Source: Cytophagaceae bacterium ABcell3 (GTDB lineage Bacteria > Bacteroidota > Bacteroidia > Cytophagales > Cytophagaceae). Taken from it: a DNA stretch of 64,000 nucleotides. Below the pieces are notes generated by a model. It ran no database searches, had not been told where the DNA came from, and saw nothing but the letters and a program-made list of their open reading frames with translations. The position numbers were made by a program, and so were the translations under genes. Positions 1-64,000 of this stretch are shown in pieces (positions within the stretch are counted from its first letter, which is position 1; each line of letters opens with the position of its first letter). The stretch is taken from positions 2,688,584 through 2,752,583 of the forward strand of contig CP133159.1 in the NCBI GenBank assembly GCA_030913385.1. The letters are read 5' to 3'.

Positions 1-435
1 GCAGCGGAAGCGTTTGATTATGATGTAACAGATTATTTGGTTAAGCCTATTACATACCCGCGTTTCTTAAAAGCGATCAACAAAGCGCTTAAAAAGAACA
101 AAGAAGCTTTTGGTAACAATGACCTGAAGGATCTTTATGTGCGCTCGGATGCTAAGATCGTTAAGATCAACCTTGCTGACGTGCTATATATTGAAGCCCT
201 TGCAGATTACATTATGATCATTACTTCTACAGGTAAGCATATCGTTCACTCTACCATGAAAGGTTTCCAGAGCAGGCTTCCTGAAGAGAAATTTGCACGT
301 GTGCATAGATCTTATATTGTAAACTTGGATAAGATAGAAACTATTGAAAACCTGAATGTGGTTATTCAAAAGAAGTATATCCCAATAGGTGCTTTCTATA
401 AAGAATCGTTTATGAAGCGTCTTAATATGCTTTAA
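1..435 (+). CDS. LytTR-family response regulator (5' truncated)
   Basis: The reading frame is open from the first base, so only the C-terminal part of the protein is here. It begins with the end of a receiver domain (the YLVKP motif, whose lysine-proline pair closes the phosphorylation pocket in CheY-like domains). A LytTR DNA-binding domain follows, with the typical DVLYIEA start, a RVHRSYIVN core and the IPIG strand. Such proteins usually answer a membrane histidine kinase of the LytS/YehU type, which would lie outside the window. Its last 14 bases overlap the 3' end of the convergent PAP2 gene. Family assignment is secure; the target genes are unknown. Confidence 0.9.
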   Translation, partial: AAEAFDYDVTDYLVKPITYPRFLKAINKALKKNKEAFGNNDLKDLYVRSDAKIVKINLADVLYIEALADYIMIITSTGKHIVHSTMKGFQSRLPEEKFARVHRSYIVNLDKIETIENLNVVIQKKYIPIGAFYKESFMKRLNML

Positions 436-1000
436 TAACAGACTGCTTTTGTAGTTTATTTTTACAGTAAAAATATAGCATTACCATGATATATCCGATA
501 AGGGTGCCCGAAAGGGCACCTGCGGTTATATCTGATGGATAATGAACGCCCAAATAAACTCTACTCAGAGAAACTGCGGCTGCCCACACAAACATTAAAT
601 AAAACACCTTCTTTCTAAAAAAGCCTGTTAAAAAGGCTGCTACTGCAAAAGTGTTTGCTGCGTGGGAAGAAAAGAATCCATATCTCCCCCCACATCCGTA
701 CGGTAGGTGAAGCATGTCCTGAAGGGATGCATTGTGGCATGGGCGCAAACGTTCTGTTAAAGGTTTCATTAAGCCCGAAGCAAATTGGTCTGCCATAATG
801 ATTATTAAAGTTATAAACACCAGTGGCAACCAACTGTTAAATTTTTCTTTCCTAATGATGAGAAATACTAAAAATGCGTAGAACGGTATCCACGTAAATC
901 TTTTGGTAAAAAATATCATAATCTCATCCATTATTGGATGGTGTAAACTGTTTATGAAAAACAGTATCTGAACATCGATTTCTTTTAGTATTTCAAGCAT
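422..1000 (-). CDS. PAP2-family membrane phosphatase
   Basis: A 192-residue integral membrane protein with about five hydrophobic segments. All three motifs of the PAP2 lipid phosphatase superfamily are visible: K79-x6-R86-P87, S112-H113 in the second motif, and S146-R147-x5-H153-x3-D157 in the third. Family members dephosphorylate lipid phosphates such as undecaprenyl pyrophosphate or phosphatidylglycerophosphate on the outer face of the inner membrane; the substrate here cannot be read from sequence. The start lies 3 bases after the hemF stop, so it probably belongs to the same transcript as hemF and the membrane glycosyltransferase. The 3' end overlaps the LytTR gene by 14 bases. Confidence 0.88.
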   Translation of the reverse strand: MLEILKEIDVQILFFINSLHHPIMDEIMIFFTKRFTWIPFYAFLVFLIIRKEKFNSWLPLVFITLIIIMADQFASGLMKPLTERLRPCHNASLQDMLHLPYGCGGRYGFFSSHAANTFAVAAFLTGFFRKKVFYLMFVWAAAVSLSRVYLGVHYPSDITAGALSGTLIGYIMVMLYFYCKNKLQKQSVIKAY

Positions 1001-1003
1001 GGC

Positions 1004-1894
1004 TTAGGCCCAATCTATTCCTTTTTTAAGCAGTAAAAGTGTTTTTTCTTCTGGACTGTCTTTTTCTGGCTGATGGTTGTATTCCCACGAAACTAAAGGT
1101 GGTAAGCTCATAAGAATAGACTCTGTCCGCCCATTGGTGTCAAGGCCAAACTTTGTCCCTTTGTCGTAGACTAAGTTAAACTCTACATACCTTCCTCGGC
1201 GTAAGAGCTGCCATGTTTTTTCCTGTTCTGTAAAGCTTTTTTCTTTATGCCTGTTCATTAATTCTGTATAAACTGGCGCAAAAGTCTTTCCTGTATCTTT
1301 TACAAAATTAAATATTTTCCCTAGCTCATTATTATCATTGGATGTAAGCCTGTCAAAAAATATTCCCCCTATACCCCTTGTTTCATTTCTGTGCGGGATG
1401 TAAAAGTAATCGTCAGCCCATTTTTTATATTTACTGTAATAGTTTGGATCATATTGATCGCAAACATTTTTTAACTTTCTGTGAAAGTAGGAAGCATCCT
1501 CCCTGTTTATATAGTGGGGGGTAAGGTCTATTCCTCCACCAAACCAACGGGTGCCATTGCTCATTTCAAAGTAACGGGTGTTCATGTGAATAATTGGCAC
1601 ATGCGGGTTAACGGGGTGCAGGACAATGGAAATACCTGTAGCATAAAAGTCAGAAGCCTCTACTTTTAATGCATTGAGTATTTTTTCAGGCATTTTTCCG
1701 TGTACTGCCGAAAAGTTGACTCCCCCTTTTTCAATTACTTTGCCATTGGTGATGACGCGCGAAAATCCGCCTCCTCCACCATCTCTTTCCCAAGTGTCTT
1801 CTTTAAACTTACCTTTACCGTCGGCTTGTTCTAATGCTTGACATATCTCTTCTTGTAACTGTCTAAACCAAGAGGCGCAATCTTCTTTTTTCAT
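1004..1894 (-). CDS. hemF: Oxygen-dependent coproporphyrinogen III oxidase
   Basis: A 296-residue soluble enzyme of the HemF family, close to the usual length. It converts coproporphyrinogen III to protoporphyrinogen IX by two oxygen-dependent decarboxylations. The conserved block MNTRYFEM...WFGGGIDLTP and the run of acidic and histidine residues after it are clear, as is the late RRGRYVEFNLVYDRGT-like block. The ATG overlaps the stop of the upstream membrane glycosyltransferase by 4 bases, which suggests translational coupling. The next haem-pathway enzyme, protoporphyrinogen oxidase, lies 5.4 kb away on the same strand. Use of HemF implies an aerobic lifestyle. Confidence 0.96.
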   Translation of the reverse strand: MKKEDCASWFRQLQEEICQALEQADGKGKFKEDTWERDGGGGGFSRVITNGKVIEKGGVNFSAVHGKMPEKILNALKVEASDFYATGISIVLHPVNPHVPIIHMNTRYFEMSNGTRWFGGGIDLTPHYINREDASYFHRKLKNVCDQYDPNYYSKYKKWADDYFYIPHRNETRGIGGIFFDRLTSNDNNELGKIFNFVKDTGKTFAPVYTELMNRHKEKSFTEQEKTWQLLRRGRYVEFNLVYDKGTKFGLDTNGRTESILMSLPPLVSWEYNHQPEKDSPEEKTLLLLKKGIDWA

Positions 1895-3357
1895 GGTGAT
1901 ATCAGGAGTATTTTCCCTTCTTTGTTTTGGTAAACTATTCTAGATGGCAAGTTATTTATTTTTTCAATAATTTCCGGTGGAAGGTCTGAATTGTTGAAAA
2001 AGTCTATGAAATAAAAGGGGGATTCTGGAATAGAAAACCGTATATCTCTGTTGTTTTGCTCTTTTATATTAATTTGGTAAAGTAAAGCATAGTTGTCCGT
2101 GGATATTATAGGAACACCGGACTCCAAGGTTTTTGCTTTTTGAACCACAAGGTTTTTGTTCCAAGTTTGATGGTTATACCCTCCTGTACCATCTTGGTTG
2201 AGGTAAATAATATGTTTTGCAGTGCGCATTGTAGGGTAGAGCATCCAGCAAGCAAAAACAAGTAGGATGGGTATGGAAATATTCCTGATTTTAATAGTAA
2301 ACTTCTTTTGGTCTATTAGGTAGGCCATACCTATAAGAAGTATAAAAATTGGTAAGTAGGCAGGAGCTAAAATTCTGTCATCAAAATCATCTGCTATGTG
2401 TACATATACCAAAACCAAGTTCAGTACGATTAGGTATGAGCCTGACAAGAATAGGGCAGTTTTTAATACTGTTGACTTATTGACTTCTGAGAATATACCT
2501 TTAACAATGTTTGATTTATATAGGAAGAATGCTAGGACTATTAGGGTGCTAACTCTTACATAAGCAGGTATTTGATGTGGTAAAAACCAGGTGCTAAGTT
2601 GGTCAATAGTCTCTAATGGGTTAAGGTATAGTCTTTCAAGGTCCCAGTATGCTTCACCGAACATGTGACCGGTAAATTTTTTTCTGTAATACTGCCATAA
2701 GCCATAGGATACTACACCTGTAAGAGCAGCAAATCCTGAATAGATGATTTTAGTTTTAAATGCTTTGTTTGGCAAAGTAAGCAGAACCAAGGCTATGCCT
2801 GGAACGAACATAATCCCTGACTTTCGCTGCATGATCAATAGGAATATTAGGGGAAGAAGAAAACAGAATGGTAGATGGTTTGTACTTTTTTGCAGCCTAA
2901 CTATACAAACCATAATTAGCATTAGTATGGTAATGAACAAAGGTTCTGACCATGCAAAGATATGGACAAGCAATAAAGGAAACGAAAAAGCAAAAACTAG
3001 GGATGCCAGATAGAGGTAAGCTTTTTCTTTAACAAAAGTTGCGAGCAGGTATAAAGACGACAAGCCGCTGACTAATATCAAAAATAAATGTAAGTACTTT
3101 GTGAAATCTAAAATGGGAATTTTTGGCGCCCCCAATTGATAGATGGAAAGTACCAAGGGGTATAGTGGTGGCCAGTCTATAAAAAAATCATTGTTGGGTT
3201 TAGTGAATTTAGTTGGAATATTTTGTGCTGCGTATAAAAAGTGCACAGCGTCAATTTCTATACCTAAACCAAAGTTTCTGGTGAGGAGGAGAAATACAAG
3301 TGTTACTAGGCCACTATATAAAATAAATGGCCTGATAGAAGTATTATCATTAGCCAT
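1891..3357 (-). CDS. Polytopic membrane glycosyltransferase-like protein (ArnT/GT39 type)
   Basis: A very hydrophobic protein of about 488 residues with roughly ten membrane segments and an acidic residue in the first extracytoplasmic loop (EIDAVHF), followed by a WPPLYP motif. This layout is typical of GT-C glycosyltransferases of the ArnT/PMT/DUF2029 kind, which use polyprenyl-phosphate sugars at the outer face of the inner membrane. The ATG at 3357 is preferred over a TTG at 3381, because it starts one base after the upstream stop instead of overlapping it. The polyprenol-phosphate mannosyltransferase at 6517-7257 could make its donor; that link is inference. The acceptor is unknown. Confidence 0.72.
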   Translation of the reverse strand: MANDNTSIRPFILYSGLVTLVFLLLTRNFGLGIEIDAVHFLYAAQNIPTKFTKPNNDFFIDWPPLYPLVLSIYQLGAPKIPILDFTKYLHLFLILVSGLSSLYLLATFVKEKAYLYLASLVFAFSFPLLLVHIFAWSEPLFITILMLIMVCIVRLQKSTNHLPFCFLLPLIFLLIMQRKSGIMFVPGIALVLLTLPNKAFKTKIIYSGFAALTGVVSYGLWQYYRKKFTGHMFGEAYWDLERLYLNPLETIDQLSTWFLPHQIPAYVRVSTLIVLAFFLYKSNIVKGIFSEVNKSTVLKTALFLSGSYLIVLNLVLVYVHIADDFDDRILAPAYLPIFILLIGMAYLIDQKKFTIKIRNISIPILLVFACWMLYPTMRTAKHIIYLNQDGTGGYNHQTWNKNLVVQKAKTLESGVPIISTDNYALLYQINIKEQNNRDIRFSIPESPFYFIDFFNNSDLPPEIIEKINNLPSRIVYQNKEGKILLISP

Positions 3358-3358
3358 A

Positions 3359-5752
3359 TTAGAAAGGGTATCCGATACCAATGTTCAAAACGATCTGGTC
3401 TCTTCTTCCAAGTGGTGGCGATTGTACAAGTTGTTTTAAGACAAAGCGGTCTGTTCCTGCTTCAGCCGGATCCCAAGCTTTGATACCTAAATCTAGCCTA
3501 GCGATCAGGAAGCTAAAGTTGAATCGTAAACCAAAGCCTGTACCTACGGCTATTTCACTTGGGTTAAACCCTGAACCAGGCCTTGTTTCATCTTCTTTTA
3601 TCATCCAGGTATTACCTGCGTCTATGAAAACAGCACCGTCAAGAAAGCCGATCATATTGAAACGGTATTCAAAACTTGTCTCGAAAATAATTTCTGCTGG
3701 CTGCTCGAACGTGAACCTACGGACACCATCGCCGTCTCTGTCAGCAAATGAACCAGGTCCTAAACGTCTGGGGTGCCATGCTCTTACACTGTTACTACCT
3801 CCTCCAAAGAAGAACTTTTCATAAGGCAGCACACCTTCTTCGCTATAGGCTCCTGCCATTCCACCATGGAAGCGCATTGCAAAGGAACTTTTGCTTCTTA
3901 TTGGAAAATTGTAACGGAAATCAGCGCTTCCTTTTAAAAACCTATAAGACTGCAAGCCTAATATTCCATCTTCGGTAGGTGTAAACTGGTTATAAAAATT
4001 GGTTAGGGTACCTCCGGATTCAGCGAATAACCTTATAAACCTAGACTTTTTGTTTTCTCCCATCTGCTGGTTATTGAAAACATAAGAAGCGTGCATAGAG
4101 GAAACAAAAGCTCGTCTGAAAGCTACATGCAATGGGTTGCCTTGTGCTTCTAAGTCTTCAAGATATCTTATAAAGTCATCATCTTGCCTGATGGTGTTGA
4201 TAATGTTAAGGTCTGCTATGGCTATCGACCAGCTTCTGTTGATGCTAGGAAACCAATCATAGGTCATAGAGGCTTTAAGATTTCCTCTGGTAAACTCAGG
4301 CCTGTCGGTCATGGTATAACCGGTCAAAAACCTTGTTCTTGGGCTATATGGGTGAAACCTGTGCCGGATCTTTGTCGGAAAGTATATCTCTGGAAAACTT
4401 AAAGAAACGTTTCCGCCGTACTCCAAAGTTCTGAGAATGTTGGTTGGGTCCAAAACACTCGCTTGCCCATCTATTGAACCGCGAACATTAAATTCTAGTA
4501 TTTCAAAGCCCCCAAAAACATTTCTTTGCCTAAAACTGACATTTCCGAAAGGCCCTGGTATAAATGCCTGTGTTACTACATTTACCCCAACTTCGTCTGT
4601 TAGCTGAAAACGTTTCAGCGGACTTGTATTGATAAAGGCGGTCAACGTGGTGGTATCCCTGTCTTTTTCAAAGTTGATATTAATGAATCGATAGTTGTCC
4701 AGCATTGCCAACTGTCTTTGGGTCTGCTGAATTTTTTCTTGAGAAAACACGTCTCCCGCATGAATCTGCAACTTATTGTTCAGTATCCTTTTTGAGAAGT
4801 TCTTATTGTTATAGATATAATGTACACCTTCATGAACTATAGTATCTTTCATGTCGGGGGGGGTGCTTATATCTGTATTGTAATAAACATTGCTAATAGT
4901 ATACTTTTTATGCTCTTGACCTCTAGGGTTTTGAATGATAACATCAATTTCAGTTTCATAAGCATTAATAGAGGTGTCTACTTCAAAATGTATGAACTGC
5001 CTGGTGAAATCATAATAGCCATTGTTCTTCATGAGGCGGTTCAGGCGTTCGCGCTCCCCAGAAATGGCTTGTTCGTTATAGTTTTCTCCAACTTTTATTA
5101 AAGACCTGTGTTGGTTTTCTCTGACCAGTGTGTCTATAGATTTTGTCCCTATGACATAATTTACTTTTGAAATTTTAAAAGGCCTTTTTTCTACTACTTG
5201 ATAGGTAATGCTTACGCGTCTTCCCGAGGTGTCAATCTTAGGTTTGACATGGCCATGCAGGTGTCCCTTTGAATGCAGGAAAAAGGTCATTTGTCTGGCA
5301 GTTTCGTTAACAAGTACAGAGTCGAAAATGGCAGGAGGTTCACCTAGGTTACGCATAATCCAGTTGCCTTCTTCCAGCCGTGTCTTGTATTTTTCTAACC
5401 TTTTTTCTTTTCTTAGGTTTAGACGGTGTTCTCTACCTTCGCTGATATCTGGATCTTGTAGTTTTTTGTTAAACCGCTCTTCGGTAGAAGCAATTTTGTT
5501 TTTAAAATGTTGGGCGCTATAAAATGACTTCCCAAAATAGTACATACTAAGGTTGGGAAGGGTGCCGAGTACCCTCCGGTTGGTTTCTTGCCTGTAAAGG
5601 TTCGCAAGTTGATGTCGAGGAACCTCTGAATTTCCTTCTATTTGTTGTTTGTATGCAAGGTATTCTCCCTCACCTAGATGTTTGCTTACCCGGCAGGAGC
5701 AGATCAAAACAATACAAGCAACATAAAGAAAAATATTATATATTACCTTCAA
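3359..5752 (-). CDS. TamA/BamA-family outer-membrane lipoprotein
   Basis: A protein of about 797 residues. It has an N-terminal lipoprotein signal (hydrophobic run ending LICSC), POTRA-like repeats over roughly residues 100-350, and a C-terminal Omp85 beta-barrel (bacterial surface antigen domain) ending IGIGYPF. The barrel contains the FFFGGGSNSVRAW and RLGPGSF motifs characteristic of Omp85 proteins. Such proteins insert or assemble outer-membrane proteins. A lipidated TamA-like form is common in Bacteroidota. The start is placed at a TTG (5752) preceded by AGGAAA, because longer starts would run into the divergent methyltransferase gene and no ATG gives a signal peptide. The start is the least certain part. 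Confidence 0.85.
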   Translation of the reverse strand: MKVIYNIFLYVACIVLICSCRVSKHLGEGEYLAYKQQIEGNSEVPRHQLANLYRQETNRRVLGTLPNLSMYYFGKSFYSAQHFKNKIASTEERFNKKLQDPDISEGREHRLNLRKEKRLEKYKTRLEEGNWIMRNLGEPPAIFDSVLVNETARQMTFFLHSKGHLHGHVKPKIDTSGRRVSITYQVVEKRPFKISKVNYVIGTKSIDTLVRENQHRSLIKVGENYNEQAISGERERLNRLMKNNGYYDFTRQFIHFEVDTSINAYETEIDVIIQNPRGQEHKKYTISNVYYNTDISTPPDMKDTIVHEGVHYIYNNKNFSKRILNNKLQIHAGDVFSQEKIQQTQRQLAMLDNYRFININFEKDRDTTTLTAFINTSPLKRFQLTDEVGVNVVTQAFIPGPFGNVSFRQRNVFGGFEILEFNVRGSIDGQASVLDPTNILRTLEYGGNVSLSFPEIYFPTKIRHRFHPYSPRTRFLTGYTMTDRPEFTRGNLKASMTYDWFPSINRSWSIAIADLNIINTIRQDDDFIRYLEDLEAQGNPLHVAFRRAFVSSMHASYVFNNQQMGENKKSRFIRLFAESGGTLTNFYNQFTPTEDGILGLQSYRFLKGSADFRYNFPIRSKSSFAMRFHGGMAGAYSEEGVLPYEKFFFGGGSNSVRAWHPRRLGPGSFADRDGDGVRRFTFEQPAEIIFETSFEYRFNMIGFLDGAVFIDAGNTWMIKEDETRPGSGFNPSEIAVGTGFGLRFNFSFLIARLDLGIKAWDPAEAGTDRFVLKQLVQSPPLGRRDQIVLNIGIGYPF

Positions 5753-5768
5753 AATTGTGGTTTCCTGT

Positions 5769-6527
5769 ATGATTGCCAAAAAACACCTAAAATTCATCAA
5801 ATCTTTACAAATAAAAAAGTTCAGACGCATTTATAATCAGTTCCTGGTAGAAGGAGCTAAAAATATTGCTGAACTTCTTAAATCAGATTTTGAGATTTCT
5901 TCTTTATTCCTCACCAAAGAATTTGAACAGTTATGTGCCGGTGAGTTAAAACACAGAAACATGCCTGTCAATATTGTTTCAGAGGAAGACCTTCAAAGAG
6001 CTGGGTCGTTTTCCTCTAATAACGCAGGAATAGCTATTGTACATATGAAAAGCCAAAAAAGTTTGGCTCCTCACGAAAATGAGTATTTATTGATGTTAGA
6101 CGAGGTGAAAGATCCTGGAAACCTTGGTACAATTATCCGAATTGCTGACTGGTATGGCATCAAAAAAGTGCTTTGTTCTGAAAATACCGCAGAGCTTTAC
6201 AACCCTAAAGTAATTTCGTCTACCATGGGTTCTTTTACAAGAGTCAATGTTTGGTATGGAGATCTAGTAAAGTACTTAAAAGAACATCCTGATTTGCCTG
6301 TATATGGGGCCATGTTAGGAGGGGAGAATATATATTCTGTTGACTTCTCCTCTAAGGGTATTTTGGTAATGGGCAGCGAGTCGGCAGGTATTAGCGACGA
6401 ACTCAAAAAGCATATTACCACAGAAATTGCCATTCCTGGCAGGGGGGGAGCTGAATCGTTAAATGTAGGCGTTGCCACAGGAATTATTTGCGACAACATT
6501 GCCAGAAGCTTACACTCTAAAGGTTAG
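5769..6527 (+). CDS. TrmH/SpoU-family RNA 2'-O-methyltransferase
   Basis: A 252-residue protein with an N-terminal substrate-binding domain (FLVEG motif near residue 25) and a C-terminal SPOUT methyltransferase domain. The three SpoU motifs are present: DPGNLGTIIR, MGSESAGIS and the knot motif IPGRGGAESLNVGVA. It would transfer a methyl group from S-adenosylmethionine to a ribose 2'-OH in rRNA or tRNA; the exact nucleotide is not predictable. The ATG at 5769 is chosen over a GTG at 5757. The start sits only 16 bp from the opposing TamA-like start. The 3' end overlaps the convergent mannosyltransferase gene by 11 bases. Confidence 0.92.
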   Translation: MIAKKHLKFIKSLQIKKFRRIYNQFLVEGAKNIAELLKSDFEISSLFLTKEFEQLCAGELKHRNMPVNIVSEEDLQRAGSFSSNNAGIAIVHMKSQKSLAPHENEYLLMLDEVKDPGNLGTIIRIADWYGIKKVLCSENTAELYNPKVISSTMGSFTRVNVWYGDLVKYLKEHPDLPVYGAMLGGENIYSVDFSSKGILVMGSESAGISDELKKHITTEIAIPGRGGAESLNVGVATGIICDNIARSLHSKG

Positions 6528-7257
6528 GTCTATTATAGTGCCTGAAAAAGCTTTTTAATTTCATGCCTAACACGCCAAAAATAGCTTCTCTAAATATGTT
6601 TCCAGACATTTTGGAAGTGCCATGTTCTCTGTCGGTAAATATTATTGGGACTTCTTTTATTTTAAAGCCAAATTTCCATGTTTCAAATTTCATTTGGATT
6701 TGAAAAGCATAGCCTTGGAATTGTATTCTGTCAAAGTCTAAAGTTTCCAAGACCTTTCTATGGTAGCACTTAAACCCCGCAGTAGTGTCTTGTATGGGCA
6801 TGCCGGTTATAAAGCGAACATAGGTACTGGCAAAATATGACATAAGTACCCTGCCTATAGGCCAGTTTATTACAGTTATCCCATTGACATACCTGGAGCC
6901 AATAGCCAGATCGATTCCAGTTTCTTCGCAGGTATTATAGAGTTTGATTAAGTCTTCTGGGTTGTGGCTAAAATCAGCATCCATTTCACATACATACTCA
7001 TAATCTCTTTGCAGTGCATAGTTAAAGCCATGTATGTAAGCTGTCCCTAGCCCCAGTTTCCCAGCTCTTTTCTCCAGATGTAGCCGTTCAGGGAATTCTT
7101 TCTGAAGGTTTTCTATAATATTTGCTGTACCGTCTGGTGAATTGTCATCAATAATCAAAAGATGGAAAGGCAGTGGCAAGGAAAATATTTTCCTGACCAT
7201 TTTTTCAATATTTTCCTTTTCATTATAGGTCGGTATGATTACTAATGTCTTTTTCAC
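6517..7257 (-). CDS. Polyprenol-phosphate mannosyltransferase (GT2 family)
   Basis: A 246-residue GT2 family enzyme of the dolichol/polyprenol-phosphate mannose synthase type. It opens directly with the nucleotide-sugar fold (VIIPTYNEKENI), followed by LIIDDNSPDGT and the metal-binding CEMDADFSHNP motif. It has no C-terminal membrane domain, so it is the short soluble or peripheral form. It would load mannose (or a related sugar) from GDP-mannose onto a polyprenyl phosphate at the cytoplasmic face of the membrane. The GTG at 7257 fits the family start; a TTG at 7275 would add six residues. It follows hemG by about 28 bases and probably shares its transcript. Confidence 0.88.
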   Translation of the reverse strand: MKKTLVIIPTYNEKENIEKMVRKIFSLPLPFHLLIIDDNSPDGTANIIENLQKEFPERLHLEKRAGKLGLGTAYIHGFNYALQRDYEYVCEMDADFSHNPEDLIKLYNTCEETGIDLAIGSRYVNGITVINWPIGRVLMSYFASTYVRFITGMPIQDTTAGFKCYHRKVLETLDFDRIQFQGYAFQIQMKFETWKFGFKIKEVPIIFTDREHGTSKMSGNIFREAIFGVLGMKLKSFFRHYNRPNL

Positions 7258-7285
7258 GCCCCAAAAATATTTCAAAAAAAATCAA

Positions 7286-8575
7286 TTACAAATTACCAGC
7301 TAAATCTGCTGCTTTTTTTATGCAATCTGGTATGGATACACCCTTGTACCAATTGGTTGCTATAAACATATTTTCACCAGCGGCTTTTTCTATTTCATAA
7401 CGGGCGTTTTTATAATTTATGTTGTATTGAGGAATTGCTTTTTCCCAAACTTTTATGTTTTTAAAAATAGGTTCTTTGTTAATTAGCAAGTTGTTTGACA
7501 GTTCTTTATGTACTTTTTGTAATACTTCTTTTTCTTTTTCCTTATCGGTACATTGTCTTATGAAAGAAGTAAGCAACACTTTGTCTTTGGGACATCTTTC
7601 TGCAAATAAAGAGCTGCTCCAAATGGTACCACTTGTAAATAAATTTTCTTTTTGAGGGTGAAGGGCTCCAAAACCGTTCAAATCGGACTGTACTGATGCT
7701 TTTTCATATACTGAATGAACAACTGTTACTGGCACATAGTCAATTTTTTTCAGTACATCGGGTAGTGGAGAGTTAAACCTAAATAATTGGGAAGCATGCA
7801 TGGCTGGAAGTGCCAGTACCACATTTTTACAGGTTGCGTCTTCTTTGTTTCCTTTTTCATCCCAGCACACTTTATAGCCTTGGCCTTCTTTGTATATGGC
7901 TTCTGCTTTGGCATTACACCTTAAGCCTTTAAGTTGAGATGCGACCTTGTCGGTAAGCATTTGCATGCCTTTGCGGAAGGTTATGGACTGCTTGCGTCCA
8001 GTCTTATTTTTAATAAACCCTTTCAATATAGAACCGTGGTCTTTTTCCATTTGATGTAACGTAGGGAACGTTTCGCTGATCAGTAAGTCTTCCGCGTCGC
8101 CTGAGTAAATGCCTGCAATAAACGGCTTAACCGCATACTCTACCACTTCCTGTGAAAAACGGCGCCTGAAAAAAGTTGCTACACTTTCATTGGGGTCAAT
8201 GTTGGGCTTTTTAAAAAATTCACCCAGTATTGACATTTTGCTAGACATGCTGAAAAAGGAGCTCGAAAGTAGTGATATTGGGTTGTCTGGTAGCTTTTGA
8301 TATTTGCCATTTTTATATATAAAACGGCTTTTGCTCACCTCATTAGCAGGAACTATTTCCTCATACAGGCCTGTTTCTTTCAGAAAGCTCAGCGTATGCT
8401 CATCGCATATAAGAGAGTTAGGGCCTAACTCTAGGATGTAACCATTTTGCTGTTTTGTTCGAATATAACCACCAGGGTTATCTTCTGCTTCGAGTAGTAT
8501 ATATGGCTTATCTGCTTTTTGCATGTACCAGGCCAAAGCCAAGCCGGAAATGCCCGCTCCAATGATAATAGTCAT
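7286..8575 (-). CDS. hemG: Protoporphyrinogen oxidase, FAD-dependent (HemY type)
   Basis: A 429-residue flavoprotein of the oxygen-dependent protoporphyrinogen oxidase family. The N-terminus holds the FAD-binding Rossmann motif GAGISG (residues 6-11), with the ribose-binding glutamate at 29 and the GG-x-I-R-T motif soon after. The family's C-terminal amino-oxidase segment ends with the ATNWYKGVSIPDCI block. The enzyme oxidises protoporphyrinogen IX to protoporphyrin IX, the step after HemF, whose gene is nearby on the same strand. The HemY/HemG naming differs between databases; the protein here is the FAD type, not the E. coli flavodoxin-like HemG. It starts a minus-strand run with the mannosyltransferase gene. 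Confidence 0.93.
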   Translation of the reverse strand: MTIIIGAGISGLALAWYMQKADKPYILLEAEDNPGGYIRTKQQNGYILELGPNSLICDEHTLSFLKETGLYEEIVPANEVSKSRFIYKNGKYQKLPDNPISLLSSSFFSMSSKMSILGEFFKKPNIDPNESVATFFRRRFSQEVVEYAVKPFIAGIYSGDAEDLLISETFPTLHQMEKDHGSILKGFIKNKTGRKQSITFRKGMQMLTDKVASQLKGLRCNAKAEAIYKEGQGYKVCWDEKGNKEDATCKNVVLALPAMHASQLFRFNSPLPDVLKKIDYVPVTVVHSVYEKASVQSDLNGFGALHPQKENLFTSGTIWSSSLFAERCPKDKVLLTSFIRQCTDKEKEKEVLQKVHKELSNNLLINKEPIFKNIKVWEKAIPQYNINYKNARYEIEKAAGENMFIATNWYKGVSIPDCIKKAADLAGNL

Positions 8576-8625
8576 GTTTGTACCTTTAATGACTTATTTA
8601 TTTTTAATAAGTGCTAATTAAAGGT

Positions 8626-8633
8626 TAAATTTG
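8626..8633 (+). promoter_or_regulatory. Candidate -7 promoter element (TAAATTTG)
   Basis: TAAATTTG matches the Bacteroidota -7 consensus TAnnTTTG and lies 21 bases before the HAD phosphatase start. No good TTG -33 element is visible at the usual spacing, so the call is tentative. Confidence 0.35.
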
Positions 8634-8654
8634 TTAAGATAAAATTACCTGCTA

Positions 8655-9203
8655 ATGAATAAATGTATTTTTCTTGATCGGGACGGTGTCATTAATAAAG
8701 ATTATGTAGATTATACCTATACTGTTGAGCGGTTCGAAATTCTCGATGGTGTGATAGAAGCGCTAAACTGCTTTAAGGCTAGTGGATATCGTTTGGTGGT
8801 GATTACTAATCAATCTGGTATAGTCAAAGGCATATATGGTCACGATGATGTCAAGAAATGCCATGAATATTTTCAGCGGGAATGTGGCCACTTAATTGAT
8901 GCTTTTTATTATTCTCCGTGGCACCAAAATTATACCAATTCACTATCTCGTAAACCAGGTACCCTTATGTTTGAAAGGGCGGCCGCAAAGTTTGATATAG
9001 ATATGGACAGGTCGTGGATGATTGGTGACAGAGAACGTGATCTGATTCCTGCCCGTAAACTGGGACTACAGACTATTTTGTTAGAAGATGAAGTGAATGA
9101 AGGAATTTGTTCTTATGCAGATTACGTGAAAGATAACTTACTCGATGCTGCCAAGTTTGTTTTGTTAAAAGATGCAGAAATAAGAAAGGAAGTAAAGGTT
9201 TAA
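8655..9203 (+). CDS. HAD-IIIA phosphatase, GmhB/histidinol-phosphatase-like
   Basis: A 182-residue HAD-superfamily phosphatase. The nucleophile motif FLDRDGVIN (residues 6-14), the VVITNQSG motif and the late MIGDRERDL motif match the HAD-IIIA group that includes heptose 1,7-bisphosphate 7-phosphatase (GmhB) and HisB-N. In GmhB the loop before RKP carries zinc-binding cysteines (CxHxnCxCRKP). Here the matching loop reads SPWHQNYTNSLSRKP and has no cysteine, so the zinc site appears lost and the substrate may differ. It is monocistronic, and its stop overlaps by 4 bases the stop of a small convergent lipoprotein gene. Confidence 0.86.
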   Translation: MNKCIFLDRDGVINKDYVDYTYTVERFEILDGVIEALNCFKASGYRLVVITNQSGIVKGIYGHDDVKKCHEYFQRECGHLIDAFYYSPWHQNYTNSLSRKPGTLMFERAAAKFDIDMDRSWMIGDRERDLIPARKLGLQTILLEDEVNEGICSYADYVKDNLLDAAKFVLLKDAEIRKEVKV

Positions 9204-9349
9204 ACTTCCCTTACTTCCTTAAAGCCTTTCTCGGTATATTCTTGCTGTTTAACATCATTTAGCTCCATATAGGCGGGACATGTTCTTTGCCTAGCGCATG
9301 ATGAAAATAACATCCCTAATGTGACGGTTGTCAATAGTAAGTACTTCAT
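9200..9349 (-). CDS. Small lipoprotein, 49 residues
   Basis: A short reading frame starts MKYLLLTTVT, with a hydrophobic core and the lipobox LFSSC (Cys18). The mature part is about 30 mostly charged residues containing a second cysteine and ending in VREV. A purine-rich stretch (GGGAGGGAAAG) sits just before the ATG. The stop overlaps the convergent phosphatase stop within TTTAAA. The signal peptide and lipobox make it credible as a gene despite its size. No function can be given. It would be exported and lipidated, probably remaining in the inner leaflet of the outer membrane or in the inner membrane. Confidence 0.62.
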   Translation of the reverse strand: MKYLLLTTVTLGMLFSSCARQRTCPAYMELNDVKQQEYTEKGFKEVREV

Positions 9350-9544
9350 TTCTTTCCCTCCCTAAATTCGTCTTATTTATAAATAACTGGCTTAATATAT
9401 TTTTGTTAAAGTGACTAAGGGTATATATTGTTGCCTAATTTTTTAATCCTGAATGATGCGAAAGGTTTTATTATGAGGATAAAAGTAGCATAAATCAGTG
9501 CTTTAGGTATGGTCGGTAATGGAACTTGTTTGCCTCTGAGGGTA

Positions 9545-9584
9545 AAAAATAAAAACCTTCAAACTATTTACAGCCTGAAGGTTT
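9545..9584 (-). terminator. Rho-independent terminator of the arginine decarboxylase gene
   Basis: A perfect 9-bp inverted repeat (AAACCTTCA / TGAAGGTTT) with a 14-base loop is followed, on the minus strand, by a T-rich run. It lies just past the arginine decarboxylase stop. Confidence 0.75.
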
Positions 9585-9611
9585 AATTTTGAAGTTGAAG
9601 AAAGGGGATGC

Positions 9612-11006
9612 CTATTGCTTTTTATATCCCAAAATTTTCATCATTGACTCCTGGTCTTGTTCCGGGGCAAAAAGCTCAGTTACAATGTCCCCGTTTTCGT
9701 CTCTGTTGATTAGGACATGTTTAGGGGCAGGTATCAGACAGTGCTGTATCCCGCCATAGCCTCCTAGGGATTCTTGATAGGCGCCTGTATGAAAGAACCC
9801 AATAATTTGCTCTTTTTCTGGAGTTGCTTTTGGCAAAAATACCTCAGAAGTATGTGCTTCTGAATTGTAATAATCCATACTATCGCAAGTTACACCACCA
9901 AGCTTTATTTTGTTATAAGGTTTGTTCCAATTGTTTACCGCCAAAAGAATATATTTTTGGCTCAGCCCCCAAGTGTCCGGTAGCGTGGTGATAAATGAAC
10001 TGTCGATCATATACCAAAGCTCTTTGTCATTTTGTAATTTGCTTCCCAAGATAGAATAAATTGCCGCACCACTTTCACCCACAGTATAGCTTCCAAACTC
10101 TGTAAACAAGTTTGGTGTGTCCACGCCTTGTTCATTGCAAATTCGCTGTATGGTCTTTACAATCTGGTCTGCCATATAAGCGTAGTTATAATCAAAATGT
10201 ATGGATGTTTTAATAGGCCAGCCTCCTCCAATGTCTATTGAGTCTAGTTCAGGGCATATTTTTTTAAGTTCACAATATTTGTGGACAAACCTGCTCAGTT
10301 CACTCCAATAATAGGTAGAATCTTTAATGCCGGTATTTATAAAGAAATGGAGCATTTTTAAAGAGAATTTTGGGTTCTCCTTAATTTTCTCGTTGTACAA
10401 GCTTATAATATCACCGTACCTTACACCTAACCTTGAGGTATAAAACTCGAATTTTGGCTCTTCGTCTGCGGCTATTCGTATGCCCAGGTTGCAAGGTTTG
10501 TTAATTTGTTTGTCATAAATGTCAATTTCGGAAAGATTGTCCAAGATCGGGATGCAATTGAAGCCCTCGTTTACAATTTCAGAAATGTTGTCTGTATATT
10601 GGGGGCGCTTAAAACCATTGCAAATGATATAGGTGTCTTTGGTTATTAGGCCTGTTTGATATAGATTTTTTACAATTTCTATGTCATAGGTAGAGGATGT
10701 TTCTATATGAATGTCATTTTTTAGGGCCTCTTCCATAACAAATTGAAAGTGGGAAGATTTTGTGCAATAGCAATAAGTATATGAACCATTATAGTTGTTG
10801 TTCTTAATGGCCTCATTAAAAAGTTTTTTAGCTTTCTGGATCTGACTGCTTATTTTCGGAAGGTATGTCAATTTTAATGGTGTTCCGTACTTTTTTACAA
10901 TATCCATGAGCGGGACCCCATTAAAATGGAGTTCTGAGTCATGAACTTTAAATTCATCTGTAGGAAAAAAGAATGTTTGTTCTATTAGGTCTATATACCT
11001 ATCCAT
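9612..11006 (-). CDS. speA: Biosynthetic arginine decarboxylase-like PLP enzyme
   Basis: A 464-residue fold-III PLP-dependent decarboxylase. The PLP lysine is K83 in YCYCTKSSHF; the phosphate-binding glycine motif (DIGGGWP), the EFGSYTVGESG block and the active-site cysteine motif TCDSMDYY follow in the expected order. It resembles the shortened SpeA-like arginine decarboxylases of Bacteroidota rather than the ~630-residue E. coli SpeA. It would convert arginine to agmatine for polyamine synthesis in the cytoplasm; a related amino acid substrate cannot be excluded. It is divergent from argS across a 271-bp gap, so two arginine-consuming enzymes are neighbours. A clear terminator follows. Confidence 0.82.
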   Translation of the reverse strand: MDRYIDLIEQTFFFPTDEFKVHDSELHFNGVPLMDIVKKYGTPLKLTYLPKISSQIQKAKKLFNEAIKNNNYNGSYTYCYCTKSSHFQFVMEEALKNDIHIETSSTYDIEIVKNLYQTGLITKDTYIICNGFKRPQYTDNISEIVNEGFNCIPILDNLSEIDIYDKQINKPCNLGIRIAADEEPKFEFYTSRLGVRYGDIISLYNEKIKENPKFSLKMLHFFINTGIKDSTYYWSELSRFVHKYCELKKICPELDSIDIGGGWPIKTSIHFDYNYAYMADQIVKTIQRICNEQGVDTPNLFTEFGSYTVGESGAAIYSILGSKLQNDKELWYMIDSSFITTLPDTWGLSQKYILLAVNNWNKPYNKIKLGGVTCDSMDYYNSEAHTSEVFLPKATPEKEQIIGFFHTGAYQESLGGYGGIQHCLIPAPKHVLINRDENGDIVTELFAPEQDQESMMKILGYKKQ

Positions 11007-11180
11007 ATATTTTGTGTTAGTATAAAATGGTTAGTTATGTTATTTATACAATATTGCACACAATTTATTAATAGTGCAACGGCATGAGCTAAACACTTTC
11101 ACTGAATAATTAATTCTTTTGCATGCTCCATTTGAGCATATTCAATATTTTTTGTTCTAAAATTCCTGAAAATCTTATAT

Positions 11181-11205
11181 TAAATTTGAACATTGGTTAT
11201 TTTTG
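11181..11205 (+). promoter_or_regulatory. Candidate argS promoter region (two TAnnTTTG boxes)
   Basis: TAAATTTG (11181-11188) and TATTTTTG (11198-11205) both match the Bacteroidota -7 consensus. They lie about 75-95 bases before the argS start. No convincing TTG -33 box at 17-21 bp is visible for either, so which one is used is unclear. Confidence 0.35.
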
Positions 11206-11277
11206 CGGCTCAAAGTTTATATAAACAACAATCCCTTTTACTGATAGGGTATAGTTTTCTTTTTTAACAGCACGAGG

Positions 11278-13068
11278 ATGAATTTAGAAGAATCGATAAA
11301 AGGAGGTATAGCACAAGCTTTTAAGGAAATTTTTCAATACGAAGTTTCTGCCGAATCACTATCTCTGCAGGATACTAGTAAAGATTTTGAAGGGAGTTTG
11401 ACTTTTGTCATGTTTCCTTATTTAAGGTATACAAAAAAATCTCCTGAAGAATCCGGTAAACTAATAGGCGCTTACTTAGAGGAGCACTTGCCGGATATAG
11501 TGGGTTATAACGTTATCAAAGGGTTTCTCAACCTTGAAGTTTCGGATTCCGCTTATCTCAATTTATTCAAAAATACCATATTGGCCGAGGACTTTGCGGT
11601 TTTTGATAAGAAATCTGAAAAAGTAATGGTTGAATATTCCTCTCCGAATACCAATAAACCATTGCATCTTGGTCACCTCCGTAATAACTTTTTAGGATAT
11701 TCTGTTTCAGAAATCTTAAAAGCTAACGGTTATGAAGTGGTGAAAGCCAACCTGATCAATGATAGGGGGATTCATATTTGTAAGTCTATGCTGGCTTACG
11801 AAAAGTTTGGCAATGGTGAAACTCCAGAGTCTTCTGGTATAAAGGGCGATCACCTTATTGGAAAGTATTATGTGGTGTTTGATAAGGAGTATAAAAAGGA
11901 GGTAGAAACCTTAAAGTCGGAAGGGGTTGAAGAGGAAGCTGCAAAAAAAGAAGCTCCATTGATGAAAGAGGCGCAGGAAATGCTGGTTAAATGGGAAAAT
12001 GGAGACAAAGAAGTCCGTGCCCTTTGGGAAAAAATGAATAACTGGGTATACCAGGGATTTGAAGAAACCTATAAGATGATAGGCGTGGATTTTGATGAAT
12101 ATTATTATGAATCTGATACCTATCTTTTAGGTAAGTCTGTTGTGGAGGAGGGTCTCAAAAACGGTACTTTTTATAAAAAAGACAATGGTTCTGTTTGGAT
12201 TGACCTGAGTAATGAAGGGTTAGACGAAAAACTGCTGCTGCGCTCTGACGGAACTTCTGTTTATATTACCCAAGATATGGGAACGGCAGATTTGAAGTTT
12301 AGAGATTATGCTATCGATAAATCCGTCTATGTGGTGGGCAATGAGCAGGATTATCATTTTAATGTTTTAAAGATTATCCTTAAAAAGCTAGGACGGAGTT
12401 ACGCCAGTGGCATTTATCATTTGTCATATGGCATGGTAGACCTTCCTTCTGGAAAAATGAAATCTAGGGAAGGAACAGTGGTTGACGCTGATGATCTAAT
12501 TAAAGAAATGCTCCAAACGGCGGAAGCGCAGACTAAAGAGCTAGGGAAGGTTGATGAATTTAATGAGGAGGAGTCTGCAAAATTGTTCAGGGTGTTGGCG
12601 CTTGGGGCATTGAAATACTTTTTGTTACGGGTTGATCCTAAAAAACGTATGTTGTTTAACCCTAAAGAGAGTATTGAATTTCAGGGAAATACCGGGCCTT
12701 TTATCCAATATACCCACGCAAGGATTTCTGCTATTCTTCGTCGGGCTGCACAGCTCAATATCAACGCTGACCCAGAATCTTTTTCTGATCTTGATAAACT
12801 TAAAGATTCTGAAAAGGAGGTTATCGTATTGTTGAGCAAATATCCAGATAAAATTAAAGAAGCGGCTGAAAACTATTCACCTGCAGAAATTGCCCAGTAT
12901 GCCTATGACCTGGCTAAAGAATATAACCGCTTTTATGCTGATGTTTCCATTTTTGGGGAAGAAAACAAGTCAGCCTTAGCTTTTAGAATTGCTTTTTCTG
13001 CGGCAGTGGCCAAAACTATTAGAAGAGCTATGTTGTTACTGGGTATTGAAGTACCAGAACGAATGTAA
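11278..13068 (+). CDS. argS: Arginyl-tRNA synthetase
   Basis: A 596-residue class I aminoacyl-tRNA synthetase of normal length. It has the ArgRS N-terminal additional domain, the HIGH-type motif HLGH (residues 130-133) after SSPNTNKPLH, and the KMSKS-type motif KMKSR (residues 393-397). The DALR anticodon-binding domain occupies the last 120 residues and ends IEVPERM. It charges tRNA-Arg in the cytoplasm. The gene stands alone, with a hairpin terminator 8 bases after the stop and a glutathione peroxidase gene downstream on the same strand. Confidence 0.98.
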   Translation: MNLEESIKGGIAQAFKEIFQYEVSAESLSLQDTSKDFEGSLTFVMFPYLRYTKKSPEESGKLIGAYLEEHLPDIVGYNVIKGFLNLEVSDSAYLNLFKNTILAEDFAVFDKKSEKVMVEYSSPNTNKPLHLGHLRNNFLGYSVSEILKANGYEVVKANLINDRGIHICKSMLAYEKFGNGETPESSGIKGDHLIGKYYVVFDKEYKKEVETLKSEGVEEEAAKKEAPLMKEAQEMLVKWENGDKEVRALWEKMNNWVYQGFEETYKMIGVDFDEYYYESDTYLLGKSVVEEGLKNGTFYKKDNGSVWIDLSNEGLDEKLLLRSDGTSVYITQDMGTADLKFRDYAIDKSVYVVGNEQDYHFNVLKIILKKLGRSYASGIYHLSYGMVDLPSGKMKSREGTVVDADDLIKEMLQTAEAQTKELGKVDEFNEEESAKLFRVLALGALKYFLLRVDPKKRMLFNPKESIEFQGNTGPFIQYTHARISAILRRAAQLNINADPESFSDLDKLKDSEKEVIVLLSKYPDKIKEAAENYSPAEIAQYAYDLAKEYNRFYADVSIFGEENKSALAFRIAFSAAVAKTIRRAMLLLGIEVPERM

Positions 13069-13075
13069 ATATTTT

Positions 13076-13098
13076 GGGCAGCATGTTTTGTGCTGCCC
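13076..13098 (+). terminator. Hairpin after argS
   Basis: A perfect 8-bp stem GGGCAGCA / TGCTGCCC with a 7-base loop sits between the argS stop and the next start. The T-run after it is weak, so it may be an attenuating hairpin or part of the peroxidase leader rather than a strong terminator. Confidence 0.55.
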
Positions 13099-13119
13099 TT
13101 GCTAATACCTATAAGCCAT

Positions 13120-13695
13120 ATGAAACTCCCTTATTCTCTCTTGATTTTTTTAAGCTCATGCTTTGGAATGGGTACTGTCAAAAAAGCACCATCAAACTTT
13201 TCAGACGCTCCCGCAGGGGCAATGTCTTTATACGAATTAGAAGTAACAAGCCTATCTGGGGAAAAGGTGGCTTTGTCCGATTTCAAGGGAAAGAAATTGG
13301 TTATTGTAAATACAGCTTCTAAATGTGGTTTTACCAACCAATACGATGATTTGCAGAAGCTTCATGAAAAACATGGCGATAAGGTAGTGTTGATTGGTGT
13401 GCCCTCTAATGACTTTGGCAACCAAGAGCCTGGTGGAGAAAAAGACATTCAGGAGTTTTGCCGGCTTAACTATGGTGTATCTTTTCTCATGTTGGAAAAA
13501 TTACCTGTTAAAGGAAAAGAAAAGTCTCCTTTGTACCAATGGTTGACCGATCCTAAACAAAATGGATGGAATGATCAGGAACCTAAGTGGAACTTTTGTA
13601 AATACATAATAAACGAGGATGGCAAGCTTACGCATTTTTTCGGGTCTTCTGTTACTCCTTTTAGTGAAAAATTTATGAAAGCCCTCGAGATCTAG
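13120..13695 (+). CDS. Glutathione peroxidase-family lipoprotein
   Basis: A 191-residue thiol peroxidase of the GPx/BsaA family. Starting at the ATG at 13120 gives a lipoprotein signal (LIFLSSC, Cys14); a GTG at 13090 would spoil it. The peroxidatic residue is a cysteine (C69 in TASKCGFT), not selenocysteine. The partner glutamine (Q102 in NDFGNQEPG) and tryptophan (W157 in KWNF) are present. It would reduce hydrogen peroxide or lipid hydroperoxides, probably with thioredoxin-like donors, on the periplasmic side. It lies 51 bases after argS, separated by a hairpin, so it probably has its own control. Confidence 0.9.
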   Translation: MKLPYSLLIFLSSCFGMGTVKKAPSNFSDAPAGAMSLYELEVTSLSGEKVALSDFKGKKLVIVNTASKCGFTNQYDDLQKLHEKHGDKVVLIGVPSNDFGNQEPGGEKDIQEFCRLNYGVSFLMLEKLPVKGKEKSPLYQWLTDPKQNGWNDQEPKWNFCKYIINEDGKLTHFFGSSVTPFSEKFMKALEI

Positions 13696-13796
13696 TACAG
13701 GCTTTCCTATTGCTTACTTTAATTATATAAAATCTATTTTTTCTGGCAAACAATAACAAATTTGATAAGTTCTCTTATTAATTTTTAAGTTGTTCA

Positions 13797-16370
13797 ATGT
13801 CGGAAAATATGCAATTCGTACACGCAAAACCTTATGCTGGATATTTATTGAAATACCACATGGAAAGTTTGGGCAAAGAAGCCTTTGAGCTTTTCAAAGC
13901 AAACAGTTTTCGTGTGCCCGAACAGTATAAATCTTATCCCGAAGAGGTTTTAATAGAAGCTACCATAAAAGATTTGGCTGTTTTCCTTTCAGGTATTATG
14001 GATGATAGCCTATGGGAGGCTTCTATGGAAAAGATAAAAAAGTGGGAAAAAGATGAATTGGATAATGTGTCTAGAGAAGAGCTTTCTCACAAAGAAGTAA
14101 CAATAATACATTCCGTTAGAAAACAAGTTCTTTTCAAATTTCTTCCAGAATATACCAATGACCCTTACCTGATTACTTCCATAGCATCAGAATTAGAGGT
14201 TTTTTATAGCCGGCTTGAGAAAGAGCTTCTTGACATTTTCCATCGAGTTAGACAACTAGAAATAGAAGAAAGCAGGATGCGGTTTAAAGCACTGTCTGAG
14301 TCTTCTTATGAGGCTATCTTTATTCATGAGAACGGGAAGATCTTATTGGCGAATTCAGCTGCTGAAAAAATATTTGGGTATTCTGCGGAAGAATTTGCCA
14401 ATCTCCGAGTGTTTGATTTAGTAGAGGATCTTGGAGAAGGTTTTTATGAAATGGATACCTTCTTGGAAGCAGAGCCAACAGTTTATAAAGGCTTATGTAA
14501 AGGTGGAAAGAGCTTTTATGCAGAAATAAAAAAACGCCAAGCAAGGTATAAAGGAAAAAGCGCTGAGGTTTTCATTGTGAGGGACATCTCGCACTTGAAG
14601 AAGATTGAAGAAAATTTAAAAAATCATAAAGAGGAACTTCAAGCTTCTAATGACCAGCTTACAAAACAGATGCTCGAAAGGGAAGAGCTTGAAGATGTTT
14701 TAAGGGAGAGAGAACAGACTTTCCGGCTTTTAGCTGAGAACTCGTCTGATATAATAGCGAGAATTGCCCCTGATGGTAGTTTTTTATATGTATCGCCATC
14801 TTCTGAAGCAATTATTGGGTTTACCCCAAGGGAACTAATCGATACTAATTTGTTTAACTATATTCCGTCAGATTTTAAGGACTTAGTGCAGCAAGCTTTT
14901 GCACGGTGCTTTTTGACCGATGATATTCAGGTAGTGGAGCATAAATTTAGGAGTAAATCTGGGGAATTGGTTTGGTTGGAGTCTACAGGGCACTCTATTA
15001 AAGGAGAAGAGGAGCAGGTTGTTGAGGTTCAGGTTGCTGCCCGTAGTATAGTCGACAGGAAGGTTGTTGAGCAGAAGCTTGATAAAGAAAGGCAGTTTTT
15101 GAAAGTCATTCTTGACAACATATACGATCCCATTATTGCTTGTAATGGGGAAGGGAAAATTATGTTCTTTAATAAGGCCGCTAGAGAACTTCATGGTGTA
15201 GGTGATACGAATGATTTTGCTGACCCTAACCAATGGTCTGAAACCTATAAACTGTTGCAGGAGGATGGAAGTACACCTTTACACGAAGACGAAATACCTC
15301 TTATGCGGGCTTTTCGTGGAGAAACTTTAAAAAATGTAGAAATTGCCAGCCAGGCAGCTTCTGGAGAGGTGCGTTTTTTTGTTACTAGTGGTCAGCCAAT
15401 ATATAACAAGCAACAAGAGAAAGTAGGAGCTTTGGTTGTTATGCATGATATTACAAGTATCAAATATGCAGAAAAAGAGCTTACGCAAAAGAACAAAGCC
15501 CTAAATGAAGCTTATAACAACCTGAAAAATGCTCAGCAGGAGTTGCAGGCAACCAACAACCTGTTAGAACACAAAGTTAGTAAGCGGACTCAAAAGCTTA
15601 ACGAGATCAATCTTAATTTAAAAAAGGAAATTTCTGAAAGGGAAAAGATAGAAAAAACCTTGCGAGAAAAAAATTATGAGCTGGTGAAAATCAATAATGA
15701 CCTCGATAACTTTGTGTATACGGCGTCTCATGATTTAAAAGCGCCTGTTTCCAATATGGAAGGTTTGGTAAATGCCTTAGCCATTGAGTCCTCTGAATGT
15801 GCCGATGAATATTTGCAGGAAATTATTGGCATGATTAATATTTCTATAGGCAAGTTTAAAGATACTTTAGATGAATTGACTGAAATATCTAAAATACAAA
15901 AAGGAATTCATGAAGACATAGACGAAATTGATGTTAAAGCATTGACTGAAGAGGTTTTGGCTAGTCTTAAAGATTTAGTCCACCGCTCTGGTGCGAATAT
16001 AAACCTTGAGTTTTCTAAAAGTACACTAAAGTTTTCCAAAAAAGACCTTCGAAGTGTGATATTTAACCTCGTAAGCAATGCCTTAAAATACAGGTCTTCT
16101 GAACGTCCCTTACAGGTGGATATAAAGGGTGGCGTTGAAGGTGAGTATTATTTGCTACAGGTCAAGGATAACGGTTTGGGTATTGACCCTGCCCATCATA
16201 AGAAGATATTCTCTATGTTTAAAAGGTTGCATGATCATGTAGAGGGTAGCGGGGTCGGCCTTTATATTGTCAAAAGAATAGTAGAGAACAATGGTGGAAA
16301 GGTTCTGGTAGAAAGTAAACCTGATGAAGGTGCTTTGTTTAAAGTTTATCTGCGCTTATTAGATACCTGA
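13797..16370 (+). CDS. Soluble multi-PAS sensor histidine kinase
   Basis: An 857-residue hybrid-free histidine kinase without membrane segments. The first ~160 residues are a helical domain of unknown type. Three PAS domains follow (about 165-275, 305-420 and 430-555), then a coiled coil (about 560-630) and a HisKA dimerisation domain with the phospho-acceptor H645 in TASHDLKAP. Last comes an HATPase domain with NALKY, DNGLGI and GVGLYIVKR boxes. This is a cytoplasmic sensor of a small molecule or redox signal read by the PAS domains. No response regulator is adjacent. The gene ends next to a 64-bp copy of the dispersed repeat. Confidence 0.92.
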   Translation: MSENMQFVHAKPYAGYLLKYHMESLGKEAFELFKANSFRVPEQYKSYPEEVLIEATIKDLAVFLSGIMDDSLWEASMEKIKKWEKDELDNVSREELSHKEVTIIHSVRKQVLFKFLPEYTNDPYLITSIASELEVFYSRLEKELLDIFHRVRQLEIEESRMRFKALSESSYEAIFIHENGKILLANSAAEKIFGYSAEEFANLRVFDLVEDLGEGFYEMDTFLEAEPTVYKGLCKGGKSFYAEIKKRQARYKGKSAEVFIVRDISHLKKIEENLKNHKEELQASNDQLTKQMLEREELEDVLREREQTFRLLAENSSDIIARIAPDGSFLYVSPSSEAIIGFTPRELIDTNLFNYIPSDFKDLVQQAFARCFLTDDIQVVEHKFRSKSGELVWLESTGHSIKGEEEQVVEVQVAARSIVDRKVVEQKLDKERQFLKVILDNIYDPIIACNGEGKIMFFNKAARELHGVGDTNDFADPNQWSETYKLLQEDGSTPLHEDEIPLMRAFRGETLKNVEIASQAASGEVRFFVTSGQPIYNKQQEKVGALVVMHDITSIKYAEKELTQKNKALNEAYNNLKNAQQELQATNNLLEHKVSKRTQKLNEINLNLKKEISEREKIEKTLREKNYELVKINNDLDNFVYTASHDLKAPVSNMEGLVNALAIESSECADEYLQEIIGMINISIGKFKDTLDELTEISKIQKGIHEDIDEIDVKALTEEVLASLKDLVHRSGANINLEFSKSTLKFSKKDLRSVIFNLVSNALKYRSSERPLQVDIKGGVEGEYYLLQVKDNGLGIDPAHHKKIFSMFKRLHDHVEGSGVGLYIVKRIVENNGGKVLVESKPDEGALFKVYLRLLDT

Positions 16371-16371
16371 A

Positions 16372-16435
16372 ATTAAACCTGAAAGATGCAATAGAACTTT
16401 TTATTACGCAATCTATCGCACAGTTTAGGTTTAAT
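16372..16435. repeat. Dispersed inverted-end repeat, short copy (copy 1)
   Basis: Perfect 9-bp inverted ends (ATTAAACCT / AGGTTTAAT) flank an inner part that begins GATGCAATAGAACTTT and ends CTATCGCACAGTTT. These are the same two end regions as in the longer copies at 32.3, 47.5 and 57.0 kb, with the middle missing. It lies between two convergent genes and could also fold into a hairpin that ends both transcripts. Confidence 0.75.
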
Positions 16436-16443
16436 CCTATTTT

Positions 16444-17220
16444 TTAGTCTTTAGCTTTTTGCAAGTACAGTTCATTAAACCTGTAAAACTTTAAACCTTT
16501 CTGTTGGGCCTCTTTAAGAATAAAAGTTAGGAATTCAATATCGACTTCATAGGAATCACTAGAAGGGTTATGTGTTGGTTTATGGCCAAAGAGAAGTAAT
16601 ACTTCATGATGCGCCGCTGCTCTTTGTAGTGCTTTGGACATCATGTCTTTTGGTATGTTGTTTAAATGATCTATTCCAAGGGCGTCAAGGACTCTGTTTC
16701 CTTCAAACCTATAGTAGGCTTTACTGACAGCACTTAGATCTTTTTCTTTATTGTGCGAAGCTACCCCTCTTAGCAAATTGAATCTATTCTTTAACAGATA
16801 ATCTGTAAACCAATATTTGGCACCATACGGATAGGCGAAAGTTTTAGGGGGAAAACCATGCTTTTCCATTGTAGCAATGTTATGGTTTATTTCGTCATCC
16901 AAATACTTTTTATAGGAATGTTCTTTAATGTAGTGTTCTGAGATTACATGGAGCGCTCCATGGCTTGCTATTTCATGGCCTGCGTCTTGGAGTGCTTTTA
17001 ATTTGTCTATTTCAGAAGGGCTTAGTGAGTCAAACTGCGTGACAAAGAAAGTGACTTTTGCATCGTAGGTGTCGAGTAAGTCCTTTATCTCGTACCACTC
17101 ATCGACAAATCGGTCATCAAAGGAAATACATACACCTGGTTGTCGGTCTGTTTGGTGCTTGTTACAGTTGCACAAAAACAAAACAATCAAACATAAAAGA
17201 GACGTGATCCCGTGGCGCAT
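16444..17220 (-). CDS. Polysaccharide deacetylase (NodB-type) lipoprotein
   Basis: A 258-residue protein with a lipoprotein signal (LFLCNC, Cys19) and a NodB homology domain. The catalytic base and metal ligand lie in SFDDR (D35-D36), and the metal-binding histidines in SHGALH (H87, H91). The FAYPYGAKYW block matches motif 3. Carbohydrate esterase family 4 enzymes remove N-acetyl groups from peptidoglycan, chitin-like or exopolysaccharide chains. The glycine that normally ends the first motif (TFDDG) is arginine here. It would act in the periplasm or at the cell surface. The gene is convergent with the kinase gene; the smc gene ends 91 bases upstream on the same strand. Confidence 0.88.
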   Translation of the reverse strand: MRHGITSLLCLIVLFLCNCNKHQTDRQPGVCISFDDRFVDEWYEIKDLLDTYDAKVTFFVTQFDSLSPSEIDKLKALQDAGHEIASHGALHVISEHYIKEHSYKKYLDDEINHNIATMEKHGFPPKTFAYPYGAKYWFTDYLLKNRFNLLRGVASHNKEKDLSAVSKAYYRFEGNRVLDALGIDHLNNIPKDMMSKALQRAAAHHEVLLLFGHKPTHNPSSDSYEVDIEFLTFILKEAQQKGLKFYRFNELYLQKAKD

Positions 17221-17310
17221 GTGTTTTTAAAAATAATTGTAACTTAATAACGCATTTTACAGAACCTTGTTATAGGCTTTCATTTACGAAAATGGCTAAT
17301 CAGGGGGGGA

Positions 17311-20300
17311 TTAAACCAGAGACCTTAAGTCAACCGGCACAACCCTCGACACGCCTTGCTCAACCATCGTAATCCCATATATCACATCCGTGCTAGCCAT
17401 TGTTCTTTTGTTATGAGTAACAATAATAAATTGTGAGTCAGCAGAGAACTTTCGGATGATGTTGTTGAACTTATCTATGTTTGCATCGTCCAGAGGAGCG
17501 TCAACCTCATCAAAAATACAGAAAGGCGCAGGTTTGATAAGGTAAATAGCAAACAAAAGCGAAATAGCGGTCAGTGTTTTTTCACCTCCTGATAACTGGT
17601 TGATGGTCAAAGGGCGTTTGCCTTTTGGTTTTGCTATAATTTCTATCGATGAGTCTAACGGATTGTCAGGGTTTGTTAGACGTAGGTCGCAACTATCTTC
17701 TTCAGAAAACAATGACCGGAATACAAGGATAAAGTTTTCACGGATATTGTTGTAGGCTTCCATGAAAGTCTCTTTGGCTACTTGGTCAATTTCAGAAATC
17801 GTGTCCAATAGAGACTTTTTAGCATTGGTAAGGTCTTCTTTTTGGGTGGTGATAAACTGGAACCTCTCCTGAATTTCATTGTAAGCTTCCATGGCCATAG
17901 GGTTGATTGGGCCAATTCTGTCCATTTGGCCTTTTATTTTTTCAACCTTTTCCCTTAGTTCCTGTTCTGGTGGCAGTTCTTCGCTTACTTCTTCTTTCAA
18001 TACTTCATCTAAATCCACATTGAATTCTACGCTTAACCGTTCCTTTACAGAAGTAAGGGCAAGTTTGTTTTCGTTTAGTTGGCCCTGGATATCTTGCACC
18101 AAGTTATCTGAAGACTCTTTTTGCTTGCGCAGTTCACGAGATATATTTTCCAGTTCTTCTATATCGTTTCTTGAGGCATAATATTCTTTTTCGGCTTCAT
18201 TGACACCTTGTTCAATGTTTTCCTTTTCTTGATACATGGAAACCAGCTCGTCGTCATTGAGGTCAGCCCTTTCCAGTAATGCTTTAATTTCCTGGTCCGT
18301 CTTTTTGGCTTCCTCCTGATTCTTTTCTATTCTAGCTTTGCTTGCTTCAAAAGCATTTTTCTTATAGGATATCTCCTGTGTGGTGCTGTTTACTTTATTT
18401 TGATGTTGATGATATAGAATGTTTTCTTCGTTAAACTTAGCCGTTTTTTTATTCTGATTATCTGTTTCAGCTTGAAGGTTTTGGTTTGCCTCTGCCAAAC
18501 GTTCTTCTAAGTCTTGAAGCAAGGATTTTTCTTCTTGTGCTTTAGGAGAACTTTCCTTTATAGACTCTTCCAGTTGATTGATTTTTTCAAGTATGTCTTC
18601 CCGGCGTAAAGTATTAGTATTAATCAACTCCTCAAACTGCTCCTTGCGGGTTTTCAGGGTAACATATTCTTCGTTTATTTGGCTAATTTCTCTCCTAAGT
18701 TTATCAATTTGTTCCGAAAGGGAGTTCTGTTTAAGTTTTTCAAGCTCGCTCTGCTTTTGTTTTAAAGCTGTTTTTGTTTTTTCTTGTTTGGACTTAAGTT
18801 CTTTAATTTCTTTTTCCAGGTTTTCCAGATTTTTTGCCCTACCGATCCTTTTTCCTTCAAAAAGACCCACCGAACCACCAGAAATGCTGTAGCGCCGCTT
18901 AATGATTTTTCCGCTTTGGGTGATAAAGGTACTGTCCTCTGATTCCGGCATTTTCTCCTGTTGCCGAGTTACGATATAGACATTGTCCAGTAAGTAGTTT
19001 ACCAAGCCTTTGTACTTACTGTCATATTCTGCAATGTCCAGCGCTGCCATGCAGTTTTCATACTGGAGCAGTGGACTTGACTGGTATTTGTCAAAATAGG
19101 AGAGTACAAAGAAATTGGCTTTCCCTTTTGCCGAGTCACTTAGGAGGTTTACAGCCTGATAAGCTTGGTCGGGAGTTTCCACTACATAGTAGTTCATGTA
19201 GGGTTCTAGGTAATTTTCGAAAGCTATTCTATAACTTTCATCACAGGTCAGGATATCAGAGAGCAAAAGGCTTTCTTTTCCCCAAGAAGCTTGCTTTTTT
19301 AGGAACTTGATTGCGTCTGGAAACCCTTCCAAATTTTCGACCATTGACTTGGTCAGGTTAAATTCATTCTGCCTTGCATCTGTTTTCCGTGATGTGTCAT
19401 TAAGTTCATCACGAATGAGGGTCAAGTGGTCTTCTAGGTTCTTAATCTGCTCTTTAATGTCCTCTTCTTGCTTTTGAAGAGATGAAAAGGCGGCGTTTTT
19501 CTCTGCCAGTAAACTTTCTTTTTCTTTAATCTTCTCGGCAAAATCATTGAGTTTGCCCTCATTGTTTGAAGTGTCAGTAGCGGTCTTTTCTAGCTCTTGC
19601 TTTAATGAAGAAAGTTGAATGTTGTTTATCTCTATAGATTTATTTAGCTGATAAACTTCTTCTTGCTTTCTCCTTACCTGATTATTTAAGACCGTTACCT
19701 CTTCACGCAGCGTATTAGTGAGTTGCTTTTGATCCTCAGCTTCTTGCTGAAATATTTGAATACGTGCCTCTATTTCAGCAAACTGCTTTTCCTGTACCTC
19801 CAGCTCTTTTTCCAAGCTTCGCATGCTGAATTCAGCCCTTTCATTGCTTTTTCTGTCTTGTTCTATTTGCTCATATACAGTCGCAAGCTTTTCGTTTAGA
19901 AAGTTAAGGCGCTCATTCTTTATCTTTTTCTCACTTTCGTAATGCCTAATCTTGTTGACATGTTCATTCAGTGTTTTTTGTCTACTGGAAAGTAGTTTTT
20001 CTTTATTGACCAGGTCAGATTTCAGTTTCTCTGCTTCACTTTCTTTCTCAGCAATTTTAGATTGGATAGACAGCCTTAAATCGCTTTCTTTCTCAAACTG
20101 TTTCTTTAAGGCTGACAAAGCTTCTTGCTGTTGGTTTACTGTTGCTCTGGCAAACTGTATACTAGCTGTTTTGTATTCTTCTTTGATCCTAAAGTATTTC
20201 TCTGTTTGTTTTGCTTGTTTTTCAAGGCTTTTGAGGTTTTTTCCTATTTCAAAAAGCAGGTCTTCAACCCTTTCCAGGTCTTTGTCTGTGTCCTCTAGCT

Positions 20301-20838
20301 TTCTGATGGTCTCTTTTTTCCTTATTTTAAACTTAGATATCCCAGCCGCTTCTTCAAAAAGCCCTCTTCTTGAGTTTTCTTTATCGTTGAGGATATCGTC
20401 CACCATTTTTAATTCAATGATGGCATAACTGTCTGACCCAACACCAGTGTCCAGGAATAAATTAGTTATGTCTTTAAGCCTGCATGTTACACCATTTAAA
20501 AGATATTCGCCTTCACCAGACCTGTAGTACCGCCTTGAGATGGTTACTTGGGAGTATTCGGTAGGAAGTAGGTTTTTAGTGTTGTTAAAAGTCAAGCTAA
20601 CCTCAGCCATTTGGGTAGGCTTTCGTGTTTTTGTCCCATTAAAGATGATGTTTTCCATCTTTTCAGAACGGAGGGCTCGTGTTTTCTGCTCCCCCAGCAC
20701 CCATCTAATGGCATCCACTACATTGGATTTTCCGCATCCATTGGGGCCAACTATACCAGTTATTCCTTCATTGAAGTTTATAACAATTCTGTCGCCAAAA
20801 CTTTTAAATCCTTTTATCTCAAGTTTACTGAGTTGCAT
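17311..20838 (-). CDS. smc: Chromosome segregation protein SMC
   Basis: An 1175-residue SMC ATPase of standard length. Walker A is GPNGCGKS (residues 31-38), followed by a long coiled coil, a hinge domain at about 500-680, and a second coiled coil. The ABC signature LSGGEKT is near residue 1080, with Walker B FCIFDEVDAPLDD just after it. It acts with ScpA and ScpB (not in this window) to condense and separate chromosomes. It is monocistronic, and the ATG is unambiguous. An upstream gap of about 120 bases holds its promoter region, but no strong box is visible there. Confidence 0.98.
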   Translation of the reverse strand: MQLSKLEIKGFKSFGDRIVINFNEGITGIVGPNGCGKSNVVDAIRWVLGEQKTRALRSEKMENIIFNGTKTRKPTQMAEVSLTFNNTKNLLPTEYSQVTISRRYYRSGEGEYLLNGVTCRLKDITNLFLDTGVGSDSYAIIELKMVDDILNDKENSRRGLFEEAAGISKFKIRKKETIRKLEDTDKDLERVEDLLFEIGKNLKSLEKQAKQTEKYFRIKEEYKTASIQFARATVNQQQEALSALKKQFEKESDLRLSIQSKIAEKESEAEKLKSDLVNKEKLLSSRQKTLNEHVNKIRHYESEKKIKNERLNFLNEKLATVYEQIEQDRKSNERAEFSMRSLEKELEVQEKQFAEIEARIQIFQQEAEDQKQLTNTLREEVTVLNNQVRRKQEEVYQLNKSIEINNIQLSSLKQELEKTATDTSNNEGKLNDFAEKIKEKESLLAEKNAAFSSLQKQEEDIKEQIKNLEDHLTLIRDELNDTSRKTDARQNEFNLTKSMVENLEGFPDAIKFLKKQASWGKESLLLSDILTCDESYRIAFENYLEPYMNYYVVETPDQAYQAVNLLSDSAKGKANFFVLSYFDKYQSSPLLQYENCMAALDIAEYDSKYKGLVNYLLDNVYIVTRQQEKMPESEDSTFITQSGKIIKRRYSISGGSVGLFEGKRIGRAKNLENLEKEIKELKSKQEKTKTALKQKQSELEKLKQNSLSEQIDKLRREISQINEEYVTLKTRKEQFEELINTNTLRREDILEKINQLEESIKESSPKAQEEKSLLQDLEERLAEANQNLQAETDNQNKKTAKFNEENILYHQHQNKVNSTTQEISYKKNAFEASKARIEKNQEEAKKTDQEIKALLERADLNDDELVSMYQEKENIEQGVNEAEKEYYASRNDIEELENISRELRKQKESSDNLVQDIQGQLNENKLALTSVKERLSVEFNVDLDEVLKEEVSEELPPEQELREKVEKIKGQMDRIGPINPMAMEAYNEIQERFQFITTQKEDLTNAKKSLLDTISEIDQVAKETFMEAYNNIRENFILVFRSLFSEEDSCDLRLTNPDNPLDSSIEIIAKPKGKRPLTINQLSGGEKTLTAISLLFAIYLIKPAPFCIFDEVDAPLDDANIDKFNNIIRKFSADSQFIIVTHNKRTMASTDVIYGITMVEQGVSRVVPVDLRSLV

Positions 20839-20960
20839 GCTTATTTAAAATTGAGAGAGAATACAAATTTAAATATTAATTTCTATTGATTGGTATATGT
20901 AAGGATAAGTTTGTTTAAGGAGTTCTGAAAAATACTTATGGGCTAGGGTTTTTGTACATT

Positions 20961-21716
20961 TTATTCATCTTCGGTAAAATCATAATAATATATTTCTTTC
21001 AGAAAAAAATGGTCTACCTGGAGCCTATACCAAACGGATACATCCTTGCTGTTAAATTGTGCTGGCTTAAAAAGTCCTTTCTTTTTTATTAATCTGACCG
21101 TCTTTTTTAGCAACTGCTTTTCATGCTCCTCAACATGATCAGGTTTTACCTGCTTTACCTTTCCTGTGCTATCAATTTCAAAACGGACTATAAAAGATAG
21201 TTCGCCTTTGGGTTCGGCTTTAGAAAAAGACTTTTTTAGTTTCGCATATAGGTGTTTTTCAAGAACCCTTTCCTTACCCAAATATTTGGGTGGTAAATAC
21301 CCAAGTTTTTTTGCGTCTAAACTATCAGCTTCCTGCTCTATCTTTTTTAAGAAGTTTTCTCCGAACCTTTGATCAAGGATATCTTCTGACCGTTTTATAA
21401 AACAACAACTTTCTGTGTTTAGTATTTTGCATCCTGTGCTATATGGAGTTAACCCATACTTTTTTTGTAGCAAATAGTGATAAGTTTTAATAATAGTAGG
21501 ACTGAAGGTAGTATATCCTATTCTTAGGTAATAATCTTTTGTTTTTGACATAGAGTCAGCCTTCTGAATACCTTTTTTGCATTTATCCTCTTCACCCCCC
21601 CTGAAGTTACAATCTTTTGCATATTGATAAATGGCTTTATCGCTGTTTATAGTTTGCCCTGGCAGACTATAAAAGAATGATAGATAGAAGATAGCTGAAA
21701 CGAAAATCTTTGACAT
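20961..21716 (-). CDS. Secreted protein with a TonB-like C-terminal domain
   Basis: A 251-residue protein with a signal peptide (MSKIFVSAIFYLSFFYSLPG). The C-terminal ~90 residues (GELSFIVRFEIDSTGKVKQV...) resemble the TonB C-terminal fold found in many free-standing Bacteroidota periplasmic proteins. The middle has two cysteine-rich spots (CNFRGGEEDKC and GCKILNTESCC) that could form disulphides. It lacks a TonB membrane anchor and proline-rich stretch, so it is not a classical TonB. Its role is unknown. It lies downstream of no obvious partner, and the smc gene start is 123 bases past its stop. Confidence 0.6.
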   Translation of the reverse strand: MSKIFVSAIFYLSFFYSLPGQTINSDKAIYQYAKDCNFRGGEEDKCKKGIQKADSMSKTKDYYLRIGYTTFSPTIIKTYHYLLQKKYGLTPYSTGCKILNTESCCFIKRSEDILDQRFGENFLKKIEQEADSLDAKKLGYLPPKYLGKERVLEKHLYAKLKKSFSKAEPKGELSFIVRFEIDSTGKVKQVKPDHVEEHEKQLLKKTVRLIKKKGLFKPAQFNSKDVSVWYRLQVDHFFLKEIYYYDFTEDE

Positions 21717-22019
21717 TCTATACTTGGTCTAAACTCTTTGGTTTACATGTAGGAAGCGCAAATTTACATAATTAAGTATTCTATTTTTGAAATATGAGTT
21801 CTCTATGATATATAGCATAGGGCGTTACGAAAAACGCTTAAAATTTGATTGGATATAGTTTTTTTTAATGGTGCAATGTGTTGTATATTAATTATTTAAG
21901 TTCTTGCCTATAATCTTTTTCCATTTATAGTGAACCCTCAAAGACCTTCAGGGTTAAAAGGTGCGTGTGTTTGTCATATTTTTTTGTAGGCAAATCACTG
22001 AAATTTTTTAGATTTGCAT
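21717..22019. other. Intergenic region between divergent genes
   Basis: This 303-bp AT-rich gap separates two divergent genes. It holds one TAnnTTTG-type box on the plus strand (TATTTTTG, 21782-21789) and one small hairpin (AACCCT at 21933-21938 pairing with AGGGTT at 21950-21955). Nothing else was recognised, and no short gene is evident. Confidence 0.4.
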
Positions 22020-22571
22020 ATGGGAGAAGATATAAAGCTTTATGTATATGTGGTGTTGCTGATCATATACTTTATTTATCAGTTTATGAAAGGCACCAAG
22101 AAAAGTAAGGAAACCCCGCTTCCTGAAGAAGAGCCTCAACAGCAGCCACAGCGTCCAGTGGAACAGCGTCCACAACACTGGGAAGAACGACAGGATAAAG
22201 CTCCTGAACCTAAACCTGTTTTTTCTTTTGAAGACATTCTTCAGGAAATCGAAAGGGGGAGGGAAAGGGTAGAAGAGCCAAGACCTAAACCTCAAAAGAG
22301 TAGCCAAGAGAGCACTGAGGAAACTCCAAAGCAAATACCTAAACTAAAGGCTGAGAAGCTTAAAAAAACAGAAAATTTAAGCGAGCAATATAAAAGTTCA
22401 CGTCGTCAGTATAAGTCACAGGCAGAGCAAAAAAGAAGAGAACCTGAGTCAACAGAAGAAAGTAAAAAGCCACTTGCTTATGGCCATGTACTGGAAATGC
22501 TGAAAAATCCACAGAGTGCCAAAGAAGCTTTTATTTTAAGCGAGGTGTTCAACAGAAAATATAAAGACTAA
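22020..22571 (+). CDS. Membrane-anchored charged protein of unknown function
   Basis: A 183-residue protein starting at the ATG at 22020 (a TTG lies two codons earlier). One membrane segment (YVYVVLLIIYFIYQFM) is followed by a long low-complexity tail rich in P, E, Q, K and R, with no cysteine. The last ~35 residues (AYGHVLEMLKNPQSAKEAFILSEVFNRKY) are more ordered, and similar endings recur in short Bacteroidota anchored proteins. The orientation puts the charged tail probably in the cytoplasm. No function is known. The gene stands alone between a divergent gene and a glycosyltransferase. Confidence 0.65.
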   Translation: MGEDIKLYVYVVLLIIYFIYQFMKGTKKSKETPLPEEEPQQQPQRPVEQRPQHWEERQDKAPEPKPVFSFEDILQEIERGRERVEEPRPKPQKSSQESTEETPKQIPKLKAEKLKKTENLSEQYKSSRRQYKSQAEQKRREPESTEESKKPLAYGHVLEMLKNPQSAKEAFILSEVFNRKYKD

Positions 22572-22745
22572 CGCACGGCCTCTATTTTGTCGTTGTGGCT
22601 TTCTTTGGTAGTTAAAGAAGCCTTACATTGTGGGGCATATGTGCCTGTCTATATTATCATAGCTGTAAAAGCAGTCTTTTCTCTAATGTTTTTTTAGTTT
22701 TGTATTTAATCAAAACTCATATCCGCTTAATAAAAATACTTTCAT

Positions 22746-24077
22746 ATGTCTAAGAAATTACTTTTTGCTACCGCTCCTTTTGATGGACACTTTAACCCTT
22801 TGACTGGTTTGGCAATGCACCTTAAGGAGCAGGGGTTTGAAGTGCGCTGGTACACTGGTAGTCATTATGCAGACAAGTTACGTAAGCTTGATATTTCCCA
22901 TTATGCTACAAAAAGGGCTAAAGAGTTAACTCAAGATACCCTCGATGATGTCTTTCCAGAAAGAGCAAAGCTTAAAAGTACTGTAAAAAAGATCAAGTTC
23001 GATATTAAGAACGTGTTTATTGGACGGTCGCCGGAGTACTATGAGGATGTTAAAGAAATCAAAGAATCGTATGATTTTGATTTGGTTGTTTGTGACTCTG
23101 GATTTGCAGCTAATTATCTGATAAAAAATTTACTCAACATACCAGTAATATGTGTAGGGGTAATGCCTCTCATGGAGTCCTCAAAGGACCTAGCCCCTTA
23201 TGGATTGGGCATTGCGCCTGAAGAAGGTGCCGTAGCCAAAATTAAACAAGGGCTTATGAGGTTTATGTCCAAGAATATGATTTTCAAAGAGGGGACGGTA
23301 GAGTTCAATAAAATATTAAAAAAGTATGGGCTGGAGCCGGTTAATGATGTGATTTTTGATGTTGCCGTCAGGTACCCTAGCCTTTTTCTTCAAAGTGGTG
23401 TGCTAGGGTTTGAATATAAGAGGAGCGATATGAGCCATAAAGTTAAATTTGTTGGGCCTTTGCTACCTTATAAGAAACCTACTGCTGAAAATACTTTTGA
23501 GCATGAAGAGAAGTTGTCAAAATACGACAAGGTAATTTTGGTTTCTCAGGGGACAGTAGACAACAAAGAGCCTGAAAAGTTGATGATACCTGCTTTAGAA
23601 GCTTTAAAAGACTCAAATAGTTTGGTAATTGTTGCAACAGGAGGGGCTAACACTGAAGAAATACGGAACAAGTATGGTAAAGATAATATTATTGTAGAAG
23701 ATTTTGTTGACTTTGATTATATCATGCCTAAATGTGACTTGTATATAACCAACGGAGGTTATGGTAGCACGCTTATGGCCTTGTCGCATGGTGTTCCTTT
23801 GGTCGCTGCTGGGTTGAATGAAGGTAAAAATGAAATTACTGCTAGGATAGGTTATTTTAAACTAGGAGTGAATTTGGGTACAGATACGCCTACATCAGCG
23901 CAGTTGGGCAAAGCGGTTAGGGATGTGTTGTCTAATAAAGTATATGCACAAAATGTAGAAAAGTTAAGCAAAGAGTTCCAAGAGTATGATGCTTACCAAG
24001 TATGTGAGAAATATATTAATGATGTAATATCGGCTTCCCAAACAAAAGGAAGACATGAAGAAGTTATCGTAAATTAA
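22746..24077 (+). CDS. UGT/MGT-type glycosyltransferase (GT1)
   Basis: A 443-residue GT-B enzyme of family GT1, related to macrolide and flavonoid glycosyltransferases. The N-terminal acceptor half opens with LFATAPFDGHFNPLTGLA. The C-terminal donor half has VILVSQGTVDN, then the nucleotide-sugar motif ITNGGYGSTLMALSHGVPLVAAG, which replaces the usual HGG with NGG. It would move a sugar from a nucleotide sugar to a small molecule or lipid in the cytoplasm. A TAGTTTTG box (22695-22702) upstream may be the -7 element. A good terminator follows. The acceptor is unknown. Confidence 0.88.
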   Translation: MSKKLLFATAPFDGHFNPLTGLAMHLKEQGFEVRWYTGSHYADKLRKLDISHYATKRAKELTQDTLDDVFPERAKLKSTVKKIKFDIKNVFIGRSPEYYEDVKEIKESYDFDLVVCDSGFAANYLIKNLLNIPVICVGVMPLMESSKDLAPYGLGIAPEEGAVAKIKQGLMRFMSKNMIFKEGTVEFNKILKKYGLEPVNDVIFDVAVRYPSLFLQSGVLGFEYKRSDMSHKVKFVGPLLPYKKPTAENTFEHEEKLSKYDKVILVSQGTVDNKEPEKLMIPALEALKDSNSLVIVATGGANTEEIRNKYGKDNIIVEDFVDFDYIMPKCDLYITNGGYGSTLMALSHGVPLVAAGLNEGKNEITARIGYFKLGVNLGTDTPTSAQLGKAVRDVLSNKVYAQNVEKLSKEFQEYDAYQVCEKYINDVISASQTKGRHEEVIVN

Positions 24078-24097
24078 TTTTTTTTAACAACCTTTAA

Positions 24098-24127
24098 AGC
24101 CGGCTTGGACTCCCAGTCGGCTTTTTT
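24098..24127 (+). terminator. Rho-independent terminator after the glycosyltransferase gene
   Basis: An 8-bp stem AGCCGGCT / AGTCGGCT (one G-U pair) with a 9-base loop is followed by six Ts. It lies 20 bases after the stop, between convergent genes. Confidence 0.85.
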
Positions 24128-24129
24128 AC

Positions 24130-25608
24130 TTATTTCCTTTGACGGAGTTTTTTTAAGTCTTTCAATGGGGTCAAATCTGTGATGTTTTCCCGTGTAATAG
24201 GATTTGCTGTTAGTTCTTTCCTGTACTTTACTGCTTCTGGTTGCTCTGCATTATTAAATTGTTGTTGGTCGATAGGCGATTTTTCAAGAACCAGTAATTC
24301 CCAGTAACTGTCAGCATGAAAAGTTAGCTGAAGGTCCATTTTTATTTCACTCAACTTTTTATCAATAAGAAAACGTTTTTGATTTTTCGTAATTGATATT
24401 GTCCGCTCTATAGAAGCTGTTTCATGTTCCCTGGCAGCTATGTACTTTACGTAATAGCCAGAAGTATCTTTTTCAAAGACCACACGAGCTTGTTTAAAAT
24501 CCATAGAATGGCCTACTCCAAACATTTGAAACTTTTCTGTTTGTTTGTCCTGGGCATAGGCAAAATCTAGCTGAAGAATAGCATAATCAGACGTTGAGAC
24601 GTACATTTTACCTTCAAATAAACCCTTTTTCTTAGGCGAGAAATCAATTTTATAAGTTTGTTGATTGTTGAGGTGCGTCAACTCCAGTGTGTAATTGTAT
24701 TTCTTAGGGTTGTTTAAGAATTCCCAGTTCTTGCTTTCGATGTTGGCATAGTCTCTTATCAAAAGCATAATATCAGCTTTAACATATTTTGTTGGTGCTG
24801 TTATGTGTACCGTATCTGTCTTGTTAGATTCCCATGCTGCCTTATGCTCACTGTTTCCATGAAACTTTCGACTTAATATTCCAGTACGTATTTTATAATA
24901 AACTTCTTCATTGTCAATGGTTTCTTCAATGTCTTTGAAAAAATCTGACAATTCAATGCCAAATTCTTTCATTAATTTCTGCTCGGACGCACTCTCTAAA
25001 GAAATACCATCGATTGGTACCAGTTTGGCTTCTTGATTGTAAGTGTATAGGTCAACTATAGCATTTTGGTATTCTACAAATTCATTGGGTAGTTTTCTGT
25101 ATAGGTCTAAGAATGTTTTCTTATCCATCCCAGCAAAGTTTGACCTCTTTAGATTGATTTGATTATCTTCGGGAAATGGTATTTTTTCATAGGTGTGAAA
25201 GAATAAACGCTTTTTAGCTGGTCCTGATGATAGGTTTTTTATAAAGTTTTGTTGGGCTATCTGTACCACCTCTTTCGCTGTTAGTGAATTGGCAAGTACC
25301 TGTACCTCGTCTAAAAGCATGTCACTAGGCTGTAAGAATACATTGCTTACGTCCTGATTGGCTGCCATTTTTAGCGTTTCATATCCAAGGAGGGAAAATT
25401 CTAATGTGTCTTCTGGGGCAATATTTTTTATTACAAATCGGCCGAGGCTGTCTGTCGTATAAGTTCTTCCTTTTCCTGAAATATCGATATTGGCATAAGC
25501 AAGAGGCTCTTTGCTGACAGCATCCAGCAGTACACCTGAAATGGGATTGCCGGAGGCGAATAGCTTCAGAACAAAAAAGAGTGCTAATATGGTCAGCCGA
25601 TATTTCAT
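24130..25608 (-). CDS. Secreted carboxypeptidase-regulatory-like domain protein
   Basis: A 492-residue protein with a signal peptide (RLTILALFFVLKLFASG). A CarboxypepD_reg-like beta-sandwich follows (about residues 22-95: SGVLLDAVSKEPLAYANI...LEFSLLGYE), the domain that begins many TonB-dependent receptors and DUF5686 proteins. The remaining ~390 residues form a beta-rich region of the kind seen in DUF5686/DUF4894-like cell-surface proteins of Bacteroidota, but no outer-membrane barrel is obvious. It is probably periplasmic or attached to the outer membrane. The function is unknown. The gene is convergent with the glycosyltransferase gene and appears monocistronic. Confidence 0.72.
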   Translation of the reverse strand: MKYRLTILALFFVLKLFASGNPISGVLLDAVSKEPLAYANIDISGKGRTYTTDSLGRFVIKNIAPEDTLEFSLLGYETLKMAANQDVSNVFLQPSDMLLDEVQVLANSLTAKEVVQIAQQNFIKNLSSGPAKKRLFFHTYEKIPFPEDNQINLKRSNFAGMDKKTFLDLYRKLPNEFVEYQNAIVDLYTYNQEAKLVPIDGISLESASEQKLMKEFGIELSDFFKDIEETIDNEEVYYKIRTGILSRKFHGNSEHKAAWESNKTDTVHITAPTKYVKADIMLLIRDYANIESKNWEFLNNPKKYNYTLELTHLNNQQTYKIDFSPKKKGLFEGKMYVSTSDYAILQLDFAYAQDKQTEKFQMFGVGHSMDFKQARVVFEKDTSGYYVKYIAAREHETASIERTISITKNQKRFLIDKKLSEIKMDLQLTFHADSYWELLVLEKSPIDQQQFNNAEQPEAVKYRKELTANPITRENITDLTPLKDLKKLRQRK

Positions 25609-25978
25609 TGTAGCAAATAACGCTTAAATACCCCGTGTAGTTTTCGCTAATTGGTAAGATAAGGTTTTTTGAATATTAGAGGTCAAATTATGTATGTTTT
25701 TTTCTCTTTGTTGAAATTTGGTTAAATGTTTTGTTTTAGAACAAGGGCCATATTCATTAAGGTGTTCTACAGGCAATCAAATTATCCTAAATGATATTTT
25801 TTTTGATCGTAAACTGTTTGCTTAGCTAGTTTAGTTTGTAGCGGTATTTATCCTGTTCAGTATAGATTTTATCGAGTTATTATTTGTGTAATATTTTTTT
25901 AAAACATTTTATCTGTCTATCTTTATTTATTATTCTTTTCTTACTTAAACTGTATTAAACTTTGTAAAAAATTAAACT
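25609..25978. other. 370-bp AT-rich intergenic region
   Basis: The gap lies between divergent genes and is strongly AT-rich. No open frame with a signal peptide or known motif was found, no clear hairpin, and no full promoter of the TTG-N19-TAnnTTTG type. It probably holds the promoters of both flanking genes. Confidence 0.4.
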
Positions 25979-27163
25979 ATGGGAAACAACGACTCTTTTA
26001 CAGAAGTTACTTCTCAATCTTGGCTTTCAAGGCTAGGAGGAGCATTTAAAGGAATTTTATTTGGAATTGTCTGTGTAGTTGGTTCGGTATACCTTCTTTG
26101 GTGGAACGAGGGGAGAGCGGTGAAAACAGCCAAAACCTTGGAGGAAGGTGCAGGTGCGGTAGTCAGTATTGATAACGACAATGTTAACCCTGACCATGAA
26201 GGAGCATTGGTACATTTGACAGGGAAAGCCAATACAGAGGAAATTTTAGAAGATAACTTGTTTGATGTTTCTGTAAATGGGATTAAGCTTAGGAGAAATG
26301 TAGAAATGTATCAGTGGGTAGAGAAGCGCGACAGTAAAAGCGAGAAGAAGCTAGGTGGTTCAGAAGAGACTACTACTACTTATTCTTATGAAAAGTCTTG
26401 GGCTTCTTCACCTGTAAATTCTAATAATTTTAAAAAAACTGAAGGACATGAGAACCCTTCTGAATTTAAATACAAAGCTACTTCCAGGACTGCGTCAAAT
26501 GTTGAGTTAGGGGCATTTAAACTCTCTTCTGGTCTTGTAGACCAAATTAATGCCTTTAAGACGCTTGAACTTGAGTCGGTAGATACTACCAAGGTTCCTA
26601 ATGCCAAGCTGTCTGAAAACGTAATATTTATAGGTGACGACATAAGTAACCCACAGGTGGGAGATATGAAGGTAAGTTTTCAAGTGGTGAGCCCTTCAGA
26701 CGTTAGTTTAATTGCGAGACAGGTAAGCAATAGTTTTGAGCCATATAAAGCAAAGGCAGGGGGAAATGTGTTTATGCTTTCTATGGGTAATGTATCTGCA
26801 GAAAGTATGTTTGATAGCGCTAAGTCTACAAATACTACTACTACTTGGTTGTTGCGTTTTGTTGGCCTGTTTATTATGTATGCTGGTTTTGGAATGGTAT
26901 TAAAGCCTATTTCTGTCATTGGAGATGTTGTTCCTTTTATAGGCAATATTTTAGCTGTAGGAATTGGGATTATTTCTGGACTTGCCTCATTCTCTATTTC
27001 ATTTGTTACTATTTCTTTGGCATGGATTTATTACAGGCCAGTGTTGGGTATTACTTTATTAGTAGTAGGGGGAGCTGCAGCATTTTTTGCTATCCAAAAA
27101 ATTAATGAAAAGAAAAAGCTTAAAGAAGCTCAGAAAGCGTCAGAAAGCGCTCCGGCGGTATAA
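25979..27163 (+). CDS. TMEM43-family membrane protein
   Basis: A 394-residue protein closely matching the TMEM43 (LUMA, DUF1625) family known from animals. Shared blocks are WNEGRAVKTAKTLEEG after the first membrane segment (about residues 22-43), LVHLTGKA, LRRNVEMYQWVE, YSYEKSW, NFKKTEGHENPSEF and the late VGDMKVSFQV. About three membrane segments follow near the C-terminus, then a charged tail. In animals the protein sits in the endoplasmic reticulum and inner nuclear membrane. The bacterial role is unknown. The gene is alone, and its 3' end shares a long palindromic terminator with the efflux operon. Confidence 0.9.
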   Translation: MGNNDSFTEVTSQSWLSRLGGAFKGILFGIVCVVGSVYLLWWNEGRAVKTAKTLEEGAGAVVSIDNDNVNPDHEGALVHLTGKANTEEILEDNLFDVSVNGIKLRRNVEMYQWVEKRDSKSEKKLGGSEETTTTYSYEKSWASSPVNSNNFKKTEGHENPSEFKYKATSRTASNVELGAFKLSSGLVDQINAFKTLELESVDTTKVPNAKLSENVIFIGDDISNPQVGDMKVSFQVVSPSDVSLIARQVSNSFEPYKAKAGGNVFMLSMGNVSAESMFDSAKSTNTTTTWLLRFVGLFIMYAGFGMVLKPISVIGDVVPFIGNILAVGIGIISGLASFSISFVTISLAWIYYRPVLGITLLVVGGAAAFFAIQKINEKKKLKEAQKASESAPAV

Positions 27164-27193
27164 TGCTATTTGATGTTTTATAAAGGTTCTTTA

Positions 27194-27241
27194 AAGCCCG
27201 AAATTGAGAAGTAGGAATTCCTACTTCTCAATTTCGGGCTT
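27194..27241. terminator. 48-bp perfect palindrome, bidirectional terminator
   Basis: The 24-base left arm (from AAGCCCGAAATTG) is matched base for base by the right arm, with no spacer and a GAATTC centre. On the plus strand the T-rich run after it fits termination of the TMEM43 gene. On the minus strand the efflux operon ends 31 bases before it. The length and the missing loop are unusual for a simple terminator. Confidence 0.8.
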
Positions 27242-27271
27242 ATTTTTTATTTTATTATTTTGATATAAGAC

Positions 27272-27940
27272 TTATAGCAATTGTCCATCGGTTAGGTGTA
27301 TAATTTGATCCGATTGCTCTGCAAACTCATCATCATGGGTAACCATGAGCATAGTTTGTCCTTTTTCAGAAGATAGTTTTCTAAAAAGGTCAAGCACAAT
27401 GCCAGCATTATAAGTGTCTAGGTTTCCTGTTGGTTCATCACCCATAACAATCAGCGGGTCATTGATCAATGCCCTGGCAATGGCTACTCTTTGTTGTTGG
27501 CCACCAGATAGGAGCGATGCCCTTTTTTTTGCCTGATCCTCCACACCAAGTAGTTTCAGTAAATCAAAGGCGCGGCTTTCGACTTCTGTTTTAGAATATG
27601 CGTTCAACTTTAATGCTGGTAACATAACATTTTGCAAAGCTGTAAACTCCGGTAAGAGGTAGTGGAACTGAAAAACAAACCCTATGTTTGAGTTTCTGAA
27701 GTTTGCTAGCCAGTTGTTGCTTTTGCCTTTTATCTCTTCACCATTAATTTTAATACTTCCTTCAAAGTCTGTATCCATAGTAGATAACAAATACATAAGT
27801 GTAGATTTTCCACTTCCAGATTTTCCTGTTATAGATACAAACTTGCCTTTTTCTATTCCAAAAGTTAGGTCCTTAAGGACGTGGAACTTTGTAGGTTCAT
27901 AGAAATACTTATTTACTTTTTGTGCTTCAAGTAGGTTCAT
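27272..27940 (-). CDS. ABC transporter ATP-binding protein (MacB/LolD type)
   Basis: A 222-residue ABC ATPase. Walker A is GKSGSGKS (residues 39-46), the signature LSGGQ is at 144-148, and Walker B LIVMGDEP is at 163-170. The short length and the long loop before the Q-loop ([10 protein letters not shown]) place it in the LolD/MacB/FtsE group. It powers the permease encoded directly upstream, 2 bases away. It is the last gene of a minus-strand operon made of a GbsR-like regulator, TolC, a periplasmic adaptor, a permease and this ATPase. That context points to export of a compound from the inner membrane or periplasm, rather than lipoprotein sorting. Confidence 0.93.
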
Positions 27941-27942
27941 AC

Positions 27943-29205
27943 TTATCCTCTTAATATGCTTATTGGATCTACATTGGCTGCTTTTCGGGAAGGTATGAAC
28001 CCTGAAAGTGTGGTAGTTACTATACCAAATGTAAATCCAGTAATGTAGAAAATAATATCAAAATTTACGGGCATATGATCTATGGTGACCATTACATCGC
28101 TTTCGAATGGAACCTGAGAAAGCCCATATGCAGCCAAAAAGCCAAACAGTAGCCCGACAATGGCTCCTGCGGCACCTATTACCAATGCTTGAGTCATGAA
28201 TACCCAGCGTATGTCAGAATCGGAAAAACCCATGGCCTTAAGTATGGCTATGTCTTTCATTTTCTCATAAATCATCATGGTGAGAATGTTGTATATGCCA
28301 AAACCTGCTACTAATAAAATCGTGATGGCGGTTCCATAAGTAATCATGTTTCTCAGCCCCTGTCCATCCAGCAAGGCTGCATTGTCTTGCCTCCAATCAG
28401 AACCTTGAAATCCATATGTTTTTTGTAACTCTTTTGAAATAGAAGGGGCTAGTTCACGATCATAAAGCTTTACTTTTATATCGGTAACATATGAGGCTGG
28501 TACATTTAAGAAACGTTGAACAGTATTGATGTTGGCATAACTTTGCCTTCGATCAACTTCTGTTAAACCGGTTTTAAAGGTTCCAACTACGGTGACCAAA
28601 AAGTTGTTGCCTTTTTCTGTTGTAACCCTTATGCGGTCACCTGTTTTTACGTTTAACCTTTCTGCCAAACCTACCCCCATGACCATACTGTTAGGTCGGG
28701 TCGATAACTCTCTGAAACTGCCATCTACGAGTTTTTCAGATAGGTTGAACATGGCATCTTCTTTTTCAAATTCTATCCCATTGACCATGCCATTGATCGA
28801 ACTGGATCCAAATCTATAAAACACTTGGGAGTTTACCGATGCAGATACTACTTCCACCTGGGCATCTCCCTTGATATCTTGTGCTATTTGTTTACCATCT
28901 TTGAGGTTTAGCATGATATCTTTGGGCTTCATGTGGTGCACAATGTTCAGTGCGTTGGGGTTTATATGATCAAGGATACTCTTGTCCGCTATTTCAGTTT
29001 CATTATATAAGCGGAGGTGTGGAGATTGCTCAAAAGCAATGTCCTCCATATACTGATTTGTTCCGGTAATAAAGCTTACCATAAATATAAAAACGGTAAT
29101 GCCGAAGGTAACACCTATGGTAGCAATAATTGTTTGCTTGAGCTTGGCCTGCATATGGGTAAAAGCAATAGATGCCGCAAGCCTGAAATCTTTTATAAAC
29201 TTCAC
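27943..29205 (-). CDS. ABC transporter permease (MacB/FtsX type)
   Basis: A 420-residue permease with one N-terminal membrane segment (about residues 20-45), a large periplasmic MacB-PCD domain (about 46-280) and three C-terminal membrane segments of the FtsX fold (about 285-400). It ends RKAANVDPISILRG, the typical MacB/LolC-like tail. Its partners are the ATPase 2 bases downstream and the adaptor 28 bases upstream. The set forms a tripartite efflux pump of the MacAB-TolC type, moving substrates from the periplasm across the outer membrane. The substrate is unknown. Confidence 0.92.
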   Translation of the reverse strand: MKFIKDFRLAASIAFTHMQAKLKQTIIATIGVTFGITVFIFMVSFITGTNQYMEDIAFEQSPHLRLYNETEIADKSILDHINPNALNIVHHMKPKDIMLNLKDGKQIAQDIKGDAQVEVVSASVNSQVFYRFGSSSINGMVNGIEFEKEDAMFNLSEKLVDGSFRELSTRPNSMVMGVGLAERLNVKTGDRIRVTTEKGNNFLVTVVGTFKTGLTEVDRRQSYANINTVQRFLNVPASYVTDIKVKLYDRELAPSISKELQKTYGFQGSDWRQDNAALLDGQGLRNMITYGTAITILLVAGFGIYNILTMMIYEKMKDIAILKAMGFSDSDIRWVFMTQALVIGAAGAIVGLLFGFLAAYGLSQVPFESDVMVTIDHMPVNFDIIFYITGFTFGIVTTTLSGFIPSRKAANVDPISILRG

Positions 29206-29233
29206 GTTTCTTAAGTTTTAGTGTTTACGAAAC

Positions 29234-30328
29234 TCACTGTTCAGGTTTTACAATTACCTCACCTTTGTTCAAGCCTTGTGTTATTTCTGTCATTCTTTTT
29301 GCTGTAATACCGGTAGAAACCTTTTGCTTGGTAATAGTGCCATCTGTATGCTTCACTGCCACTGAATCCCCTGGGAATAGGTATTCGTTCGGGATAACTA
29401 ATACTTTTGCGTTTTCCCTGATTAGGATATTCGCTTCCACCGATGACTTTGGATAAAAAAGTTCTTTCGAAAGCACCTCTGCCTCTACAGCAAAACTTCT
29501 TGTTTCTCTCTGTAGTACTGAAATGATCTTTTTTATCTTGGCTTCAAAATGTTGATTTGCATACGCATCTGTTTCGAAATATACCTTTTGACCTACTCTT
29601 ATTCTGTTGATATCTCTTTCATCAACCAACAGCTCCAGCTTGTATTGATTTTGTAAACCTACCATCGCGACCGGCTCATGTGGCTGTACGAGTTCCCCTT
29701 CCTCCAAATATAATCTATAAACAATGCCGTTTATGGGGGTTGTGAGAACTTTTCCTTCCCTAGACTGTTTGAGCACGGCCAATTGTTGTTCGGCATTCAA
29801 AAGCCTGTCTTCCAACTGGATTTTCTGAGTTTTATATTGGAGTTGGAGGTTTTTATACTCTGTACGGCTTCCTTCTGCTTGTAATTTGGCCTGTTCGTAT
29901 TCCCTTTGAGAGACAGCCCGTTCTTCAGCTAACTCTTTGTATCTTTCAGCAGAAAGGGAGTCTTGTTTGTATTTCTGCCTGGCTAGCCTTATTCTCCCTT
30001 GGAGTTCGTTTAGCTGAGCCGAATTCTCACTCACATTTTGCTGTGCCAGGATCACTTGTCTGGTAAGGATGTCCAATTGCTTGTTTTCGCTAGAAGTACC
30101 TATCACTGAAATGACATCTCCTTGCTTTATCGTGTCACCTTCCTTGACCAAAGACCTTAAGATACGGTCGGCAGAGCTTGTTCTTAAGAAGTAATACTCT
30201 GCGGGCATAACTTCTCCAGAAGCATATACCGCTTCGTTCAATGCTTCTTCACCTACCACGTAGGTTTGTGTTTTACTGCCGCAGGAGTATAGAAGGATTA
30301 CTGCTAGTATAATTATATATTTATACAT
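29234..30328 (-). CDS. Periplasmic adaptor (HlyD/MacA family) lipoprotein
   Basis: A 364-residue membrane-fusion protein with a lipobox (LLYSC, Cys16). A lipoyl/barrel-sandwich half-motif lies at about 65-85 (VKEGDTIKQGDVISVIG). A long coiled-coil hairpin follows (about 90-190, rich in Q, L, K and E), then the second lipoyl half (TTPINGIVYRLYLEEGELV) and a beta-barrel domain. It bridges the inner-membrane permease and the outer-membrane TolC channel. It lies between the tolC-like gene (5 bases) and the permease gene (28 bases) in the efflux operon. Confidence 0.92.
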   Translation of the reverse strand: MYKYIIILAVILLYSCGSKTQTYVVGEEALNEAVYASGEVMPAEYYFLRTSSADRILRSLVKEGDTIKQGDVISVIGTSSENKQLDILTRQVILAQQNVSENSAQLNELQGRIRLARQKYKQDSLSAERYKELAEERAVSQREYEQAKLQAEGSRTEYKNLQLQYKTQKIQLEDRLLNAEQQLAVLKQSREGKVLTTPINGIVYRLYLEEGELVQPHEPVAMVGLQNQYKLELLVDERDINRIRVGQKVYFETDAYANQHFEAKIKKIISVLQRETRSFAVEAEVLSKELFYPKSSVEANILIRENAKVLVIPNEYLFPGDSVAVKHTDGTITKQKVSTGITAKRMTEITQGLNKGEVIVKPEQ

Positions 30329-30333
30329 GGGTA

Positions 30334-31635
30334 TTATTGGTTTTGTAAATAACTTATTTCTACATAGTGTTGTAAATACTGTAGCTCAGCCTGGTTGAGT
30401 TGCTCGCTTGCCATTGTTAAATCTTGCTGTATTTGTCTAAGCTGGATCATGTCAATAATGCCCCTTTCAATTTTTAGTATAGAAAGATGTTCATTTTGTT
30501 GAGCCAGCTCCAGTTTTTCTTTCTGCCTCTTTATGTTTCCCTGAGCTTGTTGTAGCTTAATTTCTTCTTGTAAGAACCTCTTTTTTTGTTGCTCTTGATA
30601 AGCATCAAATTCATCTTGCGCTTGTTCCCACCTGTTTTTATGGATAGAAGTTTGGTAAACCATATTGTTGAGGGAAAAAATTGGTACTCGTAGCTGTACA
30701 CCAATAAATGCCGAGGTAAACCACTGGCTTTGTGTAATGAAATCAGCAGATTCTCCGAAACCTAATCGCCTATAGCTGCTATTTATACTTATAGAAGGTA
30801 CTAAGTGCGATAGGGTAGAACGGTACCTTTGCCTCATCAATGCGACATTGAACTGCCTCATCTCAAAATCTGGTAGCAGACTGGGATCATATGTGTCCTG
30901 ATTGTATAATCTAGGTCTTTCGGTTTCTGCTATTTCAAGCGCTTCATCCAGCGGAAAGCCCATCCAGAACTTAAGATCAAGCAATGCCGCTTGGTATGTG
31001 TGTTCTGCCTGCTCTAGCTCATTTTCCCTATCTTTCAAAATAGTAGATGATTGGTTTAAGGCAATTTGGTCTGTGTGTCCGCGTTCAAATTGTGAACGGA
31101 TTAAACGATGTATTTCCTCATAGTTTTGGTGTATAGCCTTAGCTGTCTCAACAGATTTTCTTTGGTGCTGTACATTGTAAAAAGACATCTGTACATTTTT
31201 CTTTAGAGCTTTTATTAAAGAACTGTATTCTTGTTTCGTTACTTGTTGCTGTAACCTTGCTAGCCGTATGTTTTGCCAACTGGCTGCATTTAACAGCCCC
31301 AAGCTTGCCTCTACTCCAATATTTCCCATCCAAGGTGTTCCCATTCGAACAGGTACAAAGGTTCCCGGTTGTCCTACAAGTTCACCTGGTAAGACTTGTA
31401 CCGGAATTTGCCAGTAATAGTCAGTGCCTGCTCTACCTTCTATTTCTGGGAGCAAATTTGCTATTGCGGCCTTTCTTTCCTTGTCTGAAATGGTTACACT
31501 ATTGGCTTTTGCAATTAAGTCTTTGTTATGTTTTTCCGCATATTCAAGACATTTTTCCAATGTCCATTTATCTGCCCTTGCTGGTAAATAAATCAGGAAG
31601 ATTAATCCTGTGAGTAGGTATATGGCTTTGGTCAT
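30334..31635 (-). CDS. TolC-family outer-membrane efflux channel
   Basis: A 433-residue TolC-like protein with a signal peptide (IYLLTGLIFLIYLPARA) and the two repeated outer-membrane efflux domains. Long alpha-helical stretches rich in Q, E, K and L are interrupted by strand regions. It opens WTLEKCLEYAEKHNKDL, a common start for Bacteroidota TolC proteins. It forms the outer-membrane exit duct of the pump encoded downstream. A 28-bp operator palindrome lies 39-66 bp before its ATG, and a 14-bp palindrome (ATGATTTAAATCAT, 31642-31655) lies closer. Both suggest control of the operon by the adjacent GbsR-like protein. Confidence 0.93.
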   Translation of the reverse strand: MTKAIYLLTGLIFLIYLPARADKWTLEKCLEYAEKHNKDLIAKANSVTISDKERKAAIANLLPEIEGRAGTDYYWQIPVQVLPGELVGQPGTFVPVRMGTPWMGNIGVEASLGLLNAASWQNIRLARLQQQVTKQEYSSLIKALKKNVQMSFYNVQHQRKSVETAKAIHQNYEEIHRLIRSQFERGHTDQIALNQSSTILKDRENELEQAEHTYQAALLDLKFWMGFPLDEALEIAETERPRLYNQDTYDPSLLPDFEMRQFNVALMRQRYRSTLSHLVPSISINSSYRRLGFGESADFITQSQWFTSAFIGVQLRVPIFSLNNMVYQTSIHKNRWEQAQDEFDAYQEQQKKRFLQEEIKLQQAQGNIKRQKEKLELAQQNEHLSILKIERGIIDMIQLRQIQQDLTMASEQLNQAELQYLQHYVEISYLQNQ

Positions 31636-31673
31636 TATATTATGATTTAAATCATCTTGGTTTATGATTATTC

Positions 31674-31701
31674 TTTTAGTTCTTTACAATAAGAACTAAA
31701 A
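31674..31701. promoter_or_regulatory. Operator palindrome before the TolC gene
   Basis: TTTTAGTTCT-N8-AGAACTAAAA: perfect 10-bp arms with an 8-bp spacer (one further pair, C/G, extends the outside). The same arms and spacer recur at 32208-32235. It is not followed by a T-run on either strand, so it is more likely an operator than a terminator. It is probably bound by the GbsR-like regulator. Confidence 0.7.
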
Positions 31702-31713
31702 GGGTAAAAAAAC

Positions 31714-32175
31714 TTATTTTTCTTTATCGAAGTCTGTCATTCGTTTCCATCTTTCAATGATAATTGGTATTTCTACCATCAGCATTTTATATAAGGTAGA
31801 GATGTTGTCAAGTTCTTTACCAAACTCATCGTCAAGTCCTCTTGTTGCGCGTACATCATCGAGTAGCGTATGCATTAATGAAAATTTTTGTGACATTTGC
31901 TGCTCGTTGTAAAATACCTTGAAATCTGCAGAAAAGTAGCGTTTTCTTTGTCCTCCAATGGTTTTAGCCTCTATCATTTGAGATGTTGTTAACCATTTGA
32001 TGGCATTAGAAATTGCACTTTTGCTTACATTGAAGTAATTTACCAAGTCATCAAAAGTTACTAATTGGTTTGGAGATAGCAGTAGGTATACAAATACCCT
32101 AGCTGCCACAGGACTTAATCCCATCCCTTCCATTATTACTCCATAATGCTCTATTTTCTCTCTATGCTGCTCCAC
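31714..32175 (-). CDS. GbsR/MarR-type transcriptional regulator
   Basis: A 153-residue winged-helix regulator of the GbsR branch of the MarR superfamily. The helix-turn-helix is at about residues 35-75 (TFDDLVNYFNVSKSAISNAIKWLTTSQMIEAK), followed by the wing (GGQRKRYFSADF). A C-terminal helical dimerisation region ends the protein. It is encoded directly before a TolC-adaptor-permease-ATPase set, the usual place for a local repressor that responds to a pump substrate. Matching palindromes lie in front of its own gene and in front of the TolC gene, which fits autoregulation plus control of the pump. The ligand is unknown. Confidence 0.88.
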   Translation of the reverse strand: MEQHREKIEHYGVIMEGMGLSPVAARVFVYLLLSPNQLVTFDDLVNYFNVSKSAISNAIKWLTTSQMIEAKTIGGQRKRYFSADFKVFYNEQQMSQKFSLMHTLLDDVRATRGLDDEFGKELDNISTLYKMLMVEIPIIIERWKRMTDFDKEK

Positions 32176-32207
32176 ATTAATTATTGTTTGGTAAAGGTAA
32201 TTAGTTT

Positions 32208-32235
32208 TTTTAGTTCTACAACAAAAGAACTAAAA
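32208..32235. promoter_or_regulatory. Operator palindrome before the GbsR-like gene
   Basis: TTTTAGTTCT-N8-AGAACTAAAA, with both 10-bp arms and the 8-bp spacer length identical to the site before the TolC gene; only the spacer bases differ. It lies 33-60 bp before the regulator's ATG. Confidence 0.7.
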
Positions 32236-32328
32236 GTTTTCTCTAAAACGTCACACAAGGTGGGTAAGTTATCATGTATATCTGATTTTTTTGTGATAGG
32301 CATGATAACGTAACATGTTGCTATAGTT

Positions 32329-32482
32329 TTAACCTGAAATATGCAATAGAACTTTCTGAAATCAGTCGCTTCGCTCACATTTGTGTCTTAACCCTAGTAC
32401 TTCTATGTTTTGCGAGCCAAAGAGCTAATTTACTGTTACTTTGATCCTCATGATAAAACCTGTCGCGTAATTAAGGTTTAAT
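32329..32482. repeat. Dispersed inverted-end repeat (copy 2)
   Basis: It begins TTAACCTGAAATATGCAATA and ends GCGTAATTAAGGTTTAA, so the ends are imperfect inverted repeats. The inner part shares the blocks ATCAGTCGCTTCGCTCACAT, CTATGTTTTGCGAGCC, CTCATGATAAAACCTGTCGC with copies 3 and 5. It has no coding frame. Its right end supplies the stop codon of the DUF262 gene (TAA at 32478-32480 on the minus strand). Confidence 0.85.
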
Positions 32483-34178
32483 CAAGCTGTGATATCCTCC
32501 AGATAGCGGAAGCCTGCCTGGCTAGCCATTTTTGATGAACCTTTATTCGGGAAGGGTTCCAGTCGCTGTTCTCTCTGGCTATTCTGTTGGTAATTTGAAA
32601 CTCACTGGTTTCGTAGCTCCTCATTTTATTTTTAAAAGAAGCATTACCAATTGACCTGTTTTCTGATTTATTTAATATCGTCATGTTCCCTAAGCGGTAG
32701 ATAAACTGCTCATGATCTTTTTCATCAATATGCGTCCATTCGTCTCCTAAAGCTTCAGGCATTATGTGTTCAATATTGTAAGAGTCACTTTCAAAGTCAT
32801 AGGAATTACCTGAAGTGTATTTTTCTATTTCAAAGAGTATATATCTGACGATTCGTTTATTTCTGGTTTGTGTTGTTCGTAGTTCTTTGTCAGAAAAGTC
32901 ATTTTTAAATTTATCATCAGATACATAAAGAGGTTTTAACGCCTCCAACATCTCTTGAATACTAGAAATTTTTCCTTCTGAAATACTTACTGCTACTTTG
33001 TTGTAGACCCTTTCTTGTTCATTTGTTGCAAGGTTTCCGATAACGTTGTAGCGGAAAGAAATCACACAACAAGCTTTGAGGAGCTTTGTAAAACCTTGGT
33101 TATCTAATTTTTGAAAGGCTGCAAGCAATAACGGGTAGAGTTGCCTTACATTAAACATTTTGAGATTTTTGATATAACCTCCTTGTTCTGGATTCCATAA
33201 ACTGTCTTCTGGGTTAGGCAGTGCGGCATAAACATCTGCATTTTTCTCAATGTCTCTAACCAAAGCGAATACTTTACCTTTTGTAGTGATTTTTTCTCTT
33301 ACTCTCTTAAACAGTTCTGAATGCCTTACAAAACGGTTTTGGCTGTTCCAATATGCACGAAGAAAATCAGGTAAGCTTCCACTACCTATTAGCCCTACTA
33401 GTCTTTCCCATCTGTTGTCCAGTTCACTCATTTCGTGTTCATCTGTTCCTTGGTTGTGTACAACTGAAAAAAGGTAATTTTTTAATAAATCTGTAGAAGA
33501 CAGTTTGACGCCTCTTGCATTTAAAGTCTCAAAAACTTTATATGCGTTTAATTCATCATTTACCGTAATAACAGTAAAAAAAAGTTTGTCGGAAAGCGAA
33601 TCGATGAATTGAGCATACACTTCTCCCTTGTTGTTAGTTTTGAACCTTTCTCGAATAGCATCAAAAAACCAGTCATATGCCTTTCTCATCAAATGCTCAG
33701 TGGCTTTAAGGTTTCTTTTAGGAGTGGGCTCTAGCGGTACTAAATACCGCTGGTACAAATTATCGTTGTTTCGGTTTAAATTGAGCTTGCTTTTGGGGAT
33801 AAGGGTGACTGGGTCTAAATACCCGATAAATGAATTCCTTAACTGAATTAATCTTTGCTGATTTTTATCCTTTTCATTATCATTGTCTATTAGCTTTTGG
33901 ATGTTTCCTAATATCGCTAAAACCAGCATGCTTAATGTGGTTAGCCTTTGCTGACCATCAATGACATCAAAGTTTTTACTGTCTTTAGACTGCAGGACTA
34001 AATAGCCCATATAGTGTTCTTGCTCTCCATCTTCTTCAAATAATAGCTCAATGTCCCTCCACAGGTCATCCCATTCTGAAGGGGTCCAGCTATAATCTCT
34101 TTGGAAACGAGGAACTGAGTAAATTAACCCGTTTCCCATCAATTGCCTATAGGTTCTATTTGAAGTGTCTAAGTTCAT
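32478..34178 (-). CDS. DUF262/DUF1524 protein (GmrSD-like type IV restriction enzyme)
   Basis: A 566-residue protein joining an N-terminal DUF262 domain (FQRDYSW at about 25-31, DGQQRLTT at 74-81, the ParB/Srx-like NTP-binding motif) and a C-terminal DUF1524 domain. The latter carries an HNH/His-Me finger motif (IEHIMPE, H471, then the YRLGNMTILNKSENRSIGN block). In E. coli GmrSD, these two halves form a GTP-dependent nuclease that cuts phage DNA with modified (glucosylated hydroxymethyl) cytosine. Fused single-chain versions are common in bacteria. It stands alone, with repeat copy 2 at its 3' end and a terminator at its 5' side, so it may be a mobile defence gene. Activity on modified DNA is inference. 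Confidence 0.87.
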   Translation of the reverse strand: MNLDTSNRTYRQLMGNGLIYSVPRFQRDYSWTPSEWDDLWRDIELLFEEDGEQEHYMGYLVLQSKDSKNFDVIDGQQRLTTLSMLVLAILGNIQKLIDNDNEKDKNQQRLIQLRNSFIGYLDPVTLIPKSKLNLNRNNDNLYQRYLVPLEPTPKRNLKATEHLMRKAYDWFFDAIRERFKTNNKGEVYAQFIDSLSDKLFFTVITVNDELNAYKVFETLNARGVKLSSTDLLKNYLFSVVHNQGTDEHEMSELDNRWERLVGLIGSGSLPDFLRAYWNSQNRFVRHSELFKRVREKITTKGKVFALVRDIEKNADVYAALPNPEDSLWNPEQGGYIKNLKMFNVRQLYPLLLAAFQKLDNQGFTKLLKACCVISFRYNVIGNLATNEQERVYNKVAVSISEGKISSIQEMLEALKPLYVSDDKFKNDFSDKELRTTQTRNKRIVRYILFEIEKYTSGNSYDFESDSYNIEHIMPEALGDEWTHIDEKDHEQFIYRLGNMTILNKSENRSIGNASFKNKMRSYETSEFQITNRIARENSDWNPSRIKVHQKWLARQASAIWRISQLD

Positions 34179-34255
34179 AGCGTAAATTTACAGTCTTTTG
34201 GGGAATTGTATAAATGCTTTCTTCATTTTAAACCGAAAGCTATTTGATAGCATAA

Positions 34256-34286
34256 AAAAAGCGACAACTATAAATTGTCGCTTTTT
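34256..34286. terminator. Bidirectional terminator between DUF262 and desaturase genes
   Basis: A 12-bp stem AAAAAGCGACAA / TTGTCGCTTTTT with a 7-base loop. With A-runs on one side and T-runs on the other, it can work in both directions. It lies just past the desaturase stop. Confidence 0.85.
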
Positions 34287-34306
34287 GATTTGTATCTGTT
34301 TATTGG

Positions 34307-35035
34307 TCAACTTTTGTTGAGCCTGATAATTCTAAACAAGTTCAAGATTTTTATGACCGGATAAGTCGGGTCTAGTTCAAACCACTTCATGGCAAAGTTT
34401 GGCCTGTCACCGTATTTGTGGTGGTTGTTTTGAAACAATTCGCCACCCATCAGAAAATCAAAGATGAGTGAGTTTTTTGACTTGTCATTGTTGTCAAAAT
34501 TTGAATATCCGTACTTATGACCACACCAGTTTACAATAGCACCATGCACAGGCCCCATCAAAAAGTGTACAGGTAGCAATAAGTACATCCACCATTGGGT
34601 AGCAAAAGCTACATAGAACAATACATAGAGAGTTCCAAATACTATTCTGGAAGTCCAAGTGTCACCCATTCTGTCAATTAGCCTCCACTCAGGAACATCT
34701 TTAGAGAATCTGTCTTCTGCGGACTTCCTTCTCTTTAGGTAATCGTTATAAATACTCTTGGTTACCCACATCATTGAAAATGGATTCTGATAGAAGTGTG
34801 GGGAGTGCGGGTCTTTTTCCGTATCACTATAGGCATGATGCATCCTGTGGAGGATGGCATAAGCTCTTGGGTTTAGATATGACGACCCTTGGGTTACATA
34901 TAGAACTACATAAAAAAACTTCTCCCAAAATGGGGACATGTGAAACATCTTATGAGCACCATATCGGTGAAGGAAAAATGTTTGGCTAAATAGGCTTAAA
35001 TACCAATGAGCCACAAAGAAAATTAAAACTGCCAC
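34307..35035 (-). CDS. Fatty acid (acyl-CoA type) delta-9 desaturase
   Basis: A 242-residue integral membrane di-iron desaturase. The three histidine boxes are HRYGAH (residues 23-28), HRMHH (63-67) and NNHHKYG near residue 206. Four membrane segments lie between them. It would insert a double bond into an acyl chain attached to CoA or a lipid, using electrons from ferredoxin or cytochrome b5-like donors, so helping to keep membranes fluid. It is rather short, with a short N-terminus ahead of the first box. The gene is alone, with a clear terminator. Confidence 0.9.
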   Translation of the reverse strand: MAVLIFFVAHWYLSLFSQTFFLHRYGAHKMFHMSPFWEKFFYVVLYVTQGSSYLNPRAYAILHRMHHAYSDTEKDPHSPHFYQNPFSMMWVTKSIYNDYLKRRKSAEDRFSKDVPEWRLIDRMGDTWTSRIVFGTLYVLFYVAFATQWWMYLLLPVHFLMGPVHGAIVNWCGHKYGYSNFDNNDKSKNSLIFDFLMGGELFQNNHHKYGDRPNFAMKWFELDPTYPVIKILNLFRIIRLNKS

Positions 35036-35246
35036 TTTTTATCTGATTTAAAATTTGATCCTTCACTAAAACCGGTATTTCCGGTAATTGTTTTGTAGAG
35101 GATAAAGTATGGAACTTCTTTTATATATAATCGGTTCAAAATTAATAAAATTTATCTATACTTTATAAAAAGTATTACTTTTTAAACCATTTTAAACATA
35201 CTTTTTATCTAATTTTGCGTACTAGTCATTTTTAAAAAATGCTGCA

Positions 35247-35573
35247 ATGAAAACATTATCATTAGGAGTAAATAATTGGAGTAAATTAGTTGTTTTTTCT
35301 TTTGTATCGCTTTTGGTCAATACTTCTTTGGCTGTATCTATAGAAGGTAAGAAGCTTTCGCTCATGAGTGACTTGGTTAAGCTCTATTTGTACACGTTTT
35401 TTGCCGGAGCTTTGCTCTATGGGTGTATAGCATTATTGACAGGTTTCGTATTTGGGCTTTTTCCGCATGTTGGGCTTACTTATAAGCAAAGGGTAGTGAG
35501 AGCTGCGTTAATTTCTTTTATTACTGTTACCAGTGCTTTGTCAGCTATTTATATTTATCATTTCTTTAGCTAG
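35247..35573 (+). CDS. Small three-span membrane protein, unknown function
   Basis: A 108-residue hydrophobic protein with three membrane segments (about 13-32, 48-70 and 84-106) and short loops. No domain was recognised. A TAATTTTG box matching the Bacteroidota -7 element lies at 35210-35217, 29 bases before the start, which supports it being a real gene. It is divergent from the desaturase gene across 211 bp. No function is suggested. Confidence 0.6.
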   Translation: MKTLSLGVNNWSKLVVFSFVSLLVNTSLAVSIEGKKLSLMSDLVKLYLYTFFAGALLYGCIALLTGFVFGLFPHVGLTYKQRVVRAALISFITVTSALSAIYIYHFFS

Positions 35574-35595
35574 TATTAAGCAGTGCAGGGACCTG

Positions 35596-36264
35596 TTAGA
35601 AAGAAGTAAGGGCAAAAGATACTAAGTTTGCTCCCATTTGCAGCGCTTTTTGCCTGATCTCTTCCGGATCATTGTGTACAGACTGGTCTTCCCAGCCGTT
35701 CCCTAGGTCTGTTTCGTAAGAATAGAAAAGTACCAAACGGCCTTCGTGTATAATGCCAAAACCCTGAGGCGGTTTGTTGTCATGCTCATGAACTTTAGGG
35801 AGTCCTTTGGGGAATGGGTATTTTTGATGATAAATTGGATGGTCAAACGGCAGTTCCACTAACTCATGTTCAGGAAAAACCTTTTTTAGTTCCAATCTTA
35901 TAAATTGATCCATCCCATAGTTGTCATCTATATGTAGAAAACCTCCACTTGTTAGGTAGTTTCGCAGGTTTCTTGCATCCTCTTCTGTAAAAACAACATT
36001 TCCGTGACCTGTCATGTGAACAAATGGATACGTAAAGAGGTCTGGGCTTCCTACTTCAACAACATCCTCTTCAGGCGCAATATTGGTGTTAAGGTTTTTG
36101 TTGCAAAATTCTATAAGGTTAGGCAAGGAGGTTTTATTGGCATACCAGTCGCCGCCGCCGCCATATTTTAGTTTTGCAATTTTGAAAGCGTGGTTTTGTG
36201 CACAGGCGCCCCCCGTTAAAACCAATTGTAGTGAAAAAATTAAAAGAAAAATGCTTTTCTTCAT
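35596..36264 (-). CDS. DUF4159-domain secreted protein
   Basis: A 222-residue protein with a signal peptide (SIFLLIFSLQLVLTGGACAQ). The DUF4159 fold fills the rest: KLKYGGGGDWYANKTSLPNL at the start, then VHMTGHGNV, the glutamine-amidotransferase-like GGFLHIDDNYG block, and the YSYETDLGNGWED end. Free-standing DUF4159 proteins are common in Bacteroidota and are often linked with gliding or moxR-type clusters elsewhere; the biochemical role is unknown. It starts 2 bases after rsmE, making the order DEAD-box helicase, rsmE, DUF4159 on one transcript. Confidence 0.82.
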   Translation of the reverse strand: MKKSIFLLIFSLQLVLTGGACAQNHAFKIAKLKYGGGGDWYANKTSLPNLIEFCNKNLNTNIAPEEDVVEVGSPDLFTYPFVHMTGHGNVVFTEEDARNLRNYLTSGGFLHIDDNYGMDQFIRLELKKVFPEHELVELPFDHPIYHQKYPFPKGLPKVHEHDNKPPQGFGIIHEGRLVLFYSYETDLGNGWEDQSVHNDPEEIRQKALQMGANLVSFALTSF

Positions 36265-36266
36265 GT

Positions 36267-36980
36267 TTAAATATCATTTACAAGATTAAGTATATGACAT
36301 GTAGCAATGCCTGCTGTTTCGGTTCTGAGTCGGCTGTTTCCCAAACTTATAGGAGTAAAGCCGCACTCAATAGCTAGATTTATTTCTTTTTCAGAAAAAT
36401 CGCCTTCTGGGCCGATCAGTACTAGGTATTTTCCTTTTTTTTCTGCTACATTGAACAAATGCTTGTTCCTTTGTTCTTTATCTACCCAAGCTATAAACTT
36501 CTGAATGTCCATATCGTTTAAAGATGCTAAGAAGTTATTAAACTTCTGTAGCTCGGAAATTTTGGGCAGGTTAAAGTTTAACGATTGCTTCATGGCACTT
36601 ATTGCAATCCTTTCCATCCGAGCGGGGTTCAAGTGCCTTCTTTCGGAGTTTTCGCAATGGATGAAATGGATTTTGTCAACTCCCAGCTCTACGCACTTTT
36701 CTACAAACCATTCATTTCTGTCTGCACTTTTTACGGGGGCTAAGGCAATTTCAATAGAAAAATCCCTCCGGTTGTTGACCGGTAGGGATTCTTTTATGCT
36801 TATAGCACATTTTTTACTGTGTGCAGTAGTTATTAATGCAGAAAATAAGTTTCCTTTACCATCTGTTACGTGGATCAGGTCATCTTTTTTATGCCTGAGT
36901 ACATTTATACAGTGTCTGGATTCTTCTTCAGATAATATATTGTTTCCTTCAGAGAAATCCGGAAGGTAGAAGATTTGCAT
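36267..36980 (-). CDS. rsmE: 16S rRNA (uracil1498-N3)-methyltransferase
   Basis: A 237-residue SPOUT methyltransferase of the RsmE family, normal length. The N-terminal PUA-like domain has SRHCINVLRHKKDD. The C-terminal knot carries IGPEGDFSEKEI and LGNSRLRTETAGIA, which form the S-adenosylmethionine site. It methylates U1498 of 16S rRNA in assembled 30S subunits. It begins directly at the base after the helicase stop, and the DUF4159 gene follows within 2 bases. An RNA-binding partner (the helicase) upstream makes an RNA/ribosome-related operon plausible. Confidence 0.95.
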   Translation of the reverse strand: MQIFYLPDFSEGNNILSEEESRHCINVLRHKKDDLIHVTDGKGNLFSALITTAHSKKCAISIKESLPVNNRRDFSIEIALAPVKSADRNEWFVEKCVELGVDKIHFIHCENSERRHLNPARMERIAISAMKQSLNFNLPKISELQKFNNFLASLNDMDIQKFIAWVDKEQRNKHLFNVAEKKGKYLVLIGPEGDFSEKEINLAIECGFTPISLGNSRLRTETAGIATCHILNLVNDI

Positions 36981-38603
36981 TTATTTGGCTACTTCAATAT
37001 TTACAGTTTTTCCTTTTATTTTGGCACCGCCCATTCCTCTTAAGACACCATCTGCATCTTTTTTGGGAACTTCAACAAAAGAAAATTTATCAAATATTTC
37101 AATAACACCGATATCTCTTCCTGCTATTTTAGTTTCACCTGCCAGTGCGCCTACGATATCTCCAGGCCTGACCCTGTCTTTGGTACCTACATTTAAAAAC
37201 AGTCTGGTCATTCCAACATTTCCGGATCTTCTTCTTCCATTTTTCCCTCTTTTTTCTTTACTTCTGCTTCCGCCTTTGTCGCTGCTAAATTGGGTGATTT
37301 CTTCAGTTTCGCTTTCTGGAGGAAAATGTTTGAGGAGAAATGCGGCCGCAAGATCTTCTAGAGAAAACCCTTCGGCGGTGAATTTTTCTATTAGTTTATA
37401 GTATGAGTCAAGTTCACCGGAAGATTTTTGTTTACCTACCAAAGTGATTACTTTCTTATGGCGTACTGCTTCCAGTTCTTCACGGCCAGGAATAGTGCCT
37501 TTCTGTAGTTTTACTTTAGTATGTCTTTCAATACTTCTTAAGCGGTCTGCTTCTTTACGTCCTGTAATGAAGCTAAATGCTTTACCAGTTTTGCCCGCAC
37601 GGCCAGTACGTCCGATTCTGTGAACATAATACTCGACATCTTGCGGTAGGTCAAAGTTAAACACAGCATCTACACCTTCTACGTCTATACCTCTGGCTGC
37701 TACATCTGTAGCGACCAATATGTTAATGTCGCCTTTGCGAAACATATTCATGGTAATAGTTCGTTGGCCTTGTCGCATATCTCCATGTAGACCTTCAGCA
37801 CTGAACCCTTTGGACTTTAGCTCTTCGGTTACTTCGTCTACTTTGGTTTTTTGATTACAAAATACCAGCATAAGCTTGAAGTCGTAAAGCTCAATCAGCC
37901 GGGTCATGATTTCCATTTTTACTGAGCTTCTGATATCAAAGTAGATCTGCTCTATGGTAGAAACCGTTAATTGTCCCCTTGTGATTTTGATGAGCGAAGG
38001 GTTTTTCTGGTACTTATGGGTAATGGCCATAATAGCATCAGGCATGGTTGCTGAAAATAGCAACGTTTGCCGTTTGGCAGGCATGTGATCTAAAATGGTC
38101 TCAATGTCTTCCCGGAATCCCATGTTGAGCATTTCATCAGCCTCATCCAGTATGATCATTTTTAGGTTGCTTAAGTCAAGCGTCCTTCTGTTTAGGTGGT
38201 CAATGATCCTTCCTGGTGTTCCTACTACCATTTGGGCACCTCTTTGTAGAGACCTTATTTGAAAGTCAATAGACTCTCCTCCATAAACAGAAAGCACTTT
38301 TACTTTTCTGTACTTTGATAACTTTTGTGCCTCGCCCGCAACCTGTAGCGCTAACTCTCTGGTAGGGCACATTACCATCACTTGCAGACCTTTAATGTCA
38401 GGATCTATATTTTCTATAGCCGGTATAGTAAACGCAGCTGTTTTTCCCGTTCCTGTTTGAGCCTGCCCTAAGATATCACCTCCTTGCAAAATTGCCGGTA
38501 TTGATTTGGCCTGGATAGGAGTTGCAGTGGTATACCCTGCATCATCTATGGCTTTCAATACTTCCTGTGAAATCCCAAGTTCATGAAATGTCATTTCTTC
38601 CAT
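36981..38603 (-). CDS. DEAD-box RNA helicase (CsdA/DeaD type)
   Basis: A 540-residue ATP-dependent RNA helicase. It has the Q motif (TTATPIQAKSIP, about 25-36), motif I GTGKT (51-55), DEAD (153-156), the SATMP motif III and the HRIGRTGRAG motif VI. A basic linker and a C-terminal DbpA-type RNA-binding domain (about 460-535) follow. This layout matches the CsdA/DeaD helicases, which unwind RNA during ribosome assembly and cold adaptation. It is the first gene of a run with rsmE and the DUF4159 gene, with no gap to rsmE. Confidence 0.95.
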   Translation of the reverse strand: MEEMTFHELGISQEVLKAIDDAGYTTATPIQAKSIPAILQGGDILGQAQTGTGKTAAFTIPAIENIDPDIKGLQVMVMCPTRELALQVAGEAQKLSKYRKVKVLSVYGGESIDFQIRSLQRGAQMVVGTPGRIIDHLNRRTLDLSNLKMIILDEADEMLNMGFREDIETILDHMPAKRQTLLFSATMPDAIMAITHKYQKNPSLIKITRGQLTVSTIEQIYFDIRSSVKMEIMTRLIELYDFKLMLVFCNQKTKVDEVTEELKSKGFSAEGLHGDMRQGQRTITMNMFRKGDINILVATDVAARGIDVEGVDAVFNFDLPQDVEYYVHRIGRTGRAGKTGKAFSFITGRKEADRLRSIERHTKVKLQKGTIPGREELEAVRHKKVITLVGKQKSSGELDSYYKLIEKFTAEGFSLEDLAAAFLLKHFPPESETEEITQFSSDKGGSRSKEKRGKNGRRRSGNVGMTRLFLNVGTKDRVRPGDIVGALAGETKIAGRDIGVIEIFDKFSFVEVPKKDADGVLRGMGGAKIKGKTVNIEVAK

Positions 38604-38788
38604 TATAATTTTTATTTACATAGCAAAGGTAAGGGCTTTTCCTGCAAATTTTACCTGTTTGACTTTTTTATGTTCGTTTTTTTTAAATTTTTATGTAGTT
38701 TTCTCCAAATCGTACTTTTTTATATGTATTTTTCCATATTTATTGATGGGCGGGAACCTGCTTTTTTTTGAATGAGTTAAAGTAGTGC

Positions 38789-39460
38789 ATGAAAATTCTT
38801 ATAGTTGAAGATGAACAGAAGGTTTCAGACCTGATCAAAAAGGTGCTTCTCGAAAATGGTTATGATTGTGATGTGGCCTATGACGGGACGATGGGAAAAC
38901 GTTTGGCTGTTAACAATGAATATGACGTAATGATCCTGGATTTAATCTTGCCTGGAATCAATGGAATTGACCTTTGCAGGATAATTAGGGAAGAACAAGT
39001 GCGGACTCCTGTGCTGATGCTTACGGCCCTTGATACTACAGAAGATATTGTTACTGGGCTGGATTCTGGGGCTAACGATTATCTTACCAAACCTTTTAGC
39101 CTTGAGGAATTTTTAGCGCGGATAAGAGCATTGGGGCGCATAAAGCAGCCGGTTGAGGATATTGTTTATCAGTTTAATGGTCTCGAAATAAATACAGCAA
39201 CCCGAGAAGCCCGTCGTGATGGAAATTTAGTGGAACTTACTGCAAAAGAATTTTCTTTACTGGAGCTTTTGATGAAAAATAAAGGGAGGGTTCTTTCAAA
39301 ATCTAGGATAATAGAAGTTATATGGGGTACGGATTATGACTATGACAGTAATATTGTAGAGGTGTATATCAATTTTTTGCGTTCTAAAATAGACAAAAAA
39401 TACCCTGTCAAGCTAATTCACACTATGAAAGGCATGGGGTATGTACTGAAAGTAAAATAA
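38789..39460 (+). CDS. OmpR/PhoB-family response regulator
   Basis: A 223-residue response regulator. The receiver domain has the acidic pocket E7-D8 and the phospho-acceptor D51 (MILDLILPG); K101-like lysine is in the YLTKPF motif. A winged-helix DNA-binding domain follows (about 128-222: FNGLEINTATREARRDG..., ending GMGYVLKVK). It is followed after one base by its partner histidine kinase, so the two form a two-component pair. The signal and targets are unknown. Confidence 0.96.
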   Translation: MKILIVEDEQKVSDLIKKVLLENGYDCDVAYDGTMGKRLAVNNEYDVMILDLILPGINGIDLCRIIREEQVRTPVLMLTALDTTEDIVTGLDSGANDYLTKPFSLEEFLARIRALGRIKQPVEDIVYQFNGLEINTATREARRDGNLVELTAKEFSLLELLMKNKGRVLSKSRIIEVIWGTDYDYDSNIVEVYINFLRSKIDKKYPVKLIHTMKGMGYVLKVK

Positions 39461-39461
39461 T

Positions 39462-40862
39462 ATGAAAATACAGGACAGGCTCACTCTTCAGTTTACTGGT
39501 ATTCTTTCGCTTATTTTGTTGGTTTTTTGTTTTGTCGTTTTGTTTTTTTCGGGAAAGTTTATCAAAAATGACTTTTATGACTTATTGGAAAAAAGAGCTT
39601 ATATCACAGCCAACATTTTCCTTGAAGCAGATGAACTAAGTGCTGCTGCCTTGGAGAGGTATCAGAAAAAGTATATCCAAAACCTGCCTGAAGAAATTAT
39701 TAAGATATATGACCTGAACAATCAGCCTGTATTTGTTAAGGAAGATCCCCAATTTGTTGTTCCAGATGAGGTCATTAATACAATTCGTTCAAAAAAGAAG
39801 ATTCAATATGCAGAAGGGGACAGGCAGTTTACCGGAATTTTTTACAAGGACAATCAAGGCGATTTTGTTATTGTGGCATCTGCTGTTGATGTGTCAGGTC
39901 TAAAGAAAATAGATCATTTGTTGGCTATTCTTCTTGTTACTTTTATTGTGTCTGTTTTTGTTACCTTTATTGCTGGTCGAATATTTGTTTATCAAGGCTT
40001 GCTCCCAATCAAAGGGGTCATTTGTCAGATGTCCGAGATCAATGCCAACAATATGTTCAAGCGTGTCAATGAAGGGAATGGGAATGACGAAATCAGTGAA
40101 CTGGCAAGCTCTTTTAACCAAATGCTGGACCGTTTACAACAGGCATTTGATATGCAAAAAACTTTTGTATCCAATGCTTCGCATGAGTTAAGGACACCTA
40201 TAACCAGTATTTCAGGGGAGCTGCAATTTGCCCTCATGAAAAATAGGAGTGCTGAAGAGTACCGGGCGGCGCTAGAAAGTATGAAGGAAGAAATAGATAA
40301 GCTTTCGATTATTACTGAAAGCTTGCTGAATTATGCCAAAGCCAGTTTTGACGTCTCTAAAATTACTTTTAAAAAAGAACGTATTGATGAATTGATTCAG
40401 CTTTCTATTGAATTGCTTGAAAAGGCGTATGCCGGAAGAAAAATCACATTAAACCTTTCCAAGGATATAGGTGAAAGAGCACTGTATGTGAAGGCTAATG
40501 CACAACTAATGGTTATAGTCTTTAAAAATATTCTGGAAAATGCCTTGAAATTTTCAGGCCATACAGAGAAAGTAATTTTGGACATCTTACGGGATGGACA
40601 AAGGTTATGCATATCTATCAAGGATAGTGGAGTTGGTATTTCATCTGAAGACCTAGAAAAGGTTTTTGTGACATTTTTTAGATCCAGTGAAGTAAGAAAC
40701 ATTGATGGGCATGGCATAGGGTTAGCTTTGGCAAAAAAGATACTAGAACTTCACCAAGGAAGTATTGATATCAAGTCAAAGCTTGGACACGGTACGGAAG
40801 TTTTAATTACCATACCTGTTTATGATACAGAGACTGCCAGTGCTCCGCCTGTTATAGGTTAA
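39462..40862 (+). CDS. Membrane sensor histidine kinase (HAMP type)
   Basis: A 466-residue classical sensor kinase. There are two membrane segments (about 13-32 and 152-172) around a ~120-residue periplasmic sensor. A HAMP domain comes next (about 175-227), then HisKA with phospho-acceptor H241 in NASHELRTP, and HATPase with NALKFS, DSGVGI and GHGIGLALAKK. It is cotranscribed with the OmpR-type regulator one base upstream. The periplasmic domain gives no family hint. The last bases lie 10 bp from a convergent gene. Confidence 0.95.
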   Translation: MKIQDRLTLQFTGILSLILLVFCFVVLFFSGKFIKNDFYDLLEKRAYITANIFLEADELSAAALERYQKKYIQNLPEEIIKIYDLNNQPVFVKEDPQFVVPDEVINTIRSKKKIQYAEGDRQFTGIFYKDNQGDFVIVASAVDVSGLKKIDHLLAILLVTFIVSVFVTFIAGRIFVYQGLLPIKGVICQMSEINANNMFKRVNEGNGNDEISELASSFNQMLDRLQQAFDMQKTFVSNASHELRTPITSISGELQFALMKNRSAEEYRAALESMKEEIDKLSIITESLLNYAKASFDVSKITFKKERIDELIQLSIELLEKAYAGRKITLNLSKDIGERALYVKANAQLMVIVFKNILENALKFSGHTEKVILDILRDGQRLCISIKDSGVGISSEDLEKVFVTFFRSSEVRNIDGHGIGLALAKKILELHQGSIDIKSKLGHGTEVLITIPVYDTETASAPPVIG

Positions 40863-40872
40863 ATATTACACG

Positions 40873-41385
40873 CTAATTTTTGTTCTTCCTGACTGGTGTG
40901 GTACGTTTGTTCGGGATTTCTATGTTAACAAAGTCCATGCCTTCCATACTATGACAATTATTGCATCCTTGGGTCAGGGACTGAAAAGATTCTGCAAATA
41001 CAGCACTGTCTTCCTGGGCAATGGCTTCTTTTACTTCCTCTAAAGAAGTACTTAAGAAAGCTTCCGCCGTATTTGCCCTTCTTGGCCTTCTTTCCATGGC
41101 CAGTTCTATGGTACGCTCAATTTTGCCTGCTTGGTAATCTGCATACTCCCAATTTAAATCTTTACCCGCCCAGTATAGTTCCGTATACCTGTATCCAGTT
41201 TCAGCCATGGCAACATCAAAACCACGAAGGTGGTTTTCAATTTGCACAAACTTCTCTTCTTCTGTACCAGACAACCATGCAGTGCTTTGTGAATTGTTTT
41301 CGCTATCTCCTTCTAATGTTTGACAGCCAATGAAAGTTTTTATAATGAAAAGTACAGATAAAAAATATAAAAATGCTTTAAACAT
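40873..41385 (-). CDS. Lipoprotein with one c-type haem-binding motif
   Basis: A 170-residue protein with a lipobox (KTFIGC, Cys21) and a single CNNCH motif (residues 141-145) near its C-terminus. The helical middle and late haem motif resemble cytochrome c'-like four-helix proteins. It would be exported, lipidated and carry covalent haem in the periplasm, possibly as an electron carrier or gas/redox sensor. It lies between a two-component system and a lone receiver protein, so a link to signalling is possible but not shown. No distal methionine ligand is obvious. Confidence 0.7.
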   Translation of the reverse strand: MFKAFLYFLSVLFIIKTFIGCQTLEGDSENNSQSTAWLSGTEEEKFVQIENHLRGFDVAMAETGYRYTELYWAGKDLNWEYADYQAGKIERTIELAMERRPRRANTAEAFLSTSLEEVKEAIAQEDSAVFAESFQSLTQGCNNCHSMEGMDFVNIEIPNKRTTPVRKNKN

Positions 41386-41403
41386 GCTTAATAACAGGTT
41401 TCC

Positions 41404-41811
41404 TTAAATTAAACTTATACTTCCTTCTAAACAGCTTGATAGTTTCTCGGCCGTTAAAGGTTTGTTAATATAGTTAATACACCCCAATTTTTTTAAAGTC
41501 TGAATGTCTTTTTTATTGGAAGATGTCGTAAGAACTATAATTTTGGTTTTGTCTTTATTGATATAATCCATATTTTCAAAAACCCTAATGAAGTCAAACC
41601 CATCCATTACAGGCATATTTATATCTAAAAGTATGAGGTCTGGACAATTTTTTCCTGATTTATAAGTCTCTCTGATAAATTTGAGGCCTTCTTCGCCATT
41701 GGTGCTAACTTCTACCTTTTGTGCTAAACCTGCTTTTTTTATCAGTCTCTGATTTATAAAGTTATTGATGTTGTCGTCATCAATAAGCAATACCGTTTTA
41801 AACTGTGACAT
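41404..41811 (-). CDS. Single-domain response regulator (CheY-like)
   Basis: A 135-residue receiver domain with no output domain. The acidic residues D11-D13, the phospho-acceptor D63 (LILLDINMPVMDG) and the lysine in YINKPL are all present. It has the form common in Cytophagales single receivers (N-terminal LLIDDDNINNFINQRLI). It could act as a phosphate sink or bind a partner such as a kinase encoded elsewhere. It lies 18 bases upstream of the haem-lipoprotein gene on the same strand and may share its transcript. Confidence 0.9.
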   Translation of the reverse strand: MSQFKTVLLIDDDNINNFINQRLIKKAGLAQKVEVSTNGEEGLKFIRETYKSGKNCPDLILLDINMPVMDGFDFIRVFENMDYINKDKTKIIVLTTSSNKKDIQTLKKLGCINYINKPLTAEKLSSCLEGSISLI

Positions 41812-42028
41812 ATCGGCTTGGTTTAATGTACTAAATTAACTTATCAGATTCTCAATTGTTTATAAAATGTTTGTAAAAAAACGGTAAAAATGCTTTTATT
41901 AGTTTGTTAGATTTGTTATAGAAACAAACATTCCTAGTCTTTCTCCTGTTTTCTATATATGTGGTTTTAATTTTGACATTAGTCATTTTTTTGATCTAAA
42001 ATTTTAAAAGCAGGAAAGGGGGCTGGAT

Positions 42029-43165
42029 ATGAAAATCAGAATGTTTTATCCTTCTATGGTTTCTGAGTGGAACTTTGCGGGAGCTGGCTTTTTAAGAGGG
42101 ATGGTTTCTGAGTTTTTGCACAGGGGCGAAGATGTCAAAGTTTTTGAACCTGTCAGATCGGAATGCATTGAGAACCTAGTGGCTTGTTATGGCGACGCTC
42201 CGGTTAAGGAGTTTAAAAGCTTTTATAATAACCGACTTATAAGTAATTTTTATGAAACCGAGAAATTTCAGCCAGAAGAGATTTTGGATGATTGCGACCT
42301 GGTCATTGTCCATGTGAGGACAGATCCTGAAATCATTAGGAAAATAGGCGAACACCGTAAGGCAAACCCTTTTTACAAGCTGTTGTTTCACGACTCAAGC
42401 CATAAGGTAATGACCGAAAAAGAAGGTTCGGTGATTGCTAGTTTGCAAAATTATGATGGCGTGTTGGCCGGGTGCAATTATTTGCGTGAAATGTATTTGA
42501 AAAATGGCTGGGCCGACAAGGCTTGGGTGTGGCACGAAGCTGTAGATAGCCGGATTTTTTACCCTCGTGAAAGTGAGTCCAAAGAAGGGGACTTGGTATG
42601 TGTAGGTAATTGGGGCAATGGAGAAAGGTTTGATGGGTTGAAAAACTTTTTTCTGAAGCCTGCAGAACGCCTTCAGGTATCCAGTACTTTATATGGGGTG
42701 GGGTATCCTGAGGATTTTATCAAGAAGTGTGATTCCTGTAATATCACATTTAAAGAGTGGATTGCAGCGTATAAAATTCCACATGTTTTTGCGGGGCATT
42801 CTGTAGCTGTACATATCCCGAAAAAATCTTATTTGGAATCTGTACCCGGTAAACCTGCTAATGGAATATTTGAAGCGATGGCTTGCGGTATTCCTGTTGT
42901 ATCAGCTCCTTGGGAGGATACGGATGGTTTGTTTGCTCAGGGTTTAGATTACATTGTGGCAGATGCTCGTGAAATTGAAAGTAAAATTCAAGAACTACTG
43001 CTAGACAAGGAGCGTGCAGCAGAAACAGCTCGAAATGGCCTGAGGGTTATTAACAAAAAACACACTTGTTGGCATAGACTAAAAACCCTTTTTAAAATTT
43101 GCCGTCAACTTGGCATGGAAATACAAGATGAGTTAGGGGGAAGACGAGAACAATATGCGGCCTGA
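42029..43165 (+). CDS. CgeB-like glycosyltransferase (GT-B fold)
   Basis: A 378-residue protein resembling the CgeB/glycosyltransferase-1 group of GT-B enzymes. An N-terminal Rossmann-like half opens MKIRMFYPSMV. The donor half holds VCVGNWGNG, then the sugar-nucleotide motif GIFEAMACGIPVVSAPWEDT. The substrate is unknown; related genes build surface or spore glycans. A TAATTTTG box at 41968-41975 could serve as the -7 element. A possibly related glycosyltransferase gene lies at 46.6 kb, with the nitrite reductase genes in between. Confidence 0.82.
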   Translation: MKIRMFYPSMVSEWNFAGAGFLRGMVSEFLHRGEDVKVFEPVRSECIENLVACYGDAPVKEFKSFYNNRLISNFYETEKFQPEEILDDCDLVIVHVRTDPEIIRKIGEHRKANPFYKLLFHDSSHKVMTEKEGSVIASLQNYDGVLAGCNYLREMYLKNGWADKAWVWHEAVDSRIFYPRESESKEGDLVCVGNWGNGERFDGLKNFFLKPAERLQVSSTLYGVGYPEDFIKKCDSCNITFKEWIAAYKIPHVFAGHSVAVHIPKKSYLESVPGKPANGIFEAMACGIPVVSAPWEDTDGLFAQGLDYIVADAREIESKIQELLLDKERAAETARNGLRVINKKHTCWHRLKTLFKICRQLGMEIQDELGGRREQYAA

Positions 43166-43187
43166 TGTGTTTGGGTATAAAAAAACA

Positions 43188-43241
43188 AACTGCCACAAAT
43201 CCCGGGAATAAATGAGGGGAAGCCCGGGAAAAGCGACAGTT
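43188..43241 (-). ncRNA. Structured RNA-like motif, copy A
   Basis: Outer stem AACTG / CAGTT (with ACAAACTG / CAGTT-GTTTGT extension), an inner stem CCCGGG / CCCGGG, and a conserved loop with AATGAGGG on the plus strand. It is a sister of copy B, 24 bases away. On the minus strand it ends in TTTGTTTTTTT, so it can terminate the nirD transcript. The strand is inferred from that T-run. It was not matched to a known riboswitch class. Confidence 0.55.
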
Positions 43242-43264
43242 GTTTGTCAGAAAAACAGTAATAA

Positions 43265-43316
43265 GGCTGCCACTACATCCTATGGATAATGAGGGAAAGT
43301 CGGATAAGCGGCAGCC
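43265..43316 (-). ncRNA. Structured RNA-like motif, copy B
   Basis: A perfect 7-bp outer stem GGCTGCC / GGCAGCC encloses a shorter inner stem (ATCC / GGAT) and the same AATGAGGG loop core as copy A. Outer base pairs change from A-T to G-C between the copies while pairing is kept. It starts 8 bases past the nirD stop on the minus strand. Confidence 0.55.
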
Positions 43317-43324
43317 GGTTTTAC

Positions 43325-43675
43325 TTATTCATTGACCCCTATATAAACATAGCCATCTTCTATTTTTACTGGATATGTTTTAATAGTTCCACAATCTCCG
43401 TTCAGGTTTTCACCAGTTTTCAGAGAAAAAGTCTTTTTGTGAAATGGGCAAGCCACTTTAGGCTCACCATTACAGTCTCCCAACATGCCTCTGGATAAGA
43501 TCATTTGCATCTTGTGTGGACACATGTTTTGGGTAGCAAACCATTCATTACGTCGGGTAAAGTTAAAAACAGCTACTTGTTCACCGTTAATCTTTACACA
43601 TGCACCTGAGTTTTCTGCAAATTCAGAAACTGGTGCTGCTTTAGTCCAGGTAACTTTTTCTTCAGCTAGTAACAT
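43325..43675 (-). CDS. nirD: Nitrite reductase small subunit
   Basis: A 116-residue Rieske-like protein, the usual length for NirD. The Rieske ligands are present: C-P-H in NMCPHKM and C-P-F-H in VACPFHKK, 17-18 residues apart. So this form may hold a [2Fe-2S] cluster, whereas many enterobacterial NirD proteins lack these residues. With NirB it forms the cytoplasmic NADH-dependent nitrite reductase that makes ammonium. It lies 50 bases after nirB on the same strand. Two structured motifs follow its stop. Confidence 0.93.
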   Translation of the reverse strand: MLLAEEKVTWTKAAPVSEFAENSGACVKINGEQVAVFNFTRRNEWFATQNMCPHKMQMILSRGMLGDCNGEPKVACPFHKKTFSLKTGENLNGDCGTIKTYPVKIEDGYVYIGVNE

Positions 43676-43725
43676 GGTAATATAATTTTGGTTAATGAAG
43701 GATTCTGCCTACTGGCCAATCCGGT

Positions 43726-46251
43726 TTAAATATTATTTACTTCTTCAGGTTTGTTCCAGTCAACAGGCATTTTTTGACCACGTTTTCTGATGTAGTTTAC
43801 AGTTGGGTCTGCTTCGTCTGTATTGATAAAGTGAGCAAACCGCTTTCTTTTCTCAGTATCTTCAACGGCATCTTTCCACTCACACTTGTAGGTTTCTACT
43901 ATGCTTTGCATGTCTTTTTCAAGCTCTTCACAAATGCCTAAAGAATCATTTACTACAACATCTTTTAGGTACTCTATGCCGCCGTCTAATTTATTTAGCC
44001 AAGTAGAGGTTCTGTTTAGTGGTTCAGCTGTGCGGATATAGAACATTAAGAACCTATCTATGTATTTTATACATGTTTCAGAGTCTATGTCCGAAGCTAG
44101 CAATTTGGCATGTTGTGGCTTGGCTCCACCGTTTCCGCAAACATATAAGTTCCACCCTTTGTCAGTGGCAATAATGCCAAAGTCTTTCGATTGGGCTTCG
44201 GCGCATTCGCGGACACAGCCAGATACAGCACTTTTTAGTTTGTGAGGAGCTCTTAGGCCTTTATATCTATTTTCTATGTCTATGGCAAAGGTTACTGAAT
44301 CGTGTAGTCCGTAACGGCACCAACTTGACCCTACGCAGCTTTTTACCGTTCTCAAAGACTTTCCGTAAGCATGGCCGCTTTCAAAGCCAGCAGCAATGAG
44401 CTCTTCCCAGATAATAGGTAGTTCATGAACTTTAGCACCAAACAGGTCAATTCTTTGGCCACCTGTAATCTTGCAATACAGGTCATATTTCTGGGCCACT
44501 TTTCCTAGAACAATTAGTTTTTCTGGTGTGATTTCTCCACCTGCTACTCTTGGCACAATTGAGTATGAGCCACCTTTTTGGATATTGGCCAAGAACCTGT
44601 CGTTGGTATCTTGGATCGTAGCTTGCTGAAGTATCATGTCGTTCCAGATACTTGCCATTAAAGATGCAACTGCTGGTTTGCAAATTTCGCAGCCATCGCC
44701 TTTCCCGTATTTGTCAAGCAGCTCTTCGTACGATTTTACCTTTTTGGTTTTAATGATGTCAAACAATTCCTGGCGACTATATTCAAAATGCTCGCAAAGG
44801 TCTTTTTTAACTTCTTTTCCAGATGACTTCAACTGTGCAGTTAATATGTCGTTGACCATCGGCATGCAGCCACCACAACCTGTACCAGCCTTGGTACACT
44901 GCTTTATTCCTTCTGTGTCTGCAATTTCATTGTAGGTGATGGCATTGCAGATATCCCCTTTCGATACGTTCTCACAAGAACAGATAAGAGCGGCGTCAGG
45001 CAAGTCCAGTACGCTACTGTTGTTTGCTTCTCCACCACGAGCCCCTAAGATCAAATCCTCTGGATCAGGAGGGAGTACCATGTGGTTTTTAGCTGTTTGA
45101 AGAAGCATGTTATAATCTTGAGCATCGCCCACTAGTATACCGCCAATCAAAAACTTACCATCTTCGGTGATATTGATTCTCTTGTAAATTCCTTTAGATC
45201 TGTCCTCATAAACAATAGCCCTACTTTTACCAGGGTTTAAATCGCCCATGGCGTCTCCAAAGCTGGCAACATCTACACCTAAAAGCTTTAATTTAGTGGA
45301 CATGTCAAAACTTGTGAAGGTCTTTTCCTTGCCGGTGATTAGCGAGCATACGACATCTGCCATTTCATATGCAGGAGCGACCAGTCCATAAATCATGCCC
45401 TTGTGCAAAGCCGACTCGCCAATGGCATAAATATCGGGGTCATTTGTTTCTAAACGGTCGTTTACAACGATGCCACCCCTAGGGCCTTTCGAAAGTCCGC
45501 ATACATCAGCCAGCTCGTCTCTTGGTTTGATCCCTGCCGAAACGACAATCATGTCAACTTCTAGTTCTGTCCCGTCAGCAAAGACCATCTTTTCTACTTT
45601 GCCATCTCCGGCTATGTCTTGTGTGTTTTTGTTTAAATGTACCTGTATACCTAAAGCTTCTATTTTATCTTTTAGTATTTCCGCACCTTTTTCGTCTAGC
45701 TGCCTTGGCATAAGGCGTGGAGCGAATTCTATAACATGTGTTTCTAGTCCCAGATCATTCAATGCTTTTGCAGCTTCTAGCCCCAAAAGCCCGCCACCTA
45801 TAACAGCTCCTGTTTTTGATTTGCTCGCATATGCTTTTATATCTTCCAGGTCTTCTATGGTGCGGTAGCCAATGACACCTTTTTTGTCTATGCCTTTAAC
45901 AGGAGGAAAGAAGCAAGAAGATCCTGTTGCCAAAACAAGTTTGTCGTAGCTGTATGTGACTGATTTATCTGTGGTAATTTCTTTCTTTTCCCGGTCTATC
46001 GCTGTTACTTTCTCACCGGTTCTTAATTCTATATTGTTTTCTGCATACCAAGCGGCAGAGGCCAGTAACAAATCATCTGCAGATTTTCCAGAAAAATACT
46101 CAGAGAGGTGGACTCTGTCATACGCCGGACGTGGTTCGTCTCCAAATATCTTTATATCATTCTCTTCTAGTCCATTGGCTGCTATCATTTTTTCGCAGAA
46201 CTTATATCCTGCCATTCCGTTGCCTATTACTATAATCTGGTTCTTTTTCAT
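43726..46251 (-). CDS. nirB: Nitrite reductase large subunit, NAD(P)H-dependent
   Basis: An 841-residue siroheme nitrite reductase of normal length. It has the FAD domain (GNGMAG, residues 10-15), the NAD domain (GGGLLGLEAA), a BFD-type [2Fe-2S] region (CSCENVS from C424, then CTKAGTGCGGC), and a ferredoxin-like sulphite/nitrite reductase repeat. Last comes the siroheme/[4Fe-4S] domain with SCVGSSWC (about 637-644) and SGCVREC (about 676-682). It reduces nitrite to ammonium with six electrons in the cytoplasm. Its promoter region holds a TACGTAAAATTACGTA palindrome, shared with other nitrate genes in the window. Confidence 0.97.
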   Translation of the reverse strand: MKKNQIIVIGNGMAGYKFCEKMIAANGLEENDIKIFGDEPRPAYDRVHLSEYFSGKSADDLLLASAAWYAENNIELRTGEKVTAIDREKKEITTDKSVTYSYDKLVLATGSSCFFPPVKGIDKKGVIGYRTIEDLEDIKAYASKSKTGAVIGGGLLGLEAAKALNDLGLETHVIEFAPRLMPRQLDEKGAEILKDKIEALGIQVHLNKNTQDIAGDGKVEKMVFADGTELEVDMIVVSAGIKPRDELADVCGLSKGPRGGIVVNDRLETNDPDIYAIGESALHKGMIYGLVAPAYEMADVVCSLITGKEKTFTSFDMSTKLKLLGVDVASFGDAMGDLNPGKSRAIVYEDRSKGIYKRINITEDGKFLIGGILVGDAQDYNMLLQTAKNHMVLPPDPEDLILGARGGEANNSSVLDLPDAALICSCENVSKGDICNAITYNEIADTEGIKQCTKAGTGCGGCMPMVNDILTAQLKSSGKEVKKDLCEHFEYSRQELFDIIKTKKVKSYEELLDKYGKGDGCEICKPAVASLMASIWNDMILQQATIQDTNDRFLANIQKGGSYSIVPRVAGGEITPEKLIVLGKVAQKYDLYCKITGGQRIDLFGAKVHELPIIWEELIAAGFESGHAYGKSLRTVKSCVGSSWCRYGLHDSVTFAIDIENRYKGLRAPHKLKSAVSGCVRECAEAQSKDFGIIATDKGWNLYVCGNGGAKPQHAKLLASDIDSETCIKYIDRFLMFYIRTAEPLNRTSTWLNKLDGGIEYLKDVVVNDSLGICEELEKDMQSIVETYKCEWKDAVEDTEKRKRFAHFINTDEADPTVNYIRKRGQKMPVDWNKPEEVNNI

Positions 46252-46559
46252 ATACGTAGATTACTTATGGTGAGTACGTATTGTAAAGGTAAGTAAATAA
46301 TTTAAAAGTACGTAAAATTACGTATAAAATTTCTCAAAAACCTGTATTTTCTTTAAATATTTACATGTTAAATTAGATTGATTATATAAAATGCATGATT
46401 TAGGCTTTAATGAGTAGGTATATTAACGTATACGTAGTTGTTATGCGTGTATACGTATATTGGTTAGGTATGCGGGTTGGGGTTAGTCAGTAACTACTTT
46501 GGAGGGTTGTGGCGTCTTGTTTCATAGCGACCTTGATAGCTTTATGAGGGCTTGTTTAG
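46252..46559. other. Intergenic region upstream of nirB with repeated TACGTA sites
   Basis: This 308-bp gap carries TACGTA at 46253, 46275, 46309, 46319, 46431 and 46452, far above chance. A minus-strand TACCTTTA (46284-46291) resembles the -7 element for nirB, 17 bp downstream of the palindrome. No gene was seen. Two sites (46429-46437 and 46450-46459) lie closer to the glycosyltransferase 3' end and may be extra activator sites. Confidence 0.6.
46309..46324. promoter_or_regulatory. 7-2-7 palindromic operator upstream of nirB
   Basis: TACGTAAAATTACGTA is a TACGTAA heptamer, two bases, then its perfect inverted heptamer. The geometry equals that of NarL/NarP sites in E. coli (7-2-7). It lies about 58-73 bp before the nirB start. 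It is the best-conserved member of a family found before the nitrate genes here. Confidence 0.7.
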
Positions 46560-47513
46560 TTAATCATAAAAAGGGAGCAGGCTTTTTTGAGGTCTTTTGC
46601 TAATAGGGGTATGCTTGTTGAGGTACTGTCCTTGTAATACTTTTTCATACAGCTCTAGGTATTCGGTGGCCATTTTTTCTGCTGAGAACATTTCTAAGAC
46701 ATATTCATGGACTCTTTTTCTGTCAAACCTTTTAATGTTGTCAATAGCTTCCAGTAAGTCAGACCTTGAGGTGCTTAGTGTGCCTACTTCTGGGCGTATT
46801 ATTTCTGGAAGGCACCCGTAGGGCGAACCGAAAACAGGACACCCATAATACATACTTTCTATTATAGACATATCAAAGGGTATATGCCAGCGCGATGGCA
46901 TGAGCAGGGCTTTGCCTTTGTTAAGTAATTTTGCTTTGGCATCTCCAGTCGGAACACCTTTGTAGTTTATGTATTTACTAAATGAGTAACCGTAGCTTCC
47001 GACAATGGCAAGTGTTTGCTCTGCTACATTAGCTAATAATTTACAATCTGCTACATTTTGCTTTTTGTTGTATGCCTGACCTATAAACAATAGGTGTGTT
47101 CTGTCTGTATGCCATTTTACCTTTGGGTAATTGCCAGGGTGTAGACTTGGGTGAACATAGGTAGTAGATTGGTGTCTTTTGGCATGGTTTGCTGACAAAA
47201 ACACTGTGTTAAGGTGGTATTTTTGTTCTTTGAGTCCATTGGTTTGTACAGTTTCAAGCCACGGTATTTGGGGAGGGACGGGTAGTGAAATTAAAGAGTG
47301 CAATAAGTCTGTACGCTCTGGTATTTGTTGGTTAATGTCATTTTGATTATTATATATATGTACTTTTGCAAAAGGACATACAGAACCTTTGGGTGCCAAT
47401 ATGGAAATGTTATGTCCTTTTTCTTTTAGGCGCTTTCCCAGTGACCATATAAAAGGGTTCTTCTGGTAGTCTGAAGGGTGTAATTTGTTGTCTGTTAAAA
47501 ATAGTATGTTCAT
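46560..47513 (-). CDS. GT4-type glycosyltransferase
   Basis: A 317-residue GT-B glycosyltransferase. The N-terminal half starts MNILFLTDNKLHPSDYQKNP, and the C-terminal half holds the LLMPSRWHIPFDMSIIESMYYGCPVFGS donor site with the E-x7-E-like pair. It is shorter than typical GT4 enzymes, lacking part of the acceptor domain. The acceptor is unknown. It is separated from nirB by an operator-rich gap on one side and from a repeat copy on the other. Whether it belongs to the nitrate set is doubtful; it may be a companion of the CgeB-like enzyme at 42.0 kb. Confidence 0.8.
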   Translation of the reverse strand: MNILFLTDNKLHPSDYQKNPFIWSLGKRLKEKGHNISILAPKGSVCPFAKVHIYNNQNDINQQIPERTDLLHSLISLPVPPQIPWLETVQTNGLKEQKYHLNTVFLSANHAKRHQSTTYVHPSLHPGNYPKVKWHTDRTHLLFIGQAYNKKQNVADCKLLANVAEQTLAIVGSYGYSFSKYINYKGVPTGDAKAKLLNKGKALLMPSRWHIPFDMSIIESMYYGCPVFGSPYGCLPEIIRPEVGTLSTSRSDLLEAIDNIKRFDRKRVHEYVLEMFSAEKMATEYLELYEKVLQGQYLNKHTPISKRPQKSLLPFYD

Positions 47514-47548
47514 GAGCTGTTTGGGGTATGTAAAGTATGCTTTTATTT

Positions 47549-47722
47549 TTAACCTGTAACTATGAAATAGAACTTTCTATCAAGAGGAAAAATAGATCAA
47601 ATCAGTCGCTTTGCTCACATTTGTGTTTTAACCATTTCCCTGCTATGCTTGTCGGCTCAAAAGTGCTGATTTATTGCTATTTTGCTTCTCATGACAAAAT
47701 CTGTCGCGTAATTTAGGTTTAA
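47549..47722. repeat. Dispersed inverted-end repeat (copy 3)
   Basis: It begins TTAACCTGTAACTATGAAAT and ends TGTCGCGTAATTTAGGTTTAA. The inner blocks ATCAGTCGCTTTGCTCACAT, TGCTATGCTTGTCGGCTC and CTCATGACAAAATCTGTCGC match copies 2 and 5. It is about 174 bp, non-coding, and lies in the gap before the hydroxyacid dehydrogenase gene, ending about 88 bp upstream of that start. Confidence 0.85.
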
Positions 47723-47810
47723 CTCAGACCTTACCATAGGGTTTGTCGTGCGTGGAAAAACAAAAGAAGTTGTATGTCCTTGGGTTTTGAAATTAAAATT
47801 ATAAACAAAT

Positions 47811-48740
47811 ATGAAGATAGTTTTTTTAGATGCTAAAACAATTGGCAATATACCAGCAGTTGATGCTTTTGCCAAACTTGGAGAATATGTACAGTATGAT
47901 ACTACTTGCCCGGAACAAGTGTATGAAAGAGTAAAGGGTGCAGATGTGGTTATTACTAATAAAGTGGTAATAGACGGTGTTTTAATGGAGTGTTGTGGTA
48001 ACCTTCGCCTTATTTGTGTGGCTGCCACAGGTACAAATAATATAGATCTACAGGCTGCCGAACGCTTGGGGGTTACTGTAAAGAATGTAAAAGGCTATTC
48101 TACTGATAGTGTGGCACAGCACACTTTTGCTCTTCTGCTCGCATTGATTCACCGGGTAAACTGGTATGATCAGTATGTCAAAAGTGGGGAGTATTCCAAA
48201 AGTGAGATTTTTACATGTATAGAGCATGAGTATTTTGCTTTACAAGGAAAAAGGTATGGTATAATTGGAATGGGGGAAATTGGACGCAAGGTGGCAGAAG
48301 TTGCTGCTGTTTTTGGTGCTGAAGTTGTTTATCACTCTACTTCTGGCAAGAACCTCGACCAGCCATACAAGCACTTGGGGTTAAAAGAACTGCTTGCCAC
48401 CTCTGATGTTATTTCTATCCATGCGGCCTTAAATGATGATACTTTTGATCTAATAGGGGATAAAGAACTTTCTGAGTTCAAACGTACTGCAATTGTTATT
48501 AATGTCGGTAGGGGAGGAATTGTTAATGAGCAGGCATTGGCTACAGCCTTAGATAATGGCGTTTTGGCTGGGGCGGCTATTGATGTGTTTACAGAAGAGC
48601 CAGTTAAGGCTGACAATCCGCTTTTGCATATATCTGATAAGGATAAGCTGATCATGAGTCCTCACATTGCATGGGCTGGAAAAGAAGCAAGGGAGACGCT
48701 TGTTCAAAGGATTGTGGATAATATTCAAAGTTTTTTTTAA
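47811..48740 (+). CDS. D-2-hydroxyacid dehydrogenase
   Basis: A 309-residue NAD(P)-dependent 2-hydroxyacid dehydrogenase (D-isomer specific). The Rossmann motif GMGEIG is near residue 152. The catalytic set is R (NVGRGG), E (DVFTEEP) and H (SPHIAWAG). It belongs to the glycerate/hydroxypyruvate reductase-like branch; the true substrate is not clear. It reduces or oxidises an alpha-keto/hydroxy acid in the cytoplasm. It precedes the ferric-reductase-like gene by 62 bases on the same strand and could share its transcript. A repeat copy occupies its upstream region. Confidence 0.92.
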   Translation: MKIVFLDAKTIGNIPAVDAFAKLGEYVQYDTTCPEQVYERVKGADVVITNKVVIDGVLMECCGNLRLICVAATGTNNIDLQAAERLGVTVKNVKGYSTDSVAQHTFALLLALIHRVNWYDQYVKSGEYSKSEIFTCIEHEYFALQGKRYGIIGMGEIGRKVAEVAAVFGAEVVYHSTSGKNLDQPYKHLGLKELLATSDVISIHAALNDDTFDLIGDKELSEFKRTAIVINVGRGGIVNEQALATALDNGVLAGAAIDVFTEEPVKADNPLLHISDKDKLIMSPHIAWAGKEARETLVQRIVDNIQSFF

Positions 48741-48802
48741 GTCTCTGAATAAACCATTTAGCATTATATAGGTTATATTTTCCTGATACAAATATTTTTA
48801 AT

Positions 48803-50173
48803 ATGCTAAAGGGGAAAAGTGTACCGGGAATAATACCTGTGTTTGGAAAGATAAAGAATTATCACCTGCGTGGGGCTTTTTATATGCTTTTATATATAGT
48901 TATCTGCATCACGCCTTTGTTTATAGCTATGGCCTATACAGATCTTCCTGCCCGTGGTTTTTGGATGGAACTATCTGTAGCCTTGGGTTTTGTTGGTCTT
49001 ACCATGTTAAGTTTGCAGTTTTTGTTAACTGCAAGGTACCGGAGAATCACAGGACCTTACGGAATTGATGTGATTTTGGAGTTTCACAGGTACATTTCTT
49101 TAGTTGCTATTGGTTTTATTATTGTACACCCTTTAATTTTATTTATAAAAAATTCAGAAAACCTTAGGTTGTTGCTTTTTTGGGAAGCACCTTTGAGAGC
49201 GCAAATGGCTGTATTGGCAACTGTTTCGTTGATTTTACTTGCTGTTCTTTCATTGTACAGAAAGCAGTTGAACATTAAATACGAAACGTGGAAAATTTCT
49301 CATGGGATACTTGCCGTAATAGCGCTGATAGGTGCTTTGGGACATGTGCTGGGGGTGGGGTATTACCTTGCTCTTCCATGGAAACAGTTTTTTTGGGGTG
49401 GAATGTTTATGGCAACACTAAGTTTGCTTTTTTATATACGAATTGGGAAGCCTTTACAATTAATTAAGCGTGTATATATTGTAGATGAAGTGATTCCTGA
49501 AAAAGGCAAATGCTGGACACTGGTGTTTAGGCCTGATGGGCATTCTGGTATGAAGTTCCGTCCAGGGCAGTTTGTTTGGTTGACTTTGGGGAATTCTCCT
49601 TTTGCTATTGAAGATCATCCTTTTTCTTTATCTTCCAGTGCGGAGCGAAGGGATAAAGTTGCTGTCACTATTAAGGAACTTGGTGATTTTACTTCTACAA
49701 TTAAATATGTGAAGCCTGGAATGCCTGCGTATCTTGAAGGACCTCATGGCGCTTTTGTTCCTAACAGACATTATGAAGCCAAGAGTTTTGTTTTTATTGT
49801 AGGTGGGGTCGGTATTACTCCTGTAATGAGCATGCTCAGGACTTTTGCAGATATTAAATTTCAGCGAAATATTTTACTTATATATGCCAACAATACTATA
49901 GAAGATATTACTTTTTATGAGGAACTCGAGGAGTTGAAGAAAAAGCTTGACCTTACGGTTGTGCATGTATTGACGACACCTCCAGAAGGATGGGAAGGTG
50001 AAACTGGTTTTGTTACTCCTGATTTACTTGACCGGCATTTTCCTGAAGATAAAGAGCAAAGGATGTATTTCTTGTGTGGCCCTCCGGTCATGATGAATGC
50101 TGTAGAAAGGGCACTTTTGAAGGTGAAAGTGCCTTATGAAAATATTGAACAGGAAGAATTTAACCTTGTGTAA
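48803..50173 (+). CDS. Ferric reductase-like membrane flavoprotein
   Basis: A 456-residue protein with six membrane segments in its first ~210 residues (ferric-reductase domain, with histidines such as H94 in EFHRY and H103 in IVHP suited to haem). A soluble FAD/NAD(P) half follows: FRPGQFVWL, the FAD motif HPFSLSS, the NAD motif GGVGITPVMS and the CGPPVMM end. Such proteins pass electrons from NAD(P)H through FAD and haem across the membrane to iron, copper or oxygen. The acceptor is unknown. A 34-residue membrane peptide is encoded 2 bases downstream. Confidence 0.88.
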   Translation: MLKGKSVPGIIPVFGKIKNYHLRGAFYMLLYIVICITPLFIAMAYTDLPARGFWMELSVALGFVGLTMLSLQFLLTARYRRITGPYGIDVILEFHRYISLVAIGFIIVHPLILFIKNSENLRLLLFWEAPLRAQMAVLATVSLILLAVLSLYRKQLNIKYETWKISHGILAVIALIGALGHVLGVGYYLALPWKQFFWGGMFMATLSLLFYIRIGKPLQLIKRVYIVDEVIPEKGKCWTLVFRPDGHSGMKFRPGQFVWLTLGNSPFAIEDHPFSLSSSAERRDKVAVTIKELGDFTSTIKYVKPGMPAYLEGPHGAFVPNRHYEAKSFVFIVGGVGITPVMSMLRTFADIKFQRNILLIYANNTIEDITFYEELEELKKKLDLTVVHVLTTPPEGWEGETGFVTPDLLDRHFPEDKEQRMYFLCGPPVMMNAVERALLKVKVPYENIEQEEFNLV

Positions 50174-50175
50174 TT

Positions 50176-50280
50176 ATGCGTCATAGACTTCTTATTGTAT
50201 ATGTTATTTTAACTGGATCTTTGTTGATGCTTGTTGTGGTTTTGTTTGCTTTGTGGCAATCATTAGGTGTTTTAAACTAA
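50176..50280 (+). CDS. 34-residue single-span membrane peptide
   Basis: A tiny frame starts MRHRLLIVYV and is nearly all hydrophobic for 23 residues, ending WQSLGVLN. The ATG lies 2 bases after the ferric-reductase stop, a spacing that suggests coupled translation. Small single-span subunits of this kind accompany some membrane oxidoreductases. It could stabilise the reductase, but that is inference. Its size makes it easy to miss, and chance cannot be fully excluded. Confidence 0.5.
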   Translation: MRHRLLIVYVILTGSLLMLVVVLFALWQSLGVLN

Positions 50281-50321
50281 GCTTATTCAAACTTTTAATG
50301 CGTTGTCTTTTAGTTTGAAGT

Positions 50322-51366
50322 AGGATTACCCATTTAGGTATCATATATTTTATTAGCTTATTGAGGCTCGCTTAGTTGCTTTTTGCCTCCTCGGCAAGGT
50401 CTTACTTTTTTCTTAGGCAAAAAAAGTAAGCAAAAAAGTCATGGCTTGTGATGAAGTTTGCTAAACTTTAGAACCATTACACTAAAAAATTGGGTCTATA
50501 TGATTTACTGTGGAAACCAAAGTACGGTGACTCAATTGGGTATTGGTGAGACTTATGTAAGAAAAGGACATGATTATGTGACCGTAGCAGCAGATTTGGC
50601 TACTCGGCGTGTGATTCATGTTGCTCCAAGTAAGGGGTGGCACACTATCGGAAGAATTAAAGATCATTTAAAAGCAAAGTGCTTAATGAAGCTATGTAGA
50701 ATGTACGTAAGCGAGAAGTCCGGGGAACATTCAATACTTAAAGTATTCAAATATAAGTTTTTTAAGTATACACACACAAGCTTAGCGCTAAACAGAAGGA
50801 GGATCGGCAAGTACTTATTGAGCTTTTGCCAACTATTGGAAAGGCATATCTAATAAAGACCCTATTGCAGAGCTCTTGGGAATTTAAAACAAAAGAAGAG
50901 GGTTCAGCTTTCTTGGCTTACTGGTGTGATCTTGTTGAAGAGGACGGCTTGTATGTCTTCAAGAGGTTGTAAGCACAATCAAATCCCAATAGAAAGGAAT
51001 TACTAATTACATCGAGTCTCAGTTGCCAATGGTATCATGGAAGGGATTAACAGCAAAATACAACTAGCTGAAAGAAGAGTACGTGGATATCTGAATATTA
51101 CAAATTTCATCGACATGATTTACTTTATTTCCTCACAGTATTCTACATAGAGCCCAAAAAAATTGAAACTCACCCTCCTTGCGTCGGGGTCAAACAGCAA
51201 ATTTTTGGCCGCTTCATGATTATAAAGTTTTAATTTACCTTCGGCAGGCAGGCGCAATTTCATCAATGGCCGCCTTATTTTCTAACAATTGCACATACAG
51301 TCAATTTAAAGCATTTTGTCGTATAAAAAAACTTATTACTTCCTAAAGGCTTAAATGGGTAATCCT
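50322..51366. mobile_element. Decayed ISL3-family-like insertion, with terminal inverted repeats
   Basis: AGGATTACCCATTTAGG at 50322-50338 is matched, inverted, by CTTAAATGGGTAATCCT at 51350-51366 (16 of 17 positions). The interior holds remains of a transposase (50500-51150) in broken frames. No clear target duplication flanks the ends. The element is therefore old, and whether these inverted ends belong to it or to an outer element is uncertain. Confidence 0.6.
50500..51150 (+). pseudogene. ISL3-family transposase remnant, frameshifted
   Basis: Three pieces read in different frames. Piece 1 (from 50500) reads GIGETYVRKGHDYVTVAADLATRRVIHVAPSKG in overlapping segments, close to ISL3 transposase DDE regions, but the expected catalytic Asp of GIDE is Gly. 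Piece 2 (from about 50844) reads AYLIKTLLQSSWEFKTKEEG. Piece 3 (51016-51150) reads NGIMEGINSKIQLAERRVRG and ends in a stop, matching the family's C-terminus. At least two frameshifts, a lost 5' part and the lost Asp mean it is inactive. Confidence 0.85.
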
Positions 51367-51406
51367 AAAAGTTTATTAATTGAGGGTTGTTAGGCGTATC
51401 ATAAAC

Positions 51407-51432
51407 AAAAAGGAGCTATATCGCCCCTTTTT
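51407..51432. terminator. Bidirectional hairpin after the glucose dehydrogenase gene
   Basis: AAAAAGGAGC pairs with GCCCCTTTTT (one mismatch) around a 6-base loop. It lies 26 bases past the minus-strand dehydrogenase stop, next to the insertion remnant. Confidence 0.75.
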
Positions 51433-51457
51433 GACTTCCAGTTATTTATTAGGGCTT

Positions 51458-52564
51458 TCAGTTACTATTATTGTCCAAGATGACTTTGATAGCCTGTTTT
51501 TGGCTTGCATTCATTAGAATATCCATTGCTTCTTCATACTTTTCAATAGAGGAAAACTCATGCGTGATTATCTTTTCCAGCCATCCTGGGAACTTGTCCT
51601 TGCTATAACCAATGTCTTTTTTTGCCATTTCAAAATGCTCTCTGTTTGAATTTACTGTTCCGAACATCAGCTTATTCCCTAGTACAAATTCCATGTTAAT
51701 AGTGCTTAAAGGAACTTCCTGTTTTTCGTTCCCTGGTGTAATGCTGGTGAGCATCAGTACGCCATTGGTAGCAACGGCTTGTGCTGCTTCTACTAACACA
51801 TTGGGTACTCCTGTGGCTTCTATTACAATGTCCGCATATCCTTCTTTTTTGCATACTTCGCTGAGCGGGGTGTCTTCTGAAGCATAATATTTCCCTCCGA
51901 TTTCCTCGAGCAACGCTCTTTTGAAGGGCTTTTCTTTTCTGTCAAAGCCTAATACTTCTATACCTTCAAGCCTTAATTTCCATGCCGCTAATAAGCCTAA
52001 AGGGCCTAATCCCATGACTATAGCTTTTTGTGGCCTCCAGATTTTCATGCGTCGCTGTGCCTCCATCATTTGCTCATAACCTTTTTCTATAATGGAAGCA
52101 GGCTCAAGCAGTACGGAAAGCTTTCCATAGTTTTCGGGAACTCTTACCAGGTAATCTGGTTCTTCGACAAAATACTCAGTGAGAAAGCCATGCCTTTTGC
52201 TGATGCCTCTTTCGTAAAAAGTCTTGTCGGTAGTCATATCATACAGGTCGATTTTGTCATAAAAGGAAGAGCCTGGTCTTCTGACAATAGGTACGACATA
52301 ATCGCCCTTTTTAAGGTCATCAACATTATAGCCCGTATCTTCAACAACCCCCAAAGCTTCATGGCCAATTACGAGAAAGTCGTCTTCTTTGGGACTTGTT
52401 CCATATTTTCCTTTTGTTATATCTTTGTCTGTTCCGTCAAGGGCGACTTTTAAGATTTTTACGAGCACTCCTTTTCCGTTAGGGATATTTTCTACAGCAG
52501 GTTTAGAGATTTCCCGCATATGCAAAGACCCTTCTTTGCCTGGATTAACAGCTACAGCTTTCAT
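51458..52564 (-). CDS. Glucose 1-dehydrogenase-like medium-chain dehydrogenase
   Basis: A 368-residue medium-chain dehydrogenase most like archaeal-type glucose 1-dehydrogenases (LDGTD, then GHEALGVVE). The catalytic zinc ligands read D43, H68, E69 and E154; an aspartate in place of the usual cysteine is known in haloarchaeal glucose dehydrogenase. The NADP-binding Rossmann motif is GLGPLGLLAA. The lobe that normally holds four structural-zinc cysteines (after RRPG) has none here. It would oxidise an aldose at C1 in the cytoplasm. The gene is downstream of the TrpD2-like gene on the same strand but is separated by about 100 bases. Confidence 0.85.
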   Translation of the reverse strand: MKAVAVNPGKEGSLHMREISKPAVENIPNGKGVLVKILKVALDGTDKDITKGKYGTSPKEDDFLVIGHEALGVVEDTGYNVDDLKKGDYVVPIVRRPGSSFYDKIDLYDMTTDKTFYERGISKRHGFLTEYFVEEPDYLVRVPENYGKLSVLLEPASIIEKGYEQMMEAQRRMKIWRPQKAIVMGLGPLGLLAAWKLRLEGIEVLGFDRKEKPFKRALLEEIGGKYYASEDTPLSEVCKKEGYADIVIEATGVPNVLVEAAQAVATNGVLMLTSITPGNEKQEVPLSTINMEFVLGNKLMFGTVNSNREHFEMAKKDIGYSKDKFPGWLEKIITHEFSSIEKYEEAMDILMNASQKQAIKVILDNNSN

Positions 52565-52667
52565 GTATTTACTATTTTTTATTATACATTATAGGTATAC
52601 AATAGTAACCAACATGATATGATGTTAAATGTTTGGTTTGGGTGTATGGATCCTTATGCTTGGATGT

Positions 52668-53957
52668 TTAACTACATCCTTTGTCCCAGTGCTTCAATGC
52701 CGTACCAGAAGCAAGTGATGCTCGGGCAGCTTGAGCAATATCTTCCGCTGGGGCTCCTGTTAGTTCATGTATAATAAGTGTGGCAGACCATACCATGTGA
52801 TGTTTGGCATAATTGTCTTTTCCTGCAAAAGCTTCTATGGCTTCATTAGCAGAGTCTTCAGCCGTAAGTGAGGTGTCTATTTTTCGTTCTAGTGCTTTTA
52901 ACCTATATTTTTCAGGAGACACGGTTGAGTCATAAATGTCTTTGCCGTCATACTTGACACAAACAGTATCCCTTGTCATGCTGGTGTGTGTAGAACCTTC
53001 CGCTCCTTTTAGAACAATGGCTTTCGCACACTTTTTTTGGGCTTGAAGTTGTTTTACCAGCTCTTCTCTGTAGTGCGTATGTGTGTAACCTGTTATTATA
53101 TGGTTTCCTCCTTTGTTATGTATAGGTTGGAGTAGCTTTTCAAATGTAGCCAGAAAAGGTCTTTTTACCATTTCTTTACGCATTTTTTTTAATGAATGAA
53201 GTCTTGGGAAAAAGGTTGACTGGTCGGCGTATCCCCATGCAATATCGGCTTGAACTACATCATTGGCTAGCTCGGATAGGTTTTTTAAAGGATTTTTACC
53301 AGCTGCTTTTAGGATTTGGTGTGAAGTAGTGCCCATTTTTGGGGCTACAGTATCTAAGCCATGCAAAACAGTAGGGTATCCTAAAGAGGCTAGCAAGGCT
53401 GCCAGAAAGGGGCTGTACAGAGGAGTTCTGTTGCTTCCGTCATAACTGTCGCAAATATCTAAAAGTATAGGGGTGTTTATTTCTACTCTTTCAGAATGAT
53501 TCCACAGGGACTCCAAAAACGCTTTATTTTCATTGAATGATTCCCTTTTTAAACGTTCTCCTTCAAGAAAAGCACCTTTTAAATAATCAGGATTATTGTT
53601 GTCTAAAATAAAGTCTATTCCTTCACGGCATTCAGCATCAGACAATTCTTCATGAGCTATAAGTTTTTGGATTGTGGATGCAAAAGGGTGGTTGGGCGTG
53701 TTGGATAAAAAATCTTGCAAGGGAAGCGGGAGGAGGTCTAAGCTTGAATGCTTAACTGCATGTATCCATTCTTCCTCTTCTGGTGTAGGAGGTAGGGTCA
53801 ATAAAGCGGTAAGCATAGTCGCTTTGGTGGTGAGGCTGACATAGGTGTTCTTGAAGAGCTGTTCTAATTCTTTAAGTTCTTCTTTTTTAAGGCTCTTGCT
53901 ACCCGATGGTCCAATACCTTTCTTTTTTAGTAACTCTTCAAGTCTTTCCTGATACAT
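52668..53957 (-). CDS. TrpD2-like anthranilate phosphoribosyltransferase-family protein
   Basis: A 429-residue glycosyltransferase-3 family protein of the YbiB/TrpD2 type rather than true TrpD. The N-terminal helical domain is followed by a catalytic-type domain in which the PRPP-binding GTGGD loop is replaced by DSYDGSNRT (about 170-178). The KGAEGSTHTSM block corresponds to the second signature. YbiB proteins bind nucleic acid and lack TrpD activity. It is divergent from the NarX-like sensor gene across 243 bp holding TACGTA sites, and related genes sit in nitrate clusters of other Bacteroidota to my knowledge. A role in nitrate or tryptophan metabolism is not shown. Confidence 0.78.
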   Translation of the reverse strand: MYQERLEELLKKKGIGPSGSKSLKKEELKELEQLFKNTYVSLTTKATMLTALLTLPPTPEEEEWIHAVKHSSLDLLPLPLQDFLSNTPNHPFASTIQKLIAHEELSDAECREGIDFILDNNNPDYLKGAFLEGERLKRESFNENKAFLESLWNHSERVEINTPILLDICDSYDGSNRTPLYSPFLAALLASLGYPTVLHGLDTVAPKMGTTSHQILKAAGKNPLKNLSELANDVVQADIAWGYADQSTFFPRLHSLKKMRKEMVKRPFLATFEKLLQPIHNKGGNHIITGYTHTHYREELVKQLQAQKKCAKAIVLKGAEGSTHTSMTRDTVCVKYDGKDIYDSTVSPEKYRLKALERKIDTSLTAEDSANEAIEAFAGKDNYAKHHMVWSATLIIHELTGAPAEDIAQAARASLASGTALKHWDKGCS

Positions 53958-54143
53958 ATAAGCAAATTTTGAACTAAGTATTGCTCTGTGAATATACGTA
54001 ATAATTTTTTATCTGTGGATATTTCATAGAGATAAAATAGTACTTTTTTTGTACAATGGCTGGTTTCTCTTTTCTATGGTGAAGTAACTTTCTGGTTTTT
54101 TCTAAGCTGTTTTAAAAAAAAATTGCTTAGTTGTAGGTGTTTG

Positions 54144-54159
54144 TACGTAATTGTACGTA
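54144..54159. promoter_or_regulatory. 7-2-7 palindromic operator before the sensor kinase gene
   Basis: TACGTAATTGTACGTA keeps the 7-2-7 layout with one arm mismatch. It lies 41-56 bp before the sensor start. A half-site TACGTAA (53995-54001) lies on the side of the divergent TrpD2-like gene. Confidence 0.6.
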
Positions 54160-54200
54160 TATTTATACTTAATTAAAATCGCAAGTTTGCTTAGTATAGT

Positions 54201-56039
54201 ATGCAAGATGGAATAAGTTCAGATCCTCGTCATATAGAGGGGATGAAAGCTTCTTCAAAGTTGACGAGGTTGTATATCTTGGCGCTTTCTGCTGTCGCTC
54301 TTTTAACTATTGCGGGGCAGTTTATTATACAACATGCTATTAAGGAGCAGAACGATGATGCGCACGTGGTGAACCTGTCGGGATGTCAAAGGTACATGAG
54401 TCAGCAGATTGTAAAGTTTGCTCTTATGATTCGGGATGATATGGTTCATCAAGACTTTGACGATAAAGTGACAAAGCTGGAGGAGTATGTGATAAAATGG
54501 AAAAAAGGGCATAAAGGGTTGCAGGAAGGGGACAAGGACTTGAACCTGCCCGGCAATAATAGTGAAGCAGTTCAGCGAATGTTTCAGCAAATTGACCCTT
54601 ATCACCAAAATGTTGCTGGAAGTGCACTGGCCATTATCGATTTAAAGCGAGGAGGAGAGGAGGATGTGCAGGAAAAGATCAATTATTATGTAGAGAAAAT
54701 TATAGCCAATGAAAATGCTTTTTTTGAGGGAATGGATGCTATTGTGCACCAGTATGACCGTGAAGCACAGGAGCGTGTTGCCTTTTTAAAAAAGGTAGAG
54801 GCTGTGGTCATGACTGTTACCTTGTTCATTTTGTTGTTGGAAGGAGTTTTTATTTTTAGGCCGGCAGCAAAAAGGATAACCGCTACTATTGTCGAGCTTA
54901 TTAAGTCTGAAGCCAGGGCTACTCAACTAGCTGCAAAACTTAAAGTGCTTAATGCTTCATTGGAGCGTTCTCTTAAAGACTTAAATGATGTGAATTTTGC
55001 ACTAGATAAATCTACTATTTTGGCAAAAACTGATAAATATGGGCTTATAACCTATGTCAATGAGAAGTTTAGCCACATTTCAGGATATAGCAGGGAAGAG
55101 TTGATAGGGAAGCGTTTTAATGCCATTAGTGGATTGTACCATTCTCGTGCCTTTTTTGACAACCTCTGGGATACGATCTCTTCTGGAGAAATCTGGAATA
55201 AAGAAATCAAAAACCGGGCTAAGGACGGGTCGTATTTTTGGTTAGACACCACCATTGTCCCTGTATTAGGCAAAAATAATATACCAGAGAGGTATATCGC
55301 TATTTACACCGATGTGACACAAAAGTTTAAACAGCGGATTATAGAACAAAAAATTCGATCAGCTTCTTTGATAGAGGGTCAGGAAAAAGAAAGGAAAAAG
55401 ACGGCAAGGGAGCTGCATGACGGGCTTGGTCAAATGTTGACGGCGCTGAAATTCAATGTAGAGGGGGTTAAAGGTGTCAATACAAAAAAGGAAAAAGCGC
55501 GTCTTGATGATATTAAAAAGATGCTTACGGATACTATTCAAGAGGTTCGTAGGATTTCGTTTAATCTTATGCCTAGTGTTTTAAATGATTTTGGCGTAAT
55601 ACCAGCTTGTAAGCATTTATGTGAGCTTGTGTCCAAGCATTCCGATACGGTAGTTAGTTTTTCGCATAATCAGGATAAGTTGAGGTTGAGCAAGTCTGTA
55701 GAAGTTAACCTTTACAGGATTTTGCAAGAAGCCTTGAACAATGCTGTAAAGTACTCTGGGGCTGATAAGGTTGTAGTGGATGTAGTGGTCAGCAGTGGGA
55801 ATGTGAAACTGTCTGTAATGGATAACGGTAGGGGGTTCCCATCGGATGGGTTGAGAAAAGGGGGCTTGGGTGCTAATGGTAGCAGCTCGGGAAATGGGAT
55901 TGCCAATATACAAGAACGGTGTAGTATGATGGGTGGTGACTTTAAAATTCAAACTGCACCAGGAGAGGGAACCAAGATTACTATAACTGTGCCGCTTCTA
56001 AAGGATGAAATTATAAATAATCGCACCTATATATCGTAA
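54201..56039 (+). CDS. NarX-like nitrate/nitrite sensor histidine kinase
   Basis: A 612-residue membrane sensor kinase. It has TM1 (about 22-44), then a PilJ-type helical sensor whose start NLSGCQRYMSQQ (59-70) matches the P-box of NarX/NarQ, and TM2 (about 197-217). A PAS domain follows (about 265-375), then a HisKA_3 dimerisation domain with phospho-acceptor H406 in ELHDG. The HATPase domain has EALNNAVKYS, DNGRGF and GNGIANIQER. The periplasmic domain probably binds nitrate or nitrite. The NarL-like regulator gene starts 1 base after its stop. Its promoter carries a 7-2-7 site, suggesting autoregulation. Confidence 0.9.
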   Translation: MQDGISSDPRHIEGMKASSKLTRLYILALSAVALLTIAGQFIIQHAIKEQNDDAHVVNLSGCQRYMSQQIVKFALMIRDDMVHQDFDDKVTKLEEYVIKWKKGHKGLQEGDKDLNLPGNNSEAVQRMFQQIDPYHQNVAGSALAIIDLKRGGEEDVQEKINYYVEKIIANENAFFEGMDAIVHQYDREAQERVAFLKKVEAVVMTVTLFILLLEGVFIFRPAAKRITATIVELIKSEARATQLAAKLKVLNASLERSLKDLNDVNFALDKSTILAKTDKYGLITYVNEKFSHISGYSREELIGKRFNAISGLYHSRAFFDNLWDTISSGEIWNKEIKNRAKDGSYFWLDTTIVPVLGKNNIPERYIAIYTDVTQKFKQRIIEQKIRSASLIEGQEKERKKTARELHDGLGQMLTALKFNVEGVKGVNTKKEKARLDDIKKMLTDTIQEVRRISFNLMPSVLNDFGVIPACKHLCELVSKHSDTVVSFSHNQDKLRLSKSVEVNLYRILQEALNNAVKYSGADKVVVDVVVSSGNVKLSVMDNGRGFPSDGLRKGGLGANGSSSGNGIANIQERCSMMGGDFKIQTAPGEGTKITITVPLLKDEIINNRTYIS

Positions 56040-56040
56040 T

Positions 56041-56700
56041 ATGAAACCAATTAAAATAATCATTGCGGACGACCATGCAATTGTTAGAGATGGCATACGG
56101 TCTACCTTAAGTGAAGAAAGAAACTTTAAGATAATAGGGGAGGCTTCTAATGGTATTGAAGCAGTTGAGCTAGTTAAACTTATTGGGCCAGATATTCTCT
56201 TAATAGACATTACTATGCCAGAAATGAATGGCCTAGAAGCGGTAGAGGTTGTTTCAAAGAAATACCCTGAAACACGCTGTGTTATTTTTTCAATGCATGA
56301 CAAAGAAGAGTATGTGCTCCAGTCATTAGAAGCAGGCGCGTTTGGATATCTCCTTAAGGATACTGGTAGGGAAGAAATTATTCGTGCTATAAATACCGTA
56401 TCTAAAGGTGGTCGCCATTTTACTGGAGCCGTTTCAGAAGTGTTGATTTCAAGTTATTTGAAGAAGGTTAATCAGGATGTTGATGTCCAGCCTTACAAAG
56501 ATGAAACAAACACCTTGACAAAAAGAGAAAGAGGAATTTTGAAATTTATTGTGGAGGGCATGAACAATAGGGAGATTGCAGAAAAGCTAAACATCAGCAT
56601 TCGGACTATAGAGACACACCGCTCAAACATGATGCGCAAGGTCAACGCACGAAATGCTATAGATCTAGTGAAAATTGCAATTTCTGATAACCTGGTTTAG
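56041..56700 (+). CDS. NarL/FixJ-family response regulator
   Basis: A 219-residue response regulator. The receiver has D10-D11, phospho-acceptor D56 (LLIDITMPEMNG) and the lysine in YLLKDT. A LuxR-type helix-turn-helix follows (about 150-210: LTKRERGILKFIVEGMNNREIAEKLNISIRTIETH). It is the partner of the sensor kinase one base upstream. The repeated TACGTAA heptamers before the nitrate genes are the likely binding sites. A repeat copy and a terminator-like hairpin follow its stop. Confidence 0.93.
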   Translation: MKPIKIIIADDHAIVRDGIRSTLSEERNFKIIGEASNGIEAVELVKLIGPDILLIDITMPEMNGLEAVEVVSKKYPETRCVIFSMHDKEEYVLQSLEAGAFGYLLKDTGREEIIRAINTVSKGGRHFTGAVSEVLISSYLKKVNQDVDVQPYKDETNTLTKRERGILKFIVEGMNNREIAEKLNISIRTIETHRSNMMRKVNARNAIDLVKIAISDNLV

Positions 56701-56822
56701 TTTAACCTGAAATATGCAAATGGGACTTTCTTTCCCAGAATACTTTATATTTTAGCGATTCAAAAGTGGTTGTTTTTTGTTCTTTTGCCCCTCATAACGA
56801 AATCTAATTATCCAAGCTTAAG
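56701..56822. repeat. Dispersed inverted-end repeat, degenerate (copy 4)
   Basis: It begins TTTAACCTGAAATATGCAAA and keeps CAAAAG...CTTTTGCCCCTCATAACGAAATCTAA, shared with copy 5, but the right inverted end is eroded. It directly abuts the NarL-like gene stop. Confidence 0.7.
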
Positions 56823-56900
56823 GGCAGTGGCGTGGCCTAACGCTGCTGCTGTTTTCTGTTGTTTGCATATTAGTTTTTTTTCTTAAACGCCTAATAATAC

Positions 56901-56940
56901 TTTTTCTCCTACAATTAATTAATTATTTGTAGGAAAAAAG
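56901..56940. terminator. Hairpin between repeat copies 4 and 5
   Basis: TCCTACAA pairs with TTGTAGGA around an AT-only loop, with T-run and A-run flanks that extend the stem. It can terminate in both directions; it is probably the end of the sensor-regulator transcript. Confidence 0.65.
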
Positions 56941-57037
56941 TTGTTTGGTGTTCTATTTTTTTTGTTCAAAATTTAACCTATAGTTTCTTTCCTTGGTACA
57001 AGCGCTCGCAATCTTGTGTTCAATGTTTCCAATCCTA

Positions 57038-57209
57038 TTCAACCTGAAATATGCATTAGAACTTCTATTACGTGGTAAAATAACTTATAATCAGGTGCTT
57101 CTCTCGCATTTTGTTTTTAACTATAGATCCACTATGCTTTGCAGACAAAATAGCTTATTTTTTTTCTTTTGCCTCTCATAACGAAATCTAATGCACAATC
57201 CAGGTTCAA
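57038..57209. repeat. Dispersed inverted-end repeat (copy 5)
   Basis: It begins TTCAACCTGAAATATGCATT and ends CAATCCAGGTTCAA. Both ends carry a C or G in the same place compared with the other copies, so the two ends have changed together. Inner blocks (TCAGGTGCTTCTCTCGCAT, CTATGCTTTGCAGACAAAA, CTCATAACGAAATC) match copies 2-4. Non-coding. Confidence 0.8.
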
Positions 57210-57320
57210 GTAAGGCAGTGCCTGTATTGTACCTTCTATAACTTTCGGTCGGTTTTGTTAATTGTACTTTTTTAGTATGTAGTTTTCCTATACAAAGAAC
57301 TTTCTTTCTTTAAGGGTAAA

Positions 57321-57349
57321 TACGTAAATTTTTCTTGATGTGTACGTAA
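57321..57349 (+). promoter_or_regulatory. Two TACGTAA half-sites at the porin promoter
   Basis: TACGTAA occurs at 57321-57327 and at 57343-57349, with 22 bp between starts (about two helical turns). The second lies between the -33 and -7 boxes of the porin promoter. They are probable regulator sites of the nitrate family. Confidence 0.55.
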
Positions 57350-57364
57350 TTATCCTTATATTTG
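57335..57364 (+). promoter_or_regulatory. Porin promoter (TTG-N19-TATATTTG)
   Basis: A TTG at 57335-57337 and TATATTTG at 57357-57364 with a 19-base spacer fit the Bacteroidota -33/-7 consensus. The start of transcription would be near 57371, giving a leader of about 125 bases. Confidence 0.65.
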
Positions 57365-57385
57365 AATAAGTAATTAGCCTAGTAA

Positions 57386-57397
57386 AGAAAGGAGGTG
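57386..57397 (+). promoter_or_regulatory. Strong Shine-Dalgarno-like site far from the porin start
   Basis: AGAAAGGAGGTG is complementary to the usual 3' end of 16S rRNA over its whole length, yet lies 97 bases before the porin ATG. GGTGCCGCACC, an 11-base palindrome, overlaps it. No credible gene starts right after it. Confidence 0.5.
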
Positions 57398-57494
57398 CCG
57401 CACCACTATATTTTATACTATTTTAAGTAACAACCTGACCATTACCATTAATTATTAACCATTTCTACTTTTTAAACCTAAAATACCAATACCA

Positions 57495-58904
57495 ATGAAA
57501 TCAATAAGAATCATATTATTCGTGCTTTTGTCTTGCATGACTGCAAGTGTATATGCTCAATTCACTATAAGTGGTCAGGTTCGAACCCGGACGGAATTCC
57601 GTGATGGGTGGGGGACACTTCCCGTAGAGGGGGCAAGCCCTAACTTCTTCACCTCCCAACGTACTCGCCTTAATGTCGGTTATAAGATGGACCGGTTAAA
57701 TTTTTTTATAGCTGCTCAAGATATTAGGGTTTGGGGTGCCGATATGTCTACTATTGCCAATGCGGTTGGCTCTTGGACTTTTCTTCATGAAGGGTGGGGG
57801 GAAATTACCTTGACTGACACTGCATCTAACATGGGGGATCTCTACTTTAAGTTAGGTAGACAGGAAATTAAGTATGATGATGCAAGGCTTTTGGGTAACC
57901 TTGACTGGTTGCAACAAGCCAGAAGGCACGATGCTGCAATTTTAAAGTATAGGTATAATGGGTTTGAAGCGGACTTAGGTGCTGCGTACAATCAAGGACA
58001 TATGGTAGATGTGCTAGGTCATGGTAACTATTACCCGGGAGTGCCCGCAGCTACTATTCATCCAGGAAATCCTGTGGGCTTTCCTCCAGGAACAAATGCG
58101 CTTCCTTTGAATTATAAATCAATGCAATATTTGTACTTGGCTAAAAAAACTAATATAGGCCGTGCGACAGCTTTGGTGTTTAAAGATGACTTTCAAGAAA
58201 TTGGCGGACGTGGTACCAATAGCAGGATTACAGCAGGTGGTACCTTCTTTGGGAATATATCCCCTGTTAAGTTTCAACTAGGAGGATACTATCAAGGTAA
58301 TAACGATCCGCTTGGCAATACGTTGGATGCTTATAATCTATTGGCTAATGTTTCCTATAACGTAAAAAAGTTTACATTTACTGGAGGGTTTGACTTGTTG
58401 TCAGGTCAAAATTCAGTTGATCCAGAAGGTAGAAACACAAGGTTTGACCCTCTTTATGGTACACCGCACCTTTTCTGGGGTTTTATGGACTACTTTTATG
58501 TTGCTACACCTTATGGCCTTCCTGGAACAGGTATGGCTACTTCTCCAGGATTGTTGGATGTATATGCTAAAGCTAGTTATAAAGTTAACAGCAAGTTTAA
58601 TGCGCTGGTACATGTTCACAACTTTAGCGCGGCTGCACCAGTAGCAGGGCCTGATGGCGAGGCTATGGATAGTAGGTTAGGTACAGAAATTGACTTGGTA
58701 TTTAATTATACAATCGCTAAAAATGTGACTGTCCAAGGGGCTTATTGCATGATGTTTGGAACAGAAACAATGAACAGGGTCAAACATCCAACAGCCGCTA
58801 GGATAGACAGTGGAACTACACCTTTTGCGGCGGGTACAGACCAGCGTCTATTCGGACAGTGGGCATACTTAATGATCAATATGACACCTAGTTTTTTAAA
58901 CTGA
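57495..58904 (+). CDS. Outer-membrane porin, alginate-export family
   Basis: A 469-residue beta-barrel protein with a signal peptide (about residues 1-21, ending VYA). The start of the barrel (FTISGQVRTRTEFRDGWG) and the LGRQEIKYDDARLLG block match the alginate-export/OprE-like porin family. Strands alternate throughout, and the last residues (MINMTPSFLN) end the barrel. It lies between the nitrate regulator pair and the nitrate transporter, so it probably lets nitrate or nitrite pass the outer membrane, not alginate. The promoter carries TACGTAA sites. A strong terminator follows. Confidence 0.85.
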   Translation: MKSIRIILFVLLSCMTASVYAQFTISGQVRTRTEFRDGWGTLPVEGASPNFFTSQRTRLNVGYKMDRLNFFIAAQDIRVWGADMSTIANAVGSWTFLHEGWGEITLTDTASNMGDLYFKLGRQEIKYDDARLLGNLDWLQQARRHDAAILKYRYNGFEADLGAAYNQGHMVDVLGHGNYYPGVPAATIHPGNPVGFPPGTNALPLNYKSMQYLYLAKKTNIGRATALVFKDDFQEIGGRGTNSRITAGGTFFGNISPVKFQLGGYYQGNNDPLGNTLDAYNLLANVSYNVKKFTFTGGFDLLSGQNSVDPEGRNTRFDPLYGTPHLFWGFMDYFYVATPYGLPGTGMATSPGLLDVYAKASYKVNSKFNALVHVHNFSAAAPVAGPDGEAMDSRLGTEIDLVFNYTIAKNVTVQGAYCMMFGTETMNRVKHPTAARIDSGTTPFAAGTDQRLFGQWAYLMINMTPSFLN

Positions 58905-59110
58905 TCTAGGGTGTTTAGTCATAGGTCCCTTAAGGTTTGAACATACCAATTATCAGCATGTCGAGCAAAGAATATTGTTTTTCGTTTGGGTTCTAATGTT
59001 TTGACTGGGATAAAAATAATCTTGTTGACCATCTATATGGTTAATATAGGTTGATAAGCAATGGTTGCTTGTGAAGGGTTGACAATGTTGGCGCCTTCAT
59101 ATGGTTAGGG

Positions 59111-59146
59111 CCTGCATGTTTCCAATAGGTACATGCAGGTTTTTTT
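59111..59146 (+). terminator. Rho-independent terminator after the porin gene
   Basis: A perfect 9-bp stem CCTGCATGT / ACATGCAGG with an 11-base loop is followed by seven Ts. It separates the porin and narK transcripts. Confidence 0.88.
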
Positions 59147-59268
59147 ATGGAAACCGTATTCCGCTTTGGCTTGGTGAGTCAATGTTCGGTTGATTGAGTA
59201 TTTATGGATACGTTTTTTTATGGTATTCTTAGAATGAGTTGTACTTAAAACATATTGTTTGAAATTAT

Positions 59269-59321
59269 TACGTAAAATTACTTAATTTTATATAATGATT
59301 ACGTATATTTACGGTACGTAA
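59269..59321 (+). promoter_or_regulatory. Cluster of TACGTA sites before narK
   Basis: TACGTAAAATTACTTA (59269-59284) is a 7-2-7 palindrome with one arm mismatch. TACGTAT (59300-59306) and TACGTAA (59315-59321) lie closer to the gene. TATATTTA (59304-59311), one base from the -7 consensus, overlaps the middle site and lies 27 bp before the ATG. Confidence 0.6.
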
Positions 59322-59338
59322 CTTAAGTAAATAAACTC

Positions 59339-60724
59339 ATGAATCAGATAATCAGTGCTAAAGCTACTAAGATTAACCTTTTTTCGCTTAAGGCACCACA
59401 TATGCGTGTGTTCCACCTTACTTGGTTGGCATTTTTCCTTTGTTTCTTCGGGTGGTTTGGTATAGCTCCCCTTATGGCCATTGTCAGAGAGGAGTTGAAT
59501 TTAACTAAACCTGAGATTGGCAATGTAATTATCTGTTCGGTAGCTATAACCGTTTTTTCCAGATTGCTCTTTGGTTGGCTCTGTGATAGGATTGGGCCAA
59601 GGGTTTCTTATGCTTTTTTGCTTATTCTTGGTTCAATACCTGTAATGTCGATAGGGCTAAGCAATAGTTATGAAAGTTTTATGATTTTCCGTTTGGCCAT
59701 AGGTGTAATAGGCGCCGCATTTGTTATTACTCAATACCATACCACCGCTATGTTTGCCTCCAATGTAGTAGGTACGGCCAATGCTACTACTGCCGGCTGG
59801 GGTAATTTAGGTGGTGGAATTACACAAATGGTTATGCCACTTGTGTTCAGCTTCTTTGTGTTAATTGGATATGCCGATGCTATTGCGTGGCGTCTCGCCA
59901 TGGTTGTTCCAGGTTTGATCATGTTAATAATGGGTATTGTATACCTTCGTTATACCAAGGATACCCCAGAAGGAAATTTTAAAGACCTGCCTGAAAACCA
60001 TCCATTAAAATACAGAAAAAAGGAAAAGGGTGAAAGCTCTTCTTTTTTGACCGCTATAAAAGATATAAGGGTATGGGCGCTTTTCCTTATTTATGGTGCT
60101 TGCTTTGGTGTAGAACTCACTATTAATAATATAGCGGCTATATATTTTGTCGATAATTTTAGCCTTAGTATAACCAGTGCAGGATTGATAGCTGGACTGT
60201 TTGGTTTAATGAACCTTTTTGCACGTACATTGGGAGGTTTTTTTGGTGACCGGGCAGGTAAAACTGGCGGTTTAAAGGGCAGGGTGCTGTTTTTAGGGGC
60301 TATTTTGTTTTTAGAAGGTATTGCACTTGTAATGTTTGCCTCTATCGATATTCTCCTCCCTGCGATTTTGGCTATGATTGTTTTCAGTCTTTTTACGCAA
60401 ATGGCTGAAGGAGCTACATTTTCTGTGGTGCCTTTTGTTAACCGGAAAGCTGTCGGTACCATTGCAGGAATCGTTGGTGCCGGTGGTAATGCGGGAGCCG
60501 TTTTGGCTGGTTTTTTATTGAAAACCGAGAGTATGACTTATCAAGAAGGTTTGCTTATGTTAGGGGTAATTGTTTCTGTCATTTCCTTTAGCTGCTTTTT
60601 AATTAGGTTCTCTGAATCTGACGAAGAAGCTGTTAGGATAGAAATGAAAAATATAGCTAAATCTTTAGAAGCTCAAAAAGAGCAAGTGAAGCCGGAGTTG
60701 AGCAAAGAGCCGGCAGTTGTATAA
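59339..60724 (+). CDS. narK: Nitrate/nitrite transporter, NarK/NNP family
   Basis: A 461-residue major-facilitator transporter with 12 membrane segments. The NNP nitrate signatures are present: GWGNLGGGITQ in TM5 and the second half's GAGGNAGAVLAGF. The MFS loop motif GWLCDRIGPR follows TM2. It imports nitrate (and possibly exchanges nitrite) across the inner membrane. The nitrate reductase gene starts 28 bases after its stop, so the pair forms an operon. The promoter carries the shared TACGTA sites. It acts after the porin in the uptake path. Confidence 0.94.
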   Translation: MNQIISAKATKINLFSLKAPHMRVFHLTWLAFFLCFFGWFGIAPLMAIVREELNLTKPEIGNVIICSVAITVFSRLLFGWLCDRIGPRVSYAFLLILGSIPVMSIGLSNSYESFMIFRLAIGVIGAAFVITQYHTTAMFASNVVGTANATTAGWGNLGGGITQMVMPLVFSFFVLIGYADAIAWRLAMVVPGLIMLIMGIVYLRYTKDTPEGNFKDLPENHPLKYRKKEKGESSSFLTAIKDIRVWALFLIYGACFGVELTINNIAAIYFVDNFSLSITSAGLIAGLFGLMNLFARTLGGFFGDRAGKTGGLKGRVLFLGAILFLEGIALVMFASIDILLPAILAMIVFSLFTQMAEGATFSVVPFVNRKAVGTIAGIVGAGGNAGAVLAGFLLKTESMTYQEGLLMLGVIVSVISFSCFLIRFSESDEEAVRIEMKNIAKSLEAQKEQVKPELSKEPAVV

Positions 60725-60752
60725 AAAATTAACCTTCTGAACTATTTGACTT

Positions 60753-63700
60753 ATGCCTTCTGATTGTAACAATAGCTATAAAACAGTATGCTCTTATTGT
60801 GGTGTGGGATGTGGAATAGAAGTTAAAAAAGACAGTAGGGGAATGCTTGACTTGAAAGGGGACCCTGACTACCCTGTCAATAAAGGTATGCTTTGCTCTA
60901 AAGGTATGAACCTGCACTATACCGTAATGGACAAGAGCGATAGGATTTTATATCCTGAAATGCGGTGGAACAGGAATATGCAGCGTAAACGTGTAAGCTG
61001 GGATGTGGCTATGGAGAGGGCGGCAGCGGTATTTAAAAGTATTATTGATCGGTATGGCCCAGATGCTGTCGGCTTTTATGTTTCTGGACAATGTTTGACA
61101 GAGGAATACTACATTGTAAATAAATTGACCAAAGGTTTTATTGGTACCAATAATATTGATACCAACTCCAGGTTGTGTATGAGTTCCGCAGTAGCGGGCT
61201 ATAAAATGACTTTAGGGGAGGATGCCGTTCCTGTAAGTTATGAAGATATAGAACTTGCCGATTGCTTTTTCATTGCTGGAGCAAACCCTGCTTGGTGTCA
61301 TCCCATTTTGTTTCGCAGGCTTGAGGCGCACAAGGAGAAAAACCCTGATGTAAAGATTATAGTCGCTGACCCTAGGGAAACCCAGACCTGTGCTATTGCA
61401 GACCTTCACTTGCAATTAAACCCAGGTACTGATATTGTGCTTTTTAATGCTATTGCCAGATGCCTTATAGAGGCGGATAAAATTGATATGGATTTTATTT
61501 TAGGCCATACTGATGGATTTGAAGCACTAAAAGCTAAAGCATATGAAAAAACTATTGATGAAGCTGCAAATATCTGTGGATTGTCTGTAAAAGAGATTCA
61601 TAGGGCTGCTGAATTGATTGGTCGCTCCAAAGGGTTTATCACTATGTGGACTATGGGACTTAACCAGAGTTCGGTTGGGGTAAATAAGAATCTTGCACTG
61701 ATAAACCTGAATTTAATTACTGGAAAAATCGGCAAGCCTGGTAGTGGGCCTTTTTCATTGACCGGCCAACCTAATGCTATGGGCGGTCGTGAGGTTGGTG
61801 GACTGTCCAATCTATTGCCTGCCCATAGAAATTTACAAAATCCACAACACAGACAAGAAGTTGCTGATTTCTGGGACGTGCCTTCTGTTCCTGACAAGCC
61901 TGGCCTTACCGCTACCGAAATGTTTGATAACTTGCTCTCCGGTAAGATGAAAGCCGTATGGGTTATATGTACCAACCCTGTAGTAAGTCTTCCCGATGCC
62001 CGTAAGGTTGAAATGGCTTTGAGAAAGGCGTCTTTTGTTATTGTTCAAGATATTTCTTCGGCATCTGCGACAGTTCCTTATGCAGATTTAGTTTTGCCAG
62101 CCGCAGGCTTTATGGAAAAAGAAGGGACTATGACTAATTCAGAAAGGCGTATAACTTACCTACCTAAAATTATTGATGCTCCTGGAGAAGCCTTGCCTGA
62201 CAGTGAAATATTGTGCCGCTTTGCAAAGAAAATGGGCTTTGAAAAAGCTTTTGATTTTAAATCGGCGAGTGATGTCTATGCAGAACATTGCGCATTGACT
62301 AAAGGAACCAATATAGATATCAGTGGCCTTTCTTATGACATCTTGAAAGAACAGAGGTCTGTACAGTGGCCTTTCCCTGAGGGAAATCAAGTCGGTACTG
62401 ATAGACTGTTTACTGATCATAAATTTTATACGGAAAATAGTAAGGCCAAACTACATGCGGTCGCTGATGAAAATACTTCTGAAACGGTATCTGAAAGCTA
62501 TCCTCTTGTCCTGACTACAGGCCGTATACGTGACCAATGGCATACAATGACAAGGACAGGGAAAGTAGGAAAACTGAACCAGCATATTGATAGACCTTAC
62601 CTTGAAATCAACCCTGCTGATGCTGAGCAGAGGGGACTTAGAGAGAATGAGTGCGTTGAAATTTTTAGCAAGCGTGGCAATGTAAAAGTAATAGCCAAGC
62701 TAAACCATGGAATCAAGAAAGGCACGGTGTTTATGCCTATGCATTGGGGCAAAGTACTTGATGATGATTCTGGAAGGGCAAATAACCTTACGAACCCTTT
62801 GTTGGATCCAGTTTCAAAAGAGCCAGATTTTAAATATTCGGCTGTAGAGGTTCGTAAAATTCGCCACAGCCCAAGAAAAATTGTCATTGCCGGTGCAGGA
62901 GCTGCGGCCTTCGGGTTTATAGAGAGCTATAGAAAGCAAAATGCTGCTGACGAAATTCATGTGTTTAGTAAAGAGGATAACCCATTTTATAATAGGGTTT
63001 TACTGCCTGAGTTTATTAGTGGCAAGAAAATGTGGGATAGCTTAGTGAAAATGCCGGACCACATGTTTGAGGAATATAATATTTATGTACATAAAGGTGT
63101 AGGCATTGATAAAGTAGACCCTAAACTTAAATGTATTAAAGATGGAAATGGAAAGTTGCATTCGTACGATATACTGATATTGGGTACAGGTAGCCGACCT
63201 GCTGTTCCGAAGGATGTGCCTAAAGAAATGAGAGGTATATTTACTATGAGACGCAAAGAAGATGCTGATGCTTTCAGGAATTCTCTTAAGCCTGGTAGTA
63301 AAGTTGTGGTGGTTGGCGGTGGCCTTCTTGGGCTTGAATTGGCTGACTCTCTTTATGAGCTTTCAATTCCTGTCAAAGTAGTTCAGCGTTCCTCGAGACT
63401 TATGGACCGGCAGCTGGATAAGTTTGCCAGCAACCTTTTAAATGAAGAGTTGCAGGAACGGGGGATAGAGATATTTTATAATGACGAAGTCTGTAGTCAT
63501 ATCGGAAACGAAAGCATAAAAGGGGTAAGGTTACGAAGTGGACGTCGTGTAGATTGCGATGCCTTGGTATATGCCATTGGTACTATTCCTAATATAGGTA
63601 TAGCCAGAGAGGCAGGACTAAAATGCAATAGGGGAGTGGTAGTAAATGACTACATGCAGACCAGTGACCCTTCTATTTTCGCTTTAGGAGAAATAGCAGA

Positions 63701-64000
63701 GCACCGCCAGATGCTATACGGGATCACAGCAGCCGCGGAAGAACAGGCCGGGCTACTTGCTCGGTACCTATCCGGCGATAACTTTGCCACATATTCTGGT
63801 TCGTTGTTTATGAACATCTTAAAAGTTTCTGATCTTAACTTATGTTCTTTAGGTGTGGTAGAAATACCTGACGGTGACCCTGACTACGAAGAAATAACTT
63901 ATGTTGATAAAGCTTCTAGGTATTACAAAAAGTGTATTTTGTACAAGGATAAGCTTGTGGGGGCAATCATGTATGGCGATAAATCCAAGTTCAATGACTT
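60753..64000 (+). CDS. nasA: Assimilatory nitrate reductase fused to an FAD/NAD(P) reductase (3' truncated)
   Basis: The frame stays open to the window end, giving 1082 residues so far. Residues 1-700 are a molybdopterin nitrate reductase of the NasA/NapA type. C13, C16, C20 and C48 bind a [4Fe-4S] cluster, C142 (NSRLCMSS) is the likely Mo ligand, and the C-terminal dinucleotide-binding domain holds TTGRIRDQWHT. From about residue 709 (IVIAGAGAAAFG) a NirB-like FAD/NAD(P) reductase domain begins, with GGGLLGLELA for NAD(P). So one protein may take electrons from NAD(P)H directly and reduce nitrate to nitrite in the cytoplasm. No signal peptide. Any [2Fe-2S] tail lies beyond the window. Confidence 0.93.
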   Translation, partial: MPSDCNNSYKTVCSYCGVGCGIEVKKDSRGMLDLKGDPDYPVNKGMLCSKGMNLHYTVMDKSDRILYPEMRWNRNMQRKRVSWDVAMERAAAVFKSIIDRYGPDAVGFYVSGQCLTEEYYIVNKLTKGFIGTNNIDTNSRLCMSSAVAGYKMTLGEDAVPVSYEDIELADCFFIAGANPAWCHPILFRRLEAHKEKNPDVKIIVADPRETQTCAIADLHLQLNPGTDIVLFNAIARCLIEADKIDMDFILGHTDGFEALKAKAYEKTIDEAANICGLSVKEIHRAAELIGRSKGFITMWTMGLNQSSVGVNKNLALINLNLITGKIGKPGSGPFSLTGQPNAMGGREVGGLSNLLPAHRNLQNPQHRQEVADFWDVPSVPDKPGLTATEMFDNLLSGKMKAVWVICTNPVVSLPDARKVEMALRKASFVIVQDISSASATVPYADLVLPAAGFMEKEGTMTNSERRITYLPKIIDAPGEALPDSEILCRFAKKMGFEKAFDFKSASDVYAEHCALTKGTNIDISGLSYDILKEQRSVQWPFPEGNQVGTDRLFTDHKFYTENSKAKLHAVADENTSETVSESYPLVLTTGRIRDQWHTMTRTGKVGKLNQHIDRPYLEINPADAEQRGLRENECVEIFSKRGNVKVIAKLNHGIKKGTVFMPMHWGKVLDDDSGRANNLTNPLLDPVSKEPDFKYSAVEVRKIRHSPRKIVIAGAGAAAFGFIESYRKQNAADEIHVFSKEDNPFYNRVLLPEFISGKKMWDSLVKMPDHMFEEYNIYVHKGVGIDKVDPKLKCIKDGNGKLHSYDILILGTGSRPAVPKDVPKEMRGIFTMRRKEDADAFRNSLKPGSKVVVVGGGLLGLELADSLYELSIPVKVVQRSSRLMDRQLDKFASNLLNEELQERGIEIFYNDEVCSHIGNESIKGVRLRSGRRVDCDALVYAIGTIPNIGIAREAGLKCNRGVVVNDYMQTSDPSIFALGEIAEHRQMLYGITAAAEEQAGLLARYLSGDNFATYSGSLFMNILKVSDLNLCSLGVVEIPDGDPDYEEITYVDKASRYYKKCILYKDKLVGAIMYGDKSKFND

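Follow-up and report, generated by a model that had tools for sequence, protein, structure and literature searches.

The closest described system to the repeat analysed here is the IS1380 family of insertion sequences (DDE_Tnp_1_4, PF13701; NF033539), in particular a subgroup with CCYRAATTATGCATTAGA ends that includes elements of the genomes G300, G413 and G419 (genus g41) and of G018. CC..GG termini (PMC10045372) and a short target duplication are traits of this family, the duplication being reported as 4 bp (PMC10045372), and as 5 bp for the family member IS1247 (PMC3281130). Among miniature inverted-repeat elements (MITEs), MITECca01 of Cardinium cOegib belongs to the same phylum as the present repeat and resembles it in having 169 mostly intergenic copies derived from a resident IS; in contrast to the present repeat, it stems from ISCca4 of the IS982 family, is about 240 bp long and still has its parent IS (PMC9769881). 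By description, the BrickBuilt/MITEs of Porphyromonas gingivalis are likewise dispersed non-coding MITE-type repeats in Bacteroidota (PMC5771137). The CREE MITEs of Neisseria (Correia elements) are also short, intergenic and of high copy number, but differ in mostly having a TA duplication (PMC9330008). For REP palindromes, two super-families with GTAG or CGTC tags are described (PMC3733652).

The 64,000-nucleotide stretch of the Cytophagaceae bacterium ABcell3 genome that was analysed (the window) carries several copies of a repeat that shares with the IS1380 subgroup the terminal repeat, the CC..GG termini, the TTWAA target and the 5-bp duplication. Unlike those elements, it has no transposase gene and has a palindromic interior that is not seen in the IS, and its length is about 165 bp compared with roughly 1.4 kb. 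From these sequence comparisons the repeat is very probably a MITE of IS1380 type that a transposase of this type moves in trans. It is apparently a new and unnamed element of an already known class, and we found no paper on an IS1380 MITE in Cytophagales among open-licence papers.

Results

Copies in the window and in the genome

The five dispersed copies that had been claimed for the window are all real. The left-end 20-mer gave 4 matches with up to 3 mismatches in the window versus 0 in 100 shuffles (copy 47553 has an indel inside this stretch and hence gave no match), and repeat families D1-D5 of a window repeat search were the same five places. The original prediction overlooked a sixth, decayed copy on the opposite strand, which was found with a profile built from 25 copies. 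Its five locations held but its borders did not, as the outermost letters TTTAA/TTAAA are the 5-bp target-site duplication and lie outside the element. Copy borders are given here without the target duplication:

9448..9507 (-), decayed right-half fragment, sixth copy; profile match E=2.8e-6, model positions 105-165, sequence read
16378..16429 (+), internally deleted short copy, 52 bp; flanks TTAAA/TTTAA
32328..32332, left 5-bp target duplication TTTAA of copy 32333
32333..32476 (+), near-full-length copy, 144 bp, internal deletion near left end
32477..32481, right 5-bp target duplication TTTAA of copy 32333
47548..47552, left 5-bp target duplication TTTAA of copy 47553
47553..47717 (+), full-length copy, 165 bp
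47718..47722, right 5-bp target duplication TTTAA of copy 47553
56706..56816 (+), degenerate copy, about 111 bp; flanks TTTAA/CTTAA
57038..57042, left 5-bp target duplication TTCAA of copy 57043
57043..57204 (+), full-length copy, 162 bp
57205..57209, right 5-bp target duplication TTCAA of copy 57043

Copy 16378 lies between convergent genes, 7 bp past the stop of a kinase gene (13797-16370). The right duplication of copy 32333 includes the stop codon of a minus-strand gene for a GmrSD restriction endonuclease (32478-34178). Two near-palindromes TTTTAGTTCT..AGAACTAAAA, at window positions 31660-31702 and 32205-32249, flank a MarR-like gene (31714-32175) and are likely operator sites of this adjoining regulator.

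Across the genome that contains the window (G000; a single contig of 5.115 Mb), a search for the left-end 20-mer that allowed up to 3 mismatches gave 182 matches compared with 1 for a reversed control, so that the hundreds of copies per genome extrapolated from the window were right in order of magnitude; a single copy as BLAST query found about 40 places. The family far exceeds five copies and does not consist of pieces of one duplicated locus. As had been proposed, the element is non-coding and intergenic: it contains no gene, and 54 of 59 profile-found copies in own-genome sequence lay wholly between predicted ORFs, a count based on mechanical ORF calls rather than curated annotation. The 20-kb stretches of this genome were picked around known copies, so they do not yield unbiased densities. 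Another dispersed repeat, GCAAGATACGCATGGCCTTACATGAAGACG, adjoins or truncates element copies at L021 (own genome about 4874900) and at L057 about 11400-11550.

Thirty copies yielded a consensus unit of 165 bp, CCTGAAATATGCAATAGAACTTTCTATTACG...CGAAATCTATCGCATAATTCAGG, with termini CCTG...CAGG and a central hairpin, CATAGCGCTGCTATG. The right end had been described as the inverted complement of the left, which is correct but understated, since the whole 165-bp consensus is an imperfect palindrome. Most two-ended copies were either about 130-167 bp or 40-70 bp long, and a few had sizes in between. The short size (about 165 bp), lack of coding capacity and terminal inverted repeats are those of a MITE, and the termini, CCTG..CAGG or CCCG..CGGG, are of the IS1380 CC..GG type.

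Target-site duplications and empty sites

Exact 5-bp flanking duplications were found at 19 of the 43 two-ended own-genome copies, compared with 7.5 expected for re-paired flanks, and none of 5000 shuffles reached this number. Duplication lengths of 2-4 and 6-9 bp were not significant in the same 43 copies, so the duplication has the single fixed length expected of a MITE. The middle base of the 5-bp flanks agreed in 32 of the 43 copies (16.8 expected), and the duplication consensus was TTNAA; in the window, copies 32333 and 47553 are flanked by TTTAA/TTTAA and copy 57043 by TTCAA/TTCAA. The excess was also seen for copies of at least 130 bp (14/30 versus 5.2) and for relatives in other genomes and on a plasmid (12/17 versus 4.5, p=5e-5). 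A length of 5 bp lies within the 4-5 bp range of an IS1380-type MITE, and fits IS1380 but is not unique to that family.

In 58 related genomes, belonging to other genera of this family or to further families within its order, the element was nowhere present in quantity. A census that covered 390 genomes of this order, with matches read at the sequence level, identified true relatives in G291, G300, G377, G312, G258 and G267, some of which hold truncated or degenerate forms. Relatives were also present in the MAG UBA6059 and on plasmid pSD15 of Microscilla sp. PRE1 (duplication ATTAT/ATTAT), and those of the six genomes, the MAG and the plasmid share one architecture with the window element. 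Matches in L069 (Marinilabiliales) and several 2-mismatch census matches (L117-L119) had no second end and were set aside as chance. IMG/VR contained no exact end match, and viral spread was dropped on this ground.

The joined flanks of the G291, G300 and G377 copies were searched against 72 genomes of their genus for empty sites. The G300 copy L107 is absent from G217, where the alignment crosses the junction straight at an exact site; G324 lacks the G291 copy L104, with a clean junction and a target that itself differs by a few bases. At both sites only a 166-bp unit and one 5-bp repeat are missing. These clean sister-species pairs, which concern related copies in other genomes and not the window's own, show that the related copies are mobile. 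At the first of them (G300 L107:2990-3155 versus G217 L150) the MITE sits in the 3'-terminal part of a small ORF that apparently encodes the antitoxin of a toxin-antitoxin pair, and gives it a new C-terminus and a stop just before the downstream gene.

IS1380 elements with matching ends

IS1380-family elements were found in the genus of the MITE carrier G300. G300 itself has four near-identical copies of about 1.41 kb with ends CCTTGATTATGCAATAGGATTTCG and CCCGAATTATGCATTAGAG and a 440-aa transposase; IS1380 transposases scored well over the NCBIfam IS1380 cut-off (NF033539, 260 bits for that of G300 versus 180). In G300, G413, G419, G018 and G115 the ends of these elements mostly adjoin TTTAA/TTAAA. 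The G419 element has the same end type as G300 and TTAAA on both sides, and that of G018, a genome of the window genome's family, has ends CCCAAAATAAGCGATAGGA / CCCGGATTAAGCATTAGAA and TTTAA on both sides. Nearly all pairs of MITE and IS1380 ends were identical at 12-18 of 19 positions (lowest 11/19), with shuffle p values from below 5e-5 to 2.5e-3.

Of the partners envisaged by the original prediction, a transposase or a TnpA_REP-type protein with matching ends, the first exists as autonomous IS1380 elements in related genomes and the second was not borne out. Three queries, PF13701 and the transposases of G300 and G018, detected no IS1380 transposase in the window's own genome, while one of these searches gave hits in eight other genomes, which serve as a positive control; none was found in G291 either, which carries several MITE copies. 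A parent IS and the MITE thus share a genome in G300 but not in the window's own genome, and the interior of the MITE showed no stretch of clear IS origin. The link to IS1380 consequently rests on ends and target and, G300 excepted, not on co-residence. A co-resident parent is no strict requirement for a MITE, as MITEs can outlive their parents.

Maintenance of the palindrome

RNAalifold on a cross-lineage MAFFT alignment returned just 13 pairs because the arms of different lineages are out of register in the alignment, and a chimera-folding test was used in its place. Arms folded with partners of their own lineage gave -57.9 kcal/mol in UBA6059, -46.2 in Microscilla and -45 to -52 in G291, compared with -34.9, -31.9 and about -34 kcal/mol, respectively, with arms of other lineages. 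The far better pairing within than between lineages indicates that the sequence changed while the palindrome was retained. Within the window's own genome, single stem changes kept pairing at 0.261 versus a neutral expectation of 0.264, and many copies paired with themselves no better than with other copies. Double changes (66 versus 40) include changes shared by subfamilies and are not independent evidence.

The reading we offer is that the palindrome is maintained in the mobile lineage rather than at sites where copies are fixed. It is possible, though on balance rather doubtful, that the whole 165-bp palindrome is kept by selection acting during transposition and not in the host, and that a hairpin or cruciform, or a palindrome-restoring copying step, is part of amplification; this suggestion stems from the finding that each lineage has exchanged its arms for new, still complementary sequence, together with the neutral loss of pairing in inserted copies.

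Discussion

Target duplications, empty sites of related copies and a partner transposon with matching ends support the MITE interpretation put forward for the window. The element would be a gene-less, non-autonomous DNA transposon of about 165 bp, palindromic throughout, whose ~19-bp ends CC[TC]GAAWTATGCAWTAGAA would be recognised by an IS1380-family DDE transposase; it would insert into TTNAA, duplicate those 5 bp and decay once inserted, some copies shrinking to 40-57 bp. Mobilisation in trans by the IS1380 transposase is suggested by the ends, the target and the duplication, and by the presence of both elements in G300. The window's genome may formerly have held such an IS1380 element and lost it, and its MITE family is probably stranded now, since no IS1380 transposase was found there.

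A MITE of another DDE family, with ends that merely resemble IS1380, is very unlikely. Other DDE families also generate 5-bp duplications, and such an origin would suit a host genome in which no IS1380 transposase was detected; however, a single IS1380 subgroup agrees with the repeat, in the same order, in a ~19-bp run (12-18 positions matching), in its CC..GG termini, in its TTWAA target and in its duplication length.

We consider it highly improbable that the repeat is a host-selected RNA or DNA structure (a terminator, an mRNA stabiliser or a protein-binding site) that happens to be dispersed. The long hairpin folds with z of about -1 to -10 versus shuffles, variation is lower in paired than in unpaired columns (0.116 versus 0.187) and convergent gaps are mildly over-represented (16 of 52 copies versus 19% of intergenic bases), all of which would suit such a structure, but single stem changes keep pairing at the neutral rate given above and copies between tandem genes show no orientation bias (16 same, 12 opposite; a bias hinted at by the first 17 tandem cases was gone in the larger set). 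Divergent gaps are under-represented among own-genome copies, as expected from selection against harmful insertions. The Bacteroidota-specific RNA-level repeat that had been raised as an alternative found no support, and an RNA family was rejected on the neutral stem decay in fixed copies together with the lack of any match to Rfam covariance models at gathering score in the window.

The other alternative raised, an extragenic palindrome of REP/BIME type that spreads through a TnpA_REP (RAYT, Y1 HUH) transposase, would account for hundreds of palindromic intergenic copies but is scarcely credible, since single-strand HUH transposition makes no duplication and REP elements lack 5-bp duplications, whereas this element has exact 5-bp duplications and empty sites, the mark of DDE transposition, and has ends that match IS1380 with termini CCTG..CAGG in place of GTAG or CGTC tags. 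Arms that co-diverge yet stay palindromic, with inserted copies decaying regardless of pairing, argue against both a host RNA function and REP/RAYT.

The preferred reading as an IS1380-type MITE gives a precise identity to a dispersed repeat of Bacteroidota for which we found no name, assigns it a partner transposase family and offers a mechanism that can be tested. The repeat also provides an example of a MITE at about 180 copies in a genome with no detectable parent transposase. The co-divergence of arms across lineages offers a testable way to separate structure kept by transposition from structure kept by the host.

Some copies have shrunk to 40-57 bp, and at these short copies exact 5-bp duplications (4/11 versus 2.4 expected) were not significant. 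From its sequence, the 40-bp form may have arisen by deletion between TCTAT direct repeats present in both arms. At least 6 such 40-mers occur in the window's own genome, and near-identical forms with one deletion junction lie at separate sites, for example 846060-846099, 911726-911765 and 1578734-1578773; they would reflect either repeated slippage or a self-moving 40-bp element.
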